Source: Brachybacterium muris (GTDB lineage: Bacteria; Actinomycetota; Actinomycetes; Actinomycetales; Dermabacteraceae). Taken from it: DNA of 64,000 nt. Numbering within the stretch: position 1 is the stretch's first letter; each line of letters begins with the position of its first letter. The stretch is from positions 1,178,001 to 1,242,000 of the forward strand of contig NZ_JAFBCB010000001.1 of assembly GCF_016907455.1 (NCBI RefSeq). The letters run 5' to 3'. This document shows positions 1 through 64,000 of the stretch, in pieces. The notes under the pieces were generated by a model. It had not been told where the DNA came from. It ran no database searches and saw nothing but the letters and a program-made list of their open reading frames with translations. A program made the position numbers and the translations under genes.

Positions 1-353
1 GCCTCGGCGAGGGGGTGCTCGTGGTCCCCGCAGCCTCGTCCATCGCGCCGCTCGTGCGGGACGCGGCCGCGGGCGGCCCCGCGATCGAGGCCCAGCGCGC
101 ACGGACCATGCGACTGACGTGCCTGGCGGGCCTGGCCGGTCTGCCGGCGGTGGCGGTGCCGCTCGTGACCGCGAGCGGTTTGCCGACGGCCGTGACCCTC
201 GTGGGCCCGCCCGGCAGCGACCTCGCCCTCATCGACCTCGCCACCCGGCTCGAGGAGGCCACCGCCCCTCCCGTCGGCCCCGCGCCGGGCACGGCTGCCA
301 CCACGGACGCCGCGCCCACCATCGGCACTGCGCCGGGGAGGATCCCCGCATGA
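1..353 (+). CDS. Amidase family protein, C-terminal part only
   Basis: The gene runs in from the left edge, so only about 116 C-terminal residues are visible. The reading frame is open from base 3 to the TGA at 351-353. The stretch 'LAGLAGLPAVAVPL' followed by 'GLPTAVTLVGPPGSD' matches the usual end of amidase-signature enzymes (Asp/Glu-ADT amidotransferase A, allophanate hydrolase, AtzF-like). The Ser-Ser-Lys catalytic region is outside the window, so the substrate cannot be read. A Pro/Ala-rich tail of about 30 residues follows the domain. It overlaps the start of uraD by an ATGA junction. With that context a role in ureide or oxalurate/allophanate breakdown is a reasonable inference, not a demonstration. 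Confidence 0.75.
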   Translation, partial: LGEGVLVVPAASSIAPLVRDAAAGGPAIEAQRARTMRLTCLAGLAGLPAVAVPLVTASGLPTAVTLVGPPGSDLALIDLATRLEEATAPPVGPAPGTAATTDAAPTIGTAPGRIPA

Positions 354-847
354 GCACCCTGCCCGCCCTCCAGCGCCTGAACACCGCACCGCCCGCCGCG
401 CTCGCGGAGCAGCTGCGCGCCTGCGCCCCGATCGAGTCCTGGGTGCGCCACCTCATCGCCGCCCGCCCCTACCCCTGCGCCGAGTCGTTGCTCGCCGAGG
501 CCTCGGACCGCGCCCGACGCTGGACCCCCGATGAGGTCCACGGGGCGCTCGCCCACCATCCCCGCATCGGGGAGAAGGCGAAGGGCCTGGGGGCTGCGGA
601 GACCTCGCACTCCGCCGCCGAGCAGGCGGGGGTGGAGGACCCGGGGGAGTGGGTGCGCGCGAACGCCCGCTACGAGGAGCGTTTCGGGACCGTGTTCCTC
701 ATCCGCGCCGCCGGCCGCACCCAGGCCGAGATGCTCGCCGAGCTCGAGCGGCGCCTGTTCCTCAGCGACGAGGATGAGCAGAAGGAGCGCGCCGAGCAGC
801 TGCGCCAGATCGCCCTGCGCCGCCTCGAGGCCCTGCTCGCGGACTGA
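350..847 (+). CDS. uraD: OHCU decarboxylase (2-oxo-4-hydroxy-4-carboxy-5-ureidoimidazoline decarboxylase)
   Basis: 165 residues. Converts OHCU, the product of HIU hydrolase, stereospecifically to S-allantoin. The family motif HPRIG is at residues 70-74 and contains the catalytic histidine. The C-terminal 'YEERFGTVFLIRAAGRT' and the charged helix after it are also typical. Length fits the stand-alone bacterial enzyme of about 160-170 residues. The ATG at 350 overlaps the TGA of the upstream amidase, which implies translational coupling. A longer in-frame extension upstream is possible but only overlaps the amidase. The partner uraH lies in a separate operon near 5951. Confidence 0.93.
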   Translation: MSTLPALQRLNTAPPAALAEQLRACAPIESWVRHLIAARPYPCAESLLAEASDRARRWTPDEVHGALAHHPRIGEKAKGLGAAETSHSAAEQAGVEDPGEWVRANARYEERFGTVFLIRAAGRTQAEMLAELERRLFLSDEDEQKERAEQLRQIALRRLEALLAD

Positions 848-886
848 CCCGCCACCTCGCAGGCTTCCCGTCCTCGATCCGCGACG

Positions 887-918
887 GAAACACCCCTGAA
901 ACGTCTGTTGCATTCACT
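887..918 (+). promoter_or_regulatory. Promoter region of pucG with two GAAAC boxes
   Basis: GAAAC occurs at 887-891 and 898-902, 11 bp apart. The hexamer TTCACT at 913-918 begins 15 bp after the second box and 26 bp after the first. This is the same geometry as at the other purine promoters in this window (5740-5782, 5813-5866, 13881-13912, 14031-14073). The -10 match is weak here because the second base is T instead of A. Confidence 0.45.
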
Positions 919-979
919 GGGACCAGAACCGATGAACGTCCCAGCACTGCATGCACGTCCCCAGAACGGAAACTCCTTG

Positions 980-2266
980 ATGCGCACCTCGCAGATCGCC
1001 CCGCCGCCGCGGCTGCTCATGGGCCCCGGCCCCATCAGCGCCGACCCCCGCGTGCTGCGGGCCATGTCCGCCTCGCTGCTGGGCCAGTTCGACCCCGCGA
1101 TGACGGCGCTGATGACCGAGACCCAGGGCCTCTTCCGCGAGGTGTTCCGCACCGGCAACGAGGCGACGCTCCTGGTGGACGGCACCTCCCGTGCCGGCAT
1201 CGAGGCCGTGCTCGTCTCCCTCCTCGAACCCGGCGACAAGGTGCTCGTCCCGATCTTCGGCCGCTTCGGCCACCTCCTGGTCGAGATCGCCGAGCGCTGC
1301 GGCGCCGAGGTCCACACGCTCGAGACCGAATGGGGACAGGTGTTCCCCGCCTCCGTCATCGAGGACGCGGTCCGGACGGTCCGCCCGAAGCTCCTCGCCG
1401 TCGTCCAGGGCGACACCTCCACCACCATGAACCAGCCCCTCGAGGAGCTCGGCGAGATCGCCGCCAGGCACGGCGCGCTGCTGTACACCGATGCGACCGC
1501 CTCCCTCGGCGGGAACGACCTGCTGGTCGACGAGTGGGGGATCGACGCCGCGACCGCGGGCCTGCAGAAGTGCCTCGCCGGCCCTTCCGGCAGCTCACCG
1601 CTGACCCTCTCCGATCGCGCCGTCGAGGTGATCGGGGCGCGACGCCACGTCGAGGCCGGGATCGCCGACGGCACCGCCGGGCGCGGCACCCGCATCCGCT
1701 CGAACTACTTCGACCTCGCGATGATCCTGGACTACTGGGGCGAGCAGCGCCTGAACCACCACACCGAGGCGACGAGCATGCTCTACGCCGCCCGCGAGTG
1801 CGCGAGCCTGCTGGTCGAGGAGGGGATGGACGCCGCCGTCGCCCGCCACCGCCTCCACGGCGCCGCCATGGCCGCCGGCATCGAGGGCCTGGGACTCACC
1901 CTCTTCGGCGACCAGGCCCACCGCATGCACAACGTCCTCGCCGTCGAGATCCCGGACGGCATCGACGCCGACGCCGCCCGCGCCGCGATGCTGGAGGACT
2001 ACGGCATCGAGATCGGCACCAGCTTCGGACCCCTGCACGGGAAGGTCTGGCGGATCGGCACCATGGGCTACAACGCCCGCCGCGACGCCGTGCTCCTCAC
2101 CCTCGCGGCGCTGGAGCAGGTGCTCCGTGCCGGCGGGGCGGACGTCGTCGCCGGTGGCGGCGTCGGCGCGGCCCGCGAGCACTACGAGGGCGCGGGGGAG
2201 GGCACGGCCGGGCAGGAGGGCGCGGCCGACGAGGCTGCCGCCGCCGTCGCGGGGGTCGCGCGATGA
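980..2266 (+). CDS. pucG: (S)-ureidoglycine-glyoxylate aminotransferase
   Basis: Class V PLP aminotransferase of 428 residues. It moves the amino group of ureidoglycine to glyoxylate, giving glycine and oxalurate in the allantoin route. The N-terminal 'LLMGPGPISADPRVL' and the segment 'TATAGLQKCLAGPSGSS' with the PLP lysine at residue 197 are visible; 'GDTSTTMNQPL' and 'YTDATASLGG' are also characteristic of AGT/PucG proteins. I chose ATG 980 because homology begins at MRTSQIAPPPR; in-frame starts further upstream add unconserved residues. A Gly/Ala-rich tail of about 35 residues is added after the family core. The stop overlaps the start of allC (ATGA). Alanine-glyoxylate or serine-glyoxylate aminotransferase activity cannot be excluded, but the neighbours favour PucG. 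Confidence 0.9.
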   Translation: MRTSQIAPPPRLLMGPGPISADPRVLRAMSASLLGQFDPAMTALMTETQGLFREVFRTGNEATLLVDGTSRAGIEAVLVSLLEPGDKVLVPIFGRFGHLLVEIAERCGAEVHTLETEWGQVFPASVIEDAVRTVRPKLLAVVQGDTSTTMNQPLEELGEIAARHGALLYTDATASLGGNDLLVDEWGIDAATAGLQKCLAGPSGSSPLTLSDRAVEVIGARRHVEAGIADGTAGRGTRIRSNYFDLAMILDYWGEQRLNHHTEATSMLYAARECASLLVEEGMDAAVARHRLHGAAMAAGIEGLGLTLFGDQAHRMHNVLAVEIPDGIDADAARAAMLEDYGIEIGTSFGPLHGKVWRIGTMGYNARRDAVLLTLAALEQVLRAGGADVVAGGGVGAAREHYEGAGEGTAGQEGAADEAAAAVAGVAR

Positions 2267-3564
2267 CCGCCGACGCCACCACCCCCGCGAGCCCCACCAC
2301 CCCAGCCCTCTCCGCCGGGACTCTCGAGGCCGCCGCGCGCATCATGGCCGACTGCGACCGGCTCGCCGCGATCTCCGCCCTCGAGGACGGCATCGAGCGC
2401 ACCTACCTCACCCCCGAGCACGCCCGCCACAACGCAGTCGCCGCCGAGCTCATGACCGCCGCCGGGATGCGCACCTGGCAGGACGCCGCCGGGAACCAGC
2501 GCGGACGCCTCGAAGGCTCCCGCCCCGGCCTGCCCGCCCTTCTCCTCGCCTCCCACCTCGACACGGTCCCCGACGCCGGCCGCTACGACGGGATCCTCGG
2601 GGTGCTCCTCGCCATCGAGACCGTCGCGAGACTGAAGCACCGCGCGGGCGAGCTTCCCGTCGCCCTCGAGGTCGTCGCCTTCGCCGACGAGGAGGGCACC
2701 CGCTTCGGCGCGACGCTGCTGGGCAGCCGCGCACTCGCCGGCACCTGGGAGCAGGACTGGTTCGCCCTCGAGGACAAGGACGGGATCACCATGGCCGAGG
2801 CGTTCACCCGCTTCGGCCTCGACCCCGCCCGCATCGCCGACGCGGCCCTCGGCCCCGACGAGGTCGCCGGCTACCTCGAGGTCCACATCGAACAGGGCCC
2901 CTACCTCGAGGCCGCGGACCGGCCTCTGGGCGTCGTCACCTCGATCGCCGGTGCCCGACGGTTCGCCCTCACCGTTCTCGGCGAGGCCCGCCACGCCGGC
3001 GGCACCCCCTACGACCGTCGACGCGACGCACTCATCGGGGCGAGCCGCGCCGTCCTCGACATCGAGCAGATCGCCCGCGAGCGCGGCGCGATCGCCACCG
3101 TCGGCCGGCTGCAGACCTACCCGGGCGGCGTGAACGTGGTGCCGGGACACGTGGAGATGTCCCTGGACCTGCGCGCCGAGACCGACGAGCTGCGCGACGC
3201 GGTGCTCGAGGAGACCCTCGGGACGATCCGCGGCTTCTGCACCGAGCGCGGCCTCACCCTCGAGGTCGAGCAGATCCACGAGGCCTCCGCCGTGCGCTGC
3301 GCACCGCACCTCATGGACGCCGTCCGCACCGGGATCCGCTCGGTCGGCGATGGTGCCGGCGGTGATGATGCGCCGCTCGAGCTGTTCTCCCGCGCCGGAC
3401 ACGACGCGATGGCCATGGCGGCCCTCACCGACATCGGCATGCTCTTCGTCCGCTGCGCCGACGGGATCAGCCACCACCCCGACGAATCCGTGACCACCGA
3501 GGACGTCGCCGCAGCGCTCGACGCCTTCGAGGCCGCGACCCTCGCCGCCGCGGGGATCCGATGA
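2263..3564 (+). CDS. allC: Allantoate amidohydrolase (M20 metallopeptidase family)
   Basis: 433 residues. Hydrolyses allantoate to ureidoglycine with release of ammonia and CO2. Metal-site motifs of the M20/AllC family are present in order: SHLDTV (His about 98), YDGILGV (Asp about 109), DEEGTRF (Glu 143-144), HIEQGP (His about 208) and the C-terminal 'CADGISHHPDE'. The dimerisation insertion sits between them, as usual. It starts inside the pucG stop codon and ends inside the rpiR-type start codon, so three genes form one tightly coupled operon. N-carbamoyl-L-amino-acid hydrolase and beta-ureidopropionase share this fold; the aminotransferase next to it makes allantoate the best substrate guess. 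Confidence 0.9.
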   Translation: MTADATTPASPTTPALSAGTLEAAARIMADCDRLAAISALEDGIERTYLTPEHARHNAVAAELMTAAGMRTWQDAAGNQRGRLEGSRPGLPALLLASHLDTVPDAGRYDGILGVLLAIETVARLKHRAGELPVALEVVAFADEEGTRFGATLLGSRALAGTWEQDWFALEDKDGITMAEAFTRFGLDPARIADAALGPDEVAGYLEVHIEQGPYLEAADRPLGVVTSIAGARRFALTVLGEARHAGGTPYDRRRDALIGASRAVLDIEQIARERGAIATVGRLQTYPGGVNVVPGHVEMSLDLRAETDELRDAVLEETLGTIRGFCTERGLTLEVEQIHEASAVRCAPHLMDAVRTGIRSVGDGAGGDDAPLELFSRAGHDAMAMAALTDIGMLFVRCADGISHHPDESVTTEDVAAALDAFEAATLAAAGIR

Positions 3565-4463
3565 ACGCCGCGATCCGCGTGCTCCCGTCGGCCGGCCTGC
3601 GCGAGATGCCGCGCCGCGAGGTGCGCATCGACGCCCGCATCGACGCGAAGTATGCCGAGCTCACCCCGCAGGAGCGACGGATCTGCGACTTCCTGCTCGA
3701 GCACCTCGGCGACCTCGCCGTGTTCAGCGCCGCGGACATCTCCCGCGAGACCGGGGTGTCCAAGGCGACCGTCAGCCGCCTGTTCCGCAAGCTCGACTTC
3801 GCCGACTTCCGCGAGGTCAAGGAGCACACCCGCGCCATGCGCCGCGCCGGGACACCGCTCGCGGCACCGACCCGCACCGGCGTGCCGGGCCTCAGGCCGA
3901 GCCTCGAGGCGCACGTCCGCGCCGAGCGGGAGAACCACGACCGGCTGCTCACCGTCCTCTCCGGCGGGGCGCTCGAGGAGGCGACCGCGCTGCTCACCGG
4001 CGCGCGGCGGATCCTCGTGGTGGGTCTGCGCAACAGCTACCCCGTCGCCCTGCACCTGCACCAGCAGCTCATCCAGGCCCGCGACGAGGTGCGTCTCGCC
4101 CCTCAGCCCGGCCAGGCGGTGGGGGAGGAGCTCGCCGGGCTCACCGACGAGGACGCGGTGGTGCTGATCGGCTTCCGCCGTCGGCCGACGACCTTCCCCG
4201 CCCTCGCCGGCGCGATCGCGCAATCGCCCGCGCGCTGCCTGCTGGTCGGGGACGGCACCGCCCGCCCCTACGCCGCCGCGGCCGACCGCTGGCTCGAATG
4301 CCCCATCGACTCCGACGGCGCCTTCGACAGCTACTCCACCGCCACGGCGCTGGTGTCCCTGCTCGCCAACGGCGTGCTGAACCGGCGTGGCGCCGACGGG
4401 GTGCGCCGCATCAGCCGGATCACCGCCGCCTACGACCTCCTCGGCGAGCTCGAGGACAGCTGA
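3561..4463 (+). CDS. MurR/RpiR family transcriptional regulator
   Basis: 300 residues. An N-terminal helix-turn-helix of the RpiR type lies at about residues 30-95 ('VFSAADISRETGVSKATVSR'). A C-terminal SIS domain follows at about 130-265 ('RRILVVGLRNSYPVALH', 'EDAVVLIGFRR'). SIS domains usually bind sugar phosphates, but RpiR members also regulate purine and ureide loci, and this is the only regulator gene in the purine region. It overlaps allC by ATGA. It is the best candidate to bind the GAAAC boxes shared by the local promoters; that link is inferred from position only. Confidence 0.85.
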   Translation: MNAAIRVLPSAGLREMPRREVRIDARIDAKYAELTPQERRICDFLLEHLGDLAVFSAADISRETGVSKATVSRLFRKLDFADFREVKEHTRAMRRAGTPLAAPTRTGVPGLRPSLEAHVRAERENHDRLLTVLSGGALEEATALLTGARRILVVGLRNSYPVALHLHQQLIQARDEVRLAPQPGQAVGEELAGLTDEDAVVLIGFRRRPTTFPALAGAIAQSPARCLLVGDGTARPYAAAADRWLECPIDSDGAFDSYSTATALVSLLANGVLNRRGADGVRRISRITAAYDLLGELEDS

Positions 4464-4543
4464 GCCCAGCGCTCACCGCACAGAGCCTCACCGCACAGCG
4501 CGCAGCGCGCACAGCACACTCAGCACATCGACCCCACACGGCA

Positions 4544-4573
4544 GAAGGGGCGAGCCCGCAGGCTCGCCCCTTC
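4544..4573. terminator. Bidirectional hairpin terminator
   Basis: A perfect 13-bp stem, GAAGGGGCGAGCC at 4544-4556 pairing with GGCTCGCCCCTTC at 4561-4573, closes a CGCA loop. It lies between the ends of two convergent genes (4463 plus strand, 4589 minus strand), exactly where a shared terminator is expected. No long T tract follows, as is common in high-GC actinobacteria. Confidence 0.85.
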
Positions 4574-4588
4574 CTCGGTTCCCCCGGG

Positions 4589-5683
4589 TCAGATCAGGTC
4601 AGGGTTCTCCGCGTAGACTTCCTCGAGCAGGCTGGTGTCGAAGTAGTTCTCCACGGCGAGGTCGTAGCCGGCCGCGACCAGCGCGTCCACGTTCTGCTGC
4701 ATGAGCTCGTCGGACATGGTCAGCAGACCGTTCGCGTCGGTCTCGTCGGTGCTGACCAGCGCCACCTGCTCCTCGGCCTGGCGGGTCTCCTTCTCCATGT
4801 CCAGGCCGAGGTCCTGGCCGTAGTCCTCGACCGCGAGGCGCGCGCCCTCCTCGGGCTCGGCGATCGCGTCCTTCCATCCGCGGATGAGCGCCACCAGCGC
4901 CGCCTTCAGCAGGTCGCGCCGGGTCTCGATGGACTCCTGTGTGACCACGATGCTCTCGGCCATGAACGGCAGGCCGTTGTCCGCCAGCGGCAGGTTCACC
5001 ACGTCCTCGCCGGCGAGCTCCAGGGTCAGCGCCTCGTTGGTGAGGTAGCCGAAGAACCCGTCGACCTCGCCGTTCACGAGCGGCTGCGGGTCGTACTGCA
5101 CCGGCACCTTCTCCAGCTCGGCCGCGTCGATGCCGTTGGCGGAGAGGAACCCGTCGAACAGGGTCTCGTTCACGCCGGTCTGCACGCCGATCTTCTTGCC
5201 GACGAGGTCCGCCGGGGTGGCGATCGGGGCGGCGTCGCCGAGGGAGATGATCGTGAAGGGGTTCTTCTGGTAGGTGGTGCCGATGATCTTCAGCGGCGCC
5301 TCCTCGTCCTGGATCAGCGGCGCCACGCCGAGCGGCGAGGTGGTGCCCATGATCGCCGAGCCCGAGAGGACCATCGTCTCGCTCGAGGTGCCGGACGGGC
5401 CGCCGGCGATGAGGTTCACCTCGGAGAACCCGGCCTCCTCGAAGTAGCCGCGGTCGATGGCCATGTACTCGCCGGCGAACTCCGCGTTCTTGATCCACGA
5501 GAGGTTGATGTCGAGCGTGCCGTAGTCGGCCGCGGCCTCCCCGCCGTCGGAGGAGCCGCCGGAGGCGGACTCGGCGTCGGCCCCGCCGCAGGCGGCCAGC
5601 GACAGGGCGCCGAGCGCGGCGAGGGACGTGCCGATCACGACGCGTCGGGTCGGGGCGGAGGCAGAGGTGCGAGGGGTCTTCAT
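4589..5683 (-). CDS. ABC transporter substrate-binding lipoprotein, NMT1/SsuA-like (orphan copy)
   Basis: 364 residues. The N-terminus has a twin-arginine-like charged start, a hydrophobic stretch and the lipobox LSLAAC, so it is a lipoprotein on the outer face of the membrane. The rest is the NMT1/THI5-like fold used for nitrate, sulfonate, taurine, riboflavin or pyrimidine precursors. It is clearly a paralogue of the protein at 14237-15325; both share 'GGPSGTSSE', 'NPFTI', 'VQYDPQPLVNGEVDG' or close variants, and '[10 protein letters not shown]'. No permease or ATPase adjoins it, so it probably delivers a second ligand to the transporter at 15391-17920. It has its own GAAAC-box promoter, divergent from uraH. 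Confidence 0.88.
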   Translation of the reverse strand: MKTPRTSASAPTRRVVIGTSLAALGALSLAACGGADAESASGGSSDGGEAAADYGTLDINLSWIKNAEFAGEYMAIDRGYFEEAGFSEVNLIAGGPSGTSSETMVLSGSAIMGTTSPLGVAPLIQDEEAPLKIIGTTYQKNPFTIISLGDAAPIATPADLVGKKIGVQTGVNETLFDGFLSANGIDAAELEKVPVQYDPQPLVNGEVDGFFGYLTNEALTLELAGEDVVNLPLADNGLPFMAESIVVTQESIETRRDLLKAALVALIRGWKDAIAEPEEGARLAVEDYGQDLGLDMEKETRQAEEQVALVSTDETDANGLLTMSDELMQQNVDALVAAGYDLAVENYFDTSLLEEVYAENPDLI

Positions 5684-5739
5684 GGCGTTCGCCTTCTTCT
5701 CAAGGGGTGCAGCGCCTCGGGGCAGTGGCGGCGAGTCCG

Positions 5740-5782
5740 ACGCTAGGGATCGTGTGTTTCAGCGGGCGCCTGGGCCTGTTTC
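5740..5782 (-). promoter_or_regulatory. Minus-strand promoter with 22-bp-spaced GAAAC boxes
   Basis: Read on the minus strand, GAAAC boxes start at 5782 and 5760, exactly 22 bp apart. The -10-like TAGCGT starts at 5745, 15 bp after the second box. No TTGACA-like -35 is seen. A transcript from here would have a leader of about 50 nt to the ATG at 5683. Confidence 0.6.
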
Positions 5783-5812
5783 ACGGCGGTTACATCTGCA
5801 GAGCAGACCCGC

Positions 5813-5866
5813 GAAACACATGTTTTACATGGGAGAAACGGTCCGGCCGCACCCGATTCCTAGCGT
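5813..5866 (+). promoter_or_regulatory. uraH operon promoter with 22-bp-spaced GAAAC boxes
   Basis: GAAAC boxes begin at 5813 and 5835, 22 bp apart. TAGCGT at 5861-5866 begins 26 bp after the second box, that is the 15-bp distance seen at the divergent promoter plus one 11-bp step. The two divergent promoters therefore share the same building blocks. Transcription would start near 5873 and read uraH, uricase, allantoinase, xdhC and xdh. Confidence 0.6.
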
Positions 5867-5950
5867 GGAGGAACCAGGGCGGGATCCGGCCGCGCAGCCT
5901 GTCGCAGGCGGCGCGCGGGACCCGCCGACCGCCGGAGGAAGGACGCCGTC

Positions 5951-6271
5951 ATCAGCCACGTCACCACCCACGTGCTCGACACCGGCACCGGCCGGCCCGC
6001 CGTCGGCGTCGCCGTGACTCTCCTGGATGCAGGCGGCTCCGAGGTCGCGACCGGGGTCACCGACGCCGACGGGCGCGTGCGCGACCTCGGCCCGATCGCG
6101 CTCGTGACGGGCACCTACCGCCTCCGCTTCGCGACCGGCGCCTACTACGCCGAACGCCGCCAGGTCACGTTCTTCCCCGAGGTCGAGGTGGCCTTCTCCC
6201 TCGACGAGGGCCACGCCCATGTGCCGCTCCTGCTGAGCCCCTTCGCCCATTCCACCTACCGAGGCAGCTGA
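5951..6271 (+). CDS. uraH: 5-hydroxyisourate hydrolase, apparent ATC start codon
   Basis: 106 residues if begun at 5951. A transthyretin-like periplasm/cytosol enzyme that opens 5-hydroxyisourate, the uricase product, to OHCU. The family start is MSHVTTHVLDT with a catalytic His in TTH; here the codons from 5951 read I-S-H-V-T-T-H-V-L-D-T and the protein ends with the signature YRGS. The first codon is ATC in the place where ATG is expected. A strong ribosome site (GGAGGAAGGA, 5934-5943) stands 7 nt before it. From the in-frame stop at 5861 to this point there is no ATG, GTG or TTG. The only canonical start, GTG 5972, lacks a ribosome site and would remove the catalytic His. Confidence 0.85.
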   Translation: MSHVTTHVLDTGTGRPAVGVAVTLLDAGGSEVATGVTDADGRVRDLGPIALVTGTYRLRFATGAYYAERRQVTFFPEVEVAFSLDEGHAHVPLLLSPFAHSTYRGS

Positions 6272-6272
6272 C

Positions 6273-7277
6273 ATGCTCGAGACCACCACCCCGCAGACCC
6301 CCGCCGGTCAGACCCCCGCCCCGTCGGCCGCCCCCGCGGCCTCCGTGCCCGCCGGCTCCGCCCCCACCGCGGTACTGGGCCGGAACCAGTACGGCAAGGC
6401 CGAGGTGCGGCTCGTCCACGTGGACCGCTCCACCCCGCGCCATGTCCTCACGGACCTGAACGTCACCTCGATGCTGCGCGGCGACTTCGAGGACTGCTAC
6501 CGCACCGGCGACAACGCGCGCGTCATCGCCACCGACACGCAGAAGAACACCGTCTACGCCTTCGCGAAGCAGTACGGTGTCGCCGGTCCCGAGCGGTTCC
6601 TGCTGCGCCTGGCCGAGCACTTCATGGCCGAGGGCACGTGGCTGACCGGCGGGCGCTGGGAGGCCGAGCAGCTCGGCTGGGAGCGCATCATCGCCGCAGG
6701 TGAGGGGCACGACCACTCCTTCGTGCGCACCGGCCCCGAGGTCCGCACCGCCGCCGTCACCGTCCAGGACGGCGCCGCCCACGTGATCGGCGGGATCAAG
6801 GACCTCGTGGTCCTGAAGTCGACCGGCAGCGAGTTCCACGGCTTCCCGCGGGACCGGTACACGACCCTGCCCGAGACCACCGACCGCATCCTCGCCACCG
6901 AGGTCACCGCCCGCTGGCGCTTCCGTGAGCCCATCACGGCCGACGGGACCTCCGGCGTCGACCCGGACGAGACCTTCGCGGCGGTGCGCGCGGTGCTCCT
7001 GGAGACCTTCGCGACCACGCACTCCCTGTCCCTGCAGCAGACCCTCTTCGCGATCGGCGAGGCCGTGCTCGCCGCCCGTCCGGAGCTGGCCGAGATCCGC
7101 ATGGTCATGCCCAACAAGCACCACTACCTCGTGGACCTCAGCCCCTTCGAGCTCGGCAACGACAACGAGGTGTTCATCGCCGGGGACCGCCCCTACGGCC
7201 TCATGCAGGCCGCGGTCACCCGCCCCGGCGAGCCCGACCAGCCGGCCGCCTGGGAGTGGCTCGGCGGATTCTGCTGA
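6273..7277 (+). CDS. pucL: Urate oxidase (uricase)
   Basis: 334 residues. Cofactor-independent oxidation of urate to 5-hydroxyisourate with O2, releasing hydrogen peroxide. Uricase landmarks are present: 'YGKAEVRLVHVDR', the active-site block 'TDTQKNTVYAFAKQYG' (about residues 89-104), and near the C-terminus 'PNKHHYLVDLSPF' with 'NDNEVFIAGDRPYG'. About 35 Ala/Pro-rich residues precede the catalytic core. It starts one base after the uraH stop. Having uricase directly behind HIU hydrolase lets the unstable intermediate be processed at once. Confidence 0.95.
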   Translation: MLETTTPQTPAGQTPAPSAAPAASVPAGSAPTAVLGRNQYGKAEVRLVHVDRSTPRHVLTDLNVTSMLRGDFEDCYRTGDNARVIATDTQKNTVYAFAKQYGVAGPERFLLRLAEHFMAEGTWLTGGRWEAEQLGWERIIAAGEGHDHSFVRTGPEVRTAAVTVQDGAAHVIGGIKDLVVLKSTGSEFHGFPRDRYTTLPETTDRILATEVTARWRFREPITADGTSGVDPDETFAAVRAVLLETFATTHSLSLQQTLFAIGEAVLAARPELAEIRMVMPNKHHYLVDLSPFELGNDNEVFIAGDRPYGLMQAAVTRPGEPDQPAAWEWLGGFC

Positions 7278-7288
7278 GGCCCCGGACC

Positions 7289-8716
7289 ATGCCAGGACCA
7301 GGGAAGACGGCCGCGACGGACGCCGGGACGAGCTCCGGCGAGCTGCACACCGTCCGCGCCCACGAGATGCTGCTCGGGGACCGGCTGGTCGCGGCCGAGC
7401 TCGACATCGAGGACGGCCGGATCACCGCGATCCGCCCGCTCCCGGACGAGGCACCGCGCCTGCCCGGCACCCTCGTCGTCCCCGACGGTCTGCAGGTGCT
7501 GCCCGGGAACGTGGACACTCACGTGCACATCAACGAGCCCGGCCGCACCGAGTGGGAGGGTTTCTCGACCGCCACCCGCGCCGCCGCGCTCGGCGGGGTC
7601 ACGACCCTCGTGGACATGCCGCTGAACTCCATCCCGCCCACGATCGACGTGGCATCGCTGCGTGTGAAGCAGGCCGCCGCCCGCGACGCACTCGCGGTGG
7701 ACCTCGGGTTCTGGGGCGGGGTCGTCCCCGGCAACACCGCCGAGCTGCGCCCGCTGTGGGAGGCGGGCGTGATGGGCTTCAAGTGCTTCCTGCTGCCGTC
7801 GGGGGTGGACGAGTTCCCGCCGGTCGACGCCGCCCAGCTGCGCGCGGCGATGCATGAGGTCGCCACCTTCGACGGGCTCGTGATCGTCCACGCCGAGGAC
7901 GCCTCCACCATCGACGCCGCCCCGGCGGTGCCGTCCGCGAAGTACACCGACTTCGTCGCCTCCCGGCCCGAGTCCGCCGAGGTCACCGCGATCGCGCGGC
8001 TCATCGAGGCGGTGCGCGAGACCGGGGCCCGCACCCACCTGCTCCACCTCTCCAGCGCCCGCGCCCTGGACCTCATCCAGCAGGCCAAGGCGGAGGGTCT
8101 GCCGCTCACGGTCGAGACCTGTCCGCACTACCTGTGCTTCGCCGCGGAGGCCGTGCCGGATGCGTCGCCGGAGTACAAGTGCTGCCCGCCGATCCGCGAC
8201 GCCGGCAACCGCGACGCCCTCTGGCAGGGCCTCGAGGCCGGGCTCATCGACATGATCGTCACCGACCACTCGCCGTCCTCCCCGGCGGAGAAGCACCGCG
8301 GCGCCCCCGACCTCCAGCAGGCCTGGGGCGGGATCTCCGGACTCCAGGCCGGGTTCACCGCCATCGCCGCCGAGGCCCGCACCCGCGGCATCGACATCGC
8401 CCAGGTGAGTCGCTGGATGGCGCGGGCGACCGCCGACCTCGTGGGCCTCGCCCACAAGGGCCGCCTCGAGGTGGGCGCCGACGCGGACCTGATCCTCTAC
8501 GACCCGGCCCGCCCCCAGACCCTGCGCGCGGACCGCTTCGCCCACCGTCACCCGCTCTCCGCCTACGACGGCCTCGCGCTCCAGGGCGCGGTGGTCGATG
8601 CGGTGCTGCGCGGGCAGATCCTCGCGGCCGACGAGGACGCGTCCCCGCGCGGCCGGTTCCTCGGGGGGCCCGGGGCGACGGCGCCCGGCGCGGAGCAGGC
8701 GGGAGCGGGCGCATGA
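7289..8716 (+). CDS. allB: Allantoinase
   Basis: 475 residues. Cyclic amidohydrolase that opens allantoin to allantoate. The metal-binding 'DTHVHINEPGRTEWEGF' is at about residues 73-89, the carboxylated lysine motif is in 'GFKCFLLPSG', further histidines are in 'IVHAED' and 'LLHLSSARAL', and the catalytic Asp is in 'VTDHSPSSPAEK'. These patterns separate it from dihydropyrimidinase and dihydroorotase. ATG 7289 was chosen because it follows the uricase stop by 11 bp; the in-frame start at 7256 lies inside uricase. The stop overlaps the xdhC start. Confidence 0.94.
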   Translation: MPGPGKTAATDAGTSSGELHTVRAHEMLLGDRLVAAELDIEDGRITAIRPLPDEAPRLPGTLVVPDGLQVLPGNVDTHVHINEPGRTEWEGFSTATRAAALGGVTTLVDMPLNSIPPTIDVASLRVKQAAARDALAVDLGFWGGVVPGNTAELRPLWEAGVMGFKCFLLPSGVDEFPPVDAAQLRAAMHEVATFDGLVIVHAEDASTIDAAPAVPSAKYTDFVASRPESAEVTAIARLIEAVRETGARTHLLHLSSARALDLIQQAKAEGLPLTVETCPHYLCFAAEAVPDASPEYKCCPPIRDAGNRDALWQGLEAGLIDMIVTDHSPSSPAEKHRGAPDLQQAWGGISGLQAGFTAIAAEARTRGIDIAQVSRWMARATADLVGLAHKGRLEVGADADLILYDPARPQTLRADRFAHRHPLSAYDGLALQGAVVDAVLRGQILAADEDASPRGRFLGGPGATAPGAEQAGAGA

Positions 8717-9981
8717 GCGACACCCTCGCCGCGCCGCTCCCGGGTGGCCTCGCCGCGGCCTGCACCCGCTGGCTCGAGGCCGGCAAGCCCCTCGCGCTCG
8801 CCACCATCGTCGCGACCGAGGGCTCCGCGCCCCGGCCGCTCGGCACCACGATGGTGATCGGGGAGGGCGGGGTGGTGCGCGGCTCCCTCTCCGGCGGCTG
8901 CGTCGAGTCCGACCTCATCGAGCAGGGCCTCGAGGTGCTCGCCACCGGCGTGCCCGAGCGCCGCACCTACGGCTACACCGACGCCGCCGCCTGGGAGGTG
9001 GGGCTCATGTGCGGCGGCAGCATCGACGTGCTCGTCCAGCCTCTCGCCGCCCCGGACCCCGCCGCCGGACTCGACGCGCTGCTGGACGGTGCACCGGGAG
9101 CGCTGCTGTGGAGCCTCGACGAACCGAGCCGACGCCTCGCCCTGCCCGTCCCGCTCGCCGACGACGCGGGGGAGTGGGAGGGCCCGCTCGCGGCGCTGCT
9201 CGGCGGGGCCGACGGGCCCGGCGCGACCGACGAGGGCGACGCGACCGGCGGGCCCGGCGCGACCGGCGGGCCAGTGCACTCCGTCGACCCCGCGCTCGTG
9301 CGCCGCCTCGCCGCACAGCTCGCCGCCCGCACCTCCGCCGGCGAGACCGGCATCATCGCCCTGCCCGCCGACTGCGGTCTGCCCGCCGAGGGCATCCCGG
9401 GCCTGCCCGCCCCCGATGCCCCCGAGCTGTTCCTCCTCGTGAGGCGCCCCGCCCCGCGCCTGATCGTCAGCGGCACCACCGACCTCGCCGCGGCACTGCT
9501 CGCCCAGGGCCGCACCCTCGGCTACGACACCACCGTCGTCGACCCGCGCAGCACCTTCCTCACCCGTGAGCGGTTCCCCGCCGCGGACCGGATCGTCGTC
9601 GCCCGCCCCGACCGCTACCTCCGCGAGGAGGACGAGGCCGGGCGGCTCGACGACCGCACCGTCATCGCATGCCTGGGGCATGATCCGAAGATCGACGACC
9701 CCCTGGTCGAGACCGCGCTCTCCCTCCCGGTCGCCTACGTCGGCGCGATGGGCTCTCGACGCACCCACCACGAGCGGATCCGCCGTCTCCTCGAACGGGG
9801 CGTCATCACCACCCAGCTCCAGGCCCTGCACTCGCCGATCGGCCTGGACCTCGGCGGCTCCACCCCCGCCGAGTTCGCGCTCTCCGTCATGGCGGAGGTC
9901 GTCGCCGAGCGCACCGGCCGCGCCGCCGCGAGACCGCTGCGCACCACCACCGGCCCCCTGCACGGAAGCATCCCCGCATGA
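8713..9981 (+). CDS. xdhC: XdhC/CoxI family molybdenum-enzyme maturation factor
   Basis: 422 residues. Binds molybdenum cofactor and promotes its sulfuration before insertion into xanthine dehydrogenase. The N-terminal XdhC_CoxI domain shows '[18 protein letters not shown]' and '[13 protein letters not shown]'; the C-terminal Rossmann-type domain shows '[15 protein letters not shown]', '[17 protein letters not shown]' and '[15 protein letters not shown]'. A linker of about 40 residues, rich in Gly, Ala, Thr and Asp with short internal repeats, joins the two. It is flanked by ATGA overlaps on both sides, placing it immediately before its client enzyme. Confidence 0.92.
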
Positions 9982-12900
9982 CCACCACACCGCAGACCTC
10001 CCGCCCCGCACCCCCGGCCGGAGCCCCCGTGATCGTCGACGGCACCCCCGCCGCGGCCCCGCCCCGCCCCGGCCAGTGCCTGCGCACCTACCTGCGCGAC
10101 CTCGGCCGGCTCGGCGTGAAGAAGGGCTGCGACGGAGGCGACTGCGGCGCCTGCACCGTGCACCTGGACGGCAAGCCCGTGCACAGCTGCGTCGTCCCCG
10201 CCGTCCGCGCGGCGGGCGCGAGCGTCACCACGATCAACGGCCTCGCCGCGACCGCCCCCGCACCCACCGAGATCCCGGCAGGTGGCGCAGCCCCGTCGGC
10301 CGCCGCAGCCCCGTCGGCCGGCGCAGCCCCGTCGGCGGACGCGACCCCGCCCGCCCCGGCGGGCCCTGCCACCCCGCCCGAGCACCCCGTCCAGTGCGCG
10401 TTCCGCACGGCGCAGGGCTTCCAGTGCGGGTTCTGCACCCCCGGCATGATCATGACCGCCGCGGCGCTGACCGACGGGGACCGTGCCGACCTGCCCCGCT
10501 CCCTCAAGGGCAACCTGTGCCGCTGCACCGGCTACTCCGCGATCGAGGACGCGATCGGCGGACACGTCCACGTCGAGGACGGTGCCGCCGCTGGCCGCAG
10601 CCTCGGCGCCCCCGCCGCGCGCCGCGTCGTCACCGGCACCGAGCAGTACACGCTCGACGTGGACCCGGCGACCCTGCCGGGGCTGCTGCACCTGAAGATC
10701 CTCCGCTCCCCGCACGCCCACGCGCAGATCCGCGGCATCGACACCGCCGCGGCGCTCGCGATCCCCGGCGTGCACACCGTCCTCACCCACGAGGACGCCC
10801 CGGCCACCCTGTTCTCCACCGGCCAGCACGAGCACCTCGCCGACGACCCGCTGGACACCCGCGTCCTGGACGACACGGTCCGCTTCGTCGGCCAGCGCGT
10901 CGCCGCCGTCCTCGCCGACACCGTCACCGCCGCCGAGGCCGGGGTGCGCGCCCTGAAGGTCGACTACGAGGTGCTCGAAGCGGTCACCGACCCGGCCCTC
11001 GCCCGCTTCGGCCCGGCCCTGCACGGCGAGAAGACCGGCGCCTCCGGCATCGCGGATCCTGCGACGAACCTGGTCACCGCCCTGCACACCCGCGTCGGGG
11101 ATCTCGACGACGGGCTCGCCCGCGCCGCCGTCGTGATCGACCGCGAGTTCGAGACCCAGCGCGTCCAGCACGTCAGCCTCGAGACCCACGCCTCCATCGC
11201 GACCCTCGACGAGGGCGGGACGCTCGTGGTCCGCTCGAGCACCCAGGTGCCCTATCTGGCAAAGCGCACCCTGGTGCGCATGTTCGACCTGGATGAGGAG
11301 AAGGTGCGGGTGATCGCGCCGCGCATCGGCGGCGGCTTCGGCGGGAAGCAGGAGGTGTTCACCGAGGACCTGGTGGCGCTCGCGACCCTGCGCACCGGGC
11401 GGCCCGTGCAGCTCGAGCACACCCGCACCGAGCAGTTCACCTCCACCTCGGTGCGCCACCCCATGCGGCTGCGGGTCCGGGCCGGGGCCGACGCCGACGG
11501 TCGCCTCACCGCGATCCACCTCTCGCTGCTCTCGAACACCGGCGCCTACGGCAACCACGGCCCCGGCACCATGTTCCACGGCACCGGCGAATGCCTGGCC
11601 GTCTACAACAGCCCGGTCAAAGCTGTGGACGCCGAGGTGGTCTACACCAACACCGTCCCCTCCGGCGCGTTCCGCGGCTACGGCCTCAGCCAGACCGTCT
11701 TCGCCGTCGAGTCCACGATGGACGACCTCGCCCGCGAGCTCGGCATGGACCCCTTCGCCTTCCGCCGCCTGAACGTGATCCGCGAGGGCGATCCGATGAT
11801 CTCCACCTCGCCCACCCCCACGGCCGACGTCGAGTACGGCTCCTACGGGCTGGACCAGTGCCTTGACCTGGTCGAGGAGGCGCTCGCCGCGCCTGGTGAG
11901 GGGCTGGGGGAGTCGGCCGACGGGGCTCCTGGCGGGGCCGGCCGGGCGGCCGACGAGGCTGCCGGCGCGGGCGCGCCCGGGCTCGGGCCCGACTGGGCCG
12001 TCGGCACCGGGATGGCGCTGTCGATGCTGGACACCGTCCCGCCGCGCGGCCACTTCTCCCACAGCCGCCTGGCGCTCCGCCCCGACGGCACGATCGAGGT
12101 GCGCATCGGCACAGCCGAGTTCGGCAACGGCACCACCACCGTCCACGTCCAGCTCGCCGCCGCTGCGCTCGGCTGCTCCCCCGACCGGCTCACGATCCTC
12201 CAGTCCGACACGTCGCTGGTCGGCCACGACACCGGGGCGTACGGCTCCGCGGGCACCGTCGTCGCCGGCAAGGCGACGCTCCACGCGGCGCAGACGCTGT
12301 TCGGGCTGCTCGCCCAGCGGGCGTCGGCGCTCGCCGGGGCGGCGACGGCCGACGAGAGCGCTGCCGCCGGTGGCCTCGCGCCTGTCGGTGAGCACGCTCC
12401 CGGCGGCGGCCGTGATCCCAGCGGCGACCGCGCAGGCGACTGGGCGGGTGAGGCCGCGGGCCTCCGCCACAGCCCGACCGGCGCCCTCGTCACCTGGGAG
12501 GACCTCGCCGCGAGCACCACCGAGGACTCGCCTCTCGAGGCCGAGGCGCACTGGGACGGCTCGCCCCGCTCCGTCGCCTTCAACGTCCACGGGGTGCGGG
12601 TCGCGGTGCACCGCCGCACCGGCGAGCTGCGGATCCTGCAGAGCGTGCAGGCGGCCGATGCCGGCTTCGTCGTGAACCCCCTGCAGTGCCGCGGCCAGGT
12701 GCAGGGCGGGGCCGCGCAGGCCCTCGGCGCGGCGCTGCACGAGGAGGTGATCGTGGACGACGCCGGGAAGGTCACCACCGACATCCTGCGCCAGTACCAC
12801 GTGCCCACCTACGCGGACGTGCCCCGCACCGAGGTGCTCTTCGCGACCACCAGCGACCGCCTCGGCCCGCTCGGCGCGAAGTCCATGAGCGAGAGCCCCT

Positions 12901-13037
12901 ACACACCGGTGGCCCCCGCCCTCACCAACGCGGTGCGCGACGCGGTCGGCGTGCGGATGACCTCGCTGCCCATGAGCCGCGACCGGCTCTACCTCGCGAT
13001 GAAGGCCGCGGGCGTCGTCCCCGGCCGCCTCGCCTGA
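9978..13037 (+). CDS. Xanthine/hypoxanthine dehydrogenase, fused [2Fe-2S] and molybdopterin subunits
   Basis: 1019 residues. Oxidises hypoxanthine and xanthine to urate in the cytosol. Residues 30-200 are the iron-sulfur unit: Cys 51, 56, 59, 71 bind the ferredoxin-type cluster and Cys 150, 153, 181, 183 the second cluster. From about residue 205 follows the molybdopterin unit with '[13 protein letters not shown]', '[13 protein letters not shown]' and '[18 protein letters not shown]', whose Glu sits where the catalytic Glu is expected. The FAD domain is missing from the chain and is encoded separately at 17925-18860. Three Ala/Gly-rich inserts (near residues 100-135, 640-670 and 795-840) interrupt otherwise conserved domains. 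Some other purine or heterocycle hydroxylase of this family is the alternative. Confidence 0.9.
10287..10340 (+). repeat. Three tandem 18-bp repeats inside the xdh iron-sulfur domain
   Basis: Units at 10287-10304, 10305-10322 and 10323-10340 all begin GCAGCCCCGTCGGC and vary in their last four bases. They encode an Ala-Pro-Ser-rich linker (AAPSAA-type) between the two cluster-binding halves, outside the cysteine motifs. Each unit contains the CCCGTCGGC word that recurs across the window. Confidence 0.85.
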
Positions 13038-13050
13038 GCGAGCCCGGAAC

Positions 13051-13096
13051 GGCCGACGGGCCCACGCGTACGGCCTCGTCGGCCCGCCCGTCGGCC
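13051..13096. terminator. Possible hairpin terminator between convergent genes
   Basis: GGCCGACGGGC at 13051-13061 can pair perfectly with GCCCGTCGGCC at 13086-13096 (11 bp, 24-nt loop). It lies between the xdh stop at 13037 and the minus-strand deaminase stop at 13120. No T tract follows, and the arms are also copies of the word enriched in this window, so a second role is possible. Confidence 0.5.
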
Positions 13097-13119
13097 CGTC
13101 GTGGACCTGGCCCGAGCGG

Positions 13120-13776
13120 TCAGCTCGCGTGCACTCCGGTGCCGCGGGCGTTGTAGAGGGTCGCGCCGCCGCCGGCGACGAGGTCGCGGTAGTCGGCGAG
13201 GACCTGGACCGCCTCCTCGCACAGCACCCCGGTCTCCACCTCGATGCCGCGCTCGGCGAAGCGGCCGATCCAGTCCTCGGGCATGGGGCCCTCGTCGAAG
13301 CCGGTCAGCTCCTCCACCTCGGGCCCGTCCACGGCGATGACCAGACGCTTCACCCCGGACCACATGGTCGCGCCGTAGCACATGACGCACGGGCGGGCAT
13401 TGACCCACAGCTCCAGCGGCGCCGCCCCCGCTGCGCCCAGATCCCAGGTCCCGCGCCGCGCCTGGGCGAGGGACAGGGTGGTGACCTCGGCGTGCATGGA
13501 GGACAGCCCCGATGCCAGCACCCGGTTCACGCCGGCGGTGACGATCTCGCCGCTGGCGGGGTCGCGCACGAGCGCGGCGAAGGGCCCGCCGCCGCCCTCG
13601 CGCATGTTGCGGTCCGCAAGCCGGTTCAGCAGCCGCATCAGCACCGTGCGCGCCTCCTGCCCGTCCCCGACCGGGCCGTGCCCGAGCGCGGCGACCTCCT
13701 CGTCCACCCACACCGGCATCGACGCGCCGAAGGAGGTGACAGGAGAGATGGTGTCGGAGCGGTGCTGCGGGGCCAT
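13120..13776 (-). CDS. Nucleoside/guanine deaminase, cytidine-deaminase fold
   Basis: 218 residues. Zinc-dependent deaminase; in this setting guanine to xanthine is the most useful reaction. The zinc motifs are HAEVTTL (His and catalytic Glu) and PCVMCYGATMW (two Cys), and 'EGGGGPFAALVRD' resembles GuaD-type enzymes. It is longer than the typical 155-residue GuaD because of an extended N-terminus and a C-terminal 'GVLCEEAVQVLADYRDL' region. ATG 13776 has a GGGAGG ribosome site just upstream; the open frame continues far upstream but without family similarity. It is divergent from the transporter operon and has its own GAAAC-box promoter. Deamination of another nucleobase or nucleoside is possible. 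Confidence 0.8.
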   Translation of the reverse strand: MAPQHRSDTISPVTSFGASMPVWVDEEVAALGHGPVGDGQEARTVLMRLLNRLADRNMREGGGGPFAALVRDPASGEIVTAGVNRVLASGLSSMHAEVTTLSLAQARRGTWDLGAAGAAPLELWVNARPCVMCYGATMWSGVKRLVIAVDGPEVEELTGFDEGPMPEDWIGRFAERGIEVETGVLCEEAVQVLADYRDLVAGGGATLYNARGTGVHAS

Positions 13777-13880
13777 GGGTGCCTCCCGGCGGAGCGCGGG
13801 CCGTTGCGATGACGGCCCGGTGAGTGGGTGCGTGGGGTGGCCGGAGTGACGGGAACCGATCCGTCCCTCCGACCGCGGCC

Positions 13881-13912
13881 AGGCTAGGCTCGGGATGTGT
13901 CGACGGTGTTTC
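13881..13912 (-). promoter_or_regulatory. Minus-strand promoter of the deaminase gene with phased boxes
   Basis: On the minus strand GAAAC begins at 13912 and the one-mismatch box GACAC begins at 13901, 11 bp later. TAGCCT begins at 13886, so the distances to it are 26 and 15 bp, the same two values as at the other purine promoters. The predicted leader is about 95 nt. Confidence 0.55.
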
Positions 13913-14030
13913 GGTGAGGCACGAGATCGTGGCGAGTTCCGCCCAGGTCGATCCCGAGTCAATCCCGCGACCGCGCTGAGACCCGTCCGAGACCTGGCCG
14001 AGACCTGCCCGGGCCCCACGTTACGCCCCC

Positions 14031-14073
14031 GAAACAGGAGCGCACCCCTCACGAAACAGCCGTTCCATAGCGT
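14031..14073 (+). promoter_or_regulatory. Transporter operon promoter with 22-bp-spaced GAAAC boxes
   Basis: GAAAC boxes begin at 14031 and 14053 (22 bp apart) and TAGCGT at 14068-14073 begins 15 bp after the second. The layout is identical to the minus-strand promoter at 5740-5782. Transcription from about 14080 would give a leader of roughly 155 nt before the ATG at 14237. Confidence 0.6.
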
Positions 14074-14107
14074 GGCCGCCATCGGATGACCCGTTGCGGA
14101 GCACCTG

Positions 14108-14129
14108 CTGCGCAGGAGCTCCTGCGCAG
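14108..14129. repeat. 22-bp perfect palindrome in the transporter leader
   Basis: CTGCGCAGGAG at 14108-14118 is followed immediately by its reverse complement CTCCTGCGCAG at 14119-14129, with no spacer. It lies about 28 bp downstream of the predicted transcription start, inside the untranslated leader. It could be a dimer-binding operator or form a leader hairpin. The rest of the 460-bp gap 13777-14236 holds only the two divergent promoters; I see no gene in it. Confidence 0.7.
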
Positions 14130-14236
14130 CCCGGTCCCGGCCCCCGTCGGCCGCCCCGGACCCCACGCGCCGCACGGTCCCCGATACCGCGCAGGACCAC
14201 CGCGCGGACGAGAACCAGTGGAAAGAAGCGCCCTCG

Positions 14237-15325
14237 ATGCACCACCGTCCTGCCGCCCCCGCCGCGCTCCCCGGAGTCACCGCCGCGCCCTCCCGCCGAC
14301 TGCTGCTGGCCGGTGCGCTCGCCGCCCCCGCCCTCGCCCTCGCGGGCTGCTCCGGGTCGGCCGGCGGCGCGAGCGCGGGCGGCAGCCTCGGCACCCTCGA
14401 GGTGAACCAGAACTGGATCCGCACCACCGAGTTCGCCGGCGAGTACTTCGCCGACTCCCGCGGCTACTACACCGGCGCCGGCTTCGAGGAGGTCACCCTC
14501 ATCCCCGGCGGCCCCTCCGGCACCTCCTCGGAGGCGATGGTACTGTCCGACTCGGCACTGGTCGGGATGACGACCCCGCTCGCGGCCGGGTCGATGGTCG
14601 CGGGGGAGGAGGCGCCGCTAGTGCTGCTCGGTGCGAAGTTCCAGCGCAACCCCTTCACCATCTGCTCCACCTCCACCACCCCCATCACCACCCCCGCCGA
14701 CCTCGTCGGCAAGCGGATCGGCGTCGCCACCGGCACCAACGAGGTCCTCTTCGACGCGCTCCTCGAGGTCAACGGCATCGACCCTGCCGACGTCGAGCGG
14801 GTCACCGTCCAGTTCGACCCCCAGCCGCTGATCAACGGCGAGGTCGACGGCCAGATCTGCACCCTGACCAACGAGGCGATCACCGTCTCCCTCGCCGGGC
14901 TCGAGGCCGTGAACCTGCCGCTGGCCGACAACGGCCTGCCCTTCGTCTCCGGCGCCTTCGTCACCACTCTCCAGAACGTCGCCGAGCGGCGCGAGGAGCT
15001 GAAGGGCTTCCTCGCCGCCACCGTGCGCGGCTGGAAGGACGCCCTCGCCGACCCCGAGGAGTCCGCGCGCCTGGCCTACGAGGAGTACGGCGCGGACCTC
15101 GGGCTCGACCCCGAGAAGGAGCAGCGCCAGGCCGAGGCCCAGAACCAGCTCGTGGTCAGCGACGAGACCGACGCGAACGGCCTGTTCACCATCTCCGACG
15201 AGCTCGCCGCGAAGAACATCGAGCTCCTGGCCCTGGCCGGGCACGAGGTCGACCAGGACGCCTTCTTCGACCCGACCCTGCTGCAGGAGGTCTACGAGGA
15301 GAACCCCGACCTCCTCCCCGCCTGA
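14237..15325 (+). CDS. ABC transporter substrate-binding lipoprotein, NMT1/SsuA-like
   Basis: 362 residues. A lipoprotein signal ([12 protein letters not shown], lipobox LALAGC at about residue 37) precedes an NMT1/SsuA-type periplasmic-binding fold. It heads an operon with a matching ATPase, two permeases, the xanthine dehydrogenase FAD subunit and a purine-type amidohydrolase. Family members bind sulfonates, nitrate, thiamine precursors or pyrimidines; the operon strongly suggests a purine base, urate or ureide as ligand. It is a close paralogue of the orphan protein at 4589-5683. A 22-bp palindrome lies in its leader. Confidence 0.9.
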
Positions 15326-15390
15326 CCCCACCCACGCACTGCCCCGCCAGCACCGCCACCCCTGATCCGGCACCCCGAAAGGGCACCAGA

Positions 15391-16230
15391 ATGACCGCGC
15401 AGAGCACGCCCCGCCCCACCACCGAGCTGCCCCGGGCCGGCGCCACCGGCATCGACCTCCGGGGCCTGAGCAAGACCTTCACCTCCGGCCGGCGTCCTGT
15501 CACCGCCTTCCAGGACACCCAGCTCGCCACAGACCGCGGCTCGTTCCTCTCGCTGCTGGGCCCCTCGGGCTGCGGCAAGTCGACGATCCTGCGGATCCTC
15601 GCCGGTCTCGAGGCGCCGACGACCGGCACCGCGCTCGTGGACGGGATGAGCCCCAAGCAGCTGCGCGCCAGCTCCCGCCTCGGGATCGCCTTCCAGGACT
15701 CCGCCCTGCTGCCCTGGCGCACCGTGCGCGGCAACATCCGTCTCGCCCTCGAGGTCGCCGGGAAGCTCGAGAACGAACCCTACATCGACGACCTCCTGGA
15801 CCTGGTGGGGCTGCGCGCCTTCGAGAACGCGAAGCCGGGCCAGCTCTCCGGCGGCATGCGCCAGCGCGTCTCGATCGCCCGCGCCCTTGTCGTCAAGCCG
15901 GAGGTTCTGCTGCTCGACGAGCCCTTCGGCGCGCTCGACGACATGACCCGTCAGCGCCTGAACCTCGAGCTGCTGCGCATCTGGACCGAGAAGCCCGCGA
16001 CGACCCTGATGGTCACCCACGGCATCTCCGAGGCCGTGTTCCTCTCCGACCAGGTCGCCGTGATGAGCGCGCGGCCCGGCCGGATCGTCGAGGTGTTCGA
16101 CGTGGACCTGCCGCGCCCCCGCACCCCCGAGATGATGCGCACCCCGGAGTTCCACGCCCTGTGCGACCACGCCTCGGAGGTGCTGTTCGGCGCCCCGGCC
16201 GACGCCGCCGCGCTGCCCGAGAGCGCGTGA
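15391..16230 (+). CDS. ABC transporter ATP-binding protein, SsuB/TauB type
   Basis: 279 residues. Energises the importer formed with the two permeases that follow. Walker [10 protein letters not shown] (about residues 58-66), Q-loop '[13 protein letters not shown]', signature LSGGMRQRV, Walker [12 protein letters not shown] and H-loop 'VTHGISEAV' are all intact. The Q-loop sequence LLPW is typical of the nitrate/sulfonate/taurine importer class. It starts 65 bp after the binding protein gene, so it is in the same operon. Confidence 0.93.
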
Positions 16231-16262
16231 GCCCGCCGACGCGGGAGAAGGAGGACCATGCC

Positions 16263-17132
16263 ATGACCGCTGCCACCCCCACCACCGCCGTCGCGGACGA
16301 GATCCCCGCCGTCCCCTCCCTGCCCGCCCGTCGGCCGCTGCCCCGCTGGGCGATTGGCGTGCTCGGCACCCTCGCCGTGATCGCCGGGTGGTGGATCCTC
16401 GCCGGCACGGTGCTCTCCGGGGCCGGGGCGGCCGAGGGCGGTGCGATCCCCACCCCCGGCGCGATCCTCGCCCAGCTCGCGGCCGACGGGTGGACCTACT
16501 ACTCCCGCAACGCCTCGGTCACCCTCGCGGAGGCGGGCCTCGGCTACCTCCTCGGCAACGCCCTCGCGCTGCTGCTCGCCGCGGTGGTGATGCTGGTGCC
16601 CGCGCTCGAGCGGATCATCACCCAGCTGGGCGTCATCAGCTACTGCCTGCCGCTGGTCGCGATCGGTCCGATCATCTTCATCGTCCTCGGTCCGCCCGCC
16701 TCCGGCGCCCCCTCCGGGACCGCCGTCGTCCTCGCCGCCCTGTCGGTCTTCTTCACGACCCTGGTCGGCTCCATCCTGGGCCTCAGGAGCGCCGACAAGG
16801 CGGCGCTGGACGTCATCACCGTCTACGGCGGCACCCGCCTCACCCAGCTGCGCAAGGTCCAGATCATCTCCGCCCTGCCCAGCGTCCTGAACTCCCTGAA
16901 GATCGCCGCGCCCGGCGCGCTGCTCGGCGCGGTGCTCGGCGAGTACGTCGGCGGCGTCGACCGGGGCCTGGGCCCTGCGATGGTCAACGCCCAGCAGTCC
17001 CTCGAGATCGAGCGCGTGTGGGGCGTGGCCATCGTGTGCGGCCTGCTCGCCGGCGTCGCCTTCGCGATCCTCGCGCTCGTCGCCCGTTTCGCCACCCCCT
17101 GGTCCACCGGCACCGAAGGAGGCAGGTCCTGA
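16263..17132 (+). CDS. ABC transporter permease, SsuC/TauC type (first)
   Basis: 289 residues with about six predicted membrane helices after a 20-residue hydrophilic N-terminus. The ATPase-contact (EAA-type) loop is at 'ITVYGGTRLTQLRKVQIISA' and continues 'LPSVLNSLKIAAPGALLGAVLGEY', as in BPD_transp_1 permeases of sulfonate-type systems. ATG 16263 follows a purine-rich GGGAGAAGGAGG; an ATG five bases earlier meets a stop at once. The stop overlaps the next permease start. Confidence 0.9.
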   Translation: MTAATPTTAVADEIPAVPSLPARRPLPRWAIGVLGTLAVIAGWWILAGTVLSGAGAAEGGAIPTPGAILAQLAADGWTYYSRNASVTLAEAGLGYLLGNALALLLAAVVMLVPALERIITQLGVISYCLPLVAIGPIIFIVLGPPASGAPSGTAVVLAALSVFFTTLVGSILGLRSADKAALDVITVYGGTRLTQLRKVQIISALPSVLNSLKIAAPGALLGAVLGEYVGGVDRGLGPAMVNAQQSLEIERVWGVAIVCGLLAGVAFAILALVARFATPWSTGTEGGRS

Positions 17133-17920
17133 TGACCCACGCCCTGAAGTCCCTCTCCCGCTCCACCCTCGGCGTGGCGATCTCCCTCGCCGTGGTCCTC
17201 GCCATCTGGGCCGGCGGCCTGCGGATCCTGGACGTCTCCAGCTTCATCGGCAAGGGCCCGCTGGACGTGTTCGGCCACCTCGCGCTGGACGAGGACGCCG
17301 CCGCCCACCGCGCCGCCGTGCTCGGCAACCTCGGCATCACCCTCGCCGACGCGGCGATCGGCTTCGTGGCGGGGCTGGCGCTGGCGATGATCGTCGCGGC
17401 CGGGTTCACCCTGGTCCGCGGGGTGGAGGACGCCCTGCTGCCGCTGGCCATGCTGCTGCGCTCCGTGCCGCTGGTCGCGATGGCGCCGATCCTCATACTG
17501 ATCTTCGGCCGCGGCACCGCGACCGTCGCCGCCATGGGCGGGATCGTCGTGCTGTTCCCCGCGCTGGTGACGATCGTGCTCGGCCTGCGCTCCGCCTCCC
17601 CGGCCATGATCGACGTGATCTCAGTGTTCGGCGGCAGCCGGTTCACCGCTTTCCGTGCCGTGGCCGTGCCCGCTTCGCTGCCCGCCCTGTTCACCGCGCT
17701 GCGCATCTCCATCCCGGGAGCGCTGACCGGGGCGCTGCTGGCGGAGTGGCTCGCCACCGGTCAGGGCATCGGCTACCAGATCGTCTCGGACGTCTCCCGC
17801 GCCCGCTACGAGAGCGTGTGGGCGTCGGTCGTGGTCGTCACCGCCGCGTCCCTGCTCCTCTACGGCATCGTCTCCGTGCTCGAGCGGCTCGTGCTGCGCC
17901 GCATGGGCCAGACGGTCTGA
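17132..17920 (+). CDS. ABC transporter permease, SsuC/TauC type (second)
   Basis: 262 residues, about six hydrophobic helices, starting inside the stop codon of the preceding permease. The coupling loop reads 'ISVFGGSRFTAFRAVAVPA' and then 'LPALFTALRISIPGALTGALLAEWLATGQGIGY'. Having two different permeases rather than a homodimer is less common for this class and matches systems for nucleobase-like or thiamine-precursor ligands. The xanthine dehydrogenase FAD subunit starts 4 bp after its stop, which ties import to purine oxidation. Confidence 0.9.
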   Translation: MTHALKSLSRSTLGVAISLAVVLAIWAGGLRILDVSSFIGKGPLDVFGHLALDEDAAAHRAAVLGNLGITLADAAIGFVAGLALAMIVAAGFTLVRGVEDALLPLAMLLRSVPLVAMAPILILIFGRGTATVAAMGGIVVLFPALVTIVLGLRSASPAMIDVISVFGGSRFTAFRAVAVPASLPALFTALRISIPGALTGALLAEWLATGQGIGYQIVSDVSRARYESVWASVVVVTAASLLLYGIVSVLERLVLRRMGQTV

Positions 17921-17924
17921 GCCC

Positions 17925-18860
17925 GTGGACCTCTCGACCGTCGAGGAGGTGCTCGCCACCGCCGACCCCGACGACTTCCGGGCTGGGGATGCCTGGCTCG
18001 GCGGCGGCACGGTCCTGTTCTCGTACGGCAGCGACCGCCTGCGCCGCCTGCTCGATCTGCGCTCGGCCGGCTGGGAGCCGTGGGAGCTGTGGGAGAGCGG
18101 TCTCGAGATCGCCTCGACCTGCACCATCGCCCAGCTCTACGCCCTCCCCGGCAGCGAGGCGCCCTACGGCGTGCTCCGCCCCGGCACGGCCCGGCAGGCG
18201 CGGGCAGGCGGGTTCCCGAGCGTCGAGGAGTGGCCCGCGACCGCGCTCATCCGCCCGTGCTGCGACGCGTTCGTCGCCTCCTTCAAGATCTGGAACACCT
18301 CCACCGTGGGCGGCAATGTCGCCACCGCCCTGCCCGCCGGGCCCATGACCTCCCTGCTCGCGGGCCTGGACGCCGACGCGCTGCTGTGGGCGCCGGGCGG
18401 CGGGAAGCGTCGCGTCCCGGTCGCGCAGCTCGTGCTCGGCGACGGCCGCACCGTGCTCGGTCGCGGGGAGCTGATCCGCTCCTTCCTCATCCCGCGCGCG
18501 TCGCTGGAGTCCCGGGCGGCGTTCCGGCGGCTGTCCCTGTCGAACCTGGGCCGCTCCGGCGCACTGCTCACCGGCCGCGACCTGGGCGATGGGCGCCTGC
18601 GCCTGACGATCACCGCCGCGACCGTGCGGCCCGTGCAGCTCGAGGTGCCGCTCGGCGCCGGGGACGCAGAGGTGGCTCGGCGGGTGGAGGCGGCGCTGCC
18701 GGCCCGGCTCGTCCACGACGACATCCACGGCCTGCCCGAGTGGCGGCGCGACATGTCCGTGCTGCTCGCCCAGGAGATCGTCGCCGAGCTCAGCACCCCT
18801 CCCGCCCCGGTGCGGGAGGCGGCGCATCCGCTCGAGGGCGCGGGCGGGCACCTGCGCTGA
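17925..18860 (+). CDS. Xanthine dehydrogenase FAD-binding subunit
   Basis: 311 residues. Takes electrons from the iron-sulfur clusters of the fused XDH (9978-13037) and passes them to NAD or another acceptor. FAD_binding_5 features are 'WLGGGTVLFS' (about residues 25-34), 'IASTCTIAQLYALP', and 'IWNTSTVGGNVATALPAGPM', where VGGN contacts FAD. The C-terminal third corresponds to the CO-dehydrogenase flavoprotein C-terminal domain ('FRRLSLSNLGRSGALL'). The start is GTG at 17925, 4 bp after the permease stop. Separation from the other subunits by the transporter genes is unusual. Confidence 0.87.
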   Translation: MDLSTVEEVLATADPDDFRAGDAWLGGGTVLFSYGSDRLRRLLDLRSAGWEPWELWESGLEIASTCTIAQLYALPGSEAPYGVLRPGTARQARAGGFPSVEEWPATALIRPCCDAFVASFKIWNTSTVGGNVATALPAGPMTSLLAGLDADALLWAPGGGKRRVPVAQLVLGDGRTVLGRGELIRSFLIPRASLESRAAFRRLSLSNLGRSGALLTGRDLGDGRLRLTITAATVRPVQLEVPLGAGDAEVARRVEAALPARLVHDDIHGLPEWRRDMSVLLAQEIVAELSTPPAPVREAAHPLEGAGGHLR

Positions 18861-18966
18861 GCGGGTCTGCGCCCGAGGCACCTCGATACGCATCGTCCCG
18901 CGCCGCCCCGGCCCCGCACGACCCCGTCGGCCGACCCCCGATGACCCGACCCCCAGGAGACCCGTC

Positions 18967-20334
18967 ATGCCCCACGCCCCGTGCGACACCCTGATCCACT
19001 CCGCGCACCTGGTCGTGGACCGCGGGCGCGAGCTGCCCGGCGGCTGGATCGCGCTCACCGGCGGGCGGGTCGCCGCCGTCGGCGCGGCCGATGAGCCGAC
19101 GCCCGAGGCGGCCGAGCGGATCGACGCCGGCGGGCGCCTGGTCACCCCGGGGCTCATCAACACCCACCACCACATGTACCAGAACCTCACCCGCGCCTAC
19201 GCCCCGGCGATCAACGGGTCCCTGTTCGACTGGCTGACCGCGCTGTATCCGGTGTGGGCGCAGCTGGACGTCGACGACATCGAGATCTCCACCTATATCG
19301 CGATGATCGAGCTGCTGATGGGCGGCTGCACCACCAGCTCCGACCACCTCTACGTCCACCCCCGCCCGGGCTTCGTCGACGCGCAGGTGCGCGCCGCCCG
19401 CGAGGTGGGGATGCGGTTCGTCGCCACCCGCGGATCCATGACCCGCTCCGTCGAGGACGGGGGCCTGCCCCCGGCGTCCGTCGTCCAGGACCACGACGCG
19501 ATCATGGCCGACGCCGAAGCGGTCATCGCCGCCCACCACGACCCGAGTCCCGGTGCGATGGTCCGGATCGCGCTCGCGCCCTGCTCCCCGTTCTCCGTGT
19601 CCGAGCGAATCATGGTCTCCTCCGCCGAGCTGTCCGCGCGCACCGGCGTGCGCCTGCACACCCACCTCGCCGAGGACCACGACGAGGACGACTACTGCGC
19701 CGAGGTGTACGGCTGCCGCCCCGTCGAGTACCTCGAGCGAGTGGGCTGGGCGGGGGAGCGCACCTGGCTCGCCCACTTCATCTACCCGAGCGAGGACGAG
19801 GTCGCGCGGCTCGGCCGCGCGGGCGTCTCCGCCACCCAGTGCCCGAGCTCCAACATGATGATCGGCCACGGCACGATGGACGCCCTGCGCTGGAAGGAGC
19901 TCGGGATGGCAGTGGGGCTCGGCTGCGACGGCTCCGCCTCCACCGACAGCGCGTCGCTGTGGATGGAGACCCGCAACGCCCTCCTGCTGGGCCGGCTCCG
20001 CAACGGCCCCGCCTCCATACAGGCCCGCGACGCGCTGGATCTTGCGACCCGGGGGAGCGCTCAGTGCCTCGGCTGGGAGGACGAGATCGGGCACCTGCGC
20101 CCCGGCGCCTGCGCCGACCTCGTGGTGTGGGAGACCCACCCCGTCGCGCTCGCCGGCGCGCTCACCGACCCCGTCGAGGGCTGGCTGCGCACCGGCCCCG
20201 CCCGCGCCTGGCACACGCTCGTGGCCGGAGGGGTGCTGGTGAGGGACGGGGAGCCGGTCGCGCCCGCGCTCGGCGAGATGCTGCGCGCGCACCGGCGGTC
20301 CGCCGAGCGGCTGCAGGCGGCGGCGCTGGAATGA
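18967..20334 (+). CDS. Amidohydrolase, 8-oxoguanine deaminase / TrzN-like
   Basis: 455 residues. Metal-dependent hydrolase of the AtzA/TrzN/SsnA group; its actinobacterial members near purine genes are usually called 8-oxoguanine deaminase. Metal ligands are in 'TPGLINTHHHMYQNLTRAY' (about residues 60-78), 'RLHTHLAEDHDEDDYC' and 'WLAHFIYPSEDE', and the catalytic Asp is in 'GLGCDGSASTDS'. It is the last gene of the transporter-FAD subunit operon. Guanine, 8-oxoguanine or isoxanthopterin are plausible substrates; the sequence does not decide among them. A GGAG ribosome site precedes the ATG at 18967. Confidence 0.82.
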   Translation: MPHAPCDTLIHSAHLVVDRGRELPGGWIALTGGRVAAVGAADEPTPEAAERIDAGGRLVTPGLINTHHHMYQNLTRAYAPAINGSLFDWLTALYPVWAQLDVDDIEISTYIAMIELLMGGCTTSSDHLYVHPRPGFVDAQVRAAREVGMRFVATRGSMTRSVEDGGLPPASVVQDHDAIMADAEAVIAAHHDPSPGAMVRIALAPCSPFSVSERIMVSSAELSARTGVRLHTHLAEDHDEDDYCAEVYGCRPVEYLERVGWAGERTWLAHFIYPSEDEVARLGRAGVSATQCPSSNMMIGHGTMDALRWKELGMAVGLGCDGSASTDSASLWMETRNALLLGRLRNGPASIQARDALDLATRGSAQCLGWEDEIGHLRPGACADLVVWETHPVALAGALTDPVEGWLRTGPARAWHTLVAGGVLVRDGEPVAPALGEMLRAHRRSAERLQAAALE

Positions 20335-20576
20335 GGGGCGGCCGACGGGCGTACGCGCACGCTCTCGCCATGCCGCGCTGACCTGCGCAGATGTTGATCC
20401 GCTCGTCCCGTCGGTCGCTCTGGCAGCGCCCGTGAGCGTCGCCACAGGGATTTGACGCCCTCGTTTCGCCACGTGTCAAGGTCGTGACCGACGAGCGCCG
20501 GCGGTCGACGGCGGCACGTCCGTCTCGACGCGGCAACCGTCTCCCGCATCCCCGATCCAGGAGTAGACGTGTCCCG

Positions 20577-21227
20577 TCACACCACCCACTGCTCCCGCTC
20601 CTCGTCCCGCTGCAGCTTCGGATCACGGAACCAGGAGGCCTGGGCGATCTCCTCCTCGGTGCGTGCGGCGGGACCGTCGGGGTTCGCCAGCACCGGATCC
20701 GGCTCCAGAGCGAAGGTCGCGGCGTCCTCGGAGACGGCGAGGTACTGCTCCTGCAGCTCGGCGCGGCCGTCCGTGGGCCGGGTGGCCAGCGCGATCACCC
20801 TCCCGGCGCCGAGGCCGGCGGTGTCCTGCTCGTCCACCACCGCGGAGCCGCTCCACACGTCGACCCCGTCGGCCCCTGTGAGCGCCGTGCCCTGGTGCGT
20901 GAAGGAGACCAGGTCCGTGCTGGTCCAGTGCGCCCAGGCGGTGGGGCCGGGAACGGTGTCCTCGCCGTGGTGCAGCCCGTAGAGATGCAGCGTGTCGCCG
21001 ATCCGCACGGGGCGCTGCGGATCGCCGATCCAGCCGGTGGGAGGGGTGAGATGGAAGCGGGGGCGGAGGCTCTCGGACCCGTCGTCGGGCGTGTCCGTCC
21101 GGTCGCCGGGGGCGGGCCCCGGATCGTCCTCGCCCCCGGTGCAGGAGGCCGCGCCCAGCACGAGCGGGACGAGGACCATCCCCGCGGCGGTGCGCTGCAG
21201 GACGGATCGGCGGGCGAGGCGGGTCAT
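20577..21227 (-). pseudogene. Truncated GH32 (levanase/invertase family) lipoprotein
   Basis: 216 residues, against about 450-520 for the family. A lipoprotein signal (lipobox LGAASC) leads into the GH32 N-terminal blade: 'RFHLTPPTGWIGDPQRPV' corresponds to the WxNDPNG nucleophile block, although Asn is replaced by Gly. 'WAHWTSTDLVSF' and 'WFRDPKLQRDEE' (RDP block) follow. The frame stops right after the RDP block; the third catalytic block with the acid Glu and the beta-sandwich domain are absent from the next 240 bases in any frame I read. It is probably a remnant without activity. Confidence 0.72.
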
Positions 21228-21536
21228 GGCGGCTCCGGGGTGTGGCGACTGGATCGGTGCGCCCCATCACGCGGTCATCCGACGGTAGCGAAGGGGTGGG
21301 GCGCATCTCCATCGGGTGTGAGAGGGGCCGCGGGAGAGCGGTGCCCGCGTTGACCCGCCCGGTGCGGCCGAGAGGCCGTGCCGGGGAGGTCACGGCCCCG
21401 GCACGTCGAGACCGAACCTCCGCACGCGATCGTCCTGCTCGGACCGGGCGTCCTCTCGGTCGTCCTGCGGAACCGCCCCGCGCCCGGGCGCGGGTGAACT
21501 AGTGTGCGAGCACGGACCCGACGAAGGGAGCGCGTG
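21228..21536. other. Intergenic region between divergent genes, no gene seen
   Basis: 309 bases separate the GH32 remnant (minus) from the AhpD-like gene (plus). It should hold both promoters. TAGTGT at 21501-21506 could be the -10 for the plus-strand gene, with an AAGGGAG ribosome site near 21525. No convincing -35, repeat or RNA gene is visible. Confidence 0.4.
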
Positions 21537-21998
21537 ATGAGACGGCGGCTGCCGTTCCTGGACAAGGCCGCGCCCGAGGCCTGGGACCTGCTCGGCGAGG
21601 TGCGCCGCGCCGTCGCCGAGCAGAACGAGGCCGCTGGGATCGCGACGACGACGCTCGAGCTCATGTACCTGCGCATCTCGCAGCTCAACGGCTGCGTTTT
21701 CTGCGTGGACCTCCACCACCGTCGGGCCGTGCGCGCCAGCGCGCCGGACGACCAGGTCGCGCAGCTGCCCGTCTGGCGCGACTCGCCCAGCTTCGATGCC
21801 GTCGAGCGCGCCGCGCTGCTACTCGGCGAGACGGTCACGACCCTGCCCGAGCCGATGGTCCGCGACCGCGACCTGATGACCGCGCGCGACGTGCTCGGAG
21901 AGCAGGCCTTCGCGGCGCTGGAGTGGTCCGCGGTGCTGATGACCACGTACAACCGTCTGTCCGTGCTCTCCCACCACCCCGTGCCCGGCGCCCGCTGA
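21537..21998 (+). CDS. Carboxymuconolactone decarboxylase/AhpD-family protein
   Basis: 153 residues, all-helical AhpD-like fold. The redox pair is in 'LNGCVFCVDLHHRRA' (CxxC followed by a His three residues on), the hallmark of alkylhydroperoxidase-like proteins. 'LELMYLRISQ' before it and 'FAALEWSAVLMTTYNRLSV' after it complete the domain. Likely peroxide or disulfide chemistry in the cytosol. ATG 21537 was chosen over the in-frame GTG 21534 and GTG 21504 because homology starts here. It is 27 bp upstream of an acetyltransferase gene in the same operon. Confidence 0.85.
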   Translation: MRRRLPFLDKAAPEAWDLLGEVRRAVAEQNEAAGIATTTLELMYLRISQLNGCVFCVDLHHRRAVRASAPDDQVAQLPVWRDSPSFDAVERAALLLGETVTTLPEPMVRDRDLMTARDVLGEQAFAALEWSAVLMTTYNRLSVLSHHPVPGAR

Positions 21999-22025
21999 CC
22001 GCGCCGCTCTTCGAGAGGAGCCAAG

Positions 22026-22427
22026 ATGACCGAGGACACCACCCCCGCAGAGACGGTCGACCCGGCCGACGAGACCGTCGAGGTGCGCGAGAACCCCGGG
22101 AGAAACCGCTTCGACATCCTCGTCGGTGGCCGCCAAGCCGGCTTCTCGATGTTCACCACCCCGGCGGAGAACCCCGATGACCAGCGGATCTTCTACCACA
22201 CCGTCATCGACGACGCCTTCGGCGGGCGGGGACTCGCCGGCGTGCTCACCCGCGGCGCGCTCGCCGCGAGCGTCGAGCAGGGCAAACGGATCGTGCCCGT
22301 CTGCCCGTACGTCGCGCGCTGGGTCCGCGGCCACGACGACTTCGCGGACTCCGTGGACCGGGTGAAGGCCGTGCACCTCGAGGCCGTGCGCGCCGCGAAC
22401 GCCGAGGCCGACGGCACGACACCCTGA
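22026..22427 (+). CDS. Small GNAT-like N-acetyltransferase (YjdJ/Gcn5-CG type)
   Basis: 133 residues. Matches the short N-acetyltransferase family with 'FDILVGGRQAGFSMF', 'RIFYHTVIDDAFGGRGLAGVL' (acetyl-CoA pyrophosphate loop GRGLA) and 'KRIVPVCPYVARWV', which contains the conserved CPY. It follows the AhpD-like gene after 27 bp with a GAGAGGAG ribosome site. Members of this family acetylate small molecules or proteins; the substrate is unknown. Confidence 0.82.
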   Translation: MTEDTTPAETVDPADETVEVRENPGRNRFDILVGGRQAGFSMFTTPAENPDDQRIFYHTVIDDAFGGRGLAGVLTRGALAASVEQGKRIVPVCPYVARWVRGHDDFADSVDRVKAVHLEAVRAANAEADGTTP

Positions 22428-22586
22428 GCTGAGCAGCCGTCCGCGCCTCTCACCGCCCAAGAAGGCCGCTGTCATCGGGCCCGCCCAGCATGCGACGCTC
22501 GGAGATGATTGCGCTGTCGAGGGGGTCGCGACGGCCCCGAGCACCGCAGCGTGCTCGCAGCACCCGAGGCGAAGGAGCAGCCGGAA

Positions 22587-24296
22587 ATGCGCACACCGAG
22601 GAACCAGCGATCGGCCGAGGCCGTCGAGGCCTTCACCCGGATCATGGGGCGCAAGCACGTGCTCACCTCGGCGCGTGCCACCGCGCCGTTCACCACGGGC
22701 GACCGCTTCGGTGCCGGTGACGTGGTCGCCGTGCTGCGGCCCGGCTCGCTGGTGGACATGTGGCGGGCGCTGCAGGTATGCGTGGACCACGATCTGATCG
22801 TCATCACCCAGGCCGCGAACACGGGTCTCACCGGCGGCTCCGGCCCCGGCGACCAGGACTACGACCGCGACATCGTCATCCTCTCCACGCTGCGGATCGA
22901 CGGGATCCACCTCATCAACGATGTCCGCGAGGCGATCAGCCTGGCCGGCGCCACCCTGTTCTCGCTCGAGGAGAAGCTCGCCGCGCACGGCCGCGAGCCT
23001 CACTCGGTGATCGGCTCGAGCTCCATCGGCGCGACCGTCGTCGGCGGCATCGCGAACAACTCCGGCGGCTCCCAGATGCGTAAGGGCCCCGCCTACACGG
23101 AGCAGGCGATCTTCGCCCGCGTCGATGAGGACGGCCGGATTCACCTGGTGAACCACCTCGGGATCGATCTCGGCACCGATCCCACGCACATCCTCGACCG
23201 GCTCGAGCGCGGGGACTGGGACGCCGCCGACGTCACCCCGCCGCCGCCCGACTCCACCGGCACCGACTACGCGGACCACGTGCGACAGCTGGCCGACACC
23301 CCGGCCCGCTTCAACGCCGACCCGACCTTCCTCCACGAGGCCTCCGGCAGCGCCGGCAAGATCATGGTGTTCGCCGTGCGCACCCGCACCTTCCCGCTCG
23401 AGAAGGACAAGGCCACCTTCTACATCGGCACCGACCGCCCCTCCGATCTCGAGGCGCTGCGCCGTGAGTTCCTCGCCGCCGACGGCCCGCTGCCGATCTC
23501 GGGCGAGTACATGAGCGCGCATGCCTTCGACCTCGCGACCGAGTACGGCAAGGACACCTACGTCTCGCTCAAGCACGCCGGCTCCCGCACCCTGGTGCGC
23601 ATGTTCGCGCTGAAGGGCTGGGCCAACGGCGTGTTCGCGAAGCTGCCCGGCTTCGGGCCCTCCACCGCCGATGCGATCTCCCAGAAGCTCTTCTCCCTGG
23701 TGCCGGAGAAGATCCCGTCCCGGCTCACCGACTACCGCGACCGCTTCGACCATCACCTGCTGCTGGTGGTCAGCGGCAGCGAGCGCGCGGCGACCGCCCA
23801 GCTGCTCCGCGAGTTCTTCGCCGGCCCCGAGCATGAGGGCGACTTCTTCGAGTGCGACGCCGACGAGGCCCAGAGCGCGACCCTGATCCGCTTCGGCGTC
23901 GCCAGCGCCGCGAGCCGCTACTACGTCATGCACCGCGCCGAGGCCTCGGCGATGGTCACCTTCGATGTGGCCCTGCGCCGGGACGATGAGGACTGGCTGG
24001 AGCGCCTGCCCGAGGAGATCGCGGACCAACTGCTCGAGAGCGCCTACTTCGGCCACTTCTTCTGCCACGTCCTGCACCAGGACCATGTGGCGAAGAAGGG
24101 CGCGGACCCGGTCGCACTGAAGAAGCGGATGACGCAGCTGCTGGTGGACCGCGGCGCTGCGGTCCCCGCCGAGCACAACTTCGGCCGGATCTACCCGGCC
24201 CCCGAGCAGCTGGTCGCCCACTACCGTGAGCTCGACCCGCTGAACATGTTTAACGCCGGGGTGGGGGAGACGTCGGCGAAGAAGGGGTGGGGGTGA
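22587..24296 (+). CDS. dld: Quinone-dependent D-lactate dehydrogenase
   Basis: 569 residues. Peripheral membrane flavoprotein that oxidises D-lactate to pyruvate and reduces quinone. The FAD-binding PCMH domain is seen in 'VITQAANTGLTGGSGPGDQ' and 'VIGSSSIGATVVGGIANNSGGSQMRKGPAYTE'. The C-terminal membrane-binding/cap domain includes 'ISGEYMSAHAFDLATEYGKD', 'HFFCHVLHQDHVAKKG' and 'HNFGRIYPAPEQLVAHYRELDPLNMFNAGVG'. Size and motifs match E. coli Dld. ATG 22587 has a GAAGGAGC ribosome site 11 bp upstream. It appears to be transcribed alone and ends at a hairpin shared with the convergent gene. Confidence 0.93.
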   Translation: MRTPRNQRSAEAVEAFTRIMGRKHVLTSARATAPFTTGDRFGAGDVVAVLRPGSLVDMWRALQVCVDHDLIVITQAANTGLTGGSGPGDQDYDRDIVILSTLRIDGIHLINDVREAISLAGATLFSLEEKLAAHGREPHSVIGSSSIGATVVGGIANNSGGSQMRKGPAYTEQAIFARVDEDGRIHLVNHLGIDLGTDPTHILDRLERGDWDAADVTPPPPDSTGTDYADHVRQLADTPARFNADPTFLHEASGSAGKIMVFAVRTRTFPLEKDKATFYIGTDRPSDLEALRREFLAADGPLPISGEYMSAHAFDLATEYGKDTYVSLKHAGSRTLVRMFALKGWANGVFAKLPGFGPSTADAISQKLFSLVPEKIPSRLTDYRDRFDHHLLLVVSGSERAATAQLLREFFAGPEHEGDFFECDADEAQSATLIRFGVASAASRYYVMHRAEASAMVTFDVALRRDDEDWLERLPEEIADQLLESAYFGHFFCHVLHQDHVAKKGADPVALKKRMTQLLVDRGAAVPAEHNFGRIYPAPEQLVAHYRELDPLNMFNAGVGETSAKKGWG

Positions 24297-24301
24297 GAGG
24301 C

Positions 24302-24318
24302 GCGGCCGGACCGGCCGC
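24302..24318. terminator. Compact GC-rich hairpin between convergent genes
   Basis: GCGGCCGG at 24302-24309 and CCGGCCGC at 24311-24318 form an 8-bp inverted repeat around a single A. It lies between the dld stop (24296) and the minus-strand deaminase stop (24333), which suits a shared terminator. Confidence 0.5.
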
Positions 24319-24332
24319 ACCCCTCCCTCCTC

Positions 24333-25343
24333 TCATCGCGCGGCGATCTCCTCGAGCTGAGCCACCCACGCGTCGATGCGCTCAGGGGCGGCCCAGCTGA
24401 TCTCGAGCGAGTTGCGGGCCAGCTGCACGACCTCCTCGCGGCTGAGGTCCTGGGCGATGGCCAGCGCCTCGAGGTTGTCACCCACGTAGCCGCCGAAGTA
24501 GGCGGGATCGTCCGAGGCGACCGAGACCTTCAGCCCCTGGCGCAGGAGGTCGGTAATCTCTTGAGACTTCATCTGCTCGGTGACGAAGGAGTTCGACAGC
24601 GGGCAGCAGGTGAACCCGATCCCGCGCTCCTTCGCCTCGGCGACCAGGGAGCCGTCCTCGAGGATGTTCGTCCCGTGATCGATGCGCTCCACGCCGATCT
24701 GATGGAGCACTGTGGCGATATTGGCGATCGACTGCTCCTGGTCGATGTCGCAGTGCATGGTCAGGCGGTAGCCGGCCTGCTTCGCGGCGGCGAAGACCGC
24801 GGCGAACTTCTCGGGCGGGTTGCCGCGCTCGTCGGAGTCCAGCCCCACCCCGAGGATCCGGTCGCGATAGGGCAGCGAGGCCGCGAGCGTCTCCTCGGCA
24901 GACTCGACGCTGTGATCACGCAGGAAGCACATGATCAGCGCGGCCTCCACGCCGAGGCCCCGCGCCTCCTGCACAGCCGACCAGAGCCCGTCGATCACGG
25001 CGGAGAAGGGCACGCCGCGGCTGGTGTGGGCCTGCGGGTCGAAGAAGATCTCCGCGCGCACCACTCCGTCGGCGGCGGCGCGCTCGAAGTACGCCATGGC
25101 CAGGTCAAAGAAGTCCTGCTCGGTGACCAGCACCTCCATGGCGGGGTAGTAGACGGCCAGGAAGCTGGTGAGATCGGTGAAGTCATAGGTGGCACGCACC
25201 TGCTCCACTGTGCTCTGCCCGATGTCCACACCGTTGCGGCGGGCCAGGGCGAGCTTCAGCTCCGGCTCGAGGGTGCCCTCGATGTGCAGGTGGAGCTCCG
25301 CCTTCGGCAGGGAATCGATGAACGGGCGATCGTAGCTGGGCAT
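24333..25343 (-). CDS. Adenine deaminase-like protein of the adenosine deaminase family
   Basis: 336 residues, TIM-barrel deaminase. Zinc ligands are in 'KAELHLHIEG' (HxH, about residues 17-19), 'LTMHCDIDQE', 'ERIDHGTNI' and 'VSVASDDPAYFGGY'. The SDDPAYFGG form, together with the absence of the longer adenosine-binding insert, is typical of adenine deaminases in this family rather than true adenosine deaminases, where SLNTDDP-like sequences are usual. It would turn adenine into hypoxanthine, the substrate of the xanthine dehydrogenase here. It is not in the purine operons and lacks the GAAAC boxes, so it may be controlled separately. A TATCCT hexamer on the minus strand (25385-25390) may be its -10. 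Confidence 0.86.
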   Translation of the reverse strand: MPSYDRPFIDSLPKAELHLHIEGTLEPELKLALARRNGVDIGQSTVEQVRATYDFTDLTSFLAVYYPAMEVLVTEQDFFDLAMAYFERAAADGVVRAEIFFDPQAHTSRGVPFSAVIDGLWSAVQEARGLGVEAALIMCFLRDHSVESAEETLAASLPYRDRILGVGLDSDERGNPPEKFAAVFAAAKQAGYRLTMHCDIDQEQSIANIATVLHQIGVERIDHGTNILEDGSLVAEAKERGIGFTCCPLSNSFVTEQMKSQEITDLLRQGLKVSVASDDPAYFGGYVGDNLEALAIAQDLSREEVVQLARNSLEISWAAPERIDAWVAQLEEIAAR

Positions 25344-25514
25344 GACGGGGCGGTCTCCTCGAGGTCACCGGGCAGGACTCGGCCAGGATAGAAGGTTCGC
25401 TGCACTTCAGTGCGGTGCGATCACGGCGGCACGGGGTCGATCCGTCGATCGGTCAGGTCCGTCCCAGGACGTCTGCATCGTCGAGGCGAGGGGCGCGAGC
25501 CCGCGCTGCGCCAC

Positions 25515-27002
25515 TCACCCGTCCGACCGCGAGAACCGGTTGGTCATGCGGTCGCTCGCCGTGAACAGCACCTGGCCGAGCAGCGCGTCGGTCTCCCTGC
25601 GGATCCGCTCGGTGATCCGGGTGTTCGCTGCGGTGAGCAGGGCCAGCACCTCGCCCGCCGTACCGGCCGCGGCGGCCTCCCCGTCGGCCGTGTGGACGGC
25701 GCTGCGGCCGAGCGCGAGGGTGCGCTGCTGGTAGCGCTCAATGAGCGGGATCACCTGGTGGAAGTGCGCATCGGCCAGCGCCGCGATCATGCGCGAGGTC
25801 CAGTAGAAGCTGTCGGTGCTGACCTGCTCGCCGGTCGTGGCGAGATAGGCGGGGGCCTCCTCGACGTTCGTGAACATCGGGATCAGGGTCGTGAACGGAA
25901 GCGAGGCGTAGGCGATCCACTGCACGGCTCGGTGCGACTCCGGCAGGCCCGGGCGGATCTGCAGGATCGCCAGCGCGTTGTGGCGGTTGATGCCGATGGG
26001 GCGGAAGGCGCGGCGCTCCGCGTCGGTGCCGCGCGCGGAGTAGGGGTCGAAGACGGTGCCCTGGTAGTGGGAGGAGAGCACATCCTTGACGTCCTCGATC
26101 GTCAGCAGGCGCTCGGGCCGCCGGCTCCAGGCGAGGTCGTCGGAGTCGGGGCTCGCGCCGGGGCGCCCTGCGTCCCAGTCCTCGGCGTGCGGGCTGAGGG
26201 TGCGCTGCATGTACCAGGCGCGGGGCGTGTTGTAGAGGTGGTCGTGCTCGGTGTGGGAGCCGAAGGCCTCGCGAGGGTTGAACGCCGTGTCGCTGGCGGT
26301 GGAGCCGCTGCGCAGGGTGAGGTCCAGGTGGTGCTCCCGCAGGAATGCGCGCAGGTCGGGGCTGGCGAGATGGTCGCGGCCGGGACCTTCGGCGTCGGTG
26401 AGGTCGAAGGAGTCGATGCCCAGCTGGTTCGGCATCGTCACGTAGTGGTCCTCGGGCACGCGCCGCGCGATCCAGTGGTGCCCGCCCACGGTCTCCAGCC
26501 ACCAGATGTCCTCGGCGTCGCTGAACGCGATCCCGTTCATCTCATAGGTGCCGTGCTCGGCCAGCAGCGCCCCGAGCCGTTCAACGCCCTCGCGGGCCGA
26601 GCGGATGTACGGCAGCACGAGGGTCACGAAGTCCTCCTCGCCGAAGCCACCCGGGGTCTCCCCGTCGCGCTCGGCCAGCGGATCCGCGGCGAGCACGCGC
26701 GGGTTCGAGGTGATCGTCTCGGTCGCGCTCATCGCGACGTTCGCCGCGTTGATCCCGGCGCAGCCCCAGATCCCCTCGTCCGGCAGGGCGTTCGGGATCG
26801 CGGTGTAGCGCAGCGGGTTCTCGGGCAGCTCGATGGTGCGCCCGCCGAGCACGGAGGTGTAGGTGCGCGGCTGGTCCTCGGGCCGCATCACCACGGCCCG
26901 CTTCGGATCGAAGCTCCCGGCCGAGGAGTCTTCGGTGCGGGCGACCAGCGGGGAGCCGGCGGCGCTCGCACGGCGGCCGACGAGGAGGTTAGTGCAGGGC
27001 AT
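25515..27002 (-). CDS. C69 family dipeptidase
   Basis: 495 residues. N-terminal-nucleophile peptidase of family C69/U34: the catalytic Cys is expected at residue 3 of MPCTNLLVGRRAS, exposed after processing. Family blocks that follow are 'LVARTEDSSAG', 'WGCAGINAANVAMSATETI', 'GIAFSDAEDIWWLETVGGHHWIARRVP' and 'TMPNQLGIDSFDL'. These enzymes hydrolyse dipeptides with broad specificity. ATG 27002 was chosen because MPC must be the N-terminus; the frame stays open upstream only as overlap with the next gene. It lies 158 bp downstream of the helicase gene on the same strand. Confidence 0.9.
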   Translation of the reverse strand: MPCTNLLVGRRASAAGSPLVARTEDSSAGSFDPKRAVVMRPEDQPRTYTSVLGGRTIELPENPLRYTAIPNALPDEGIWGCAGINAANVAMSATETITSNPRVLAADPLAERDGETPGGFGEEDFVTLVLPYIRSAREGVERLGALLAEHGTYEMNGIAFSDAEDIWWLETVGGHHWIARRVPEDHYVTMPNQLGIDSFDLTDAEGPGRDHLASPDLRAFLREHHLDLTLRSGSTASDTAFNPREAFGSHTEHDHLYNTPRAWYMQRTLSPHAEDWDAGRPGASPDSDDLAWSRRPERLLTIEDVKDVLSSHYQGTVFDPYSARGTDAERRAFRPIGINRHNALAILQIRPGLPESHRAVQWIAYASLPFTTLIPMFTNVEEAPAYLATTGEQVSTDSFYWTSRMIAALADAHFHQVIPLIERYQQRTLALGRSAVHTADGEAAAAGTAGEVLALLTAANTRITERIRRETDALLGQVLFTASDRMTNRFSRSDG

Positions 27003-27160
27003 GAGCGGGTGACTCCTGGGGTGCGGGGGACGGTGTGCGCTCTCCACCGTAGACCTGCCCCCGGCATAGGGTGGCCCGCACCATGGTGCTGCGTCCGGCG
27101 GCACCGATCCGTCGGGGGGAAGAGCAGCGATCGAGGCAGAGCACACGACAAGTTCGCCGC

Positions 27161-28891
27161 TCAGGCGCTGCCCTCCGTGAGGCTCGCCGTCGGCAGCCAG
27201 TCCGCGCCGAGCAGCTGCGCCACATCGGTGAGGCCCTCGGTATCCCCGCCGACGGTGTCGGAGGCGGCGGCGATCCGCTCCACCATCACCTTGCTGACCT
27301 GCTCCTCGACCGTGTCCTCGGCGTAGGCGATGTGCCAGGGAGAGACCTGGTGGTCGCGGTGGGTGCGACCGGTGACCTGCCTGCCGGCGATGCCGGAGTA
27401 GCGCGCCTGGTGGAACAGTCCCATGCGCGGCGCGGTGGATGCCTGCCTGCCGCCGGGGAGGGTCTCGCCGGCGTGGAGGCTGATCGAGGCGACGGTGGTG
27501 AACACGCACACCGGCGCCTCCCCGGTCTGGAAGCGCAGCCGCTCGGCCTCGACGTCGAAGCGGTCCCGGCCGAAGATCGTCGCGACCTCGATCCCCGAGT
27601 CCTGGAGACGTTCGGTGATGGGATCGGCGGCGGTGGTCACGAACTCGACCGAACAGGCCACCTGCCGTTCCGCCTCGACCTGCTGCGCGATCCACTGCGC
27701 CGTCGAGTCCACGCGGAGCAGCCCCGCCTTCTGCCGGAAGCGCAGCAGCGCCGCCCGCCCCTTCGCGGTGTTGCGTCCGCGGCGCGCGAGGTCCATCTCG
27801 CGGCAGAACTCTCCCCAATCCGCCTCGTAGGCCTCGCGCTCGGCCGGCGTGAGCGCGACCGGCATCCCGGAGATCGGCACCGGCCCCCAGGGCGCGGCAC
27901 GATGCAGCATCGCCGCCGGCTCCGCGTCCGTGAGCCAGGTGCGCACCCGCGCGAGATCTTCCGCCCGCCGGGCCGGATCCGTCGTCCAGGTCGCGCCGTA
28001 TCGGCCCTTCTCCAGCGCGATCCCGTGCCGTTCGAGTGCGGACCGGAATCTGTCGGCGGGCTCCTTCACGGAGGTCCACTCGCCGATCGGCTCGTCGTGC
28101 ACCTGCGCATAGGCGGGGGCCAGGTACGGCAGCTCGAGCGGGGTGTGGCCGGGCGTGGCCGTGGTCGCGATGACGAACGGCGCCGCGTCGTGCGAGCGGG
28201 TGTGCCCGGAGATCCGCGACCACAGCTTCCACCGCTTCGTGGTGGTGCGGCGCAGGGCGTGCGCCTCGTCGGCGATGATCACGTCCCAGTCGTGGCCGGC
28301 GACCTTCTCCAGCCGGTCCCAGGTGATCACCACCCACTCCAGCCCGGAGTCGCCGAGCGCGGTGATCGTGCGGCACCAGTGCCCGATCGTGATCGCCGCC
28401 GGACGGTCCGCGACCACCAGTACCCGCTCCGCGCCGCGCAGATCGCCGACGGCGCTCGCGCCGAGCACGGCGGAGATCGTCTTGCCGACGCCCGGCTCGT
28501 CGGCCAGCAGGAACATCCGCCCGCCCGCCTTGGCACGGGCCGCGATCGCGTCGGCCGCCTCGTACTGGTTCTGCCGCGGCTCGAAGCCGTCGGTCGGCGC
28601 CGGGACCTCGGCGGGGGAGTCGGGGTTGTGGAGGTTCTCCAGGAAACGGCCGAGGGTGTGCGGGCCGGGGGAGTAGGGCGCGAGATGGTCCGGGAGCGTC
28701 CGGCCGACGTGCACGTGCATCTTCACCGCGGGGTGCCAGGAGGCGCCCTCGACCTGTGTGCCGTAGGGGACGTCGAGGATCCACAGCCGCTCGCCCGGGC
28801 CGATGAAGGGCAGCTCACGCGGGGTGCGCGAGGAGCTGCTGCGGCGCGAGGACCTGCGGTGGCGCGTGGAGGAACGACGGGAAGATGCCAC
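27161..28891 (-). CDS. SNF2-like DEAD/DEAH helicase
   Basis: 576 residues. Both RecA-like domains of a SNF2-type superfamily-2 ATPase are visible. Motif I is 'LADEPGVGKTISAV' (about residues 128-141), motif II 'IADEAHALRR', motif III 'TTATPGHTP', and motifs V-VI 'GRQVTGRTHRDHQ'. The N-terminal 25 residues are a Ser/Arg-rich tail. The start is GTG at 28891; the ribosome site is weak, so translation could begin slightly later. No nuclease or methylase domain is fused to it and no partner gene adjoins. Phage-derived helicases look similar, so a mobile origin or a DNA-repair role are both possible. Confidence 0.78.
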   Translation of the reverse strand: MASSRRSSTRHRRSSRRSSSSRTPRELPFIGPGERLWILDVPYGTQVEGASWHPAVKMHVHVGRTLPDHLAPYSPGPHTLGRFLENLHNPDSPAEVPAPTDGFEPRQNQYEAADAIAARAKAGGRMFLLADEPGVGKTISAVLGASAVGDLRGAERVLVVADRPAAITIGHWCRTITALGDSGLEWVVITWDRLEKVAGHDWDVIIADEAHALRRTTTKRWKLWSRISGHTRSHDAAPFVIATTATPGHTPLELPYLAPAYAQVHDEPIGEWTSVKEPADRFRSALERHGIALEKGRYGATWTTDPARRAEDLARVRTWLTDAEPAAMLHRAAPWGPVPISGMPVALTPAEREAYEADWGEFCREMDLARRGRNTAKGRAALLRFRQKAGLLRVDSTAQWIAQQVEAERQVACSVEFVTTAADPITERLQDSGIEVATIFGRDRFDVEAERLRFQTGEAPVCVFTTVASISLHAGETLPGGRQASTAPRMGLFHQARYSGIAGRQVTGRTHRDHQVSPWHIAYAEDTVEEQVSKVMVERIAAASDTVGGDTEGLTDVAQLLGADWLPTASLTEGSA

Positions 28892-28984
28892 CCCGGGAGG
28901 CTACCCGGGGAGGGCCGTGAACTGGCGCGAGTGGCGCAGGCGGCGCGTAGCCTCGGTAGACCCGTGCACTGCAAAGGAGCGACC

Positions 28985-30305
28985 ATGCCGGAGGTCCACG
29001 GACCGAACATCGTGATCCTCTTCGCGGACGATCTGGGCTGTGGCGACCTGGGCTGCTTCGGCGCCGACGACCTCCCCACCCCCGCACCTGGACTCCCTGT
29101 GCCAAGGCGGGATCAAGCTCTCCCGCTGCTACGCGAACTCTCCGGTCTGCTCCCCGTCCCGCGCCGCGCTGCTCACCGGGAAGCATCCCGCCCACGCGGG
29201 GGTGGAGCAGATCCTCGGCGGCTCACGGCGCACCCCGGGCCTGCCCCCGCAGGACACTCTTGCGACCCTTCTTCGCGAGCGCGGCTATCGCACGGGACTG
29301 TTCGGCAAATGGCATCTCGGCGCGGCCGAGGAGTTCGCCCCCACCCGCTACGGCTTCGAGGAGGTGTTCGGGTTCAGGGCCGGGTGCGTGGACTACTACT
29401 CCCACATCTTCTCCTGGGGCGGGCACGACCCCGTCCACGACCTGTGGGACGGCGAGGAGGAGGTGTGGCGGAACGGCGAGTACCTCACCACCGCGATCGG
29501 TCAGCGGGCCAGCGACTTCATCACCCGCCACGCCGGGGGTGACCTGTTCTTCTGCTTCGTCCCGTTCAACGCCCGGCACTACCCGATGCACGCCCCGGCC
29601 GAGCACATGGAGCGCGTCGCCCACCTCCCACCCGGCCGCCGCGAGACCGGCGCGATGATCGCCGCGCTCGACGACGCCGTGGGGGAGATCCTCGCCGCGC
29701 TCGACGCCGCCGGAGCGCGGGAGGGCACGATCGTGCTGTTCTCCTCCGACAACGGCCCCTCCCGCGAGAGCCGCAACCGGCTGGGCGGCGAGGAGATCTC
29801 CTACGAGGGCGGCTCGAGCGGCGGACTCCGCGGTGCGAAGGGCAGCCTGTTCGAGGGCGGGATCCGCGTCCCCGGCATCCTCTCCTGGCCTACTGGTCTG
29901 CCCTCCGGGGTGGAGAGTGAGCAGGTGGGGCTCATGATGGATGTTCTGCCCACCTTCCTGCACGCGGCCGACGGGGTGGCGCCTGACCTGCCGGAGAGGG
30001 ACGAGGTTTCGCTGCTGGACGTGCTCAAGGATCCGGGAGCGACGGTGCCCGAGCGAACCGTGGCCTGGGCGTACGGCGGGCAGGTCGCCGTGCGGCGCGG
30101 CCGGTTCAAGATCGTCTCTGACGTGCGCGCGGGGATGGACCCGCCGGCCGTGGTGGAGCGAGCGCTGTACGACCTCGAGGCGGACCCTCGCGAGGAGTTC
30201 GACGTGTTCGTGCGGGAGGCCGAGGTGATGCGGGCACTGGGGGAGGAGCTGGAGGGGTATTGGCGTCGGATCGCGGAGTGGGGGAGAGCCGCGGCGGTGC
30301 CCTGA
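28985..30305 (+). pseudogene. Arylsulfatase, frameshifted near the N-terminus
   Basis: Type I sulfatase of about 439 residues if repaired. The first 33 residues ('GPNIVILFADDLGCGDLGC', metal-binding Asp pair) are in one frame from ATG 28985. From about 29085 the family sequence continues in the next frame: 'PHLDSLCQGGIKLSRCYAN', then CSPSRAALLTGK, whose Cys becomes formylglycine, 'GLFGKWHLG' and 'VLFSSDNGP'. Deleting one base near 29084 joins DLPTP directly to HLDSL, the normal family sequence. The rest is intact, so the shift is either a fresh mutation or a sequencing error. An AAGGAG ribosome site precedes ATG 28985. Confidence 0.85.
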
Positions 30306-30391
30306 GATCGCGCCCCCGCTGTCCTCCCTCGCGAATATCCTGAGGTTGACGCTCCGGCACCGCTGCGGGCCAGGACAAGTGAGCAGGGACG

Positions 30392-31423
30392 ATGGCAGAG
30401 GACGAGACGCAGAAAGCCGTGGAGGAGATCCTCGACGCCGATGTCGATGCCGTCGAGGACCCCGCGATCGTCGTGGACTCCCTGCCCGAGTCTCAGAAGG
30501 CAGAGGCCGAGGAATACGCCCGCGAGTTCCTCCTGCGGGTGATCCGCCTGCGGGGCGTGAAGATCGATCGCGAGCACTTCCTGCGCGCCGAATTGCACAA
30601 GCGCGGCTTCGGTGAGGCGACGATCGCCCGTGCCATCGCTGGGAACCCCGCAGCTGCCGGTATCGAGCCCGGGGTCCTGGACCGTGTCGCTGCGGAAGTG
30701 GTCGAGTTCGAGACGCGGAAGTCCAGTGCGATGTCCTTCGCGGCAGGGCTCCCAGGCGGGTTCGCGATGCTCGGCACGATCCCCGCGGACATCACACAGT
30801 TCTACGTGCACGCATTCCGCATCATGCAGAAGGTCGCCTACGTGTATGGGTGGACCAACTTCCTCGAGGACACCGAGGAGATCGACGATGAGACGCTCGG
30901 GAAGCTTGCCGCGTTCCTCGGCGTGATGATGGGGGTCGGCGGCGCCTCCTCTGCGGTGACCTCCTTCGCCGGAAACGTCGCCCGCCCCGCGATCCAGAAG
31001 CAGATCGCGGGTGTCGCGCTCACGAAGACGGCCTGGTACACGCCGATGAAGCAGGTGCTGAGAGTCGTCGGCATCAAGCTCACCAAGGACAGCTTCGCCA
31101 AGACCGTCACGAAGGTCGTGCCCGTGGCAGGCGGAGTGCTCTCCGGGGGCCTCACCTATACGGCGCTCCGTGTCCAGTCGGGCCGGTTGATCAAGCACCT
31201 GCGCGAGCTGCCGCCGCCTCACGTCGATGCGGAGGATTACCTCCGTCTGCTGCACGCGGCAGACGAGGACCGCGACTCGCCCTCGAAGGCTCAGCATGCG
31301 GCCGACGCCGTGAAGGGTGCGGGCTCGGCAGCGAAGGGCGCGGCGGTCTCGATGGCAGGGCGGATCGGCGGCATGATGCCGCGCCGGGCGAAGAAGGCGC
31401 CGACCGACAACCGTGATGCCTGA
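30392..31423 (+). CDS. EcsC family protein
   Basis: 343 residues. The central region matches the EcsC domain: 'ARAIAGNPAAAGI', 'SFAAGLPGGFAMLGTIPADITQFYVHAFRIMQKVAYVYGW' split by a hydrophobic helix, and 'AFLGVMMGVGG'. Several amphipathic or weakly hydrophobic helices suggest membrane association. The N-terminus is acidic and the C-terminus is basic and Ala-rich. EcsC of Bacillus is linked to the EcsAB transporter, but no such genes are here and its biochemical role is unknown. It ends 55 bp before the insertion site of the IS1380-like element. Confidence 0.8.
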   Translation: MAEDETQKAVEEILDADVDAVEDPAIVVDSLPESQKAEAEEYAREFLLRVIRLRGVKIDREHFLRAELHKRGFGEATIARAIAGNPAAAGIEPGVLDRVAAEVVEFETRKSSAMSFAAGLPGGFAMLGTIPADITQFYVHAFRIMQKVAYVYGWTNFLEDTEEIDDETLGKLAAFLGVMMGVGGASSAVTSFAGNVARPAIQKQIAGVALTKTAWYTPMKQVLRVVGIKLTKDSFAKTVTKVVPVAGGVLSGGLTYTALRVQSGRLIKHLRELPPPHVDAEDYLRLLHAADEDRDSPSKAQHAADAVKGAGSAAKGAAVSMAGRIGGMMPRRAKKAPTDNRDA

Positions 31424-31525
31424 CCTGAGGGGATCAGGCGCTAGCAGGTTCGTCTTGGTGTCGGCGAAGGTCATCTAGCCTCGAGTTTTCATAGCGGTGT
31501 GGTCTCGATGGGTGGGAGGCATAGA

Positions 31526-31597
31526 GAAAGGTGCTCCTGGCCTGGGATGATACGAGGTGTTGAGACCCGTACCCATCCGCTGGAAGGAGCACCTTTC
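31526..31597 (+). promoter_or_regulatory. Inverted repeat sequestering the IS1380 transposase ribosome site
   Basis: GAAAGGTGCTCCT at 31526-31538 is perfectly complementary to AGGAGCACCTTTC at 31585-31597. The right arm contains the ribosome site AAGGAG (31584-31589) for the GTG start at 31600. A transcript entering from outside would fold the site away, while one starting inside the 46-nt loop would not. Confidence 0.7.
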
Positions 31598-31599
31598 AG

Positions 31600-31912
31600 G
31601 TGTCCCACCCTACCTTGTTCTTCTACCCCCGTCCGCGCGTGGACATCGCTGAGGTCCCGGCCCTCTCGCATGCGGGCGCGGTGCTGCTGACCGACACGAT
31701 CCACGCCACCGGCCTCGCCTCTTCGCTGCGGGAAGCACTGGCTCCTTGGACGAAACCACTGGCCGAGCACCACGCGGCGAAGATCCTGCTGGACCTCGCA
31801 CTCACTCTCGCAATCGGCGGGGAGCATGCTTCGGATACTGATCTGCTGCGTTGCGAACCGGGCCTGTTCGGTGATGTCGCCTCGACCCCGACGATCTCCC
31901 GCACGCTCACCA
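31600..31912 (+). pseudogene. IS1380-family transposase, N-terminal fragment
   Basis: About 104 residues from GTG 31600 up to the insertion point, ending in the family sequence 'STPTISRTLT'. After that the frame runs a few codons into the nested element and stops at 31941. The first part, 'DTIHATGLASSLREALAPW' and 'LALTLAIGGEHASDTDLLR', is the usual N-terminal region of IS1380 transposases. Joined to the fragment at 34501-35600 it would give an intact protein of 470 residues. Confidence 0.88.
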
Positions 31913-32025
31913 TGAATATTCGCCTCGCTGGGGTCCGCTGATCGAGGGTTCGGGTGCCACGTCGCTGCCGTAGCGGTGGCGTCGTTCGGGACCACCAGTG
32001 GTGTCGTTGGGGCCGCTCTGTCTAC

Positions 32026-32066
32026 GCTCCTTCCGCCGTGTGTATAGGGCACGCGGCGGAAGGAGC
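32026..32066 (+). promoter_or_regulatory. Hairpin sequestering the istA ribosome site, copy 1
   Basis: GCTCCTTCCGCCG (32026-32038) and CGGCGGAAGGAGC (32054-32066) form a perfect 13-bp stem with a 15-nt loop. The right arm contains AAGGAG, nine bases before the istA ATG. A TATAGG hexamer in the loop (32043-32048) could be the -10 of an internal promoter whose transcript lacks the left arm. Confidence 0.7.
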
Positions 32067-32074
32067 AATCTGGA

Positions 32075-33637
32075 ATGGTACGGAAGATCAGGGCGAAGCT
32101 GGTGCTCCAGCTGCGCGCAGAAGGTCTGTCGGGGCGAGCGATTTCGTCCTCGCAGGGCATGTCCCGCAAGTCCGTGAGGGCGGTGTTCGAGGCCGCTGAC
32201 GCTGCAGGGATCGGGTGGGGCGATATCGCGGACGTCGCCGATGAGCAGGTGTATGCCCGGTTGTTCCCGGGCCGGGGCGAGCACGAGAGCGTGTTCGCAC
32301 AGCCGGACTGGGAACAGGTCCATCGAGAGATGGCCAGGGTCGGCGTGACGCTGAAGCTGTTGCACGGCGAGTACTTCGACGCGACCACGGCGGCTGGGGA
32401 TCCGGCGATGGGGTATGACCGGTTTTGCCGCACCTACCAGCACCACGTCATGGTCACCGGTGCCGCTTCGAGAGTCGGTCACAAGGCCGGCCAGAGCGTG
32501 GAGGTCGACTGGTCCGGCCCCACGATGGAGCTGGCCGATCCGGTCACCGGCGAGGTCTCGAAGGTGTTCTTGTTCGTTGCCTGCCTGCCTTTTTCTCGTT
32601 ACGCGTTCTGCTTCCCGGCGCTGGATATGCGCCAGGAGTCCTGGCTGCGAGCGCACGTAGCGATGTTCGAGGCGCTGGGCGGGACGGTCCCGAGGATCGT
32701 TCCGGACAACCTCAAGACCGGTGTGGTGAAGCACCCCCGCGAGGGCGAGATCGTCCTGAACGATGCGTATCGCGAGATGGCAGCGCATTACTCGGCGGCG
32801 GTGCTCCCGGGGAGGGTGCGGAAACCGAAAGACAAGGCGAGCGTGGAGAACACCGTCGCGCACGTCGCGACCTGGGTCATCGCCGGGCTGCGGGATCAGC
32901 GATTCACGTCCCTGCCCGAACTTGCAGCCGCCATCGGGCAGCGGATGGAGGCCTATAACGCGGAGCCGTTCCAGAAGCGGCCCGGATCCCGCGCCAGCGT
33001 GTTCGACGCGGAGGAGCGGCCGCTGCTGACGCCGCTGCCGGCGGTGCCCTACGAGATCTCGACATGGCACTACGGACGACGAGTGGGCAGGAACGGGCAC
33101 GTCACGTTCGCGCGGAACTTCTACTCCGCGCCGTTCGCGCACATCGGCGCGAAGGTCGATCTGCGCATCACGGCCCGGACGCTGGAGATCTATCAGGGCA
33201 GCCAGCGACTGACCAGTCACCTGCTGCTCCCGGAGACCGCGAGCAATGAGTACCGCACCAACGACGCGGACCTACCTGCGGGCGAGCGTTTCCAGGCCTG
33301 GGACGCGCAGAGGGTGCGGGCGTGGGCAGATCGGGTCGGGCCGGCCACGGTGATCGTGATCCAGCGGATCTTCGAGTCCGTGCCGATCGTGGAACAGGGC
33401 CTGGATCCCGCGTTGGCGGTGCTACGGCTCTCTCGCCGCTTCTCCGTAGATCGGGTCGAGGCGGCCTGCGCACTCGCGCTGACGGGACGGGTCCGTTCAC
33501 CGCGCTATGCGCATCTGCACCCGATCTTGGCCACCGGGCAGGACAAGGTCGCCGCCCTGCGTCCACCCCGCGAGGAACCCGCGGAAGACGGCGGATACGT
33601 CCGTGGCGCCGACTACTACGCCGGAGGTGTCCGGTGA
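32075..33637 (+). CDS. istA: IS21-family transposase IstA, copy 1
   Basis: 520 residues. An N-terminal helix-turn-helix ('LRAEGLSGRAISSSQGMSRK') binds the element ends. The catalytic core of the retroviral integrase type has Asp 145 (VEVDWSGP), Asp 211 (VPDNLKTG) and Glu 258 (KASVENTV), with spacing normal for the family. The C-terminal Mu-type beta domain follows ('TWHYGRRVGRNGHVTFARNFYSAPF'). Its translation is likely restrained by the hairpin just upstream. The stop overlaps the istB GTG start. Confidence 0.97.
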   Translation: MVRKIRAKLVLQLRAEGLSGRAISSSQGMSRKSVRAVFEAADAAGIGWGDIADVADEQVYARLFPGRGEHESVFAQPDWEQVHREMARVGVTLKLLHGEYFDATTAAGDPAMGYDRFCRTYQHHVMVTGAASRVGHKAGQSVEVDWSGPTMELADPVTGEVSKVFLFVACLPFSRYAFCFPALDMRQESWLRAHVAMFEALGGTVPRIVPDNLKTGVVKHPREGEIVLNDAYREMAAHYSAAVLPGRVRKPKDKASVENTVAHVATWVIAGLRDQRFTSLPELAAAIGQRMEAYNAEPFQKRPGSRASVFDAEERPLLTPLPAVPYEISTWHYGRRVGRNGHVTFARNFYSAPFAHIGAKVDLRITARTLEIYQGSQRLTSHLLLPETASNEYRTNDADLPAGERFQAWDAQRVRAWADRVGPATVIVIQRIFESVPIVEQGLDPALAVLRLSRRFSVDRVEAACALALTGRVRSPRYAHLHPILATGQDKVAALRPPREEPAEDGGYVRGADYYAGGVR

Positions 33638-34380
33638 GCGTGATCGATAACGACACGAAGCGGAAGCTGCGCGAGATGGGCGCGACCGCGCTGCTGGACG
33701 CGATCGATGCCCAGGATGAGGCTCACGTGCTGGGGATGTCGTTCCAGGAACGGCTCCAGCTGATCGTGGACGAGGCGCATTCCATCTTCAATCATGGAAA
33801 GGTCGAGGGTCTGATCCGCCGGGCGGGGCTGCGTTATCCCGGAGCGGACCTGCGGCGGCTGGATCTGGTCGAGGAACGGGGACTGAACCGGAACGTGATC
33901 GCGCAACTGGCAACCTGCTCCTTCATCCAGCGGCAACAGAACGTGGTCTTCCAGGGCTTCACCGGCTCAGGGAAGTCCTACCTCGGCTGCGCGCTGGCGA
34001 AGCAGGCCTGCCAGCACCGGCTCCGAGCCCACTACATCCGAATGCCCGACCTCGAAGAGGCCTGGGCCCTGGCAAAGGACAAGCCGCAGGGCCAGACGAA
34101 GTTCCTGCGGAAGTACTCCACGTTCTCGCTGCTGGTGATCGACGAGTGGCTGCTGGACCATCCTGACGAGGGAATGCGTTCGATGCTGCTGGAACTGCTC
34201 GAGCGCCGCTATGACACCGGCTCGACCGTGTTCTGCACCCAGTACCCGAAGAAGGACTGGCACGCCCGGCTCGGTGGAGCAGTCCACGCCGATGCGATCA
34301 TGGACCGCATCGTGCACAACACAATCTGGATCGACACCGGCGACAGGAACATGCGAGAACACACCGCACTGCCCCAGTGA
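33634..34380 (+). CDS. istB: IS21-family ATPase helper IstB, copy 1
   Basis: 248 residues from GTG 33634, which overlaps the istA stop. A DnaC/IstB-type AAA+ ATPase that assembles target DNA and activates IstA. Walker A GFTGSGKS is at residues 108-115 and Walker B 'LLVIDEWLLDHPDEGMRSMLLELLERRYD' is partly shown by VIDEW. The N-terminal 'MSFQERLQLIVDEAH' helix region contacts IstA in relatives. In-frame sequence upstream is only the other frame of istA. Confidence 0.96.
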   Translation: MSVIDNDTKRKLREMGATALLDAIDAQDEAHVLGMSFQERLQLIVDEAHSIFNHGKVEGLIRRAGLRYPGADLRRLDLVEERGLNRNVIAQLATCSFIQRQQNVVFQGFTGSGKSYLGCALAKQACQHRLRAHYIRMPDLEEAWALAKDKPQGQTKFLRKYSTFSLLVIDEWLLDHPDEGMRSMLLELLERRYDTGSTVFCTQYPKKDWHARLGGAVHADAIMDRIVHNTIWIDTGDRNMREHTALPQ

Positions 34381-34500
34381 CCCGATGCCGGCGGGAGCCA
34401 GTGGTCCCCACCGCGGCGGCTACTGGCCCCCGTCGGCACGATCGGCGGTCCCCAAGAGCAAGATTCGGTGGCTCCCACGACTACGAATACTCACTCACCA

Positions 34501-35600
34501 CCCTCGCCCAGGACGCGCCCACCGTGATCGAGGCGATCTCGAAAGCCCGCCGGGCCGCGCGTGAAAGAGCCTGGACCCTCGCCGGAGCGCATTCCCCGGC
34601 TGCGGGGGTCAGTGCGAAGAACCCGCTGGTCGTCGACCTCGATGCCACCCTGATCAACGTCCACAGTGAGAAGGAGCAGGCCGCACCGACGTTCAAACGC
34701 GGGTTCGGCTATCACCCGTTGTGCGCGTTCCTGGACCACGGCAGCGACGGGACCGGGGAACCGCTGGCGATCCAGCTGCGCCCCGGCAACGCCGGCTCGA
34801 ACACCGCCGCTGATCACATCACCGTCACCCGGCAGGCTCTCGCGCAGCTGCCTGCGGGCCTGCTGGCCCGGGGTGGTCGGGGGTCGAAGAAGATCCTGAT
34901 CCGCACCGACGGGGCCGGCGGCACCAAGGACTTCCTGGCCTGGCTCCAGCGGCAGCGTCTGGCCTACTCAGTGGGGTTCACCCTCCCCGCAAGCACCCCT
35001 GACCTGCTGAAACGCCTCGACGAGGCGGAGGCGTGGACTCCCGCCTATGACACCGAGGACGAGGGGATCCGCGACGGGGCATGGGTGGCGGAGCTGACCG
35101 GGCTCCTTGACTTAGCCGCGTGGCCTGCCGGGATGCGGGTGATCGTGCGGAAGGAACGTCCTCATCCTGGGGCGCAGCTGCGGATCACCGATCACGAGGG
35201 GATGCGCATCACCGCGTTCGCGACCAACTCCCCGCGCGGCCAGCTCCCGGTCTTGGAGCTGCGGCACCGTCGCCGGGCGCGCTGCGAAGACCGGATCCGT
35301 AACGCCAAGGACATGGGCCTTGAGAAGTTCCCGCTGCAGTCCTTCGCGCAGAATCAGCTCTGGTGCCAGATCATCCAACTCGCCAGCGAGCTCGTCGCCT
35401 GGATGCAAACCATCGCCTTCACCAGGCACGACGCGAGGAAGTGGGAACCCAAACGGCTCCGCGCGCGGTTGTTCGAGATCCCCGCGACCCTCGTGCGCCG
35501 CGCCCGGCACAAGGTCCTCCACCTCGCCGAACATGCACCCGAAGCCGTGAGGGTCCTGACCGGCGTCAACCGGCTCCGCACCACCGTCGCACAGACCTAA
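34501..35600 (+). pseudogene. IS1380-family transposase, C-terminal fragment
   Basis: About 366 residues after the nested element and its right-hand duplication. It resumes at 'LAQDAPTVIEAISKARRAA', then 'LVVDLDATLINVHSEKEQAAPTF' (first catalytic Asp), 'ILIRTDGAGGTKDFL' (second Asp) and 'ELRHRRRARCEDRIRNAKDMGL', with the catalytic Glu in CEDRIR. The frame fits the N-terminal fragment at 31600 exactly once 2588 bases are removed. An upstream extension of the open frame into the IS21 element is spurious. Confidence 0.9.
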
Positions 35601-35776
35601 CCCGGCGAGACCACCCGCCCCTACGACCAGCAGCTCCTCTTCTCGGGAGTGGAACCCGACCGCCCGCAACGGACACTGCGACGATCTGTCATACCCGAAT
35701 GCCAGAATCAGCAGCTCAACACCGGCAACGACGCCGACCCACCCCGCTCACCAGCCCCATGAAACATCGAGGCTAG

Positions 35777-36109
35777 CAGGTCGTACGATTGAAGCCTTTA
35801 GATTAGAGGCCGACGGTGACGAAAACTAACTATCTCCTCAATGTCGGAACCGTCACCTCAAGAGACATGTAGACAGACGCCCCGTTCTCGCATATTCAGG
35901 ACTCTCTTTGTTGAGCTCGAGGTTCCTGCAGTTCGAACCGGGGTGAAATCTTGTAAAAGCATCTTCCATCGGCGCGTTTGTCTCTAGTCGCGTCGATTGT
36001 CGGTGATGCTATGTGTGGCTGAAGCGAGGCGCATGCCTGCTCGAGCTTAGGGCCATGAGATCGAGGCCGAAGGACCTTTGTGGTCAATCTGATTCGGTAT
36101 ACTTCCCAC
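35777..36109. other. Low-GC stretch without a recognisable gene
   Basis: About 330 bases with clearly lower GC than the surroundings lie between the IS1380 element and the next gene. I find no coding sequence, tRNA or CRISPR. The last part holds the promoter of the gene at 36110. It may belong to a small foreign insertion together with that gene. Confidence 0.5.
36098..36103 (+). promoter_or_regulatory. -10 hexamer TATACT placing transcription start at the ATG
   Basis: TATACT ends seven bases before the A of ATG 36110. Transcription would begin at or within two bases of that A, giving a leaderless mRNA. No ribosome site precedes the ATG, which agrees with this. No good -35 is visible. Confidence 0.55.
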
Positions 36110-36724
36110 ATGGATCTCGAAGTCGTAGCTCTTTCTGCCCTGGTGTCACTGGTGACCGCGGTGATCGCAGGGTGGTCTGCGTCGCGATTCGCCACGCGAG
36201 AGTATCGTCACCGGCAAATGTACTCCAAGAAATTGGAAGTTTATGCGGCGGTGATGAGTTGGAGTGACAAATTTCTTGTGGCTCTGAATGCCTCGAATGA
36301 GATCGAATTGGACGCTTACGGTCGAGGGTTGGATGCTTCCGCCAGGCGCGAATTGCTCGAGGCGCAGCTGGAGGAATTGCAGGGGCATATGGAGGAGATG
36401 CATGATGCGATGCTGCATATCCAAACTGTGGCGGCGCCAGGATGCCTCCGGCGTTTGATGGCCGCGTATAAGGAGATGATCGATGCCGCGATGGCGGTCG
36501 ATGCGAGCGATCCGCGAACAATTGCCGAGGGTACCGAAGAGGGGGTGGCGGCGAAGCGAACGCAATTGAAATTTAGGCAAGTGATTCTAGCGGAAGCGAG
36601 ACGGGATATTTATGGATCTACGTTTGATCGATTTGTTCCGGGGGTGCTAGTGCGCTTTCTTGACAGGAGGGTGGTCAGGGCTGATGAGCGTGCTAGGCGG
36701 TGGGGTGCGGATACGCCGTATTAG
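36110..36724 (+). CDS. Unknown membrane-anchored protein of low GC
   Basis: 204 residues, not recognised. An N-terminal membrane helix (about residues 4-22, 'VVALSALVSLVTAVIAGW') is followed by a basic stretch 'YRHRQMYSKKLEVYAAVMSW' and long charged helices that could form a coiled coil ('ELLEAQLEELQGHMEEMHDAM'). Such single-helix proteins with an 'RxxKLEVY' start are found scattered in accessory regions; none has a known role to my knowledge. Codon use is unlike its neighbours, with many AT-ending codons. GTG 36080 is an alternative start but would precede the TATACT box. Likely horizontally acquired. Confidence 0.65.
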   Translation: MDLEVVALSALVSLVTAVIAGWSASRFATREYRHRQMYSKKLEVYAAVMSWSDKFLVALNASNEIELDAYGRGLDASARRELLEAQLEELQGHMEEMHDAMLHIQTVAAPGCLRRLMAAYKEMIDAAMAVDASDPRTIAEGTEEGVAAKRTQLKFRQVILAEARRDIYGSTFDRFVPGVLVRFLDRRVVRADERARRWGADTPY

Positions 36725-36851
36725 GATGCTACGGGAAATTGCCCTTCAGTGGAGGGGGGTGAGGGATGGGTCCAGTGGATCCCCTCTAACGGATCTTAGG
36801 CGGGTCTGCTCCCGAAGATTGTTTCGAAGTTGCGCGAATGCCAGTCGCCCG

Positions 36852-37532
36852 TCAGATTTTAGCGCTGGCTAGCGAAGCCAAGTCAAGAATTTCCACATCC
36901 GCCCCGGATGCGGTCCCACCACACCCGATCACGAAGGCCCCAAGCGCGTGCCCGGCGGCGACGCCGGAGGGGGAGTCCTCGAGGACCACGACCTGGCCGG
37001 GCTCCACCTGTCCGGCATCGACCCCGAGCAGCTCGAGCCCGCGGCGGAAGCCCTCGGGGTCGGGCTTGCCCTGGCGCACGTCCTCGATCGTCACCACGAC
37101 GGGGATCTCATGGGAGAGCTGGAGGTCGGCGAGGACGGGCTCGATCATGCGGCGCAGAGTGCCGGTGACGATGGCGAGCGGGATGCCGCGTGCGTGCAGG
37201 GCGCGCACCACCTCGAGGTGCGCGGCCGGGACGCGGGGGCGTTCCCGGCACGCCTCCACGTAGGCGGCGGCGACCTCGTCGAGGAGTGCGTCGGTCGTGA
37301 CCGCCTCGGCACGACTCACCAGGAGCGCCGCGGCGATGTCCTCCTCGCTGCGGCCCAGCAGCGTCGCGTACTCGCCGGGGGCGGGCGGGGCGAGGTCGAG
37401 GGCGGCGAGGGCGCGGGCGTAGCAGTCCTCGAGGAGGTCCTCGTCCAGGGACAGGGTGCCGTTGAAATCCAGCAGCACGGCTGTCGCGGCGAGGAGCTTC
37501 TCGGCAGCGAGGGTGCAGGGGTCACCATTCAT
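36852..37532 (-). CDS. HAD-superfamily phosphatase/phosphoglucomutase-like protein
   Basis: 226 residues. Motif I reads LLDFNGTLS, where the nucleophile Asp is kept but the usual second Asp is Asn. Motif II is in 'IPLAIVTGTLRRMIEP', the motif III Lys is in 'VRQGKPDPEGFRRGL' and motif IV is 'VVLEDSPSGVAAGHALG'. The helical cap lies between motifs I and II, as in beta-phosphoglucomutase and sugar-phosphatase relatives. It is the last gene of the minus-strand sugar operon and overlaps the preceding gene by 11 bp. Dephosphorylation of a sugar phosphate from the GH4/GH38 route is a guess. Confidence 0.82.
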   Translation of the reverse strand: MNGDPCTLAAEKLLAATAVLLDFNGTLSLDEDLLEDCYARALAALDLAPPAPGEYATLLGRSEEDIAAALLVSRAEAVTTDALLDEVAAAYVEACRERPRVPAAHLEVVRALHARGIPLAIVTGTLRRMIEPVLADLQLSHEIPVVVTIEDVRQGKPDPEGFRRGLELLGVDAGQVEPGQVVVLEDSPSGVAAGHALGAFVIGCGGTASGADVEILDLASLASAKI

Positions 37533-38547
37533 GGTCGAGGTTCCTTGTGGGGCCGACGGACGGGGTGTCGTGCAGGGCGCCGACCTCATGGCCGGCCTCC
37601 CAGCGGGCCTCGGTGACGCCGAGCAGCTCGAGCAGCAGCGGAGTGACGTCCTCGCTGCGCAGCGGTCCGCGGCCCGTGACGACGCGGCGCACTCGCTCCC
37701 TGCCCGCCTCGGAGCCGACGTGGTGCAGCAGCAGGAAGGAGCGGCGCACGTCCACCTCGTCCTCGCCGTGCCCGCCCTCGGGCTTGTGCCCGTGATCGGT
37801 GACGACGGCGATGAGCCAGTCCTCGCCGAGCTGCTCGTGGCGCTCGCTGACGGCCTTGACCAGGTAGCGGACGTGCTCATCGGCCGCGGCGATCGCCTCG
37901 CGGTACTCGGGGGAGGCGGCGCCATGAGCATGCCCCGCCTCGTCCACGCCTTCGAAGTAGACGAAGCTCGCGTCGGGCCCCTCGTGGTTCAGCACCCACG
38001 CGGCATGGCCGCGGACCTGGACGTCCGCGCTGTGGCAGCCGCGGGAGAAGTCGGTGGCTTTCATCAGCTGGTGCTGCCCGCCGGCCTGCTGGTCCACCCG
38101 CTGGTGGATGACAGGTCCGGCGGAGCTCGCGTCCACGAGCGCGTCCCAGGTGGAGGCCGCGAAGGTTCGCGAGCGCGGATCTGCGAAGAATATGCGGGAG
38201 AGGATGTCGGGGGTCCGTGCGAGGCGGTGGCCCACGAACTCGTTCCACCACACGTTGTTCTGCTCGTGCGTGGTGCCGGTGAGCAGCGAGGCCCAGCCGG
38301 GCCCGGAGTCGGTGGGCGGGGTCATCCACACCGGCAGAATCTCCCCGCCCTCGAGCAGGCGGGCGAGGGTCGGCGCGGCCGGCTCCTCGTGGCGAGGCAT
38401 CTCCGGGCCCGGGGCGGCCGGCTCCTCGGCCCGGAACCGCGGATCGGCCGGGTGATCGGGCTCGGCGAACCCGGTATGACGGGCGAGCGCGGCGGGCAGG
38501 GCGACGTCGAGGCGCACCCCGTCCACGCCGATGAGGAGGAGCTTCAT
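37522..38547 (-). CDS. Alkaline phosphatase-fold phosphodiesterase/pyrophosphatase-like protein
   Basis: 341 residues. 'LLLIGVDGVRLD' is the first metal site, 'PPTDSGPGWASLLTGTTHEQN' carries the nucleophile region, 'FVYFEGVDEAGHAHG' and 'VVTDHGHKPEGGHGE' are the later metal ligands. These define a type I phosphodiesterase/nucleotide pyrophosphatase or phosphoglyceromutase-like enzyme. No signal peptide is seen, so it acts in the cytosol. The start overlaps the end of the GH38 gene (ATGA). Substrate unknown; a phosphorylated glycan product is suggested only by location. Confidence 0.8.
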   Translation of the reverse strand: MKLLLIGVDGVRLDVALPAALARHTGFAEPDHPADPRFRAEEPAAPGPEMPRHEEPAAPTLARLLEGGEILPVWMTPPTDSGPGWASLLTGTTHEQNNVWWNEFVGHRLARTPDILSRIFFADPRSRTFAASTWDALVDASSAGPVIHQRVDQQAGGQHQLMKATDFSRGCHSADVQVRGHAAWVLNHEGPDASFVYFEGVDEAGHAHGAASPEYREAIAAADEHVRYLVKAVSERHEQLGEDWLIAVVTDHGHKPEGGHGEDEVDVRRSFLLLHHVGSEAGRERVRRVVTGRGPLRSEDVTPLLLELLGVTEARWEAGHEVGALHDTPSVGPTRNLDHEW

Positions 38548-41500
38548 GCGGGGTCTCCCGGGGTGAGGCGGAGGGACAGGATCTGGAAGGGGCGCAGGTC
38601 CAGGGGGATGCCCTCGGCAGGGTCGACGCCGTCGAGCGCGAGAGTGCGTTCGCTCTCCGGCACCTCCGCGTCCAGCGGGTCGACCTCGCGCACGCGGCCG
38701 ACGGGCAGGCCCAGGTGGAGCCGGGCCCGCGTGCGGGCGCCGCGCCCTTCGTGGAGCCGGAGGATGAAGTCGCCGCTGCCGTCGTGCGCGGGCAGCACCG
38801 CGTCGACGTGCACGCCGGGGTCGTCGACCGCGGCGAGCTGCTGGGCGCGGACCGTCCCGGGGACGGGCCGCAGCGGCAGATGGAGGGCGTTCGCCGCGTG
38901 CGCGGCGGAGACTGGGTCGGCGCCGACGAGCAGGCTCCATCGCACCGTGCGAACGCTGCGGTCGGCGCCAGGGTCGGGCCAGTTCGGGGCGCGCATGAGG
39001 CTCGGCCGCAGCAGGGTGCCGACGGTGCTCCGCCCGTCCTCGGTGGGCAGCGCCATCGCGTCGAAGCCGTAGCTGGAGTCATTGACGACGGCCGCGCCCC
39101 AGCCCGGTTCCGCGGCGAGCAGCCAGCGGTGCATCGGCATCTCGAACTTCGCGAACTCCCAGCTGGTGTTCTCGTGCAGGGGCCGGGTGATGTGCCCGAA
39201 CTGGGTCTCGGCGAGGGTCTCCCGCGCCTGCACGGCGAGGGGGACGGCGACCTTGAGCAGCGTCTCGCGCTCCTGCCAGTCGACCTCGAGCGCCATGTCC
39301 ACCTGGCGGGAGTCGGTGTCGAGACCGATGGTGAGCGTCGCGGGGGAGCCGCCGAGCAGCAGGTCCACGGCGAGGACGGCGCGGGCCGGTGACTCGGTGA
39401 GAACGCGTAGCCCGGACGTCGTACGGACCTCGCCGTCGCGCTTGCTGCCGCGGTAGTGGCGGTCGATGTCCCAGGCGTCGAACTCGTTGGGGAGGTCCTC
39501 GAAGAGTTCGAGGTGCATGCCCTCGCCGCCGGGGACGAGCACGTCCCGCTCGGCGGCGCGGTCGAGGACGCGGCGCAGCGTCCCGTCGGCGCCGACGGCC
39601 ACCTCGAGATGCGCGTTCCGCAGGAGGATCTCCTCACCCTGCCGGGCCACCTCGACGGGCGCCGCCTCCGGGCGACCCGCCTCCTCGAGCGGGATGATCG
39701 CGGTCGCGGGCACCTCGAGGAGGCGCAGCTCCCCGTCCAGAGCGACCACCTGGCGGCGGGCGTGCGGCCCCGGATTCAGCAGCGAGACACCGTCGGCCCC
39801 GGTGCCCCCGTCGGCGGCCAGCAGGCGGAGCCCGTCGGCGGTGAGCTCCTCGGCGCGCTGCAGCATCCGGGCGTAGTCCTCGCGCGCCTCGCGGTGCACC
39901 CAGGCGATCGAGCTGCCGGGGAGGATGTCGTGGAACTGGAGCAGCAGCGCCCGTTGCCACAGCGCATCGACCGCGGCCTGGTCGATCGTGCCGAGCCGGC
40001 GCGCGGTGACGAGCGCCCAGACCAGCTCGAGGGTACGCAGCGCGTGCTCGATCCGGCGGTTGCCCTGCTTCATCTCGAGCTGCGAGGTGAAGATCCCGCG
40101 ATGGAACTCGAGGTAGAGCTCGCCGCGGTGCACGGGAGCGGCGCGGCTGTACTCCTCGCGCGCCGCGTCGAAGAACCCGTCCGGGTCGCCCATCTCCAGG
40201 CGCGGGGAGCCCTCGAGGTCGGTCCGGCGGCGTGCCCGTTCGACCATGTCAGCCGTGGGGCCGCCCCCGCCGTCCCCGTAGCCGAAGGGGATCACCTGGT
40301 GGGTGGCGCGGCCGCGCTCGGCGAAGTTCCGCTCGGCGGCCGCGATCTCGTCGGCCGTGAGCATGGAGTCGTAGCAGTTCACGGGCGGGAAGTGCGTGAA
40401 GATCCGGGTCCCGTCGATGCCCTCCCACCAGAAGGTGGAGTGGGGGTGCTGGTTGGTGCGGTTCCACGAGATCTTCTGGGTGAGGAAGCCGTCCATCCCC
40501 ACTTGGCGTGCGATCTGGGGCAGGGCGGCGGAGTAGCCGAAGGAGTCCGGCAGCCACAGCGTGCGCGAACGGACCCCGAACTCCTCCTCGAAGAAGCGGG
40601 TGCCGTAGGCGAACTGGCGGATCAGCGCCTCGCCGCCGGGCATCATGACGTCGGACTCGACCCACATGCCGCCGGAGGGGACCCAGCGCCCCTCAGCGAT
40701 CTTCTCCCGCACGCGGGCATAGATCTCGGGCTGGGACTCCTTCAGCCAGGCGTACTGCTGCGCGCTGGTGGCGGTGAAGGTGAGGTCCGGGTACTCGTCC
40801 ATGAGTGCGACGACGTTCGAGAAGGTGCGGCCCACCTTCCGCACCGTCTCCCGCACCGGCCACAGCCAGGCGGAGTCGATGTGGGCGTGGCCGATGGTGG
40901 TCACCTGCAGGGCGGAGGCGTTCGCCGGCGCGGCGAGGGCAGGGGCGAGCACCTCGCGGGCGCGCTGCGCGGTGCCGCGCACGTCGCGGAGGTCCAGGAC
41001 GCCCAGCGCGTCGTCGAGGGCGCACAGGATCCGGGCCCGGCGCACCGAGTCGGCGGGCAGCTCGGCGGCGAGGCCGCGGAGCACGTCGAGGTCGTGCTCG
41101 AGCGCCCAGACGGTCTCGTCGCGGGCGACCCAGCGGGCGGTGCGCAGGGCGAAGAGCTGCTCGGGGCCGGCGGTGAGGCGGTCCCCGCGCTCGCTGGGGA
41201 CGGTGCCGCCGGAGAGCATGTCCGGGTTCGCGGCGGCCTCGAGCGTGAACGTGAGCGAGGTCCCGGCCGGTGCGTCGACGAGGACGCTGCGGTTGCGGGA
41301 GTTGATGGCCTTCAGCGGGCGGAGCGCCTCGTCCAGCAGCAGTCCCTCGCACTGGTTGCCCGGCCAGTCGTCGACGAAGCCGAGATCGGCCTCGACCCGC
41401 AGGCGCGTCCCCTCCGGGACGGCGGGGGCGGTGCCGGTGAGGCGGAAGAACGTGGTGGACCAGGCCCGGCCCCACGGGCGGGGGAGGGACACGGGCGTGA

Positions 41501-41663
41501 ACTCGGCGCCGTCGAGCGCGGAGTACGGGACGGGTTCGCCGTCCCCGGGCACCGCCCATTCGGCGACCTCGAGGGCGCCGAGGTCGTGGAGCACCGCGGG
41601 CCGGATGCGCTCACGCAGGGCGCGGTCCACGCGGCCCAGGATCCGGTCATCGTCGTGGAACAT
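38544..41663 (-). CDS. GH38 alpha-mannosidase
   Basis: 1039 residues, no signal peptide. Releases alpha-linked mannose from oligosaccharides in the cytosol. Zinc ligands are in 'TIGHAHIDSAWLWPVRETV' (HxHxD, about residue 255 on), the nucleophile Asp is in 'LWLPDSFGYSAALPQIA', and 'FLTQKISWNRTNQHPHSTFWWEGIDG' is the substrate-binding block. The middle helical and C-terminal beta domains are complete; length is normal. It sits between GH4 and the phosphodiesterase with an ATGA overlap downstream and a 15-bp gap upstream. Confidence 0.93.
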   Translation of the reverse strand: MFHDDDRILGRVDRALRERIRPAVLHDLGALEVAEWAVPGDGEPVPYSALDGAEFTPVSLPRPWGRAWSTTFFRLTGTAPAVPEGTRLRVEADLGFVDDWPGNQCEGLLLDEALRPLKAINSRNRSVLVDAPAGTSLTFTLEAAANPDMLSGGTVPSERGDRLTAGPEQLFALRTARWVARDETVWALEHDLDVLRGLAAELPADSVRRARILCALDDALGVLDLRDVRGTAQRAREVLAPALAAPANASALQVTTIGHAHIDSAWLWPVRETVRKVGRTFSNVVALMDEYPDLTFTATSAQQYAWLKESQPEIYARVREKIAEGRWVPSGGMWVESDVMMPGGEALIRQFAYGTRFFEEEFGVRSRTLWLPDSFGYSAALPQIARQVGMDGFLTQKISWNRTNQHPHSTFWWEGIDGTRIFTHFPPVNCYDSMLTADEIAAAERNFAERGRATHQVIPFGYGDGGGGPTADMVERARRRTDLEGSPRLEMGDPDGFFDAAREEYSRAAPVHRGELYLEFHRGIFTSQLEMKQGNRRIEHALRTLELVWALVTARRLGTIDQAAVDALWQRALLLQFHDILPGSSIAWVHREAREDYARMLQRAEELTADGLRLLAADGGTGADGVSLLNPGPHARRQVVALDGELRLLEVPATAIIPLEEAGRPEAAPVEVARQGEEILLRNAHLEVAVGADGTLRRVLDRAAERDVLVPGGEGMHLELFEDLPNEFDAWDIDRHYRGSKRDGEVRTTSGLRVLTESPARAVLAVDLLLGGSPATLTIGLDTDSRQVDMALEVDWQERETLLKVAVPLAVQARETLAETQFGHITRPLHENTSWEFAKFEMPMHRWLLAAEPGWGAAVVNDSSYGFDAMALPTEDGRSTVGTLLRPSLMRAPNWPDPGADRSVRTVRWSLLVGADPVSAAHAANALHLPLRPVPGTVRAQQLAAVDDPGVHVDAVLPAHDGSGDFILRLHEGRGARTRARLHLGLPVGRVREVDPLDAEVPESERTLALDGVDPAEGIPLDLRPFQILSLRLTPGDPA

Positions 41664-41678
41664 GGGACTCCTGGGGTC

Positions 41679-43061
41679 TCAGCGGAGGTAGGCGAGCTCG
41701 GGGAAGGCGTCCTCGGCGAGGGCGAGGGCCTTCCGGGCCACTCCCACCCCGTCGATCAGCGGGTGCAGCGCGAGCGCTTCGACGGCGAGATCGCGGCTGC
41801 GCTCCTGGACGGCGGCGATCACAGTGCGCTCGACGGTCTTGACGGTGTGGACGAGGCCGCGGCCGTGGACGGGGACGGGGGAGACCTGATGCGCCGTCGC
41901 CCCGTTCGCGTCGACCGTGCAGGGCACCTCGATGACCGCGTCCGGCGGGAGGAAGTCGACCTGGGAGCCGTTCGCGACGTTCAGAATGAGCTGGGCGGGC
42001 CGGTCATGGGCGATCGCGTGCATGATCGCGAGCGCGACCTTGTCGTAGCCGCCGGACTCGAGATCCGCCTCGTCGCGCTCCATGCCGCCGGCCGCCTCGC
42101 GGTTGGTGGCCATGTAGGTCTCCTCGCGGCGGCGCCGGGTCGCCTCCCACAGCTCCGCGGCGCGCTCGGGCGAGCCGGCCGCCTCGGTGAAGAACGCGTC
42201 CTGCTGGCCAAGGAGGAACCGGCCGCGGGTGAGGTCCGCGTCCGCATCGGCCGCGACGGTCTCGCGCGCGAAGTAGTAGTAGTGCAGGTACTCGTTGGGC
42301 AGGCAGCCCAGGGTGCGGACCCAGTCCGCCCCGAACAGGCGTCCCTCCTCGGTGCGCTCGAGCAGGTCGGGGCGCGCGAGCAGGGCCGGCATCAGGTCGG
42401 TGCCGTCCACCTCGAGGCCCTGCAGCCAGCCGAGGTGGTTCAGCCCGATGTAGTCCAGCCGCACGGGGGAGTCGCCGAGCCCGGTGGCCGCGGTCGTGCC
42501 GGCGGGGGCGAGGCCGGCCGATTCGAGGGCGCCGAGCGCCCGCCGGGCGAGGCCGATGGGGGAGTCGCAGATCCCGATGACGCGGTCGCCGAGGATCGCG
42601 CGGCTCGCCTCGGTGACGATGCCGGCGGGGTTGGTGAAGTTGATCAGCCACGCCTCGGGGTTCACCTCGGCGATCGTGCGGGCGATGTCCAGGGCGGTGG
42701 GCAGGCCGCGCAGCGCGTAGCTGATGCCGCCGAAGCCGGTGGTCTCCTGGCCTAGCAGGCCCACCTGCTGCGCGATCTGCTCGTCCAGCGCGCGGCCGCG
42801 CGTGCCGCCCACGCGCAGGGCGGAGAACACGAAGTCGACGCCGCGCACGGCCTCGCGCAGGTCGGTGAAGAGCAGAATGCGGGGCGCGTCCGCCCGGCCC
42901 GCGCTCATCGTCTCGAGGATCGAGGACATGGTGCGCAGGCGCGCGGGATCGGTGTCGACCAGGCGCAGCTCGGTGACCCGGCCGGGGGAGGTGTCTGCCA
43001 ACAGCGTGCGGAAGACGAGCGGGACGCGGAAGCCGCCCCCGCCCAGGAGTGCGAGCTTCAT
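41679..43061 (-). CDS. GH4 family glycosidase (6-phospho-beta-glucosidase-like)
   Basis: 460 residues. NAD- and Mn-dependent hydrolase working by transient oxidation at C3. The dinucleotide site is 'LALLGGGGFRVPLVF' at the N-terminus, followed by 'WLINFTNPAGIVTEA', the metal Cys in 'VIGICDSPIGLA' and the metal His in 'YIGLNHLGWLQGL'. The exact sugar cannot be read; CelF/LicH-like phospho-glucosidases are the nearest type, yet no PTS genes are present, so a non-phosphorylated or later-phosphorylated substrate is possible. The ATG at 43061 lies within the stop codon of the deoR-type gene. Confidence 0.88.
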   Translation of the reverse strand: MKLALLGGGGFRVPLVFRTLLADTSPGRVTELRLVDTDPARLRTMSSILETMSAGRADAPRILLFTDLREAVRGVDFVFSALRVGGTRGRALDEQIAQQVGLLGQETTGFGGISYALRGLPTALDIARTIAEVNPEAWLINFTNPAGIVTEASRAILGDRVIGICDSPIGLARRALGALESAGLAPAGTTAATGLGDSPVRLDYIGLNHLGWLQGLEVDGTDLMPALLARPDLLERTEEGRLFGADWVRTLGCLPNEYLHYYYFARETVAADADADLTRGRFLLGQQDAFFTEAAGSPERAAELWEATRRRREETYMATNREAAGGMERDEADLESGGYDKVALAIMHAIAHDRPAQLILNVANGSQVDFLPPDAVIEVPCTVDANGATAHQVSPVPVHGRGLVHTVKTVERTVIAAVQERSRDLAVEALALHPLIDGVGVARKALALAEDAFPELAYLR

Positions 43062-43879
43062 GCGGTGAGGACCTCCGTGTCGGCGGCGGTGCACAGCTCG
43101 TGCAGCGCGGTGGGGAGCGGACCCTCGGTGACCAGGCGGTCCACGTCCGAGATGTCCAGGGCGGTGTAGGGGCCGATGCCGGGGATCTTCGAGGCGTCGG
43201 CGAGGAGCACGGTGCGGCTGCTCGCCGCGGCGGCGGCGCGCTTGATCGTCGCCTGGCGCGAATCGGTGTCGCGCACGACGCCGCTCTCGGTGATCCCGGC
43301 GCAGCCCAGCACGGCGCAGTCGATGTGCAGGTCGGTGAGGCCCTCGAGGACCCGCGGACCCTGCGTGCAGCGGTAGTCGCGGTTGAACTCGCCGCCGAGC
43401 ACCACGAGCTTCACCTGGGGTGCGGCGGAGAGCAGCTGGATCACCTCGAGGGAGCTGGTGACCACGGTGAGGTCGAGGTGCATGAGCCGGCGGGCGAGCT
43501 CGTAGGTGGTGGTGCCGATGTCGAGGTAGAGCGTCTGCCCGTCGGTGAACTCCGGGGCGGCCGCCTCGGCGAGGGCCTGCTTGATCCGGGAGTTGCGGCG
43601 CAGCACCTCGTGGAAGGGATCATCGACCCCCGCGGCCTCGTCCTCCGCGGGGGAGCCGGCCGGCGGCCGCTGTCCCTCGGCGGCGGGCGCGGCGGGAGCG
43701 GTGAGGGAGCGGGCGCCCCCGTGCACGCGCTCGACGCGGCCGGCGGCGACGAGGTCCTCGAGGTCGCGGCGGGCGGTGGTCCCGGAGATGGCCAGCTCGG
43801 CGGCGATCTGCTGCGTGGACACGACGTGGTGCGTGACCACCATGTTCTCGATGGCCTCGAGGCGAGCGGCTCTGATCAT
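43058..43879 (-). CDS. DeoR family transcriptional regulator
   Basis: 273 residues. N-terminal DeoR helix-turn-helix: 'VSTQQIAAELAISGTTARRDLEDLVAAGRVERVHGGA' (about residues 20-58). The C-terminal sugar-phosphate-sensing domain has 'LYLDIGTTTYELAR', 'VVTSSLEVIQLL' and 'VLGCAGITESGVVRDTDSRQATIKR'. A Pro/Ala/Glu-rich linker of about 30 residues is inserted after the DNA-binding domain. It leads the minus-strand glycosidase operon and faces the transporter operon, so it probably controls both through the inverted repeat at 43922-43947. Confidence 0.9.
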   Translation of the reverse strand: MIRAARLEAIENMVVTHHVVSTQQIAAELAISGTTARRDLEDLVAAGRVERVHGGARSLTAPAAPAAEGQRPPAGSPAEDEAAGVDDPFHEVLRRNSRIKQALAEAAAPEFTDGQTLYLDIGTTTYELARRLMHLDLTVVTSSLEVIQLLSAAPQVKLVVLGGEFNRDYRCTQGPRVLEGLTDLHIDCAVLGCAGITESGVVRDTDSRQATIKRAAAAASSRTVLLADASKIPGIGPYTALDISDVDRLVTEGPLPTALHELCTAADTEVLTA

Positions 43880-43921
43880 GCGGTGATCGTAGCCACAGCA
43901 CGGCTCCGGAATCAACAAAGA

Positions 43922-43947
43922 CGATCATAAGCAACCAGTAATGATCG
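43922..43947. promoter_or_regulatory. Inverted-repeat operator between the divergent sugar operons
   Basis: CGATCAT (43922-43928) and ATGATCG (43941-43947) form a 7-bp inverted repeat with a 12-bp spacer. On the minus strand the left arm overlaps TATGAT, a good -10 for the deoR-type operon. The position in the only intergenic space between the two operons suits DeoR autoregulation. Confidence 0.6.
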
Positions 43948-43971
43948 CCAGTGGCAATTTGACGAACAGAC

Positions 43972-44000
43972 TTGACCACTCGTGTGCAGTCGCGCACACT
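43972..44000 (+). promoter_or_regulatory. Possible promoter of the PfkB-transporter operon
   Basis: TTGACC at 43972-43977 and CACACT at 43995-44000 are 17 bp apart, a standard -35/-10 spacing. The -10 keeps only the second-position A and final T of the consensus. The ATG of the first gene follows 71 bp later with a GGAGAG ribosome site. Confidence 0.4.
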
Positions 44001-44070
44001 GTCCGCATCGCCCGGAGCGCAGAACAGCGCACCACGTCACCCGACAGGGCGCCCGAGGAACGGAGAGTCG

Positions 44071-45066
44071 ATGACCGACCCCCAGGCACCGCAGCAGGTC
44101 GCCGCCCCGGCTCGTGCCACCACGACGTCGCAGGTGGTGGACCTCCTCGCCGTGGGCCAGCTCTTCCTCGACGTGCTCTACGGCCCGCTGCCCTCCGCAC
44201 CCGTGCTCGGGCAGGAGCTGTTCACCGAGCAGGTCACCCTCGTGCCCGGCGGGATCGCGAACTTCGCCGCGGCCGCCACGGCCCTCGGCGCCCGGGCGGA
44301 GATCGCCGCGCCGATCGGTGACGGGCCGCTCAGCGCCCTCACCCGCACGCTGCTCGAGGAGCGCGGGATCGGGACCGATGCCCTGGAGGTCCAGGCGGGC
44401 TGGGACCTCCAGCTCACCACTGGACTCTCCTACGAGGGCGACCGCGCCCTGGTCACCGCCGGGCTCCCGCCCGCGGGCCGTGCCGGCGCCCCGCGAGGGC
44501 TCGCCCGGGCGGGCTCGGTCGCCGTCCATCTCGAGCTCGGTGACATGCCCTGGCTCGCGGACACCCCGGGCCGGGTCTTCGCCGACGTGGGCTGGGATCC
44601 GAGCGGCGTGTGGGACCGTGCCATGCTGCGCCACCTCGCGCACTGCCACGTCTTCCTCCCGAACGCCGACGAGGCCCAGGCCTACACCCGCACCGGCTCG
44701 CCGCGCGCGGCCGCCCGCGCGCTCGCCGAGCTCGTGCCGCTCGCGGTCGTCACCTGCGGGGCCGACGGGGTGATCGCGATCGACGCCGCCGCCGGCACCG
44801 AGGTCCAGGTGGGGGCGGTTGACCTCGGCCCCATCGACCCGACGGGGGCCGGGGACACCTTCGGCGCCGCGCTCATCGTGCTCCTGGACCGCGGCCTGCC
44901 GCTGGCGGCGGCGGCCGAGGCGGCCGGCCTCGCCGCGACCGCACGCGCCGCAGGCGCCGTCGGCCCCGCCCGTACCCCCTCGCTCCCGCAGCTCGCCGAG
45001 CTCGCGCGAGAGCACCGCCTGGACTGCGCAGAGGCGCTCACCGCCCTCAGCCGGTCCTCCCCATGA
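44071..45066 (+). CDS. PfkB-family carbohydrate kinase
   Basis: 331 residues. Ribokinase-fold enzyme that phosphorylates a sugar or nucleoside. 'LVPGGIANFAAAATALGARAEIAAPIGDG' contains the substrate-binding GG and NxA pattern; 'IDPTGAGDTFGAALI' contains the anion-hole GAGD motif with the catalytic Asp. It is first in an operon with a sugar ABC importer, so it probably phosphorylates the imported sugar or its hydrolysis product. The stop overlaps an ATG at 45063, but that ATG is probably not the real start of the next gene. Confidence 0.88.
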   Translation: MTDPQAPQQVAAPARATTTSQVVDLLAVGQLFLDVLYGPLPSAPVLGQELFTEQVTLVPGGIANFAAAATALGARAEIAAPIGDGPLSALTRTLLEERGIGTDALEVQAGWDLQLTTGLSYEGDRALVTAGLPPAGRAGAPRGLARAGSVAVHLELGDMPWLADTPGRVFADVGWDPSGVWDRAMLRHLAHCHVFLPNADEAQAYTRTGSPRAAARALAELVPLAVVTCGADGVIAIDAAAGTEVQVGAVDLGPIDPTGAGDTFGAALIVLLDRGLPLAAAAEAAGLAATARAAGAVGPARTPSLPQLAELAREHRLDCAEALTALSRSSP

Positions 45067-45080
45067 CGCTCCACCCCACC

Positions 45081-45150
45081 AGCAGTTCCCTCACCACCCG
45101 CAGTTCCCTCACCACCAGCAGTTCCCTCACCACCAGCAGTACCCACACCC
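45081..45150 (+). repeat. Tandem 18-bp repeats upstream of the sugar-binding lipoprotein
   Basis: Three complete units (45081-45098, 45099-45116, 45117-45134) of AGCAGTTCCCTCACCACC, the second with one change, and a degenerate fourth unit to 45150. They fill the gap between the PfkB stop and the ribosome site AGGAG at 45151-45155. If translation began at ATG 45063 they would encode Ser-Ser-Leu-Thr-Thr repeats in front of the signal peptide. Confidence 0.85.
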
Positions 45151-45161
45151 AGGAGTTCACC

Positions 45162-46463
45162 ATGACGCATCCCCGTCTCTCCCGTCGTTCCGCGCTCGGT
45201 CTCGGCGCGGCGGCAGGTTCGCTGGCACTGTTCACCGGCTGCTCGACCAGCACCTCCGGCTCCGGCTCCGGCGGGGGCAAGGACGGCGGGATCTCGCTGT
45301 GGATCTGGCCCGAGGGCTTCGCCGATGACGTCGTCGCGGACATCACCGAGCGCTTCCCGGACGCCGGCTTCACCCAGACCGTCCAGGGCGGCGACTTCAA
45401 GCAGAAGCTGCAGACCACCCTCCAGGCCGGGAAGGGCCTGCCGAACATCACCGGCATCAAGGGCGAGGACATCGCGCACTTCTCGAGCGTCGCCGAGTAC
45501 TTCGTGGACCTCAACACCCTCGGGGCCGAGGACCACAAGGGCGAGTACGCGGACTGGAAGTGGGAGCAGGCCACCACCAAGGACGGCAAGCAGCTGGGCA
45601 TCCCGATCGACATCGGCCCCACCGCCCTGTTCTACCGCCACGACATCTTCGAGAAGAACGGACTGCCCTCCACCCCGGAGGACCTCGCCGCCGCGATCCG
45701 CGAATGGGAGCAGCTGTTCGACCTCGGCAAGCAGCTGAACGCCGCCGACAAGGACACGTACCTCATCCGGAACCTCTCCGGCGTCTTCGACCTCGCCTGG
45801 CGCCAGAGCGGCAAGGCGTTCATCGACGAGGAGGGCGCGTTCATCGGCGCGGACTCCCACATCCGCCAGGCCTGGGACCTCGCGATCTCCGCGCACGACG
45901 CGGGCATCAACGCGGCGCTCGAGTCCAACACCCCCGACCTCGCCGCGGCCGTCGCCGCCGGCAAGCTGCCAGCGGACTTCGGCGCCTCCTGGCACCTCGC
46001 TGACCTCATCGTCGACGCCCCGGACACCTCCGGGAAGTGGCACGTCTGCGAGCACCCCGGCGACGCCGCGAACCTCGGCGGCTCCTTCCTGGGCATCCCG
46101 GCGGACGTCGAGGACCAGGAGCAGGCCTTCGAGATCATCCTCGCGCTGCTGGACGCGAAGAACCTCGCCCGCGAGTACGTCCACTCCGGGAACTTCCCCG
46201 CGAACCTCGAGGCGATGGAGTCCCCCGAGGTGCAGGGCGAGGTCGAGTTCCTCGGCGGCCAGGTCGCCGGCAAGGTGTTCGCCCACGCCGCAGAGTACGT
46301 CCGCCCCCTCTACGAGGACCCTGCCGACGGCACCGTCAACGCCCCGTTCTACGCCGAGCTCGCGCTCGTCGAAGCGAGCGGCAAGGACCCGGCGAAGGCC
46401 TGGGACGCGGCCGTGGCCGAGGCGGAGCGGCTCGCGGAGCAGAACGGGATCACGGTCGCCTGA
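45162..46463 (+). CDS. Sugar ABC transporter substrate-binding lipoprotein (family 1)
   Basis: 433 residues. The lipoprotein signal MTHPRLSRRSALGLGAAA ends in the lipobox LFTGC, then a Ser/Gly linker and the family-1 solute-binding fold ('ISLWIWPEGFADDVV', 'IPIDIGPTALFYRHDIF'). ATG 45162 was chosen because it has AGGAG six bases upstream and gives a proper signal peptide; the in-frame ATG 45063 overlaps the PfkB stop and would add 33 repetitive residues that spoil the signal. It delivers an oligosaccharide or mannoside to the two permeases that follow. Confidence 0.9.
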   Translation: MTHPRLSRRSALGLGAAAGSLALFTGCSTSTSGSGSGGGKDGGISLWIWPEGFADDVVADITERFPDAGFTQTVQGGDFKQKLQTTLQAGKGLPNITGIKGEDIAHFSSVAEYFVDLNTLGAEDHKGEYADWKWEQATTKDGKQLGIPIDIGPTALFYRHDIFEKNGLPSTPEDLAAAIREWEQLFDLGKQLNAADKDTYLIRNLSGVFDLAWRQSGKAFIDEEGAFIGADSHIRQAWDLAISAHDAGINAALESNTPDLAAAVAAGKLPADFGASWHLADLIVDAPDTSGKWHVCEHPGDAANLGGSFLGIPADVEDQEQAFEIILALLDAKNLAREYVHSGNFPANLEAMESPEVQGEVEFLGGQVAGKVFAHAAEYVRPLYEDPADGTVNAPFYAELALVEASGKDPAKAWDAAVAEAERLAEQNGITVA

Positions 46464-46464
46464 C

Positions 46465-47454
46465 ATGACGAGCACGCCGTCCCCGCAGGTCCTCCCACCC
46501 CGCCCCGCCGGCGACCGCCGCCGGCGGGGCGGGGGCCGCCCCACCGACCCCGGCACCCTCGGCGTGCGCGGGAGGCGTGCGCGCCCGATGTACCTCGCGG
46601 TCGCCCCGTACTTCCTGCTCTTCGCGGTCTTCAGCGCGATCCCGATCGTCTTCACGATGTTCCTCGCGTTCACGGACTGGCGCGGCATCGGGGAGTGGAA
46701 CGTCATCGGGCTGGAGAACTTCTCCTACCTGATCCACGACCCCCTGTTCTGGAAGTCGCTGAAGAACACCCTGATCCTCTGGGTGATGTCCACGGTCCCG
46801 TGCCTCACCCTGGCGACCCTGCTCGCCCTCGCGCTGAACGCCTCGGTGCGCTTCTCCACGGTGTACCGGGTCGCCTATCTGGTCCCGAACATCACCTCGC
46901 TCGTGGCGATGGGCATCCTGTTCAGCTCGATCTTCTCCTCGAACTTCGGCATCGCGAACGCGATGCTGAACCTCGTGGGGATCGACTCCGTGCGCTGGCT
47001 GCAGACGGAGTGGGGGATCAAGATCGCGATCTCCACCTTGTCCGCGTGGAGTTTCGTGGGCTACAACGCCCTGATCATCCTCGCGGGCCTGCAGTCGATC
47101 GAGAAGCAGGTGTACGAGGCCGCGCAGCTGGACGGCGCCGGGCCCGTGCGGACCTTCTTCTCCATCACGCTGCCGATGCTGCGCCCCATCGTCCTGTTCA
47201 TCACGATCATGTCGACCATCGGCTCGCTGCAGAGCTTCACCGAGTCCCAGGTGATGACGTCCTCGCAGGGCGGGGGAGCCTCCTCCGCCGGCGGCGTCGG
47301 CAACTCGGGGCTGACCATGGTGCTGTACTTCTACTCCGTCGCGTTCCAGGAGAACCGTTACGGGTACGGCGCCACCATCGCGTGGGGCGTGATGGTCGTG
47401 GTCATCGTCTTCACGATCATCAACTGGTTCGCCACTCGGGAGCGCTCACGATGA
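46465..47454 (+). CDS. Sugar ABC transporter permease, MalF/UgpA type
   Basis: 329 residues. A basic N-terminus of about 40 residues leads into six membrane helices beginning 'LAVAPYFLLFAVFSAIPIVF'. The coupling motif is 'YEAAQLDGAGPVRTFFSITLPMLRP', the EAA loop of carbohydrate importers. It starts one base after the binding-protein stop and overlaps the start of the second permease. No ATPase gene follows, so a shared MsiK-type ATPase encoded elsewhere must power the system. Confidence 0.92.
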   Translation: MTSTPSPQVLPPRPAGDRRRRGGGRPTDPGTLGVRGRRARPMYLAVAPYFLLFAVFSAIPIVFTMFLAFTDWRGIGEWNVIGLENFSYLIHDPLFWKSLKNTLILWVMSTVPCLTLATLLALALNASVRFSTVYRVAYLVPNITSLVAMGILFSSIFSSNFGIANAMLNLVGIDSVRWLQTEWGIKIAISTLSAWSFVGYNALIILAGLQSIEKQVYEAAQLDGAGPVRTFFSITLPMLRPIVLFITIMSTIGSLQSFTESQVMTSSQGGGASSAGGVGNSGLTMVLYFYSVAFQENRYGYGATIAWGVMVVVIVFTIINWFATRERSR

Positions 47455-48335
47455 CCCTTGCCCCGACCCCCACCCGCCCTCGCGCCGAGGAGCACGCCCC
47501 GGCGGCGCATCGCCCGCGGCTGCGCCCGGGCCGCGTGATCCGCCACGTCCTGCTGCTCCTCGGAGCGCTCGTGTCGATCTTCCCGTTCTACTGGATGATC
47601 GTGCTGTCCAGCCACCGCTCCGCGGCGATCTTCGAGTTCCCGCCGCCGCTGCTGCCCGGCGACCGCTTCATGGAGAACTTCACCCGGGTGATGGACTCGG
47701 TGAACGTGTGGGCCGCGATGGGCAACACGGTGGTCGTCGCCTCGACGGTGACGTTCTTCGTGCTGCTGATCGACTCGCTGGCCGCGTTCGCGTTCGCGAA
47801 GTTCTCCTTCCGCGGCAAGAACGTCCTGTTCCTGCTGGTCATGCTGACGTTCCTGCTGCCTTCGCAGCTCGCGACCATCCCGCAGTTCCTGATGATGACG
47901 GAGCTGGGCTGGGTGGGGGAGCTGAAGTCCGTGATCGTCCCCTCGCTCGCCGGCGCCTTCGGGATCTTCTGGCTGCGGCAGTTCTTCCAGAACTCCGTGC
48001 GGACCGAGCTCATCGAGGCCGCGACGATCGACGGCTGCGGCTTCTTCCGCCAGTACTTCCACGTCGCCCTGCCCTCGGGCCGCTCCGCGATGGCGTTCCT
48101 GGGCATGTTCACGTTCATCGGCTCGTGGAACGACTTCATGTGGCCGCTCATCGTGCTGAACGACCCCGACCGCCTCACCCTCCAGGTGGCGCTGTCCCAG
48201 CTGCAGACCACCCACGGCACCGACTACGGCATGCTCATGATGAGCGCGCTCATCGCCGTGGTCCCGCTGATCCTCGTGTTCATCATCGGCGCGAAGCAGT
48301 TCATCGCCGGGATCACGGACGGGGCGGTGAAGTAG
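47451..48335 (+). CDS. Sugar ABC transporter permease, MalG/UgpE type
   Basis: 294 residues, six membrane helices. 'IFPFYWMIVLSSHRSAAIF' opens the core and the coupling loop is 'IEAATIDGCGFFRQYFHVALP' followed by 'FLGMFTFIGSWNDFMWPLIVL', both standard for the MalG class. It is the last gene of the operon; a hairpin terminator is 12 bp downstream. Confidence 0.92.
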   Translation: MTLAPTPTRPRAEEHAPAAHRPRLRPGRVIRHVLLLLGALVSIFPFYWMIVLSSHRSAAIFEFPPPLLPGDRFMENFTRVMDSVNVWAAMGNTVVVASTVTFFVLLIDSLAAFAFAKFSFRGKNVLFLLVMLTFLLPSQLATIPQFLMMTELGWVGELKSVIVPSLAGAFGIFWLRQFFQNSVRTELIEAATIDGCGFFRQYFHVALPSGRSAMAFLGMFTFIGSWNDFMWPLIVLNDPDRLTLQVALSQLQTTHGTDYGMLMMSALIAVVPLILVFIIGAKQFIAGITDGAVK

Positions 48336-48346
48336 GGGAATCTGCT

Positions 48347-48368
48347 CCCGATCAGGGGACTGATTGGG
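48347..48368 (+). terminator. Hairpin terminator after the sugar transporter operon
   Basis: CCCGATCAG (48347-48355) pairs with CTGATTGGG (48360-48368), nine pairs with one G-T, around a GGGA loop. It stands 12 bp after the last stop codon of the operon. Confidence 0.65.
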
Positions 48369-48406
48369 GCCAGCGGGCAGCGGGCGTCGTGTGACAGCCT
48401 GGGGCG

Positions 48407-48880
48407 ATGTCACGCCCCATGCAGGTCTCCGACAGCATCGAGATCGACGCCGAGCCGATGACGATCTACCGCCAGCTCGCCGACCCCTCCCTGATGGGGC
48501 GCTGGAGCCCGGAGAACCTGGGCACCGCCGCGCCCGGGCGCGGCCCGCTCACGGTGGGCGAGGAGTTCGTGGGCCGCAACCGGCGCGGTCCCGGACGCTG
48601 GTCCACCGCCTGCACCGTGACCGCCGCCGAGCCGGGGGAGAGGTTCGCGTTCCGGGTGCACCGGATCGGTCTGCGTCGGCCGCTGCTGCGCGGCGCGATC
48701 GCGACCTGGAGCTACACCCTCGAGCCGGTGGGTGCGCGGCGCTGCCGCGTCACCGAGACCTGGCAGGACGACAGGAGGGGATGGCCGGACACCTGGGCGG
48801 CGCGGTTCGATCGACTGGTCACCCGGGGCAGCACCTTCGACCAGTTCCAGGGCGAATCAGGTTTCGAGGTGATCACGTAG
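48407..48880 (+). CDS. SRPBCC/polyketide-cyclase-like protein
   Basis: 157 residues. START-like helix-grip fold: 'VSDSIEIDAEPMTIYRQLADPSLMGRWSPENLG' is the typical opening, and 'ATWSYTLEPVGARRCRVTETW' the central strands. Such proteins bind hydrophobic ligands or act as cyclases; nothing in the neighbourhood defines the ligand. It appears to be a single-gene unit between the sugar operon and the convergent defence locus. Confidence 0.82.
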   Translation: MSRPMQVSDSIEIDAEPMTIYRQLADPSLMGRWSPENLGTAAPGRGPLTVGEEFVGRNRRGPGRWSTACTVTAAEPGERFAFRVHRIGLRRPLLRGAIATWSYTLEPVGARRCRVTETWQDDRRGWPDTWAARFDRLVTRGSTFDQFQGESGFEVIT

Positions 48881-48978
48881 TGACCCGAGTTGGGCAAGGC
48901 GTGATGGGAGCACGAATCGGTGCGGTCGGGGTTCGGAGTTCAACTCGGCCGCACACGAAACTACTCGCGTCGATTCGT

Positions 48979-50106
48979 TCACCCCTGCTCGATGCCGGAA
49001 TCTGAGCTCTCGACGACGTCACGCGTCACTGACTTTCCTGTCGCCTGCTCAACGAGAGCGCAGAGTGCTTCGCGCCGCGCCGTGAAGAAGCCCTGGAAGT
49101 CGTCAGCCCACAACAGCTTCGGATCGATCTGGTGATCGGCCACGACCTCGTCGATGAGAGCCGCAGGAGCCTGACTCTCCCGCTCGATGGTCTTCCGGTA
49201 GACGCTCGGCGCGTTGCCGGAGAGCTTGATGTTCGTAGTCCTCGCCAGGGGCGTCTTGTTGACGATGCTCTCCCGCTGTTCCCACGGGATGTCATTCTTG
49301 TTGCACCAGGCCTTGGGGAAGATGTGGTGGATGTCCACGCGGAGTTCGAGGTAGTGGGCGCGGTCGAAGGACTGGTTGAAGACCCAGTCCTTGCAGTCGT
49401 GCGCCATCAGCAGTGCGTACAGCCCCTTGTACGCCGCGGAGTTGCGAGTGCGGAGGCTGTGCAGGCGGGACTCGTTGAAGTAGGACTCCTCGACGGTGCG
49501 GGGCACGACGGCGTCGTCCTTTGCCTGTGCCCAGGCCGGTACCTGTTCCACGTCGCGCGCGAACCTGGTCTCGATCGCGCTGCCGTACAGCTCGCCGAAG
49601 ATCCCGCTCCAGAACCACTGGCGGATCCTGGCATGCACGCCGTACGCATCTGATGTCTCGCCGAGTGCGACGCGGAGGACGGCGAGAGGGACGATCTGCT
49701 TGGGGTACGGCAGGTCCGATGCCGTGTGGACGTGCTGCCCATCCAAGAACTTGGCCGCCCAGATCAGTCCTTCAACGATCTTGGGTGACCACTGGAGGTA
49801 GCTCTCGAGCCGGAGCTTGAGCACGTCCTCCTTGCGGGCGGTGGTGGCAGTGGGGCCATGGAGACTCGAGGCCAGTGTCACGGCTTGCAGGAAGTCATCG
49901 TTGTCGAAGCCCTCGAGCACCGGATGGTCGTCGAGCACCTCGCGGATCCGTTCCCAGTCCCGCCGGAGTCGGAAGGCCTTGCCTTCCTGCTCGAAGTAGG
50001 AGCGATCGCCTGCGAACTTCGCCGTGAGGAGTTCGAAGACGGTGAGCTTCACTCCGCCCTGGTTCACCTTCTCGAAGACGGTGGTCACCGCTTCGACGGT
50101 GGTCTC
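48979..50106 (-). pseudogene. DUF262/DUF1524 (GmrSD-like) protein, C-terminal fragment
   Basis: About 374 residues of the C-terminal part, cut off from its start by IS21 copy 2. It resumes with 'TTVEAVTTVFEKVNQGGVKLTVFELL', the end of the DUF262 domain, and contains the DUF1524 nuclease-like block 'VDIHHIFPKAWCNKNDIPW' with 'NKTPLARTTNIKLSG' (His-His and Asn of a His-Me finger). In GmrSD/BrxU-type proteins this domain cuts DNA carrying modified bases. Joined to 52688-53349 minus one duplication it restores a 594-residue frame. The open frame continues into the element but without meaning. Confidence 0.88.
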
Positions 50107-50219
50107 TGAGTATTCGTAGTCGTGGGAGCCACCGAATCTTGCTCTTGGGGACCGCCGATCGTGCCGACGGGGGCCAGTAGCCGCCGCGGTGGGGACCACT
50201 GGCTCCCGCCGGCATCGGG

Positions 50220-50966
50220 TCACTGGGGCAGTGCGGTGTGTTCTCGCATGTTCCTGTCGCCGGTGTCGATCCAGATTGTGTTGTGCACGATGCGGTCCAT
50301 GATCGCATCGGCGTGGACTGCTCCACCGAGCCGGGCGTGCCAGTCCTTCTTCGGGTACTGGGTGCAGAACACGGTCGAGCCGGTGTCATAGCGGCGCTCG
50401 AGCAGTTCCAGCAGCATCGAACGCATTCCCTCGTCAGGATGGTCCAGCAGCCACTCGTCGATCACCAGCAGCGAGAACGTGGAGTACTTCCGCAGGAACT
50501 TCGTCTGGCCCTGCGGCTTGTCCTTTGCCAGGGCCCAGGCCTCTTCGAGGTCGGGCATTCGGATGTAGTGGGCTCGGAGCCGGTGCTGGCAGGCCTGCTT
50601 CGCCAGCGCGCAGCCGAGGTAGGACTTCCCTGAGCCGGTGAAGCCCTGGAAGACCACGTTCTGTTGCCGCTGGATGAAGGAGCAGGTTGCCAGTTGCGCG
50701 ATCACGTTCCGGTTCAGTCCCCGTTCCTCGACCAGATCCAGCCGCCGCAGGTCCGCTCCGGGATAACGCAGCCCCGCCCGGCGGATCAGACCCTCGACCT
50801 TTCCATGATTGAAGATGGAATGCGCCTCGTCCACGATCAGCTGGAGCCGTTCCTGGAACGACATCCCCAGCACGTGAGCCTCATCCTGGGCATCGATCGC
50901 GTCCAGCAGCGCGGTCGCGCCCATCTCGCGCAGCTTCCGCTTCGTGTCGTTATCGATCACGCTCAC
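50220..50966 (-). CDS. istB: IS21-family ATPase helper IstB, copy 2
   Basis: 248 residues, identical to the copy-1 protein, including Walker A GFTGSGKS and Walker B VIDEW. It starts at GTG 50966 inside the istA stop. Intact and presumably functional. Confidence 0.96.
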   Translation of the reverse strand: MSVIDNDTKRKLREMGATALLDAIDAQDEAHVLGMSFQERLQLIVDEAHSIFNHGKVEGLIRRAGLRYPGADLRRLDLVEERGLNRNVIAQLATCSFIQRQQNVVFQGFTGSGKSYLGCALAKQACQHRLRAHYIRMPDLEEAWALAKDKPQGQTKFLRKYSTFSLLVIDEWLLDHPDEGMRSMLLELLERRYDTGSTVFCTQYPKKDWHARLGGAVHADAIMDRIVHNTIWIDTGDRNMREHTALPQ

Positions 50967-52525
50967 CGGACACCTCCGGCGTAGTAGTCGGCGCCACGGA
51001 CGTATCCGCCGTCTTCCGCGGGTTCCTCGCGGGGTGGACGCAGGGCGGCGACCTTGTCCTGCCCGGTGGCCAAGATCGGGTGCAGATGCGCATAGCGCGG
51101 TGAACGGACCCGTCCCGTCAGCGCGAGTGCGCAGGCCGCCTCGACCCGATCTACGGAGAAGCGGCGAGAGAGCCGTAGCACCGCCAACGCGGGATCCAGG
51201 CCCTGTTCCACGATCGGCACGGACTCGAAGATCCGCTGGATCACGATCACCGTGGCCGGCCCGACCCGATCTGCCCACGCCCGCACCCTCTGCGCGTCCC
51301 AGGCCTGGAAACGCTCGCCCGCAGGTAGGTCCGCGTCGTTGGTGCGGTACTCATTGCTCGCGGTCTCCGGGAGCAGCAGGTGACTGGTCAGTCGCTGGCT
51401 GCCCTGATAGATCTCCAGCGTCCGGGCCGTGATGCGCAGATCGACCTTCGCGCCGATGTGCGCGAACGGCGCGGAGTAGAAGTTCCGCGCGAACGTGACG
51501 TGCCCGTTCCTGCCCACTCGTCGTCCGTAGTGCCATGTCGAGATCTCGTAGGGCACCGCCGGCAGCGGCGTCAGCAGCGGCCGCTCCTCCGCGTCGAACA
51601 CGCTGGCGCGGGATCCGGGCCGCTTCTGGAACGGCTCCGCGTTATAGGCCTCCATCCGCTGCCCGATGGCGGCTGCAAGTTCGGGCAGGGACGTGAATCG
51701 CTGATCCCGCAGCCCGGCGATGACCCAGGTCGCGACGTGCGCGACGGTGTTCTCCACGCTCGCCTTGTCTTTCGGTTTCCGCACCCTCCCCGGGAGCACC
51801 GCCGCCGAGTAATGCGCTGCCATCTCGCGATACGCATCGTTCAGGACGATCTCGCCCTCGCGGGGGTGCTTCACCACACCGGTCTTGAGGTTGTCCGGAA
51901 CGATCCTCGGGACCGTCCCGCCCAGCGCCTCGAACATCGCTACGTGCGCTCGCAGCCAGGACTCCTGGCGCATATCCAGCGCCGGGAAGCAGAACGCGTA
52001 ACGAGAAAAAGGCAGGCAGGCAACGAACAAGAACACCTTCGAGACCTCGCCGGTGACCGGATCGGCCAGCTCCATCGTGGGGCCGGACCAGTCGACCTCC
52101 ACGCTCTGGCCGGCCTTGTGACCGACTCTCGAAGCGGCACCGGTGACCATGACGTGGTGCTGGTAGGTGCGGCAAAACCGGTCATACCCCATCGCCGGAT
52201 CCCCAGCCGCCGTGGTCGCGTCGAAGTACTCGCCGTGCAACAGCTTCAGCGTCACGCCGACCCTGGCCATCTCTCGATGGACCTGTTCCCAGTCCGGCTG
52301 TGCGAACACGCTCTCGTGCTCGCCCCGGCCCGGGAACAACCGGGCATACACCTGCTCATCGGCGACGTCCGCGATATCGCCCCACCCGATCCCTGCAGCG
52401 TCAGCGGCCTCGAACACCGCCCTCACGGACTTGCGGGACATGCCCTGCGAGGACGAAATCGCTCGCCCCGACAGACCTTCTGCGCGCAGCTGGAGCACCA
52501 GCTTCGCCCTGATCTTCCGTACCAT
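50963..52525 (-). CDS. istA: IS21-family transposase IstA, copy 2
   Basis: 520 residues, identical to copy 1, with the DDE residues at 145, 211 and 258. Start at ATG 52525 behind the ribosome-site hairpin at 52534-52574. Identity with the other copies suggests very recent spread. Confidence 0.97.
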   Translation of the reverse strand: MVRKIRAKLVLQLRAEGLSGRAISSSQGMSRKSVRAVFEAADAAGIGWGDIADVADEQVYARLFPGRGEHESVFAQPDWEQVHREMARVGVTLKLLHGEYFDATTAAGDPAMGYDRFCRTYQHHVMVTGAASRVGHKAGQSVEVDWSGPTMELADPVTGEVSKVFLFVACLPFSRYAFCFPALDMRQESWLRAHVAMFEALGGTVPRIVPDNLKTGVVKHPREGEIVLNDAYREMAAHYSAAVLPGRVRKPKDKASVENTVAHVATWVIAGLRDQRFTSLPELAAAIGQRMEAYNAEPFQKRPGSRASVFDAEERPLLTPLPAVPYEISTWHYGRRVGRNGHVTFARNFYSAPFAHIGAKVDLRITARTLEIYQGSQRLTSHLLLPETASNEYRTNDADLPAGERFQAWDAQRVRAWADRVGPATVIVIQRIFESVPIVEQGLDPALAVLRLSRRFSVDRVEAACALALTGRVRSPRYAHLHPILATGQDKVAALRPPREEPAEDGGYVRGADYYAGGVR

Positions 52526-52533
52526 TCCAGATT

Positions 52534-52574
52534 GCTCCTTCCGCCGCGTGCCCTATACACACGGCGGAAGGAGC
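52534..52574 (-). promoter_or_regulatory. Hairpin sequestering the istA ribosome site, copy 2
   Basis: The same 13-bp perfect stem as at 32026-32066, inverted. It would block istA translation from transcripts that enter from the host gene, which reads in the same direction as this copy. Confidence 0.7.
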
Positions 52575-52687
52575 GTAGACAGAGCGGCCCCAACGACACC
52601 ACTGGTGGTCCCGAACGACGCCACCGCTACGGCAGCGACGTGGCACCCGAACCCTCGATCAGCGGACCCCAGCGAGGCGAATATTCA

Positions 52688-53349
52688 GTCTCCTTGTCGA
52701 GCAGGATCGCGGGGATCTCGTAACCGCGCATGGGCTCGTTGAGGAGGGTGAGGAACTGCGAGATCACACCGAGGTCGACCTCGTTCTTCTGCGCCCATTC
52801 CAGAGCCCATTGAGCAGCGCCGCCGCCGGAGAAGATCTCGGTGATGGGCAGATATCCCTCGGCGACCTGCTCCTCGCGGCCAGAGACGTCCAGCACGATG
52901 TCGCGGTCGAAGTTGGTGCGCACCACGCCGGACGCCGGCAGCGACACGATCGCTTCATCGAGGCGATCAGGGTGCGCGAGCGCGTCAGCGACCTTGATGA
53001 AATAGCGCCGGTCGCCGTCGTCCTTCGTGGCCACGACGCCCTCTCCGCTGAGCGCTTGGCTGAGCGAGGTGAGGCGCTGCTGCCCGTCCAGGACCAGTAG
53101 GTCGGGGAGGGTCCCTTCCGGTGGGGTCATCGTCTCGATCGGTTTGGACTCGAAGTGCACTGACCGGCTACCCGTCTGGAGAACGAGGAGTACCCCCATC
53201 GGATGGCCTACGGCGACCGTGACCAGCAGCTGCCGCACCCTCTCGTCATCCCACACGTAGCCACGCTGGAAGTCGGGGAGTTGGATCTTCCCGGCACGGG
53301 CGTCGCGGATCAGGTCGATCAGGTCGTACTTCGGAGTCTGGAAACCCAT
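52688..53349 (-). pseudogene. DUF262/DUF1524 (GmrSD-like) protein, N-terminal fragment
   Basis: About 220 residues from ATG 53349, which has AGGAGG just upstream. The DUF262 domain shows 'LPDFQRGYVWDDERVRQLL' and 'LLVLDGQQRLTSL' (DGQQR at about residue 89), the ParB/sulfiredoxin-like NTP-binding motifs of this family. It runs to 'EIPAILLDKET', where the element enters; translation then stops within the element. Together with 48979-50106 it made a type IV restriction-like protein. It lies 51 bp downstream of the restriction-modification gene stop on the same strand, so the two were one operon. Confidence 0.9.
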
Positions 53350-53400
53350 GGGCGGTCCTCCTGGGGGCGTCGAATCAGGTCAGGGAGCAGCGAGCGGATC

Positions 53401-53751
53401 TCAGCCGGCGCCGTCAAGGGCTGGGAGTGCTTCGGTGATCTCTACGGTACGGACGGACACCGTGATCACCTTCTGCAGCAGGTCGAGGATGTAGCGAGGG
53501 TTCCCATGCTCGATACCCCACTGGTTCGGATCGTTGACGATGCCGGAGGCCTTGTCGGTGGAGACCTGGTACTGGCGGATGATCCATTCGATCGCGCTGC
53601 GGGACCCCAGCTGATAGCGGTAGGCGGCTTCCGGGATCCCCGTCACCGTGAGGAACGGATTCATGACGAGTGAATCGGGAGCGTCCGCTGCCTTCTTCCC
53701 CGCCGGGAAGCGCATCTTCTGCACGCGGTAGTAGGACTCCTCCTCGCCGAT
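53401..53751 (-). pseudogene. Type ISP restriction-modification enzyme, C-terminal fragment
   Basis: About 115 residues of the target-recognition domain end, separated from the rest by IS21 copy 3. It resumes 'EEESYYRVQKMRFPAGKKA' and continues 'MNPFLTVTGIPEAAYRYQLGSRSAIEWIIRQYQV', 'IVNDPNQWGIEHGNPRYILDLLQKVITVSVRTVE', which is the usual C-terminus of single-chain helicase-methylase enzymes. It has no start of its own. Confidence 0.88.
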
Positions 53752-53864
53752 TGAATATTCGCCTCGCTGGGGTCCGCTGATCGAGGGTTCGGGTGCCACG
53801 TCGCTGCCGTAGCGGTGGCGTCGTTCGGGACCACCAGTGGTGTCGTTGGGGCCGCTCTGTCTAC

Positions 53865-53905
53865 GCTCCTTCCGCCGTGTGTATAGGGCACGCGGCGGAA
53901 GGAGC
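53865..53905 (+). promoter_or_regulatory. Hairpin sequestering the istA ribosome site, copy 3
   Basis: Identical 13-bp stem to the one at 32026-32066, with the AAGGAG ribosome site in the right arm and TATAGG in the loop. Confidence 0.7.
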
Positions 53906-53913
53906 AATCTGGA

Positions 53914-55476
53914 ATGGTACGGAAGATCAGGGCGAAGCTGGTGCTCCAGCTGCGCGCAGAAGGTCTGTCGGGGCGAGCGATTTCGTCCTCGCAGGGCATG
54001 TCCCGCAAGTCCGTGAGGGCGGTGTTCGAGGCCGCTGACGCTGCAGGGATCGGGTGGGGCGATATCGCGGACGTCGCCGATGAGCAGGTGTATGCCCGGT
54101 TGTTCCCGGGCCGGGGCGAGCACGAGAGCGTGTTCGCACAGCCGGACTGGGAACAGGTCCATCGAGAGATGGCCAGGGTCGGCGTGACGCTGAAGCTGTT
54201 GCACGGCGAGTACTTCGACGCGACCACGGCGGCTGGGGATCCGGCGATGGGGTATGACCGGTTTTGCCGCACCTACCAGCACCACGTCATGGTCACCGGT
54301 GCCGCTTCGAGAGTCGGTCACAAGGCCGGCCAGAGCGTGGAGGTCGACTGGTCCGGCCCCACGATGGAGCTGGCCGATCCGGTCACCGGCGAGGTCTCGA
54401 AGGTGTTCTTGTTCGTTGCCTGCCTGCCTTTTTCTCGTTACGCGTTCTGCTTCCCGGCGCTGGATATGCGCCAGGAGTCCTGGCTGCGAGCGCACGTAGC
54501 GATGTTCGAGGCGCTGGGCGGGACGGTCCCGAGGATCGTTCCGGACAACCTCAAGACCGGTGTGGTGAAGCACCCCCGCGAGGGCGAGATCGTCCTGAAC
54601 GATGCGTATCGCGAGATGGCAGCGCATTACTCGGCGGCGGTGCTCCCGGGGAGGGTGCGGAAACCGAAAGACAAGGCGAGCGTGGAGAACACCGTCGCGC
54701 ACGTCGCGACCTGGGTCATCGCCGGGCTGCGGGATCAGCGATTCACGTCCCTGCCCGAACTTGCAGCCGCCATCGGGCAGCGGATGGAGGCCTATAACGC
54801 GGAGCCGTTCCAGAAGCGGCCCGGATCCCGCGCCAGCGTGTTCGACGCGGAGGAGCGGCCGCTGCTGACGCCGCTGCCGGCGGTGCCCTACGAGATCTCG
54901 ACATGGCACTACGGACGACGAGTGGGCAGGAACGGGCACGTCACGTTCGCGCGGAACTTCTACTCCGCGCCGTTCGCGCACATCGGCGCGAAGGTCGATC
55001 TGCGCATCACGGCCCGGACGCTGGAGATCTATCAGGGCAGCCAGCGACTGACCAGTCACCTGCTGCTCCCGGAGACCGCGAGCAATGAGTACCGCACCAA
55101 CGACGCGGACCTACCTGCGGGCGAGCGTTTCCAGGCCTGGGACGCGCAGAGGGTGCGGGCGTGGGCAGATCGGGTCGGGCCGGCCACGGTGATCGTGATC
55201 CAGCGGATCTTCGAGTCCGTGCCGATCGTGGAACAGGGCCTGGATCCCGCGTTGGCGGTGCTACGGCTCTCTCGCCGCTTCTCCGTAGATCGGGTCGAGG
55301 CGGCCTGCGCACTCGCGCTGACGGGACGGGTCCGTTCACCGCGCTATGCGCATCTGCACCCGATCTTGGCCACCGGGCAGGACAAGGTCGCCGCCCTGCG
55401 TCCACCCCGCGAGGAACCCGCGGAAGACGGCGGATACGTCCGTGGCGCCGACTACTACGCCGGAGGTGTCCGGTGA
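53914..55476 (+). CDS. istA: IS21-family transposase IstA, copy 3
   Basis: 520 residues, identical to copies 1 and 2, all DDE residues present. It is read opposite to the restriction-modification gene in which it sits. Confidence 0.97.
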   Translation: MVRKIRAKLVLQLRAEGLSGRAISSSQGMSRKSVRAVFEAADAAGIGWGDIADVADEQVYARLFPGRGEHESVFAQPDWEQVHREMARVGVTLKLLHGEYFDATTAAGDPAMGYDRFCRTYQHHVMVTGAASRVGHKAGQSVEVDWSGPTMELADPVTGEVSKVFLFVACLPFSRYAFCFPALDMRQESWLRAHVAMFEALGGTVPRIVPDNLKTGVVKHPREGEIVLNDAYREMAAHYSAAVLPGRVRKPKDKASVENTVAHVATWVIAGLRDQRFTSLPELAAAIGQRMEAYNAEPFQKRPGSRASVFDAEERPLLTPLPAVPYEISTWHYGRRVGRNGHVTFARNFYSAPFAHIGAKVDLRITARTLEIYQGSQRLTSHLLLPETASNEYRTNDADLPAGERFQAWDAQRVRAWADRVGPATVIVIQRIFESVPIVEQGLDPALAVLRLSRRFSVDRVEAACALALTGRVRSPRYAHLHPILATGQDKVAALRPPREEPAEDGGYVRGADYYAGGVR

Positions 55477-56219
55477 GCGTGATCGATAACGACACGAAGC
55501 GGAAGCTGCGCGAGATGGGCGCGACCGCGCTGCTGGACGCGATCGATGCCCAGGATGAGGCTCACGTGCTGGGGATGTCGTTCCAGGAACGGCTCCAGCT
55601 GATCGTGGACGAGGCGCATTCCATCTTCAATCATGGAAAGGTCGAGGGTCTGATCCGCCGGGCGGGGCTGCGTTATCCCGGAGCGGACCTGCGGCGGCTG
55701 GATCTGGTCGAGGAACGGGGACTGAACCGGAACGTGATCGCGCAACTGGCAACCTGCTCCTTCATCCAGCGGCAACAGAACGTGGTCTTCCAGGGCTTCA
55801 CCGGCTCAGGGAAGTCCTACCTCGGCTGCGCGCTGGCGAAGCAGGCCTGCCAGCACCGGCTCCGAGCCCACTACATCCGAATGCCCGACCTCGAAGAGGC
55901 CTGGGCCCTGGCAAAGGACAAGCCGCAGGGCCAGACGAAGTTCCTGCGGAAGTACTCCACGTTCTCGCTGCTGGTGATCGACGAGTGGCTGCTGGACCAT
56001 CCTGACGAGGGAATGCGTTCGATGCTGCTGGAACTGCTCGAGCGCCGCTATGACACCGGCTCGACCGTGTTCTGCACCCAGTACCCGAAGAAGGACTGGC
56101 ACGCCCGGCTCGGTGGAGCAGTCCACGCCGATGCGATCATGGACCGCATCGTGCACAACACAATCTGGATCGACACCGGCGACAGGAACATGCGAGAACA
56201 CACCGCACTGCCCCAGTGA
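55473..56219 (+). CDS. istB: IS21-family ATPase helper IstB, copy 3
   Basis: 248 residues from GTG 55473 inside the istA stop, identical to the other two copies with intact Walker motifs. Confidence 0.96.
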   Translation: MSVIDNDTKRKLREMGATALLDAIDAQDEAHVLGMSFQERLQLIVDEAHSIFNHGKVEGLIRRAGLRYPGADLRRLDLVEERGLNRNVIAQLATCSFIQRQQNVVFQGFTGSGKSYLGCALAKQACQHRLRAHYIRMPDLEEAWALAKDKPQGQTKFLRKYSTFSLLVIDEWLLDHPDEGMRSMLLELLERRYDTGSTVFCTQYPKKDWHARLGGAVHADAIMDRIVHNTIWIDTGDRNMREHTALPQ

Positions 56220-56332
56220 CCCGATGCCGGCGGGAGCCAGTGGTCCCCACCGCGGCGGCTACTGGCCCCCGTCGGCACGATCGGCGGTCCCCAAGAGCAA
56301 GATTCGGTGGCTCCCACGACTACGAATACTCA

Positions 56333-59300
56333 CCGATCGGCGGCTGTTCGCCTCCGGCGACCTCCAGCGGGTACGCCTCGGCGTTCTCGTAGTCTGCATG
56401 GAGGTGGAACAGCTTGTTTCCCGCCGCTGTGAACGCCTGGAACGTTCCCGCGGGAACGTCCGGGATGCGGGGCAGCATCTGCTTGAGCTCACCGGCGTAG
56501 CGCTCGCGGTACTCGGGGGAGTGGAATAGGCCGTAGACGAAGAAGAAGATGTCGTCCTTGGAGATCCCATCGCCGTAGCGCCCGCGCATCAGGGTGTGGA
56601 TCTCGTCGGTGATGTTGTCGACGCGGCGATAGCCGTCGACGATGTCGCCGGCGAGCCCGAGATCGAGTTCTCCGTCAGGCAGGGGCTCCCAGGTGTAGCG
56701 GGGGAAGAACTGGCCTGTGTCCAAGGTGTGCAGATCCGGAAGGCGGCGAGTTCCAAGAACGGAGAATTCGTGATGCGAGGAGACTCCGGTCATGTAGAAC
56801 CCGAAGTTCTCGTGCTTCGGGGTGGGGAAGAGCTGTGCGAGCCGGTAGACCATGTCGTTATAGGCACGGTCGAAGTAGACGTGTTCTTGTGTGAACGGTC
56901 GGTACAGGCCGACCCGGTATGCGGCCTCGCGGTGTTCAATCGTCCTTCCATGCGTGACGTTGGACTTGTCTGCACGGTTCCAGGAAAGCTTGGTCGAGTC
57001 ATAATCGGGCGAGTACCCGGGTTGCGACGCGCGGTCGACCTCGGAGTTGTAGAACTCGATGGATCGCGTCACGTTCTTCCGCAGTGCGTGAGAGGAGTAG
57101 TTGTATACCCATGCGTCGCGGTTTGACTTGAGGCCCCCGGAGTAGGTCCGGAACACGGCGGGTTGCGGGTCCGAGTTCTTGTTGTCGCCGATAGTCGCGT
57201 AGGTGAGGTACTCCTCGTCACGCTGGTTGATCCAGTCGCCGTGCTGATTGGGCGTGATCTGGCGCCAGGGCACGGTGCCGACGGTGGCGTCAGCGACGAT
57301 GGCGAGCTTGTCCTTGGCGGTGAGGTAGTCGCCGATGTCCCGGTAGTGGATCGTCGCCGGGTCATCGTGCCCCTTCATGCGGACCAGGAGGAAGACGGCG
57401 ACGGTGTTGCGGCTCCCGGAACCGAAGACCTTGCCGCCTTCTCTGCGGCTGGTCTCTCCCGCAGTGCGCTGATTACCCCGCAGATTGAACACGCAGATCG
57501 CGCTGAACTCGTCGCCGAGGGTCTTGCGGACCCCGGCGGCGGTGTTGCCCTCGATCCAGCCGCCGTTGGTGACGAACCCGATCACCCCCTCGTCTCCGAT
57601 GCGGTCGCTCGCCCAGCGAATGGCGCGCATGTAGGAGTCGTACAGGCTGTTCTTGTTCGTCGCATCGGTGCGTGCCGCGAAGGTGTCCCGCACCCGGGCA
57701 TCGAGCGTCGGATACTTGACGTTGGCGTTGTCGTCGTTGCCGGAGGTCTGCCCCACGGAATACGGAGGGTTCCCGACGATCACCCGGATGTCGAGGCCCT
57801 TCTGCGCCTCGGCGCGGGTGTTGTTGGTGGGGAAGACGACCTCGTCGACGAGGTCTCCGTTCTCGGTGAGCTGGAATGTGTCCGTCAGGACGATTCCGTC
57901 GAAGGGCTCATAGGCCTCGTCCGCGAGTTCGACGCCGTCGGCCGCGGCCTGGAGATCATGGAACGTGGTCTCGATGTTGATCGCGGCGATGTAGTAGGCC
58001 AGCAACAGGATCTCGTTGGCGTGCAGCTCGCTCGCGTACTTCCGGGCGAGGTCTGCCGGGTCGATGAGGCCAGACTGCAGCAGGCGCACGATGAACGTGC
58101 CCGTCCCCGTGAAGGGGTCCAGGACGTGCACTCCCTCGTCGCTGATAGACCTACCGAACTCCTGCTGGAGCACGGCGTCGACGGAGCGGAGGATGAAGTC
58201 GACGATCTCGATCGGGGTGTAGACCACGCCCATCGCGTCTGCCGTGGAAGGGAAGGCGTTCTTGAAGAAGGACTCGTACAGCTCGGTGATGATCTTCTGC
58301 TTGCCCTCGGCGTTGTCGATCCCTGCAGCGCGCAGGCGCACCGACTCGTAGAACTTCTCGAGCGATACAGCCTCGGCATCCACGTGCATCGCCGTGAGGG
58401 AGACGACCATGCGATCCATGACCTGGGAGACAGGATTGTGCGCCGTGAAGGCGTACCCCTCGAAGAGCGCATCGAACACGGGCTTGGTGATCATGTGCTG
58501 GGCGAGCATCTCGATCGCCCCGTCCCGGGAGATCGACTCGTTCAGGTTCCGGCGCAGCGCATCGAGGAACACCCCGAACTGCTGCGAAGCGGCCGTATCC
58601 GGATCGTCCACCAGCGCGGTGATACGCGTGATGTGCGCGCCGGCGATCTGGGCGATGTCCTTGGCCCACTGATCCCAGTAGGTGCGGGATCCGACCTTCT
58701 TCACCATCCGGGCATAGATCGCATTGCGCAGCTCGTCCAGCTGCGACAGCCGCAGATCCAGGCTGCCCTGCGCGGACCCCGTGCTGCCGTCGGAGCTGCC
58801 TGTGCCCTCGTCATCGGCGGGGTGCCCGATGCCGATGACATCGATCTTGCGGTCGCGGCTCTTGTTCAGCTCGACCTTGTTCACCATCGCGTCGAATCGC
58901 TCGTCGTGCGCGCGCAGAGCTTGCAGCACCTCCCAGACCACCTGGAAGTTCTTGTTGTCGTCCAGCGCCTTCTCGGGCGTGACGCCCGAAGGGACCACCA
59001 CGGGAAGGATGATGTAGCCGTACTTCTTTCCCCGCGCCAGGCGCATCACGCGGCCCACGGACTGCACCACGTCCACCACGGACTTGCGAGGATTCAAGAA
59101 CATCACCGCGTCCAGTGAGGGGACATCCACTCCCTCGGAGAGGCACCGAGCGTTGGACAGGACCCGGCAGGTGTCCTCGTCGGCGTCCTCCTTCAGCCAG
59201 TCCAGCAGTTCGGTGCGCTCCATGGAATTCATCGAGCCGTCCACATGCCTGGCTTCCACACCGAGCAGATCACCGGGAGCCTCGCCCTCATGGTTCTCGA

Positions 59301-60801
59301 TGTAGGCGGAGACAACCTCGGTGAACTGGGAGGCGACCTTCTTCGAGGACTTGATGTCTCGGGCGAACGCGACGGCACGGTGCATCGGCTGAGGATCTAC
59401 ACCGAAGGCGTGCTCGGAGTCGCCGCGCTTGGCGAGCCCGTTCCAGCAGCCCACCAGTCGGGTCGCATCATCCAAGGAGAGCTCCCCGTTCTCGGCGAAC
59501 ACCTCCTGCATCGCGTCGCTGACCGCATCCTGATTGACGGTGAGGATGAGGACCTTGTAGTCGGTGAGCATGCCCAAACCGACTGCCTCCCCGAATCCGA
59601 GGCGATAGAACTCCGGTCCGAAGGTGTCCTCGTCATCCATCGACGCGAGAACCACCTTCTCCCGCTCCGCCTTCGACTTCGAGGGATCGTCATAGATGCG
59701 CGGCGTCGCGGTCATGTACAGGCGCTTCTCGGCCTTCAGGTACTCGCCGTCGTGGATGCGCACGAAGGCGGACTCCTGCGAGCCGGAGAGGGTGGCGCCG
59801 GTGGTGCGATGCGCCTCGTCGCACACCACCAGGTCGAAAGGCTCCAGGCCTGCGAGTTGCTGCGCCTGCGCGACGACATCCAGCGACTGGTACGTCGCGA
59901 AGACCACCCGCATCCCGGACCCGTCCGTGCGGGCCTCCTTCATCCGATGCGCGAGTCGTTCCGGATCGGTCGTCGCCGGCAGGGCAAGATCCACGACGGA
60001 GATCTCCGAGGAGTCCTCGGAGGCCTTCCGGCCGCGGGACGCCTTGGCGTCGGAGCACACCGCGAGGGACGTGATCCCCACGGAGGTGCTGTTCGACCAC
60101 TCGCGCAGCGCCTGGGACAGCAGCGCGATCGACGGCACCAGGAACAGCACGCTGCCGCCAGCGCCCACGTACTCCTCGGCGAGGCGCAGCGAAGTGAAAG
60201 TCTTTCCCGTGCCGCAGGCCATGATCAGCCGGCCACGGTCGTGGTCCGCGAAACCACTGACGACATCCTCGATTGCGGTGCGCTGGTAGGGGCGCAGATC
60301 CGAGGCGCCGGACAGGGCGAGAGCCATCGGGGTGTCCGGGTCGAACGTCGCCCAATCGATGCGGGACTGTTCGAAGTCCTGCAGCCCGAGGCGGCGCACA
60401 GGCACCGCCTGCTCGCGGATCGTCTCCTCGGCGGTCGCGCCCCACTGCGTCGTCGTCGAGACCACCAAGCGCTCCGTGAACCCACCCCGGCCGGAGGCTG
60501 CGAGGAACTTGTCCAGATCGCCCTTCGAGACTCGATGGGTCGGGTCATAGAACTTGCATTGGATCGCGGTCAGGCCGCCGTCCCGACGCTGGGCCACCAG
60601 ATCGATCCCAGAGTCATGCCCCCACTTCTCCGGCCACTGATCCCACATCCACACCGTCGCGAACTGCGTGGCCCACAGCGGATCTGTCTGCAGGAACGAT
60701 TGCGTGAAGCGCTCGAACTGCGTTCCCTGATCCGCGGTCGACGTCGCACTGTTGTACATGCGATCCAGCAGCTTCATAGGGGATGGCGCCGAGACAGTCA
60801 T
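56333..60801 (-). pseudogene. Type ISP-like single-chain restriction-modification enzyme, main fragment (split by IS21)
   Basis: About 1490 of 1604 residues. Domains in order: Mrr-like nuclease with Asp 67 (GIDLVAQ) and Gln 81-x-Lys 83 (AIQCKF); superfamily-2 helicase/translocase with GTGKT (about 200), DEAH (about 327), TATPRIY (about 365) and 'SVGRVMRLARG'; a helical coupler; N6-adenine methylase with DPFTGTGTF (about 897) and NPPYS (about 1012); then the target-recognition domain. This is the LlaGI/LlaBIII layout and length. ATG 60801 was chosen because MKLLDRMYNSAT is the conserved start; an in-frame start at 60927 adds 42 unconserved residues. A GATACT seven bases before the ATG suggests a leaderless mRNA. 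The truncated product would keep nuclease, motor and methylase cores but lose the last 115 residues of specificity domain. Confidence 0.92.
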
Positions 60802-61025
60802 TGGTCCAGTATCCGGCACGTTCCCTGCGGATGTGGGCGAGTCCGGGGGACTGATGCTGAGTTGTGAACGAGGTTGTCCGGCAGAGCCTCGCACCCCTCG
60901 TGGGCCGCGTTGCCGCTTGCTCCCCAAGGCGCATCCCGCCTACATCTGCCGAGCGCTGTGGTGCGGAGACACGGCGATCGAAGAAAGCCGGTCACGCGAG
61001 CTGCTCAGCATCCCCTACCGCCACA

Positions 61026-62702
61026 ATGGACCCCATGCCACAGCCGCCCTTCTCCGAGGACCTACTCCGCCTGCGTGCCGGCGACGTCCTGTTCCATCGC
61101 GGTCTCCAGTACGCGGCGCAGGGGCGGGCCGCCCTGGTCTCGGCCGGCTCACGCAGCGCCGTCGCGACGGTGGCGGGCACGCAGGAGTACATGGTGCGCC
61201 TGTCCGTCGCCACCGGCCGACTCACCGGCTCGTGCACCTGCCCGTTCGCAGACGATCAGCCGATCTGCAAGCACATCGTCGCCGCCGCGCTGCTCTGGCT
61301 CGAGGACTCCGAGCCGTTGGCCGCCGGCCCCGCAGCGGAACCAGTACCGCAGGTGCCGGAGCTGCGCGAGTTCCTGCTCACCCAGGACCGGGAGTGGCTC
61401 GCGGACCAGCTGCTTGCCGTCGCCCAGGATGACCCCACCGTGCACGCGCAGCTGCTCATTGCCGCCGGTGCCGACCCCGAGGACAGCGTCGACGAGGACG
61501 CGGTGCGCAGTCAGCTCCTCAGCTCATTGGAGACCGGCGGGTTCGTCTCCTACTACGAAGCGCATGACTTCTTCACCGGCATCGAGGAGGCACTCGACAG
61601 CATCGAAGAACTGCTCGAGCTCGGCGCTTCACGGGCCGCCGCGCGACTCACTCTGCTCGCCCTCGACGGCTTCGAAGAGCTCCTGGACGATGTGGATGAC
61701 TCTGGTGGCGGGCTGTCCGTCGCCTGCGTCCGGGCCGAGGAGATCCATCTGCGCGCCACACAGGCGTCCCCGGGAGATCCGCGAGAGCTCGCACAGGACC
61801 TCGCGCGCCGAGCACTCACCAGTGAGCTGGAGGTGTTCCTCGATGCCGCTGAGCAGTATCGCGACCTGCTCGGCCCCGAGGGACTCGAGCAGTTCCGCGA
61901 CGCGGTGGAGGAGCGCTGGCGCAGCCTCAGCGACGATGACCGTGCTCACCGCTACCAGGTCGCGGCGCAGCGCAGACGAATCGCCGAGGCGATCGGCGGC
62001 ACCGACGGTCTGGTCGCGCTGCTGAGAGCGGAGCTCGACACCGACAGTGACGCTGCCGCACTCATCGATGTCCTCCTGGACGCACAGCGCATCGATGACG
62101 CGGTGCTCGAAGCACGGGCACTGCTGGAGCGCTTCGGTGACAGCGCCCGATTCCGGGCCGTCGCCGCCGAGGCCTTCGCCCGCGCGGGCCGACACGACGA
62201 GGCTGCCGAGCTGTCATGGACGAACTTCGTCGAACAGCCCTCGCTCGGTACCTTCCAGCCCCTCAAACTCCGAAGCGGTCCCGCCTTCCCGCACTGGCGA
62301 GAGCGGGCGCTCACCATCCTGCAGGAGCGAGCAGGCGAGCACGGCACCTGGTCCTGGTTCGTGGAGGTGCTGCTCTGGGACGAGGACCTGCCGCGCGCCT
62401 GGGAGGCGGCGACCGAGCACGGCGCACACGACTCGGCGTGGCTCACCCTTGCCCGCTGGCGCGCACCCCTGGACGGGGCCGAGGCGGCGAGTGTGCTGTA
62501 CGAGCTTGCTCGATCGTCCCTCTCCGCCGGGCAGCGTGCCGCGTACGCGGAAGCGGCGCGGTTCCTCAAGGAGGCATTGGGCTTTGTCAGCGGTGCTGAC
62601 GCCGAGGCGATGAGATCGCAGATCCTCGACCTCCGCGCCCAGAACCGTCGGCGCCCCGCACTGCAGGACGAATTCACCAAGGCCGGACTGCCGAGGCCGT
62701 AG
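61026..62702 (+). CDS. SWIM zinc-finger domain protein
   Basis: 558 residues. The SWIM motif CxCx(n)CxH is 'GSCTCPFADDQPICKHIVAAAL' in part, at about residues 62-82, and the preceding 'GLQYAAQGRAALVSAG' is the usual lead-in. The remaining 450 residues are helical, Ala/Leu/Glu-rich and resemble TPR/HEAT-like solenoid ('LARRALTSELEVFLDAAEQYRDLLG'). SWIM domains bind DNA or proteins; some bacterial ones sit beside SNF2 helicases or defence genes. ATG 61026 is taken as the start, with a second ATG at 61035 possible. It is divergent from the restriction-modification gene across 224 bp. Confidence 0.8.
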   Translation: MDPMPQPPFSEDLLRLRAGDVLFHRGLQYAAQGRAALVSAGSRSAVATVAGTQEYMVRLSVATGRLTGSCTCPFADDQPICKHIVAAALLWLEDSEPLAAGPAAEPVPQVPELREFLLTQDREWLADQLLAVAQDDPTVHAQLLIAAGADPEDSVDEDAVRSQLLSSLETGGFVSYYEAHDFFTGIEEALDSIEELLELGASRAAARLTLLALDGFEELLDDVDDSGGGLSVACVRAEEIHLRATQASPGDPRELAQDLARRALTSELEVFLDAAEQYRDLLGPEGLEQFRDAVEERWRSLSDDDRAHRYQVAAQRRRIAEAIGGTDGLVALLRAELDTDSDAAALIDVLLDAQRIDDAVLEARALLERFGDSARFRAVAAEAFARAGRHDEAAELSWTNFVEQPSLGTFQPLKLRSGPAFPHWRERALTILQERAGEHGTWSWFVEVLLWDEDLPRAWEAATEHGAHDSAWLTLARWRAPLDGAEAASVLYELARSSLSAGQRAAYAEAARFLKEALGFVSGADAEAMRSQILDLRAQNRRRPALQDEFTKAGLPRP

Positions 62703-62823
62703 ACAGCCCCTGCGGCATATCGGTTCCACGCACCGCGATGCCGACCCCGTCGGCGGCCCGCCACCACCGCGATACTGACCCCGCCACCACACTGACCGCA
62801 CCACCGAATCGAGAGGGACAGCA

Positions 62824-63471
62824 ATGACCAGCGAATGGCAGGGGGTCCTCGACCCTGACGTGCTGAACGACGATCTCGTCGAGCACTCCGCCCGCCTCGC
62901 CGATGCCGCGAAGGCGGGCAGCTGGGACACGGTCCTCGACCTCGTCGAGCAGGGCACCTGGAGCACCGCGAACCAGTGGCGGGTCACAGGCCGCTCTTGG
63001 TTCACGCCGCTGCATCAGGCCGCCTGGCTCGGCGCACCCGTCGGCGTCGCCGAGCGGCTGCTCCGCGCCGGCGCCTGGCGGTCGCTGCGCACTGCAGAGG
63101 GTGGCCGTCCGCTCGACATCGCCCGCCAGCGCGGCCATCATCACCTGCTCGAGGCGCTCGCCGTGCGCGACCTCGGCGCCGCCGATCAGCGCCGCGTGAC
63201 GGCCTGGGACTCCCACCTCGCCGACCTGATCGCCGAGCGCACCCGGCCGCTCGCACCAGTCCGTTTCCGTCCCGTGCCCACCGAGCTGCTGGTCGTGGAG
63301 CGGATGGAGTCCCTGTGGGTCCCGTACCCCGGGATGTACGGAGGGTTCAGTCTCTCCGTCCATCGCGACCGGCTTGTCGTGGAGAGCTGGAGCCGCGTCG
63401 CCGGCGGCTCGGGCCAGGCCCACGTCATCACCGAGAGCGGGAGCGTGATGGTCGAGGAGGGCTTCGCCTGA
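62824..63471 (+). CDS. Ankyrin-repeat-like protein
   Basis: 215 residues. Two or three ankyrin-type units are visible: 'SARLADAAKAGSWDTVLDLVEQG', 'TPLHQAAWLGAPVGVAERLLRAGAW' and 'GRPLDIARQRGHHHLLEAL'. The C-terminal half is a separate beta-rich segment with Trp, Tyr and Gly ('WVPYPGMYGGFSLSVHRDRLVVESW'). Probably cytosolic protein-binding; partner unknown. It follows the SWIM gene by 121 bp on the same strand and may be cotranscribed. A GAGAGGGA ribosome site precedes ATG 62824. Confidence 0.75.
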   Translation: MTSEWQGVLDPDVLNDDLVEHSARLADAAKAGSWDTVLDLVEQGTWSTANQWRVTGRSWFTPLHQAAWLGAPVGVAERLLRAGAWRSLRTAEGGRPLDIARQRGHHHLLEALAVRDLGAADQRRVTAWDSHLADLIAERTRPLAPVRFRPVPTELLVVERMESLWVPYPGMYGGFSLSVHRDRLVVESWSRVAGGSGQAHVITESGSVMVEEGFA

Positions 63472-63532
63472 CCCGTCGGCCGCATAGTCGCACGGCAGCT
63501 CGGTGAGCACCCCGCACCGATACCGTGGCCCC

Positions 63533-64000
63533 ATGCCCTCGAACCAGACTCCCGACGACGAGCTCCTGCGCCAGTTCCGCCAGCGGCTCAGCGAGATGAG
63601 CTCTGAGGAGATCCACGGGATCCTCCACGGCGTGCTCGACGCCTCGGGCAGAGCGGTGCGCCGCCCCGAGCGCCCCGATCTGCGCCACCCGCCGCGCGAG
63701 GAGCCCGCCCTGTTCACGCTCCGCGTGGATCTCGAGCATGCCTCTCCGCCGATCTGGCGCCGGCTCGAGCTGCGCTCGGATCTCATGCTCGAGGAGGTCC
63801 ATGGGATCCTCCAGACCGCTTTCGGCTGGTTCGATGCGCACCTGTGGCGTTTCGCCGCCGGCGGGCACCCCTTCGATCTCGAGTCACAGCTGTTCCTGTG
63901 CCCGTTCGACGTCGAGGAGGGGGAGGACGAGGGGCTTCCCGCCTCGCAGGTGCGGCTCGACGAGGTGCTCAGCACCAGTGGAGACCGCCTGGGATACGTC
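63533..64000 (+). CDS. pRiA4b ORF-3-like protein, N-terminal part
   Basis: At least 156 residues; the frame runs off the right edge. After a charged 50-residue N-terminus, 'LFTLRVDLEHASPPIWRRLELRSDLMLEEVHGILQTAFGWFDAHLWRF' (seen in pieces such as PPIWRRLELRSDL and LQTAFGWFDAHLW) matches the plasmid pRiA4b ORF-3 domain, also called IS1096 TnpR-like passenger domain. 'VLSTSGDRLGYV' at the edge leads to the usual YxYDFGD block beyond the window. Function unknown; the domain is frequent in mobile and accessory DNA. Confidence 0.85.
   Translation, partial: MPSNQTPDDELLRQFRQRLSEMSSEEIHGILHGVLDASGRAVRRPERPDLRHPPREEPALFTLRVDLEHASPPIWRRLELRSDLMLEEVHGILQTAFGWFDAHLWRFAAGGHPFDLESQLFLCPFDVEEGEDEGLPASQVRLDEVLSTSGDRLGYV

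Follow-up and report, generated by a model that had tools for sequence, protein, structure and literature searches.

The uraH locus and its putative divergent promoter region

The window analysed here, a stretch of 64,000 nucleotides from Brachybacterium muris, corresponds to G000:C1:1178001-1242000, where G000 is the source genome (a single contig of 3.65 Mb). The region under study carries uraH, the gene for 5-hydroxyisourate (HIU) hydrolase, and the uricase gene, with the following features.

5740-5866, no strand assigned: putative divergent promoter region, conserved with the second species, G019
5861-5863, plus strand: TAG, nearest in-frame stop upstream of uraH
5934-5943, plus strand: Shine-Dalgarno (SD) region of uraH, GGAGGAAGGA, anti-SD duplex -9.5 kcal/mol
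5948-5950, plus strand: GTC, rival non-canonical start of uraH, conserved in G019
5951-5953, plus strand: ATC, proposed start codon of uraH, identical in G019
5951-6271, plus strand: uraH, 5-hydroxyisourate hydrolase, 106 codons plus TGA (PF00576, TIGR02962, relatives in the PDB)
5972-5974, plus strand: GTG, first canonical codon downstream of the ATC, rejected as start
6273-7277, plus strand: uricase gene (PF01014), ATG start, SD-like GAGG at 6261-6264, duplex -5.9 kcal/mol

In a profile search the translation from 5951, which begins ISHVTTHVLDT and ends at the TGA at 6269-6271, matched the full TIGR02962 model with 113.8 bits (cut-off 87.45; residues 2-106), and it also matches PF00576. Its PDB relatives include 2gpz, with which the TTHVLD and STYRGS segments align, so that the N-terminal His motif and the C-terminal YRGS are both present. 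It is the single uraH match in the genome. The gene leads a divergent unit in which it is followed by the uricase gene, whose ATG begins one base past the uraH stop, then by an amidohydrolase gene, the product of which is probably allantoinase, and by xanthine dehydrogenase genes. The uraD gene (PF09349, from about 380 in the window) lies 5 kb from uraH.

The region at 5740-5866 separates uraH from a gene for an NMT1-type substrate-binding protein. Its sequence is symmetric and strongly conserved in G019, with mirror elements ACGCTAGGGATCGTGTG / CACCCGATTCCTAGCGT, mirrored CCTAGCGT elements and an operator-like inverted repeat, TGTGTTTC / GAAACACA. These features suggest an operator common to the two genes, to which the RpiR-type regulator encoded at 3561-4463 may bind. 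A sigma-70 promoter scan returned no match.

The start region of uraH

The opening codons of uraH are ATC AGC CAC. An earlier note on this DNA had read the first codon of the gene as ATC, and we find it at 5951-5953, in the frame that encodes ISHVTTHVLDT. The note was also right that the frame offers no alternative upstream, as there is no ATG, GTG or TTG between the TAG at 5861 and the ATC. Two purine-rich cores lie ahead of the codon. AGGA (5940-5943) is positioned 7 nt before it, which is the ribosome site that the note had described, and the stronger GGAGG (5934-5938) is positioned 12 nt before it and forms the strongest anti-SD duplex, at -9.5 kcal/mol, compared with -8.1 kcal/mol for infC and -5.9 kcal/mol for uricase. 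A distance of 12 nt between the strongest core and the ATC is slightly long, and this counts against reading the ATC as the start.

Folding is predicted to be weak around the SD and the ATC, and the leader RNA is no more stable than its shuffles (z about -0.1). A long GC-rich hairpin is predicted just 5' of the SD in the leader at 5868-5930 of the window and likewise in the leader at L095:9940-9999 (minus strand); the two sequences differ, and their stability is not above that of shuffles.

Near its start, uraH has a single canonical in-frame codon, the GTG at 5972. As the earlier note had pointed out, initiation there would lose a histidine: the codon follows the conserved His7 of the THVLD motif. 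It also has no SD, with a best anti-SD duplex of +1.2 kcal/mol. The residues ahead of it, SHVTTH, agree with the family consensus across actinobacteria, an agreement that would not be expected to persist if translation began at GTG 5972, and initiation at this codon is therefore unlikely. We rejected it as the start since it has no SD, drops His7 and leaves the conserved N-terminus unexplained.

Conservation of the ATC and its use by infC

A uraH match was found in seven of the 38 genomes of the genus. One of these, G019, belongs to a second species, and its UraH protein is 71% identical to that of G000; the two clusters are syntenic, with about 77-82% DNA identity. When the start codon was compared in this close relative, it proved to be ATC as in G000. 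The G019 gene reads GTC ATC AGC CAC, with AGGAGG-TCGTC preceding the ATC, which is thus 5 nt from the SD, and it has no canonical start upstream back to a stop 42 codons before. From CGTC ATC onward about 30 bases are identical in the two genomes. Little is conserved in the part of the leader that runs from the conserved block of the putative promoter to the SD; G000 and G019 differ there by a net gap of 13 nt, which shows that it is non-coding. An in-frame start further upstream was rejected, since none exists and the gap between the species breaks the frame.

The consensus of the UraH family begins M-S-H, with M at the position of the ATC, and most relatives whose UraH starts at this residue have ATG there. 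A pattern search of the genus recovered the uraH ATC site in G000 and G019 only. Across 396 genomes of the order, a search for uraH starts of the form ATH-AGY-CAY (ATC, ATT or ATA, with AGY-CAY fixed behind the start codon) found none beyond these two. Between G000 and G019, uraH shows a dN of 0.204 and a dS of 0.433, and non-synonymous sites have changed significantly less (Fisher p 0.006); judged by these rates, the gene is under purifying selection. Together with the conserved residues before GTG 5972, this argues that uraH is maintained as a full-length enzyme. Retention of the ATC in the two species does not by itself prove that selection has favoured ATC over ATG, because an unchanged base is fairly likely by chance at a dS of about 0.43.

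The same codon opens infC, the gene for IF3, throughout the genus. In all 30 members read, G000 and G019 included, infC starts with ATC AGC GAA after GTGAGGAG, with the ATC AGC at 5-nt SD spacing; the G000 copy lies at G000:C1:2452592-2453108 on the minus strand. In most of the 30 a stop is found a few codons upstream with no canonical start between, and the first canonical in-frame codon is well within the gene. These observations are strong comparative evidence that members of this genus can start translation at ATC. The starts of infC and uraH have six bases in common; like uraH, infC, a gene with ATT, ATC or ATA starts, has ATC AGC behind an SD and lacks a canonical alternative. The two differ in that IF3 regulates its own gene, infC, which is essential, whereas uraH encodes a catabolic enzyme found in a minority of the genus.

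A search of the whole G000 genome for AGGA-N4-9-ATCAGC, which covers starts with AGC as second codon, gave 102 matches, of which 101 were examined. Ten of these had no upstream canonical start, and among the ten a gene-like codon-position composition together with a known protein was found for infC and uraH only. No further convincing gene emerged from 46 examined sites out of 243 matches to AGGAGG-N4-8-ATC. Orthologues of G000 and G019 were also compared for non-canonical starts (about 240 kb from each), but this was uninformative because synteny extended for only about 30 kb and yielded only 17 pairs.

At uraH, then, there is no usable ATG, GTG or TTG, an SD precedes the ATC and the codon is conserved in G019, and on this comparative evidence uraH can be counted among the few bacterial genes in which a non-canonical start is conserved. 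The earlier note had left open two explanations, a rare start codon or a wrong base, and the identical ATC in G019 and the infC starts across the genus strongly favour the former.

It is improbable that translation begins instead at the preceding GTC (5948-5950), giving a product fMet-Ile-Ser-His. Streptomyces sigR demonstrates that GTC is able to initiate (PMC5472188), the codon is conserved in G019 and is 9 nt from GGAGG in G000, and a Cryobacterium homologue reads ATG ATC AGT (MISH). In G019, however, just 2 nt separate AGGAGG from the GTC, which is too close, whereas the ATC is at 5 nt; the family consensus places M at the ATC; and the ATC AGC start of infC in the genus has the same 5-nt spacing.

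We give less credence still to the idea that the start of uraH has been lost and that the gene is decaying or silent, with HIU left to decay by itself or only a truncated form made from GTG 5972. HIU does decay spontaneously, without the enzyme, and GTG 5972 is the sole canonical codon available near the start. Against this, uraH is intact and under purifying selection in both species, where a strong SD has been retained along with the N-terminal residues ahead of GTG 5972, and a truncated product would have neither an SD nor the conserved His. A sequencing or assembly error in a true ATG, although a change of one base would restore the codon of most relatives, is very improbable given that the independently diverged G019 has the identical codon, behind an SD of its own and without a canonical start upstream, the same error twice being very unlikely, and that ATC starts infC in every member of the genus read.

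Proposed initiation at AUC and the level of UraH

We consider it very probable that the ATC is the true start of uraH, with the strong SD partly offsetting the codon and discrimination by IF3, by analogy with other genes, presumably keeping UraH low. The initiator fMet-tRNA would begin at the AUC (5951-5953), guided by the SD. The third-position C of the AUC would then stand opposite the C of the anticodon, a mismatch against which IF3 discriminates, and the resulting weak initiation would give low UraH. The uricase gene, next in the operon, has its own SD and an ATG, and with its own GAGG uricase could be made in excess. A low level of UraH may be sufficient because HIU also decays spontaneously.

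Work on other genes makes it likely that the ATC limits synthesis of UraH. In vitro, weak or mismatched third-base pairs lead to very low expression (PMC10158994). In Streptomyces, where infC also starts with ATC, sigR has a GTC start behind a very strong SD and its synthesis is repressed by IF3; replacing the GTC with ATG, GTG or TTG leads to overproduction of SigR (PMC5472188). The sigR-rsrA operon resembles uraH-uricase in that the first gene has a non-canonical start and a very strong SD and the next gene directly adjoins it with an SD of its own, again in an actinobacterium. It differs in that the codon is GTC, the product is a regulatory sigma factor and repression by IF3 is experimental, whereas for uraH control by IF3 is predicted from the type of codon.

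Outside the actinobacteria, Listeria monocytogenes rnhC has an experimentally confirmed ATC start (PMC13068326) and, like uraH, is a gene other than infC in which this codon is conserved within a lineage, although both the phylum and the gene are different. Staphylococcus aureus ccpN (AUA) and cvfC1 (AUU) have non-canonical starts with extended SDs and a lower yield (PMC13009471). They share with uraH a conserved non-canonical start and a strong SD, but the codons are different and the reduced yield was measured in S. aureus, using reporters and ribosome profiling. For 61,358 reconstructed ancestral AUG starts, a single change to AUU is reported and no change to AUC (PMC5622118).

Natural genes with an AUC start besides infC are very few, and uraH, an ordinary catabolic enzyme gene with an ATC start known from two species only, adds to them. 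Gene finders limited to ATG, GTG and TTG would miss uraH or shorten it, as the nearest allowed start cuts off the conserved active-site region. It also offers a simple test case for whether discrimination by IF3 sets enzyme ratios in metabolic operons. A stronger proposal, that uraH belongs to a small group of IF3-responsive genes in the genus, that its ATC ties urate catabolism to the level of IF3 or the translational state and sets a deliberate ratio of UraH to uricase, and that reversion to ATG would be harmful, appears doubtful.

The position of the gene differs between lineages. In G003, G008, G012, G030 and G037 uraH starts with ATG and stands in a different arrangement; in G008 and G037, which were read directly, it either begins just after the preceding frame or overlaps the last part of it, a layout that fits a uraD-uraH pair. 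In relatives uraH is an ATG gene beside uraD; in the present lineage it leads a separate divergent operon and is preceded by a strong SD, and the AUC start was perhaps retained as a means of tuning UraH down. The G003 match (G003:C1:2731033-2731355) is in two pieces in different frames, and this copy may be frameshifted.
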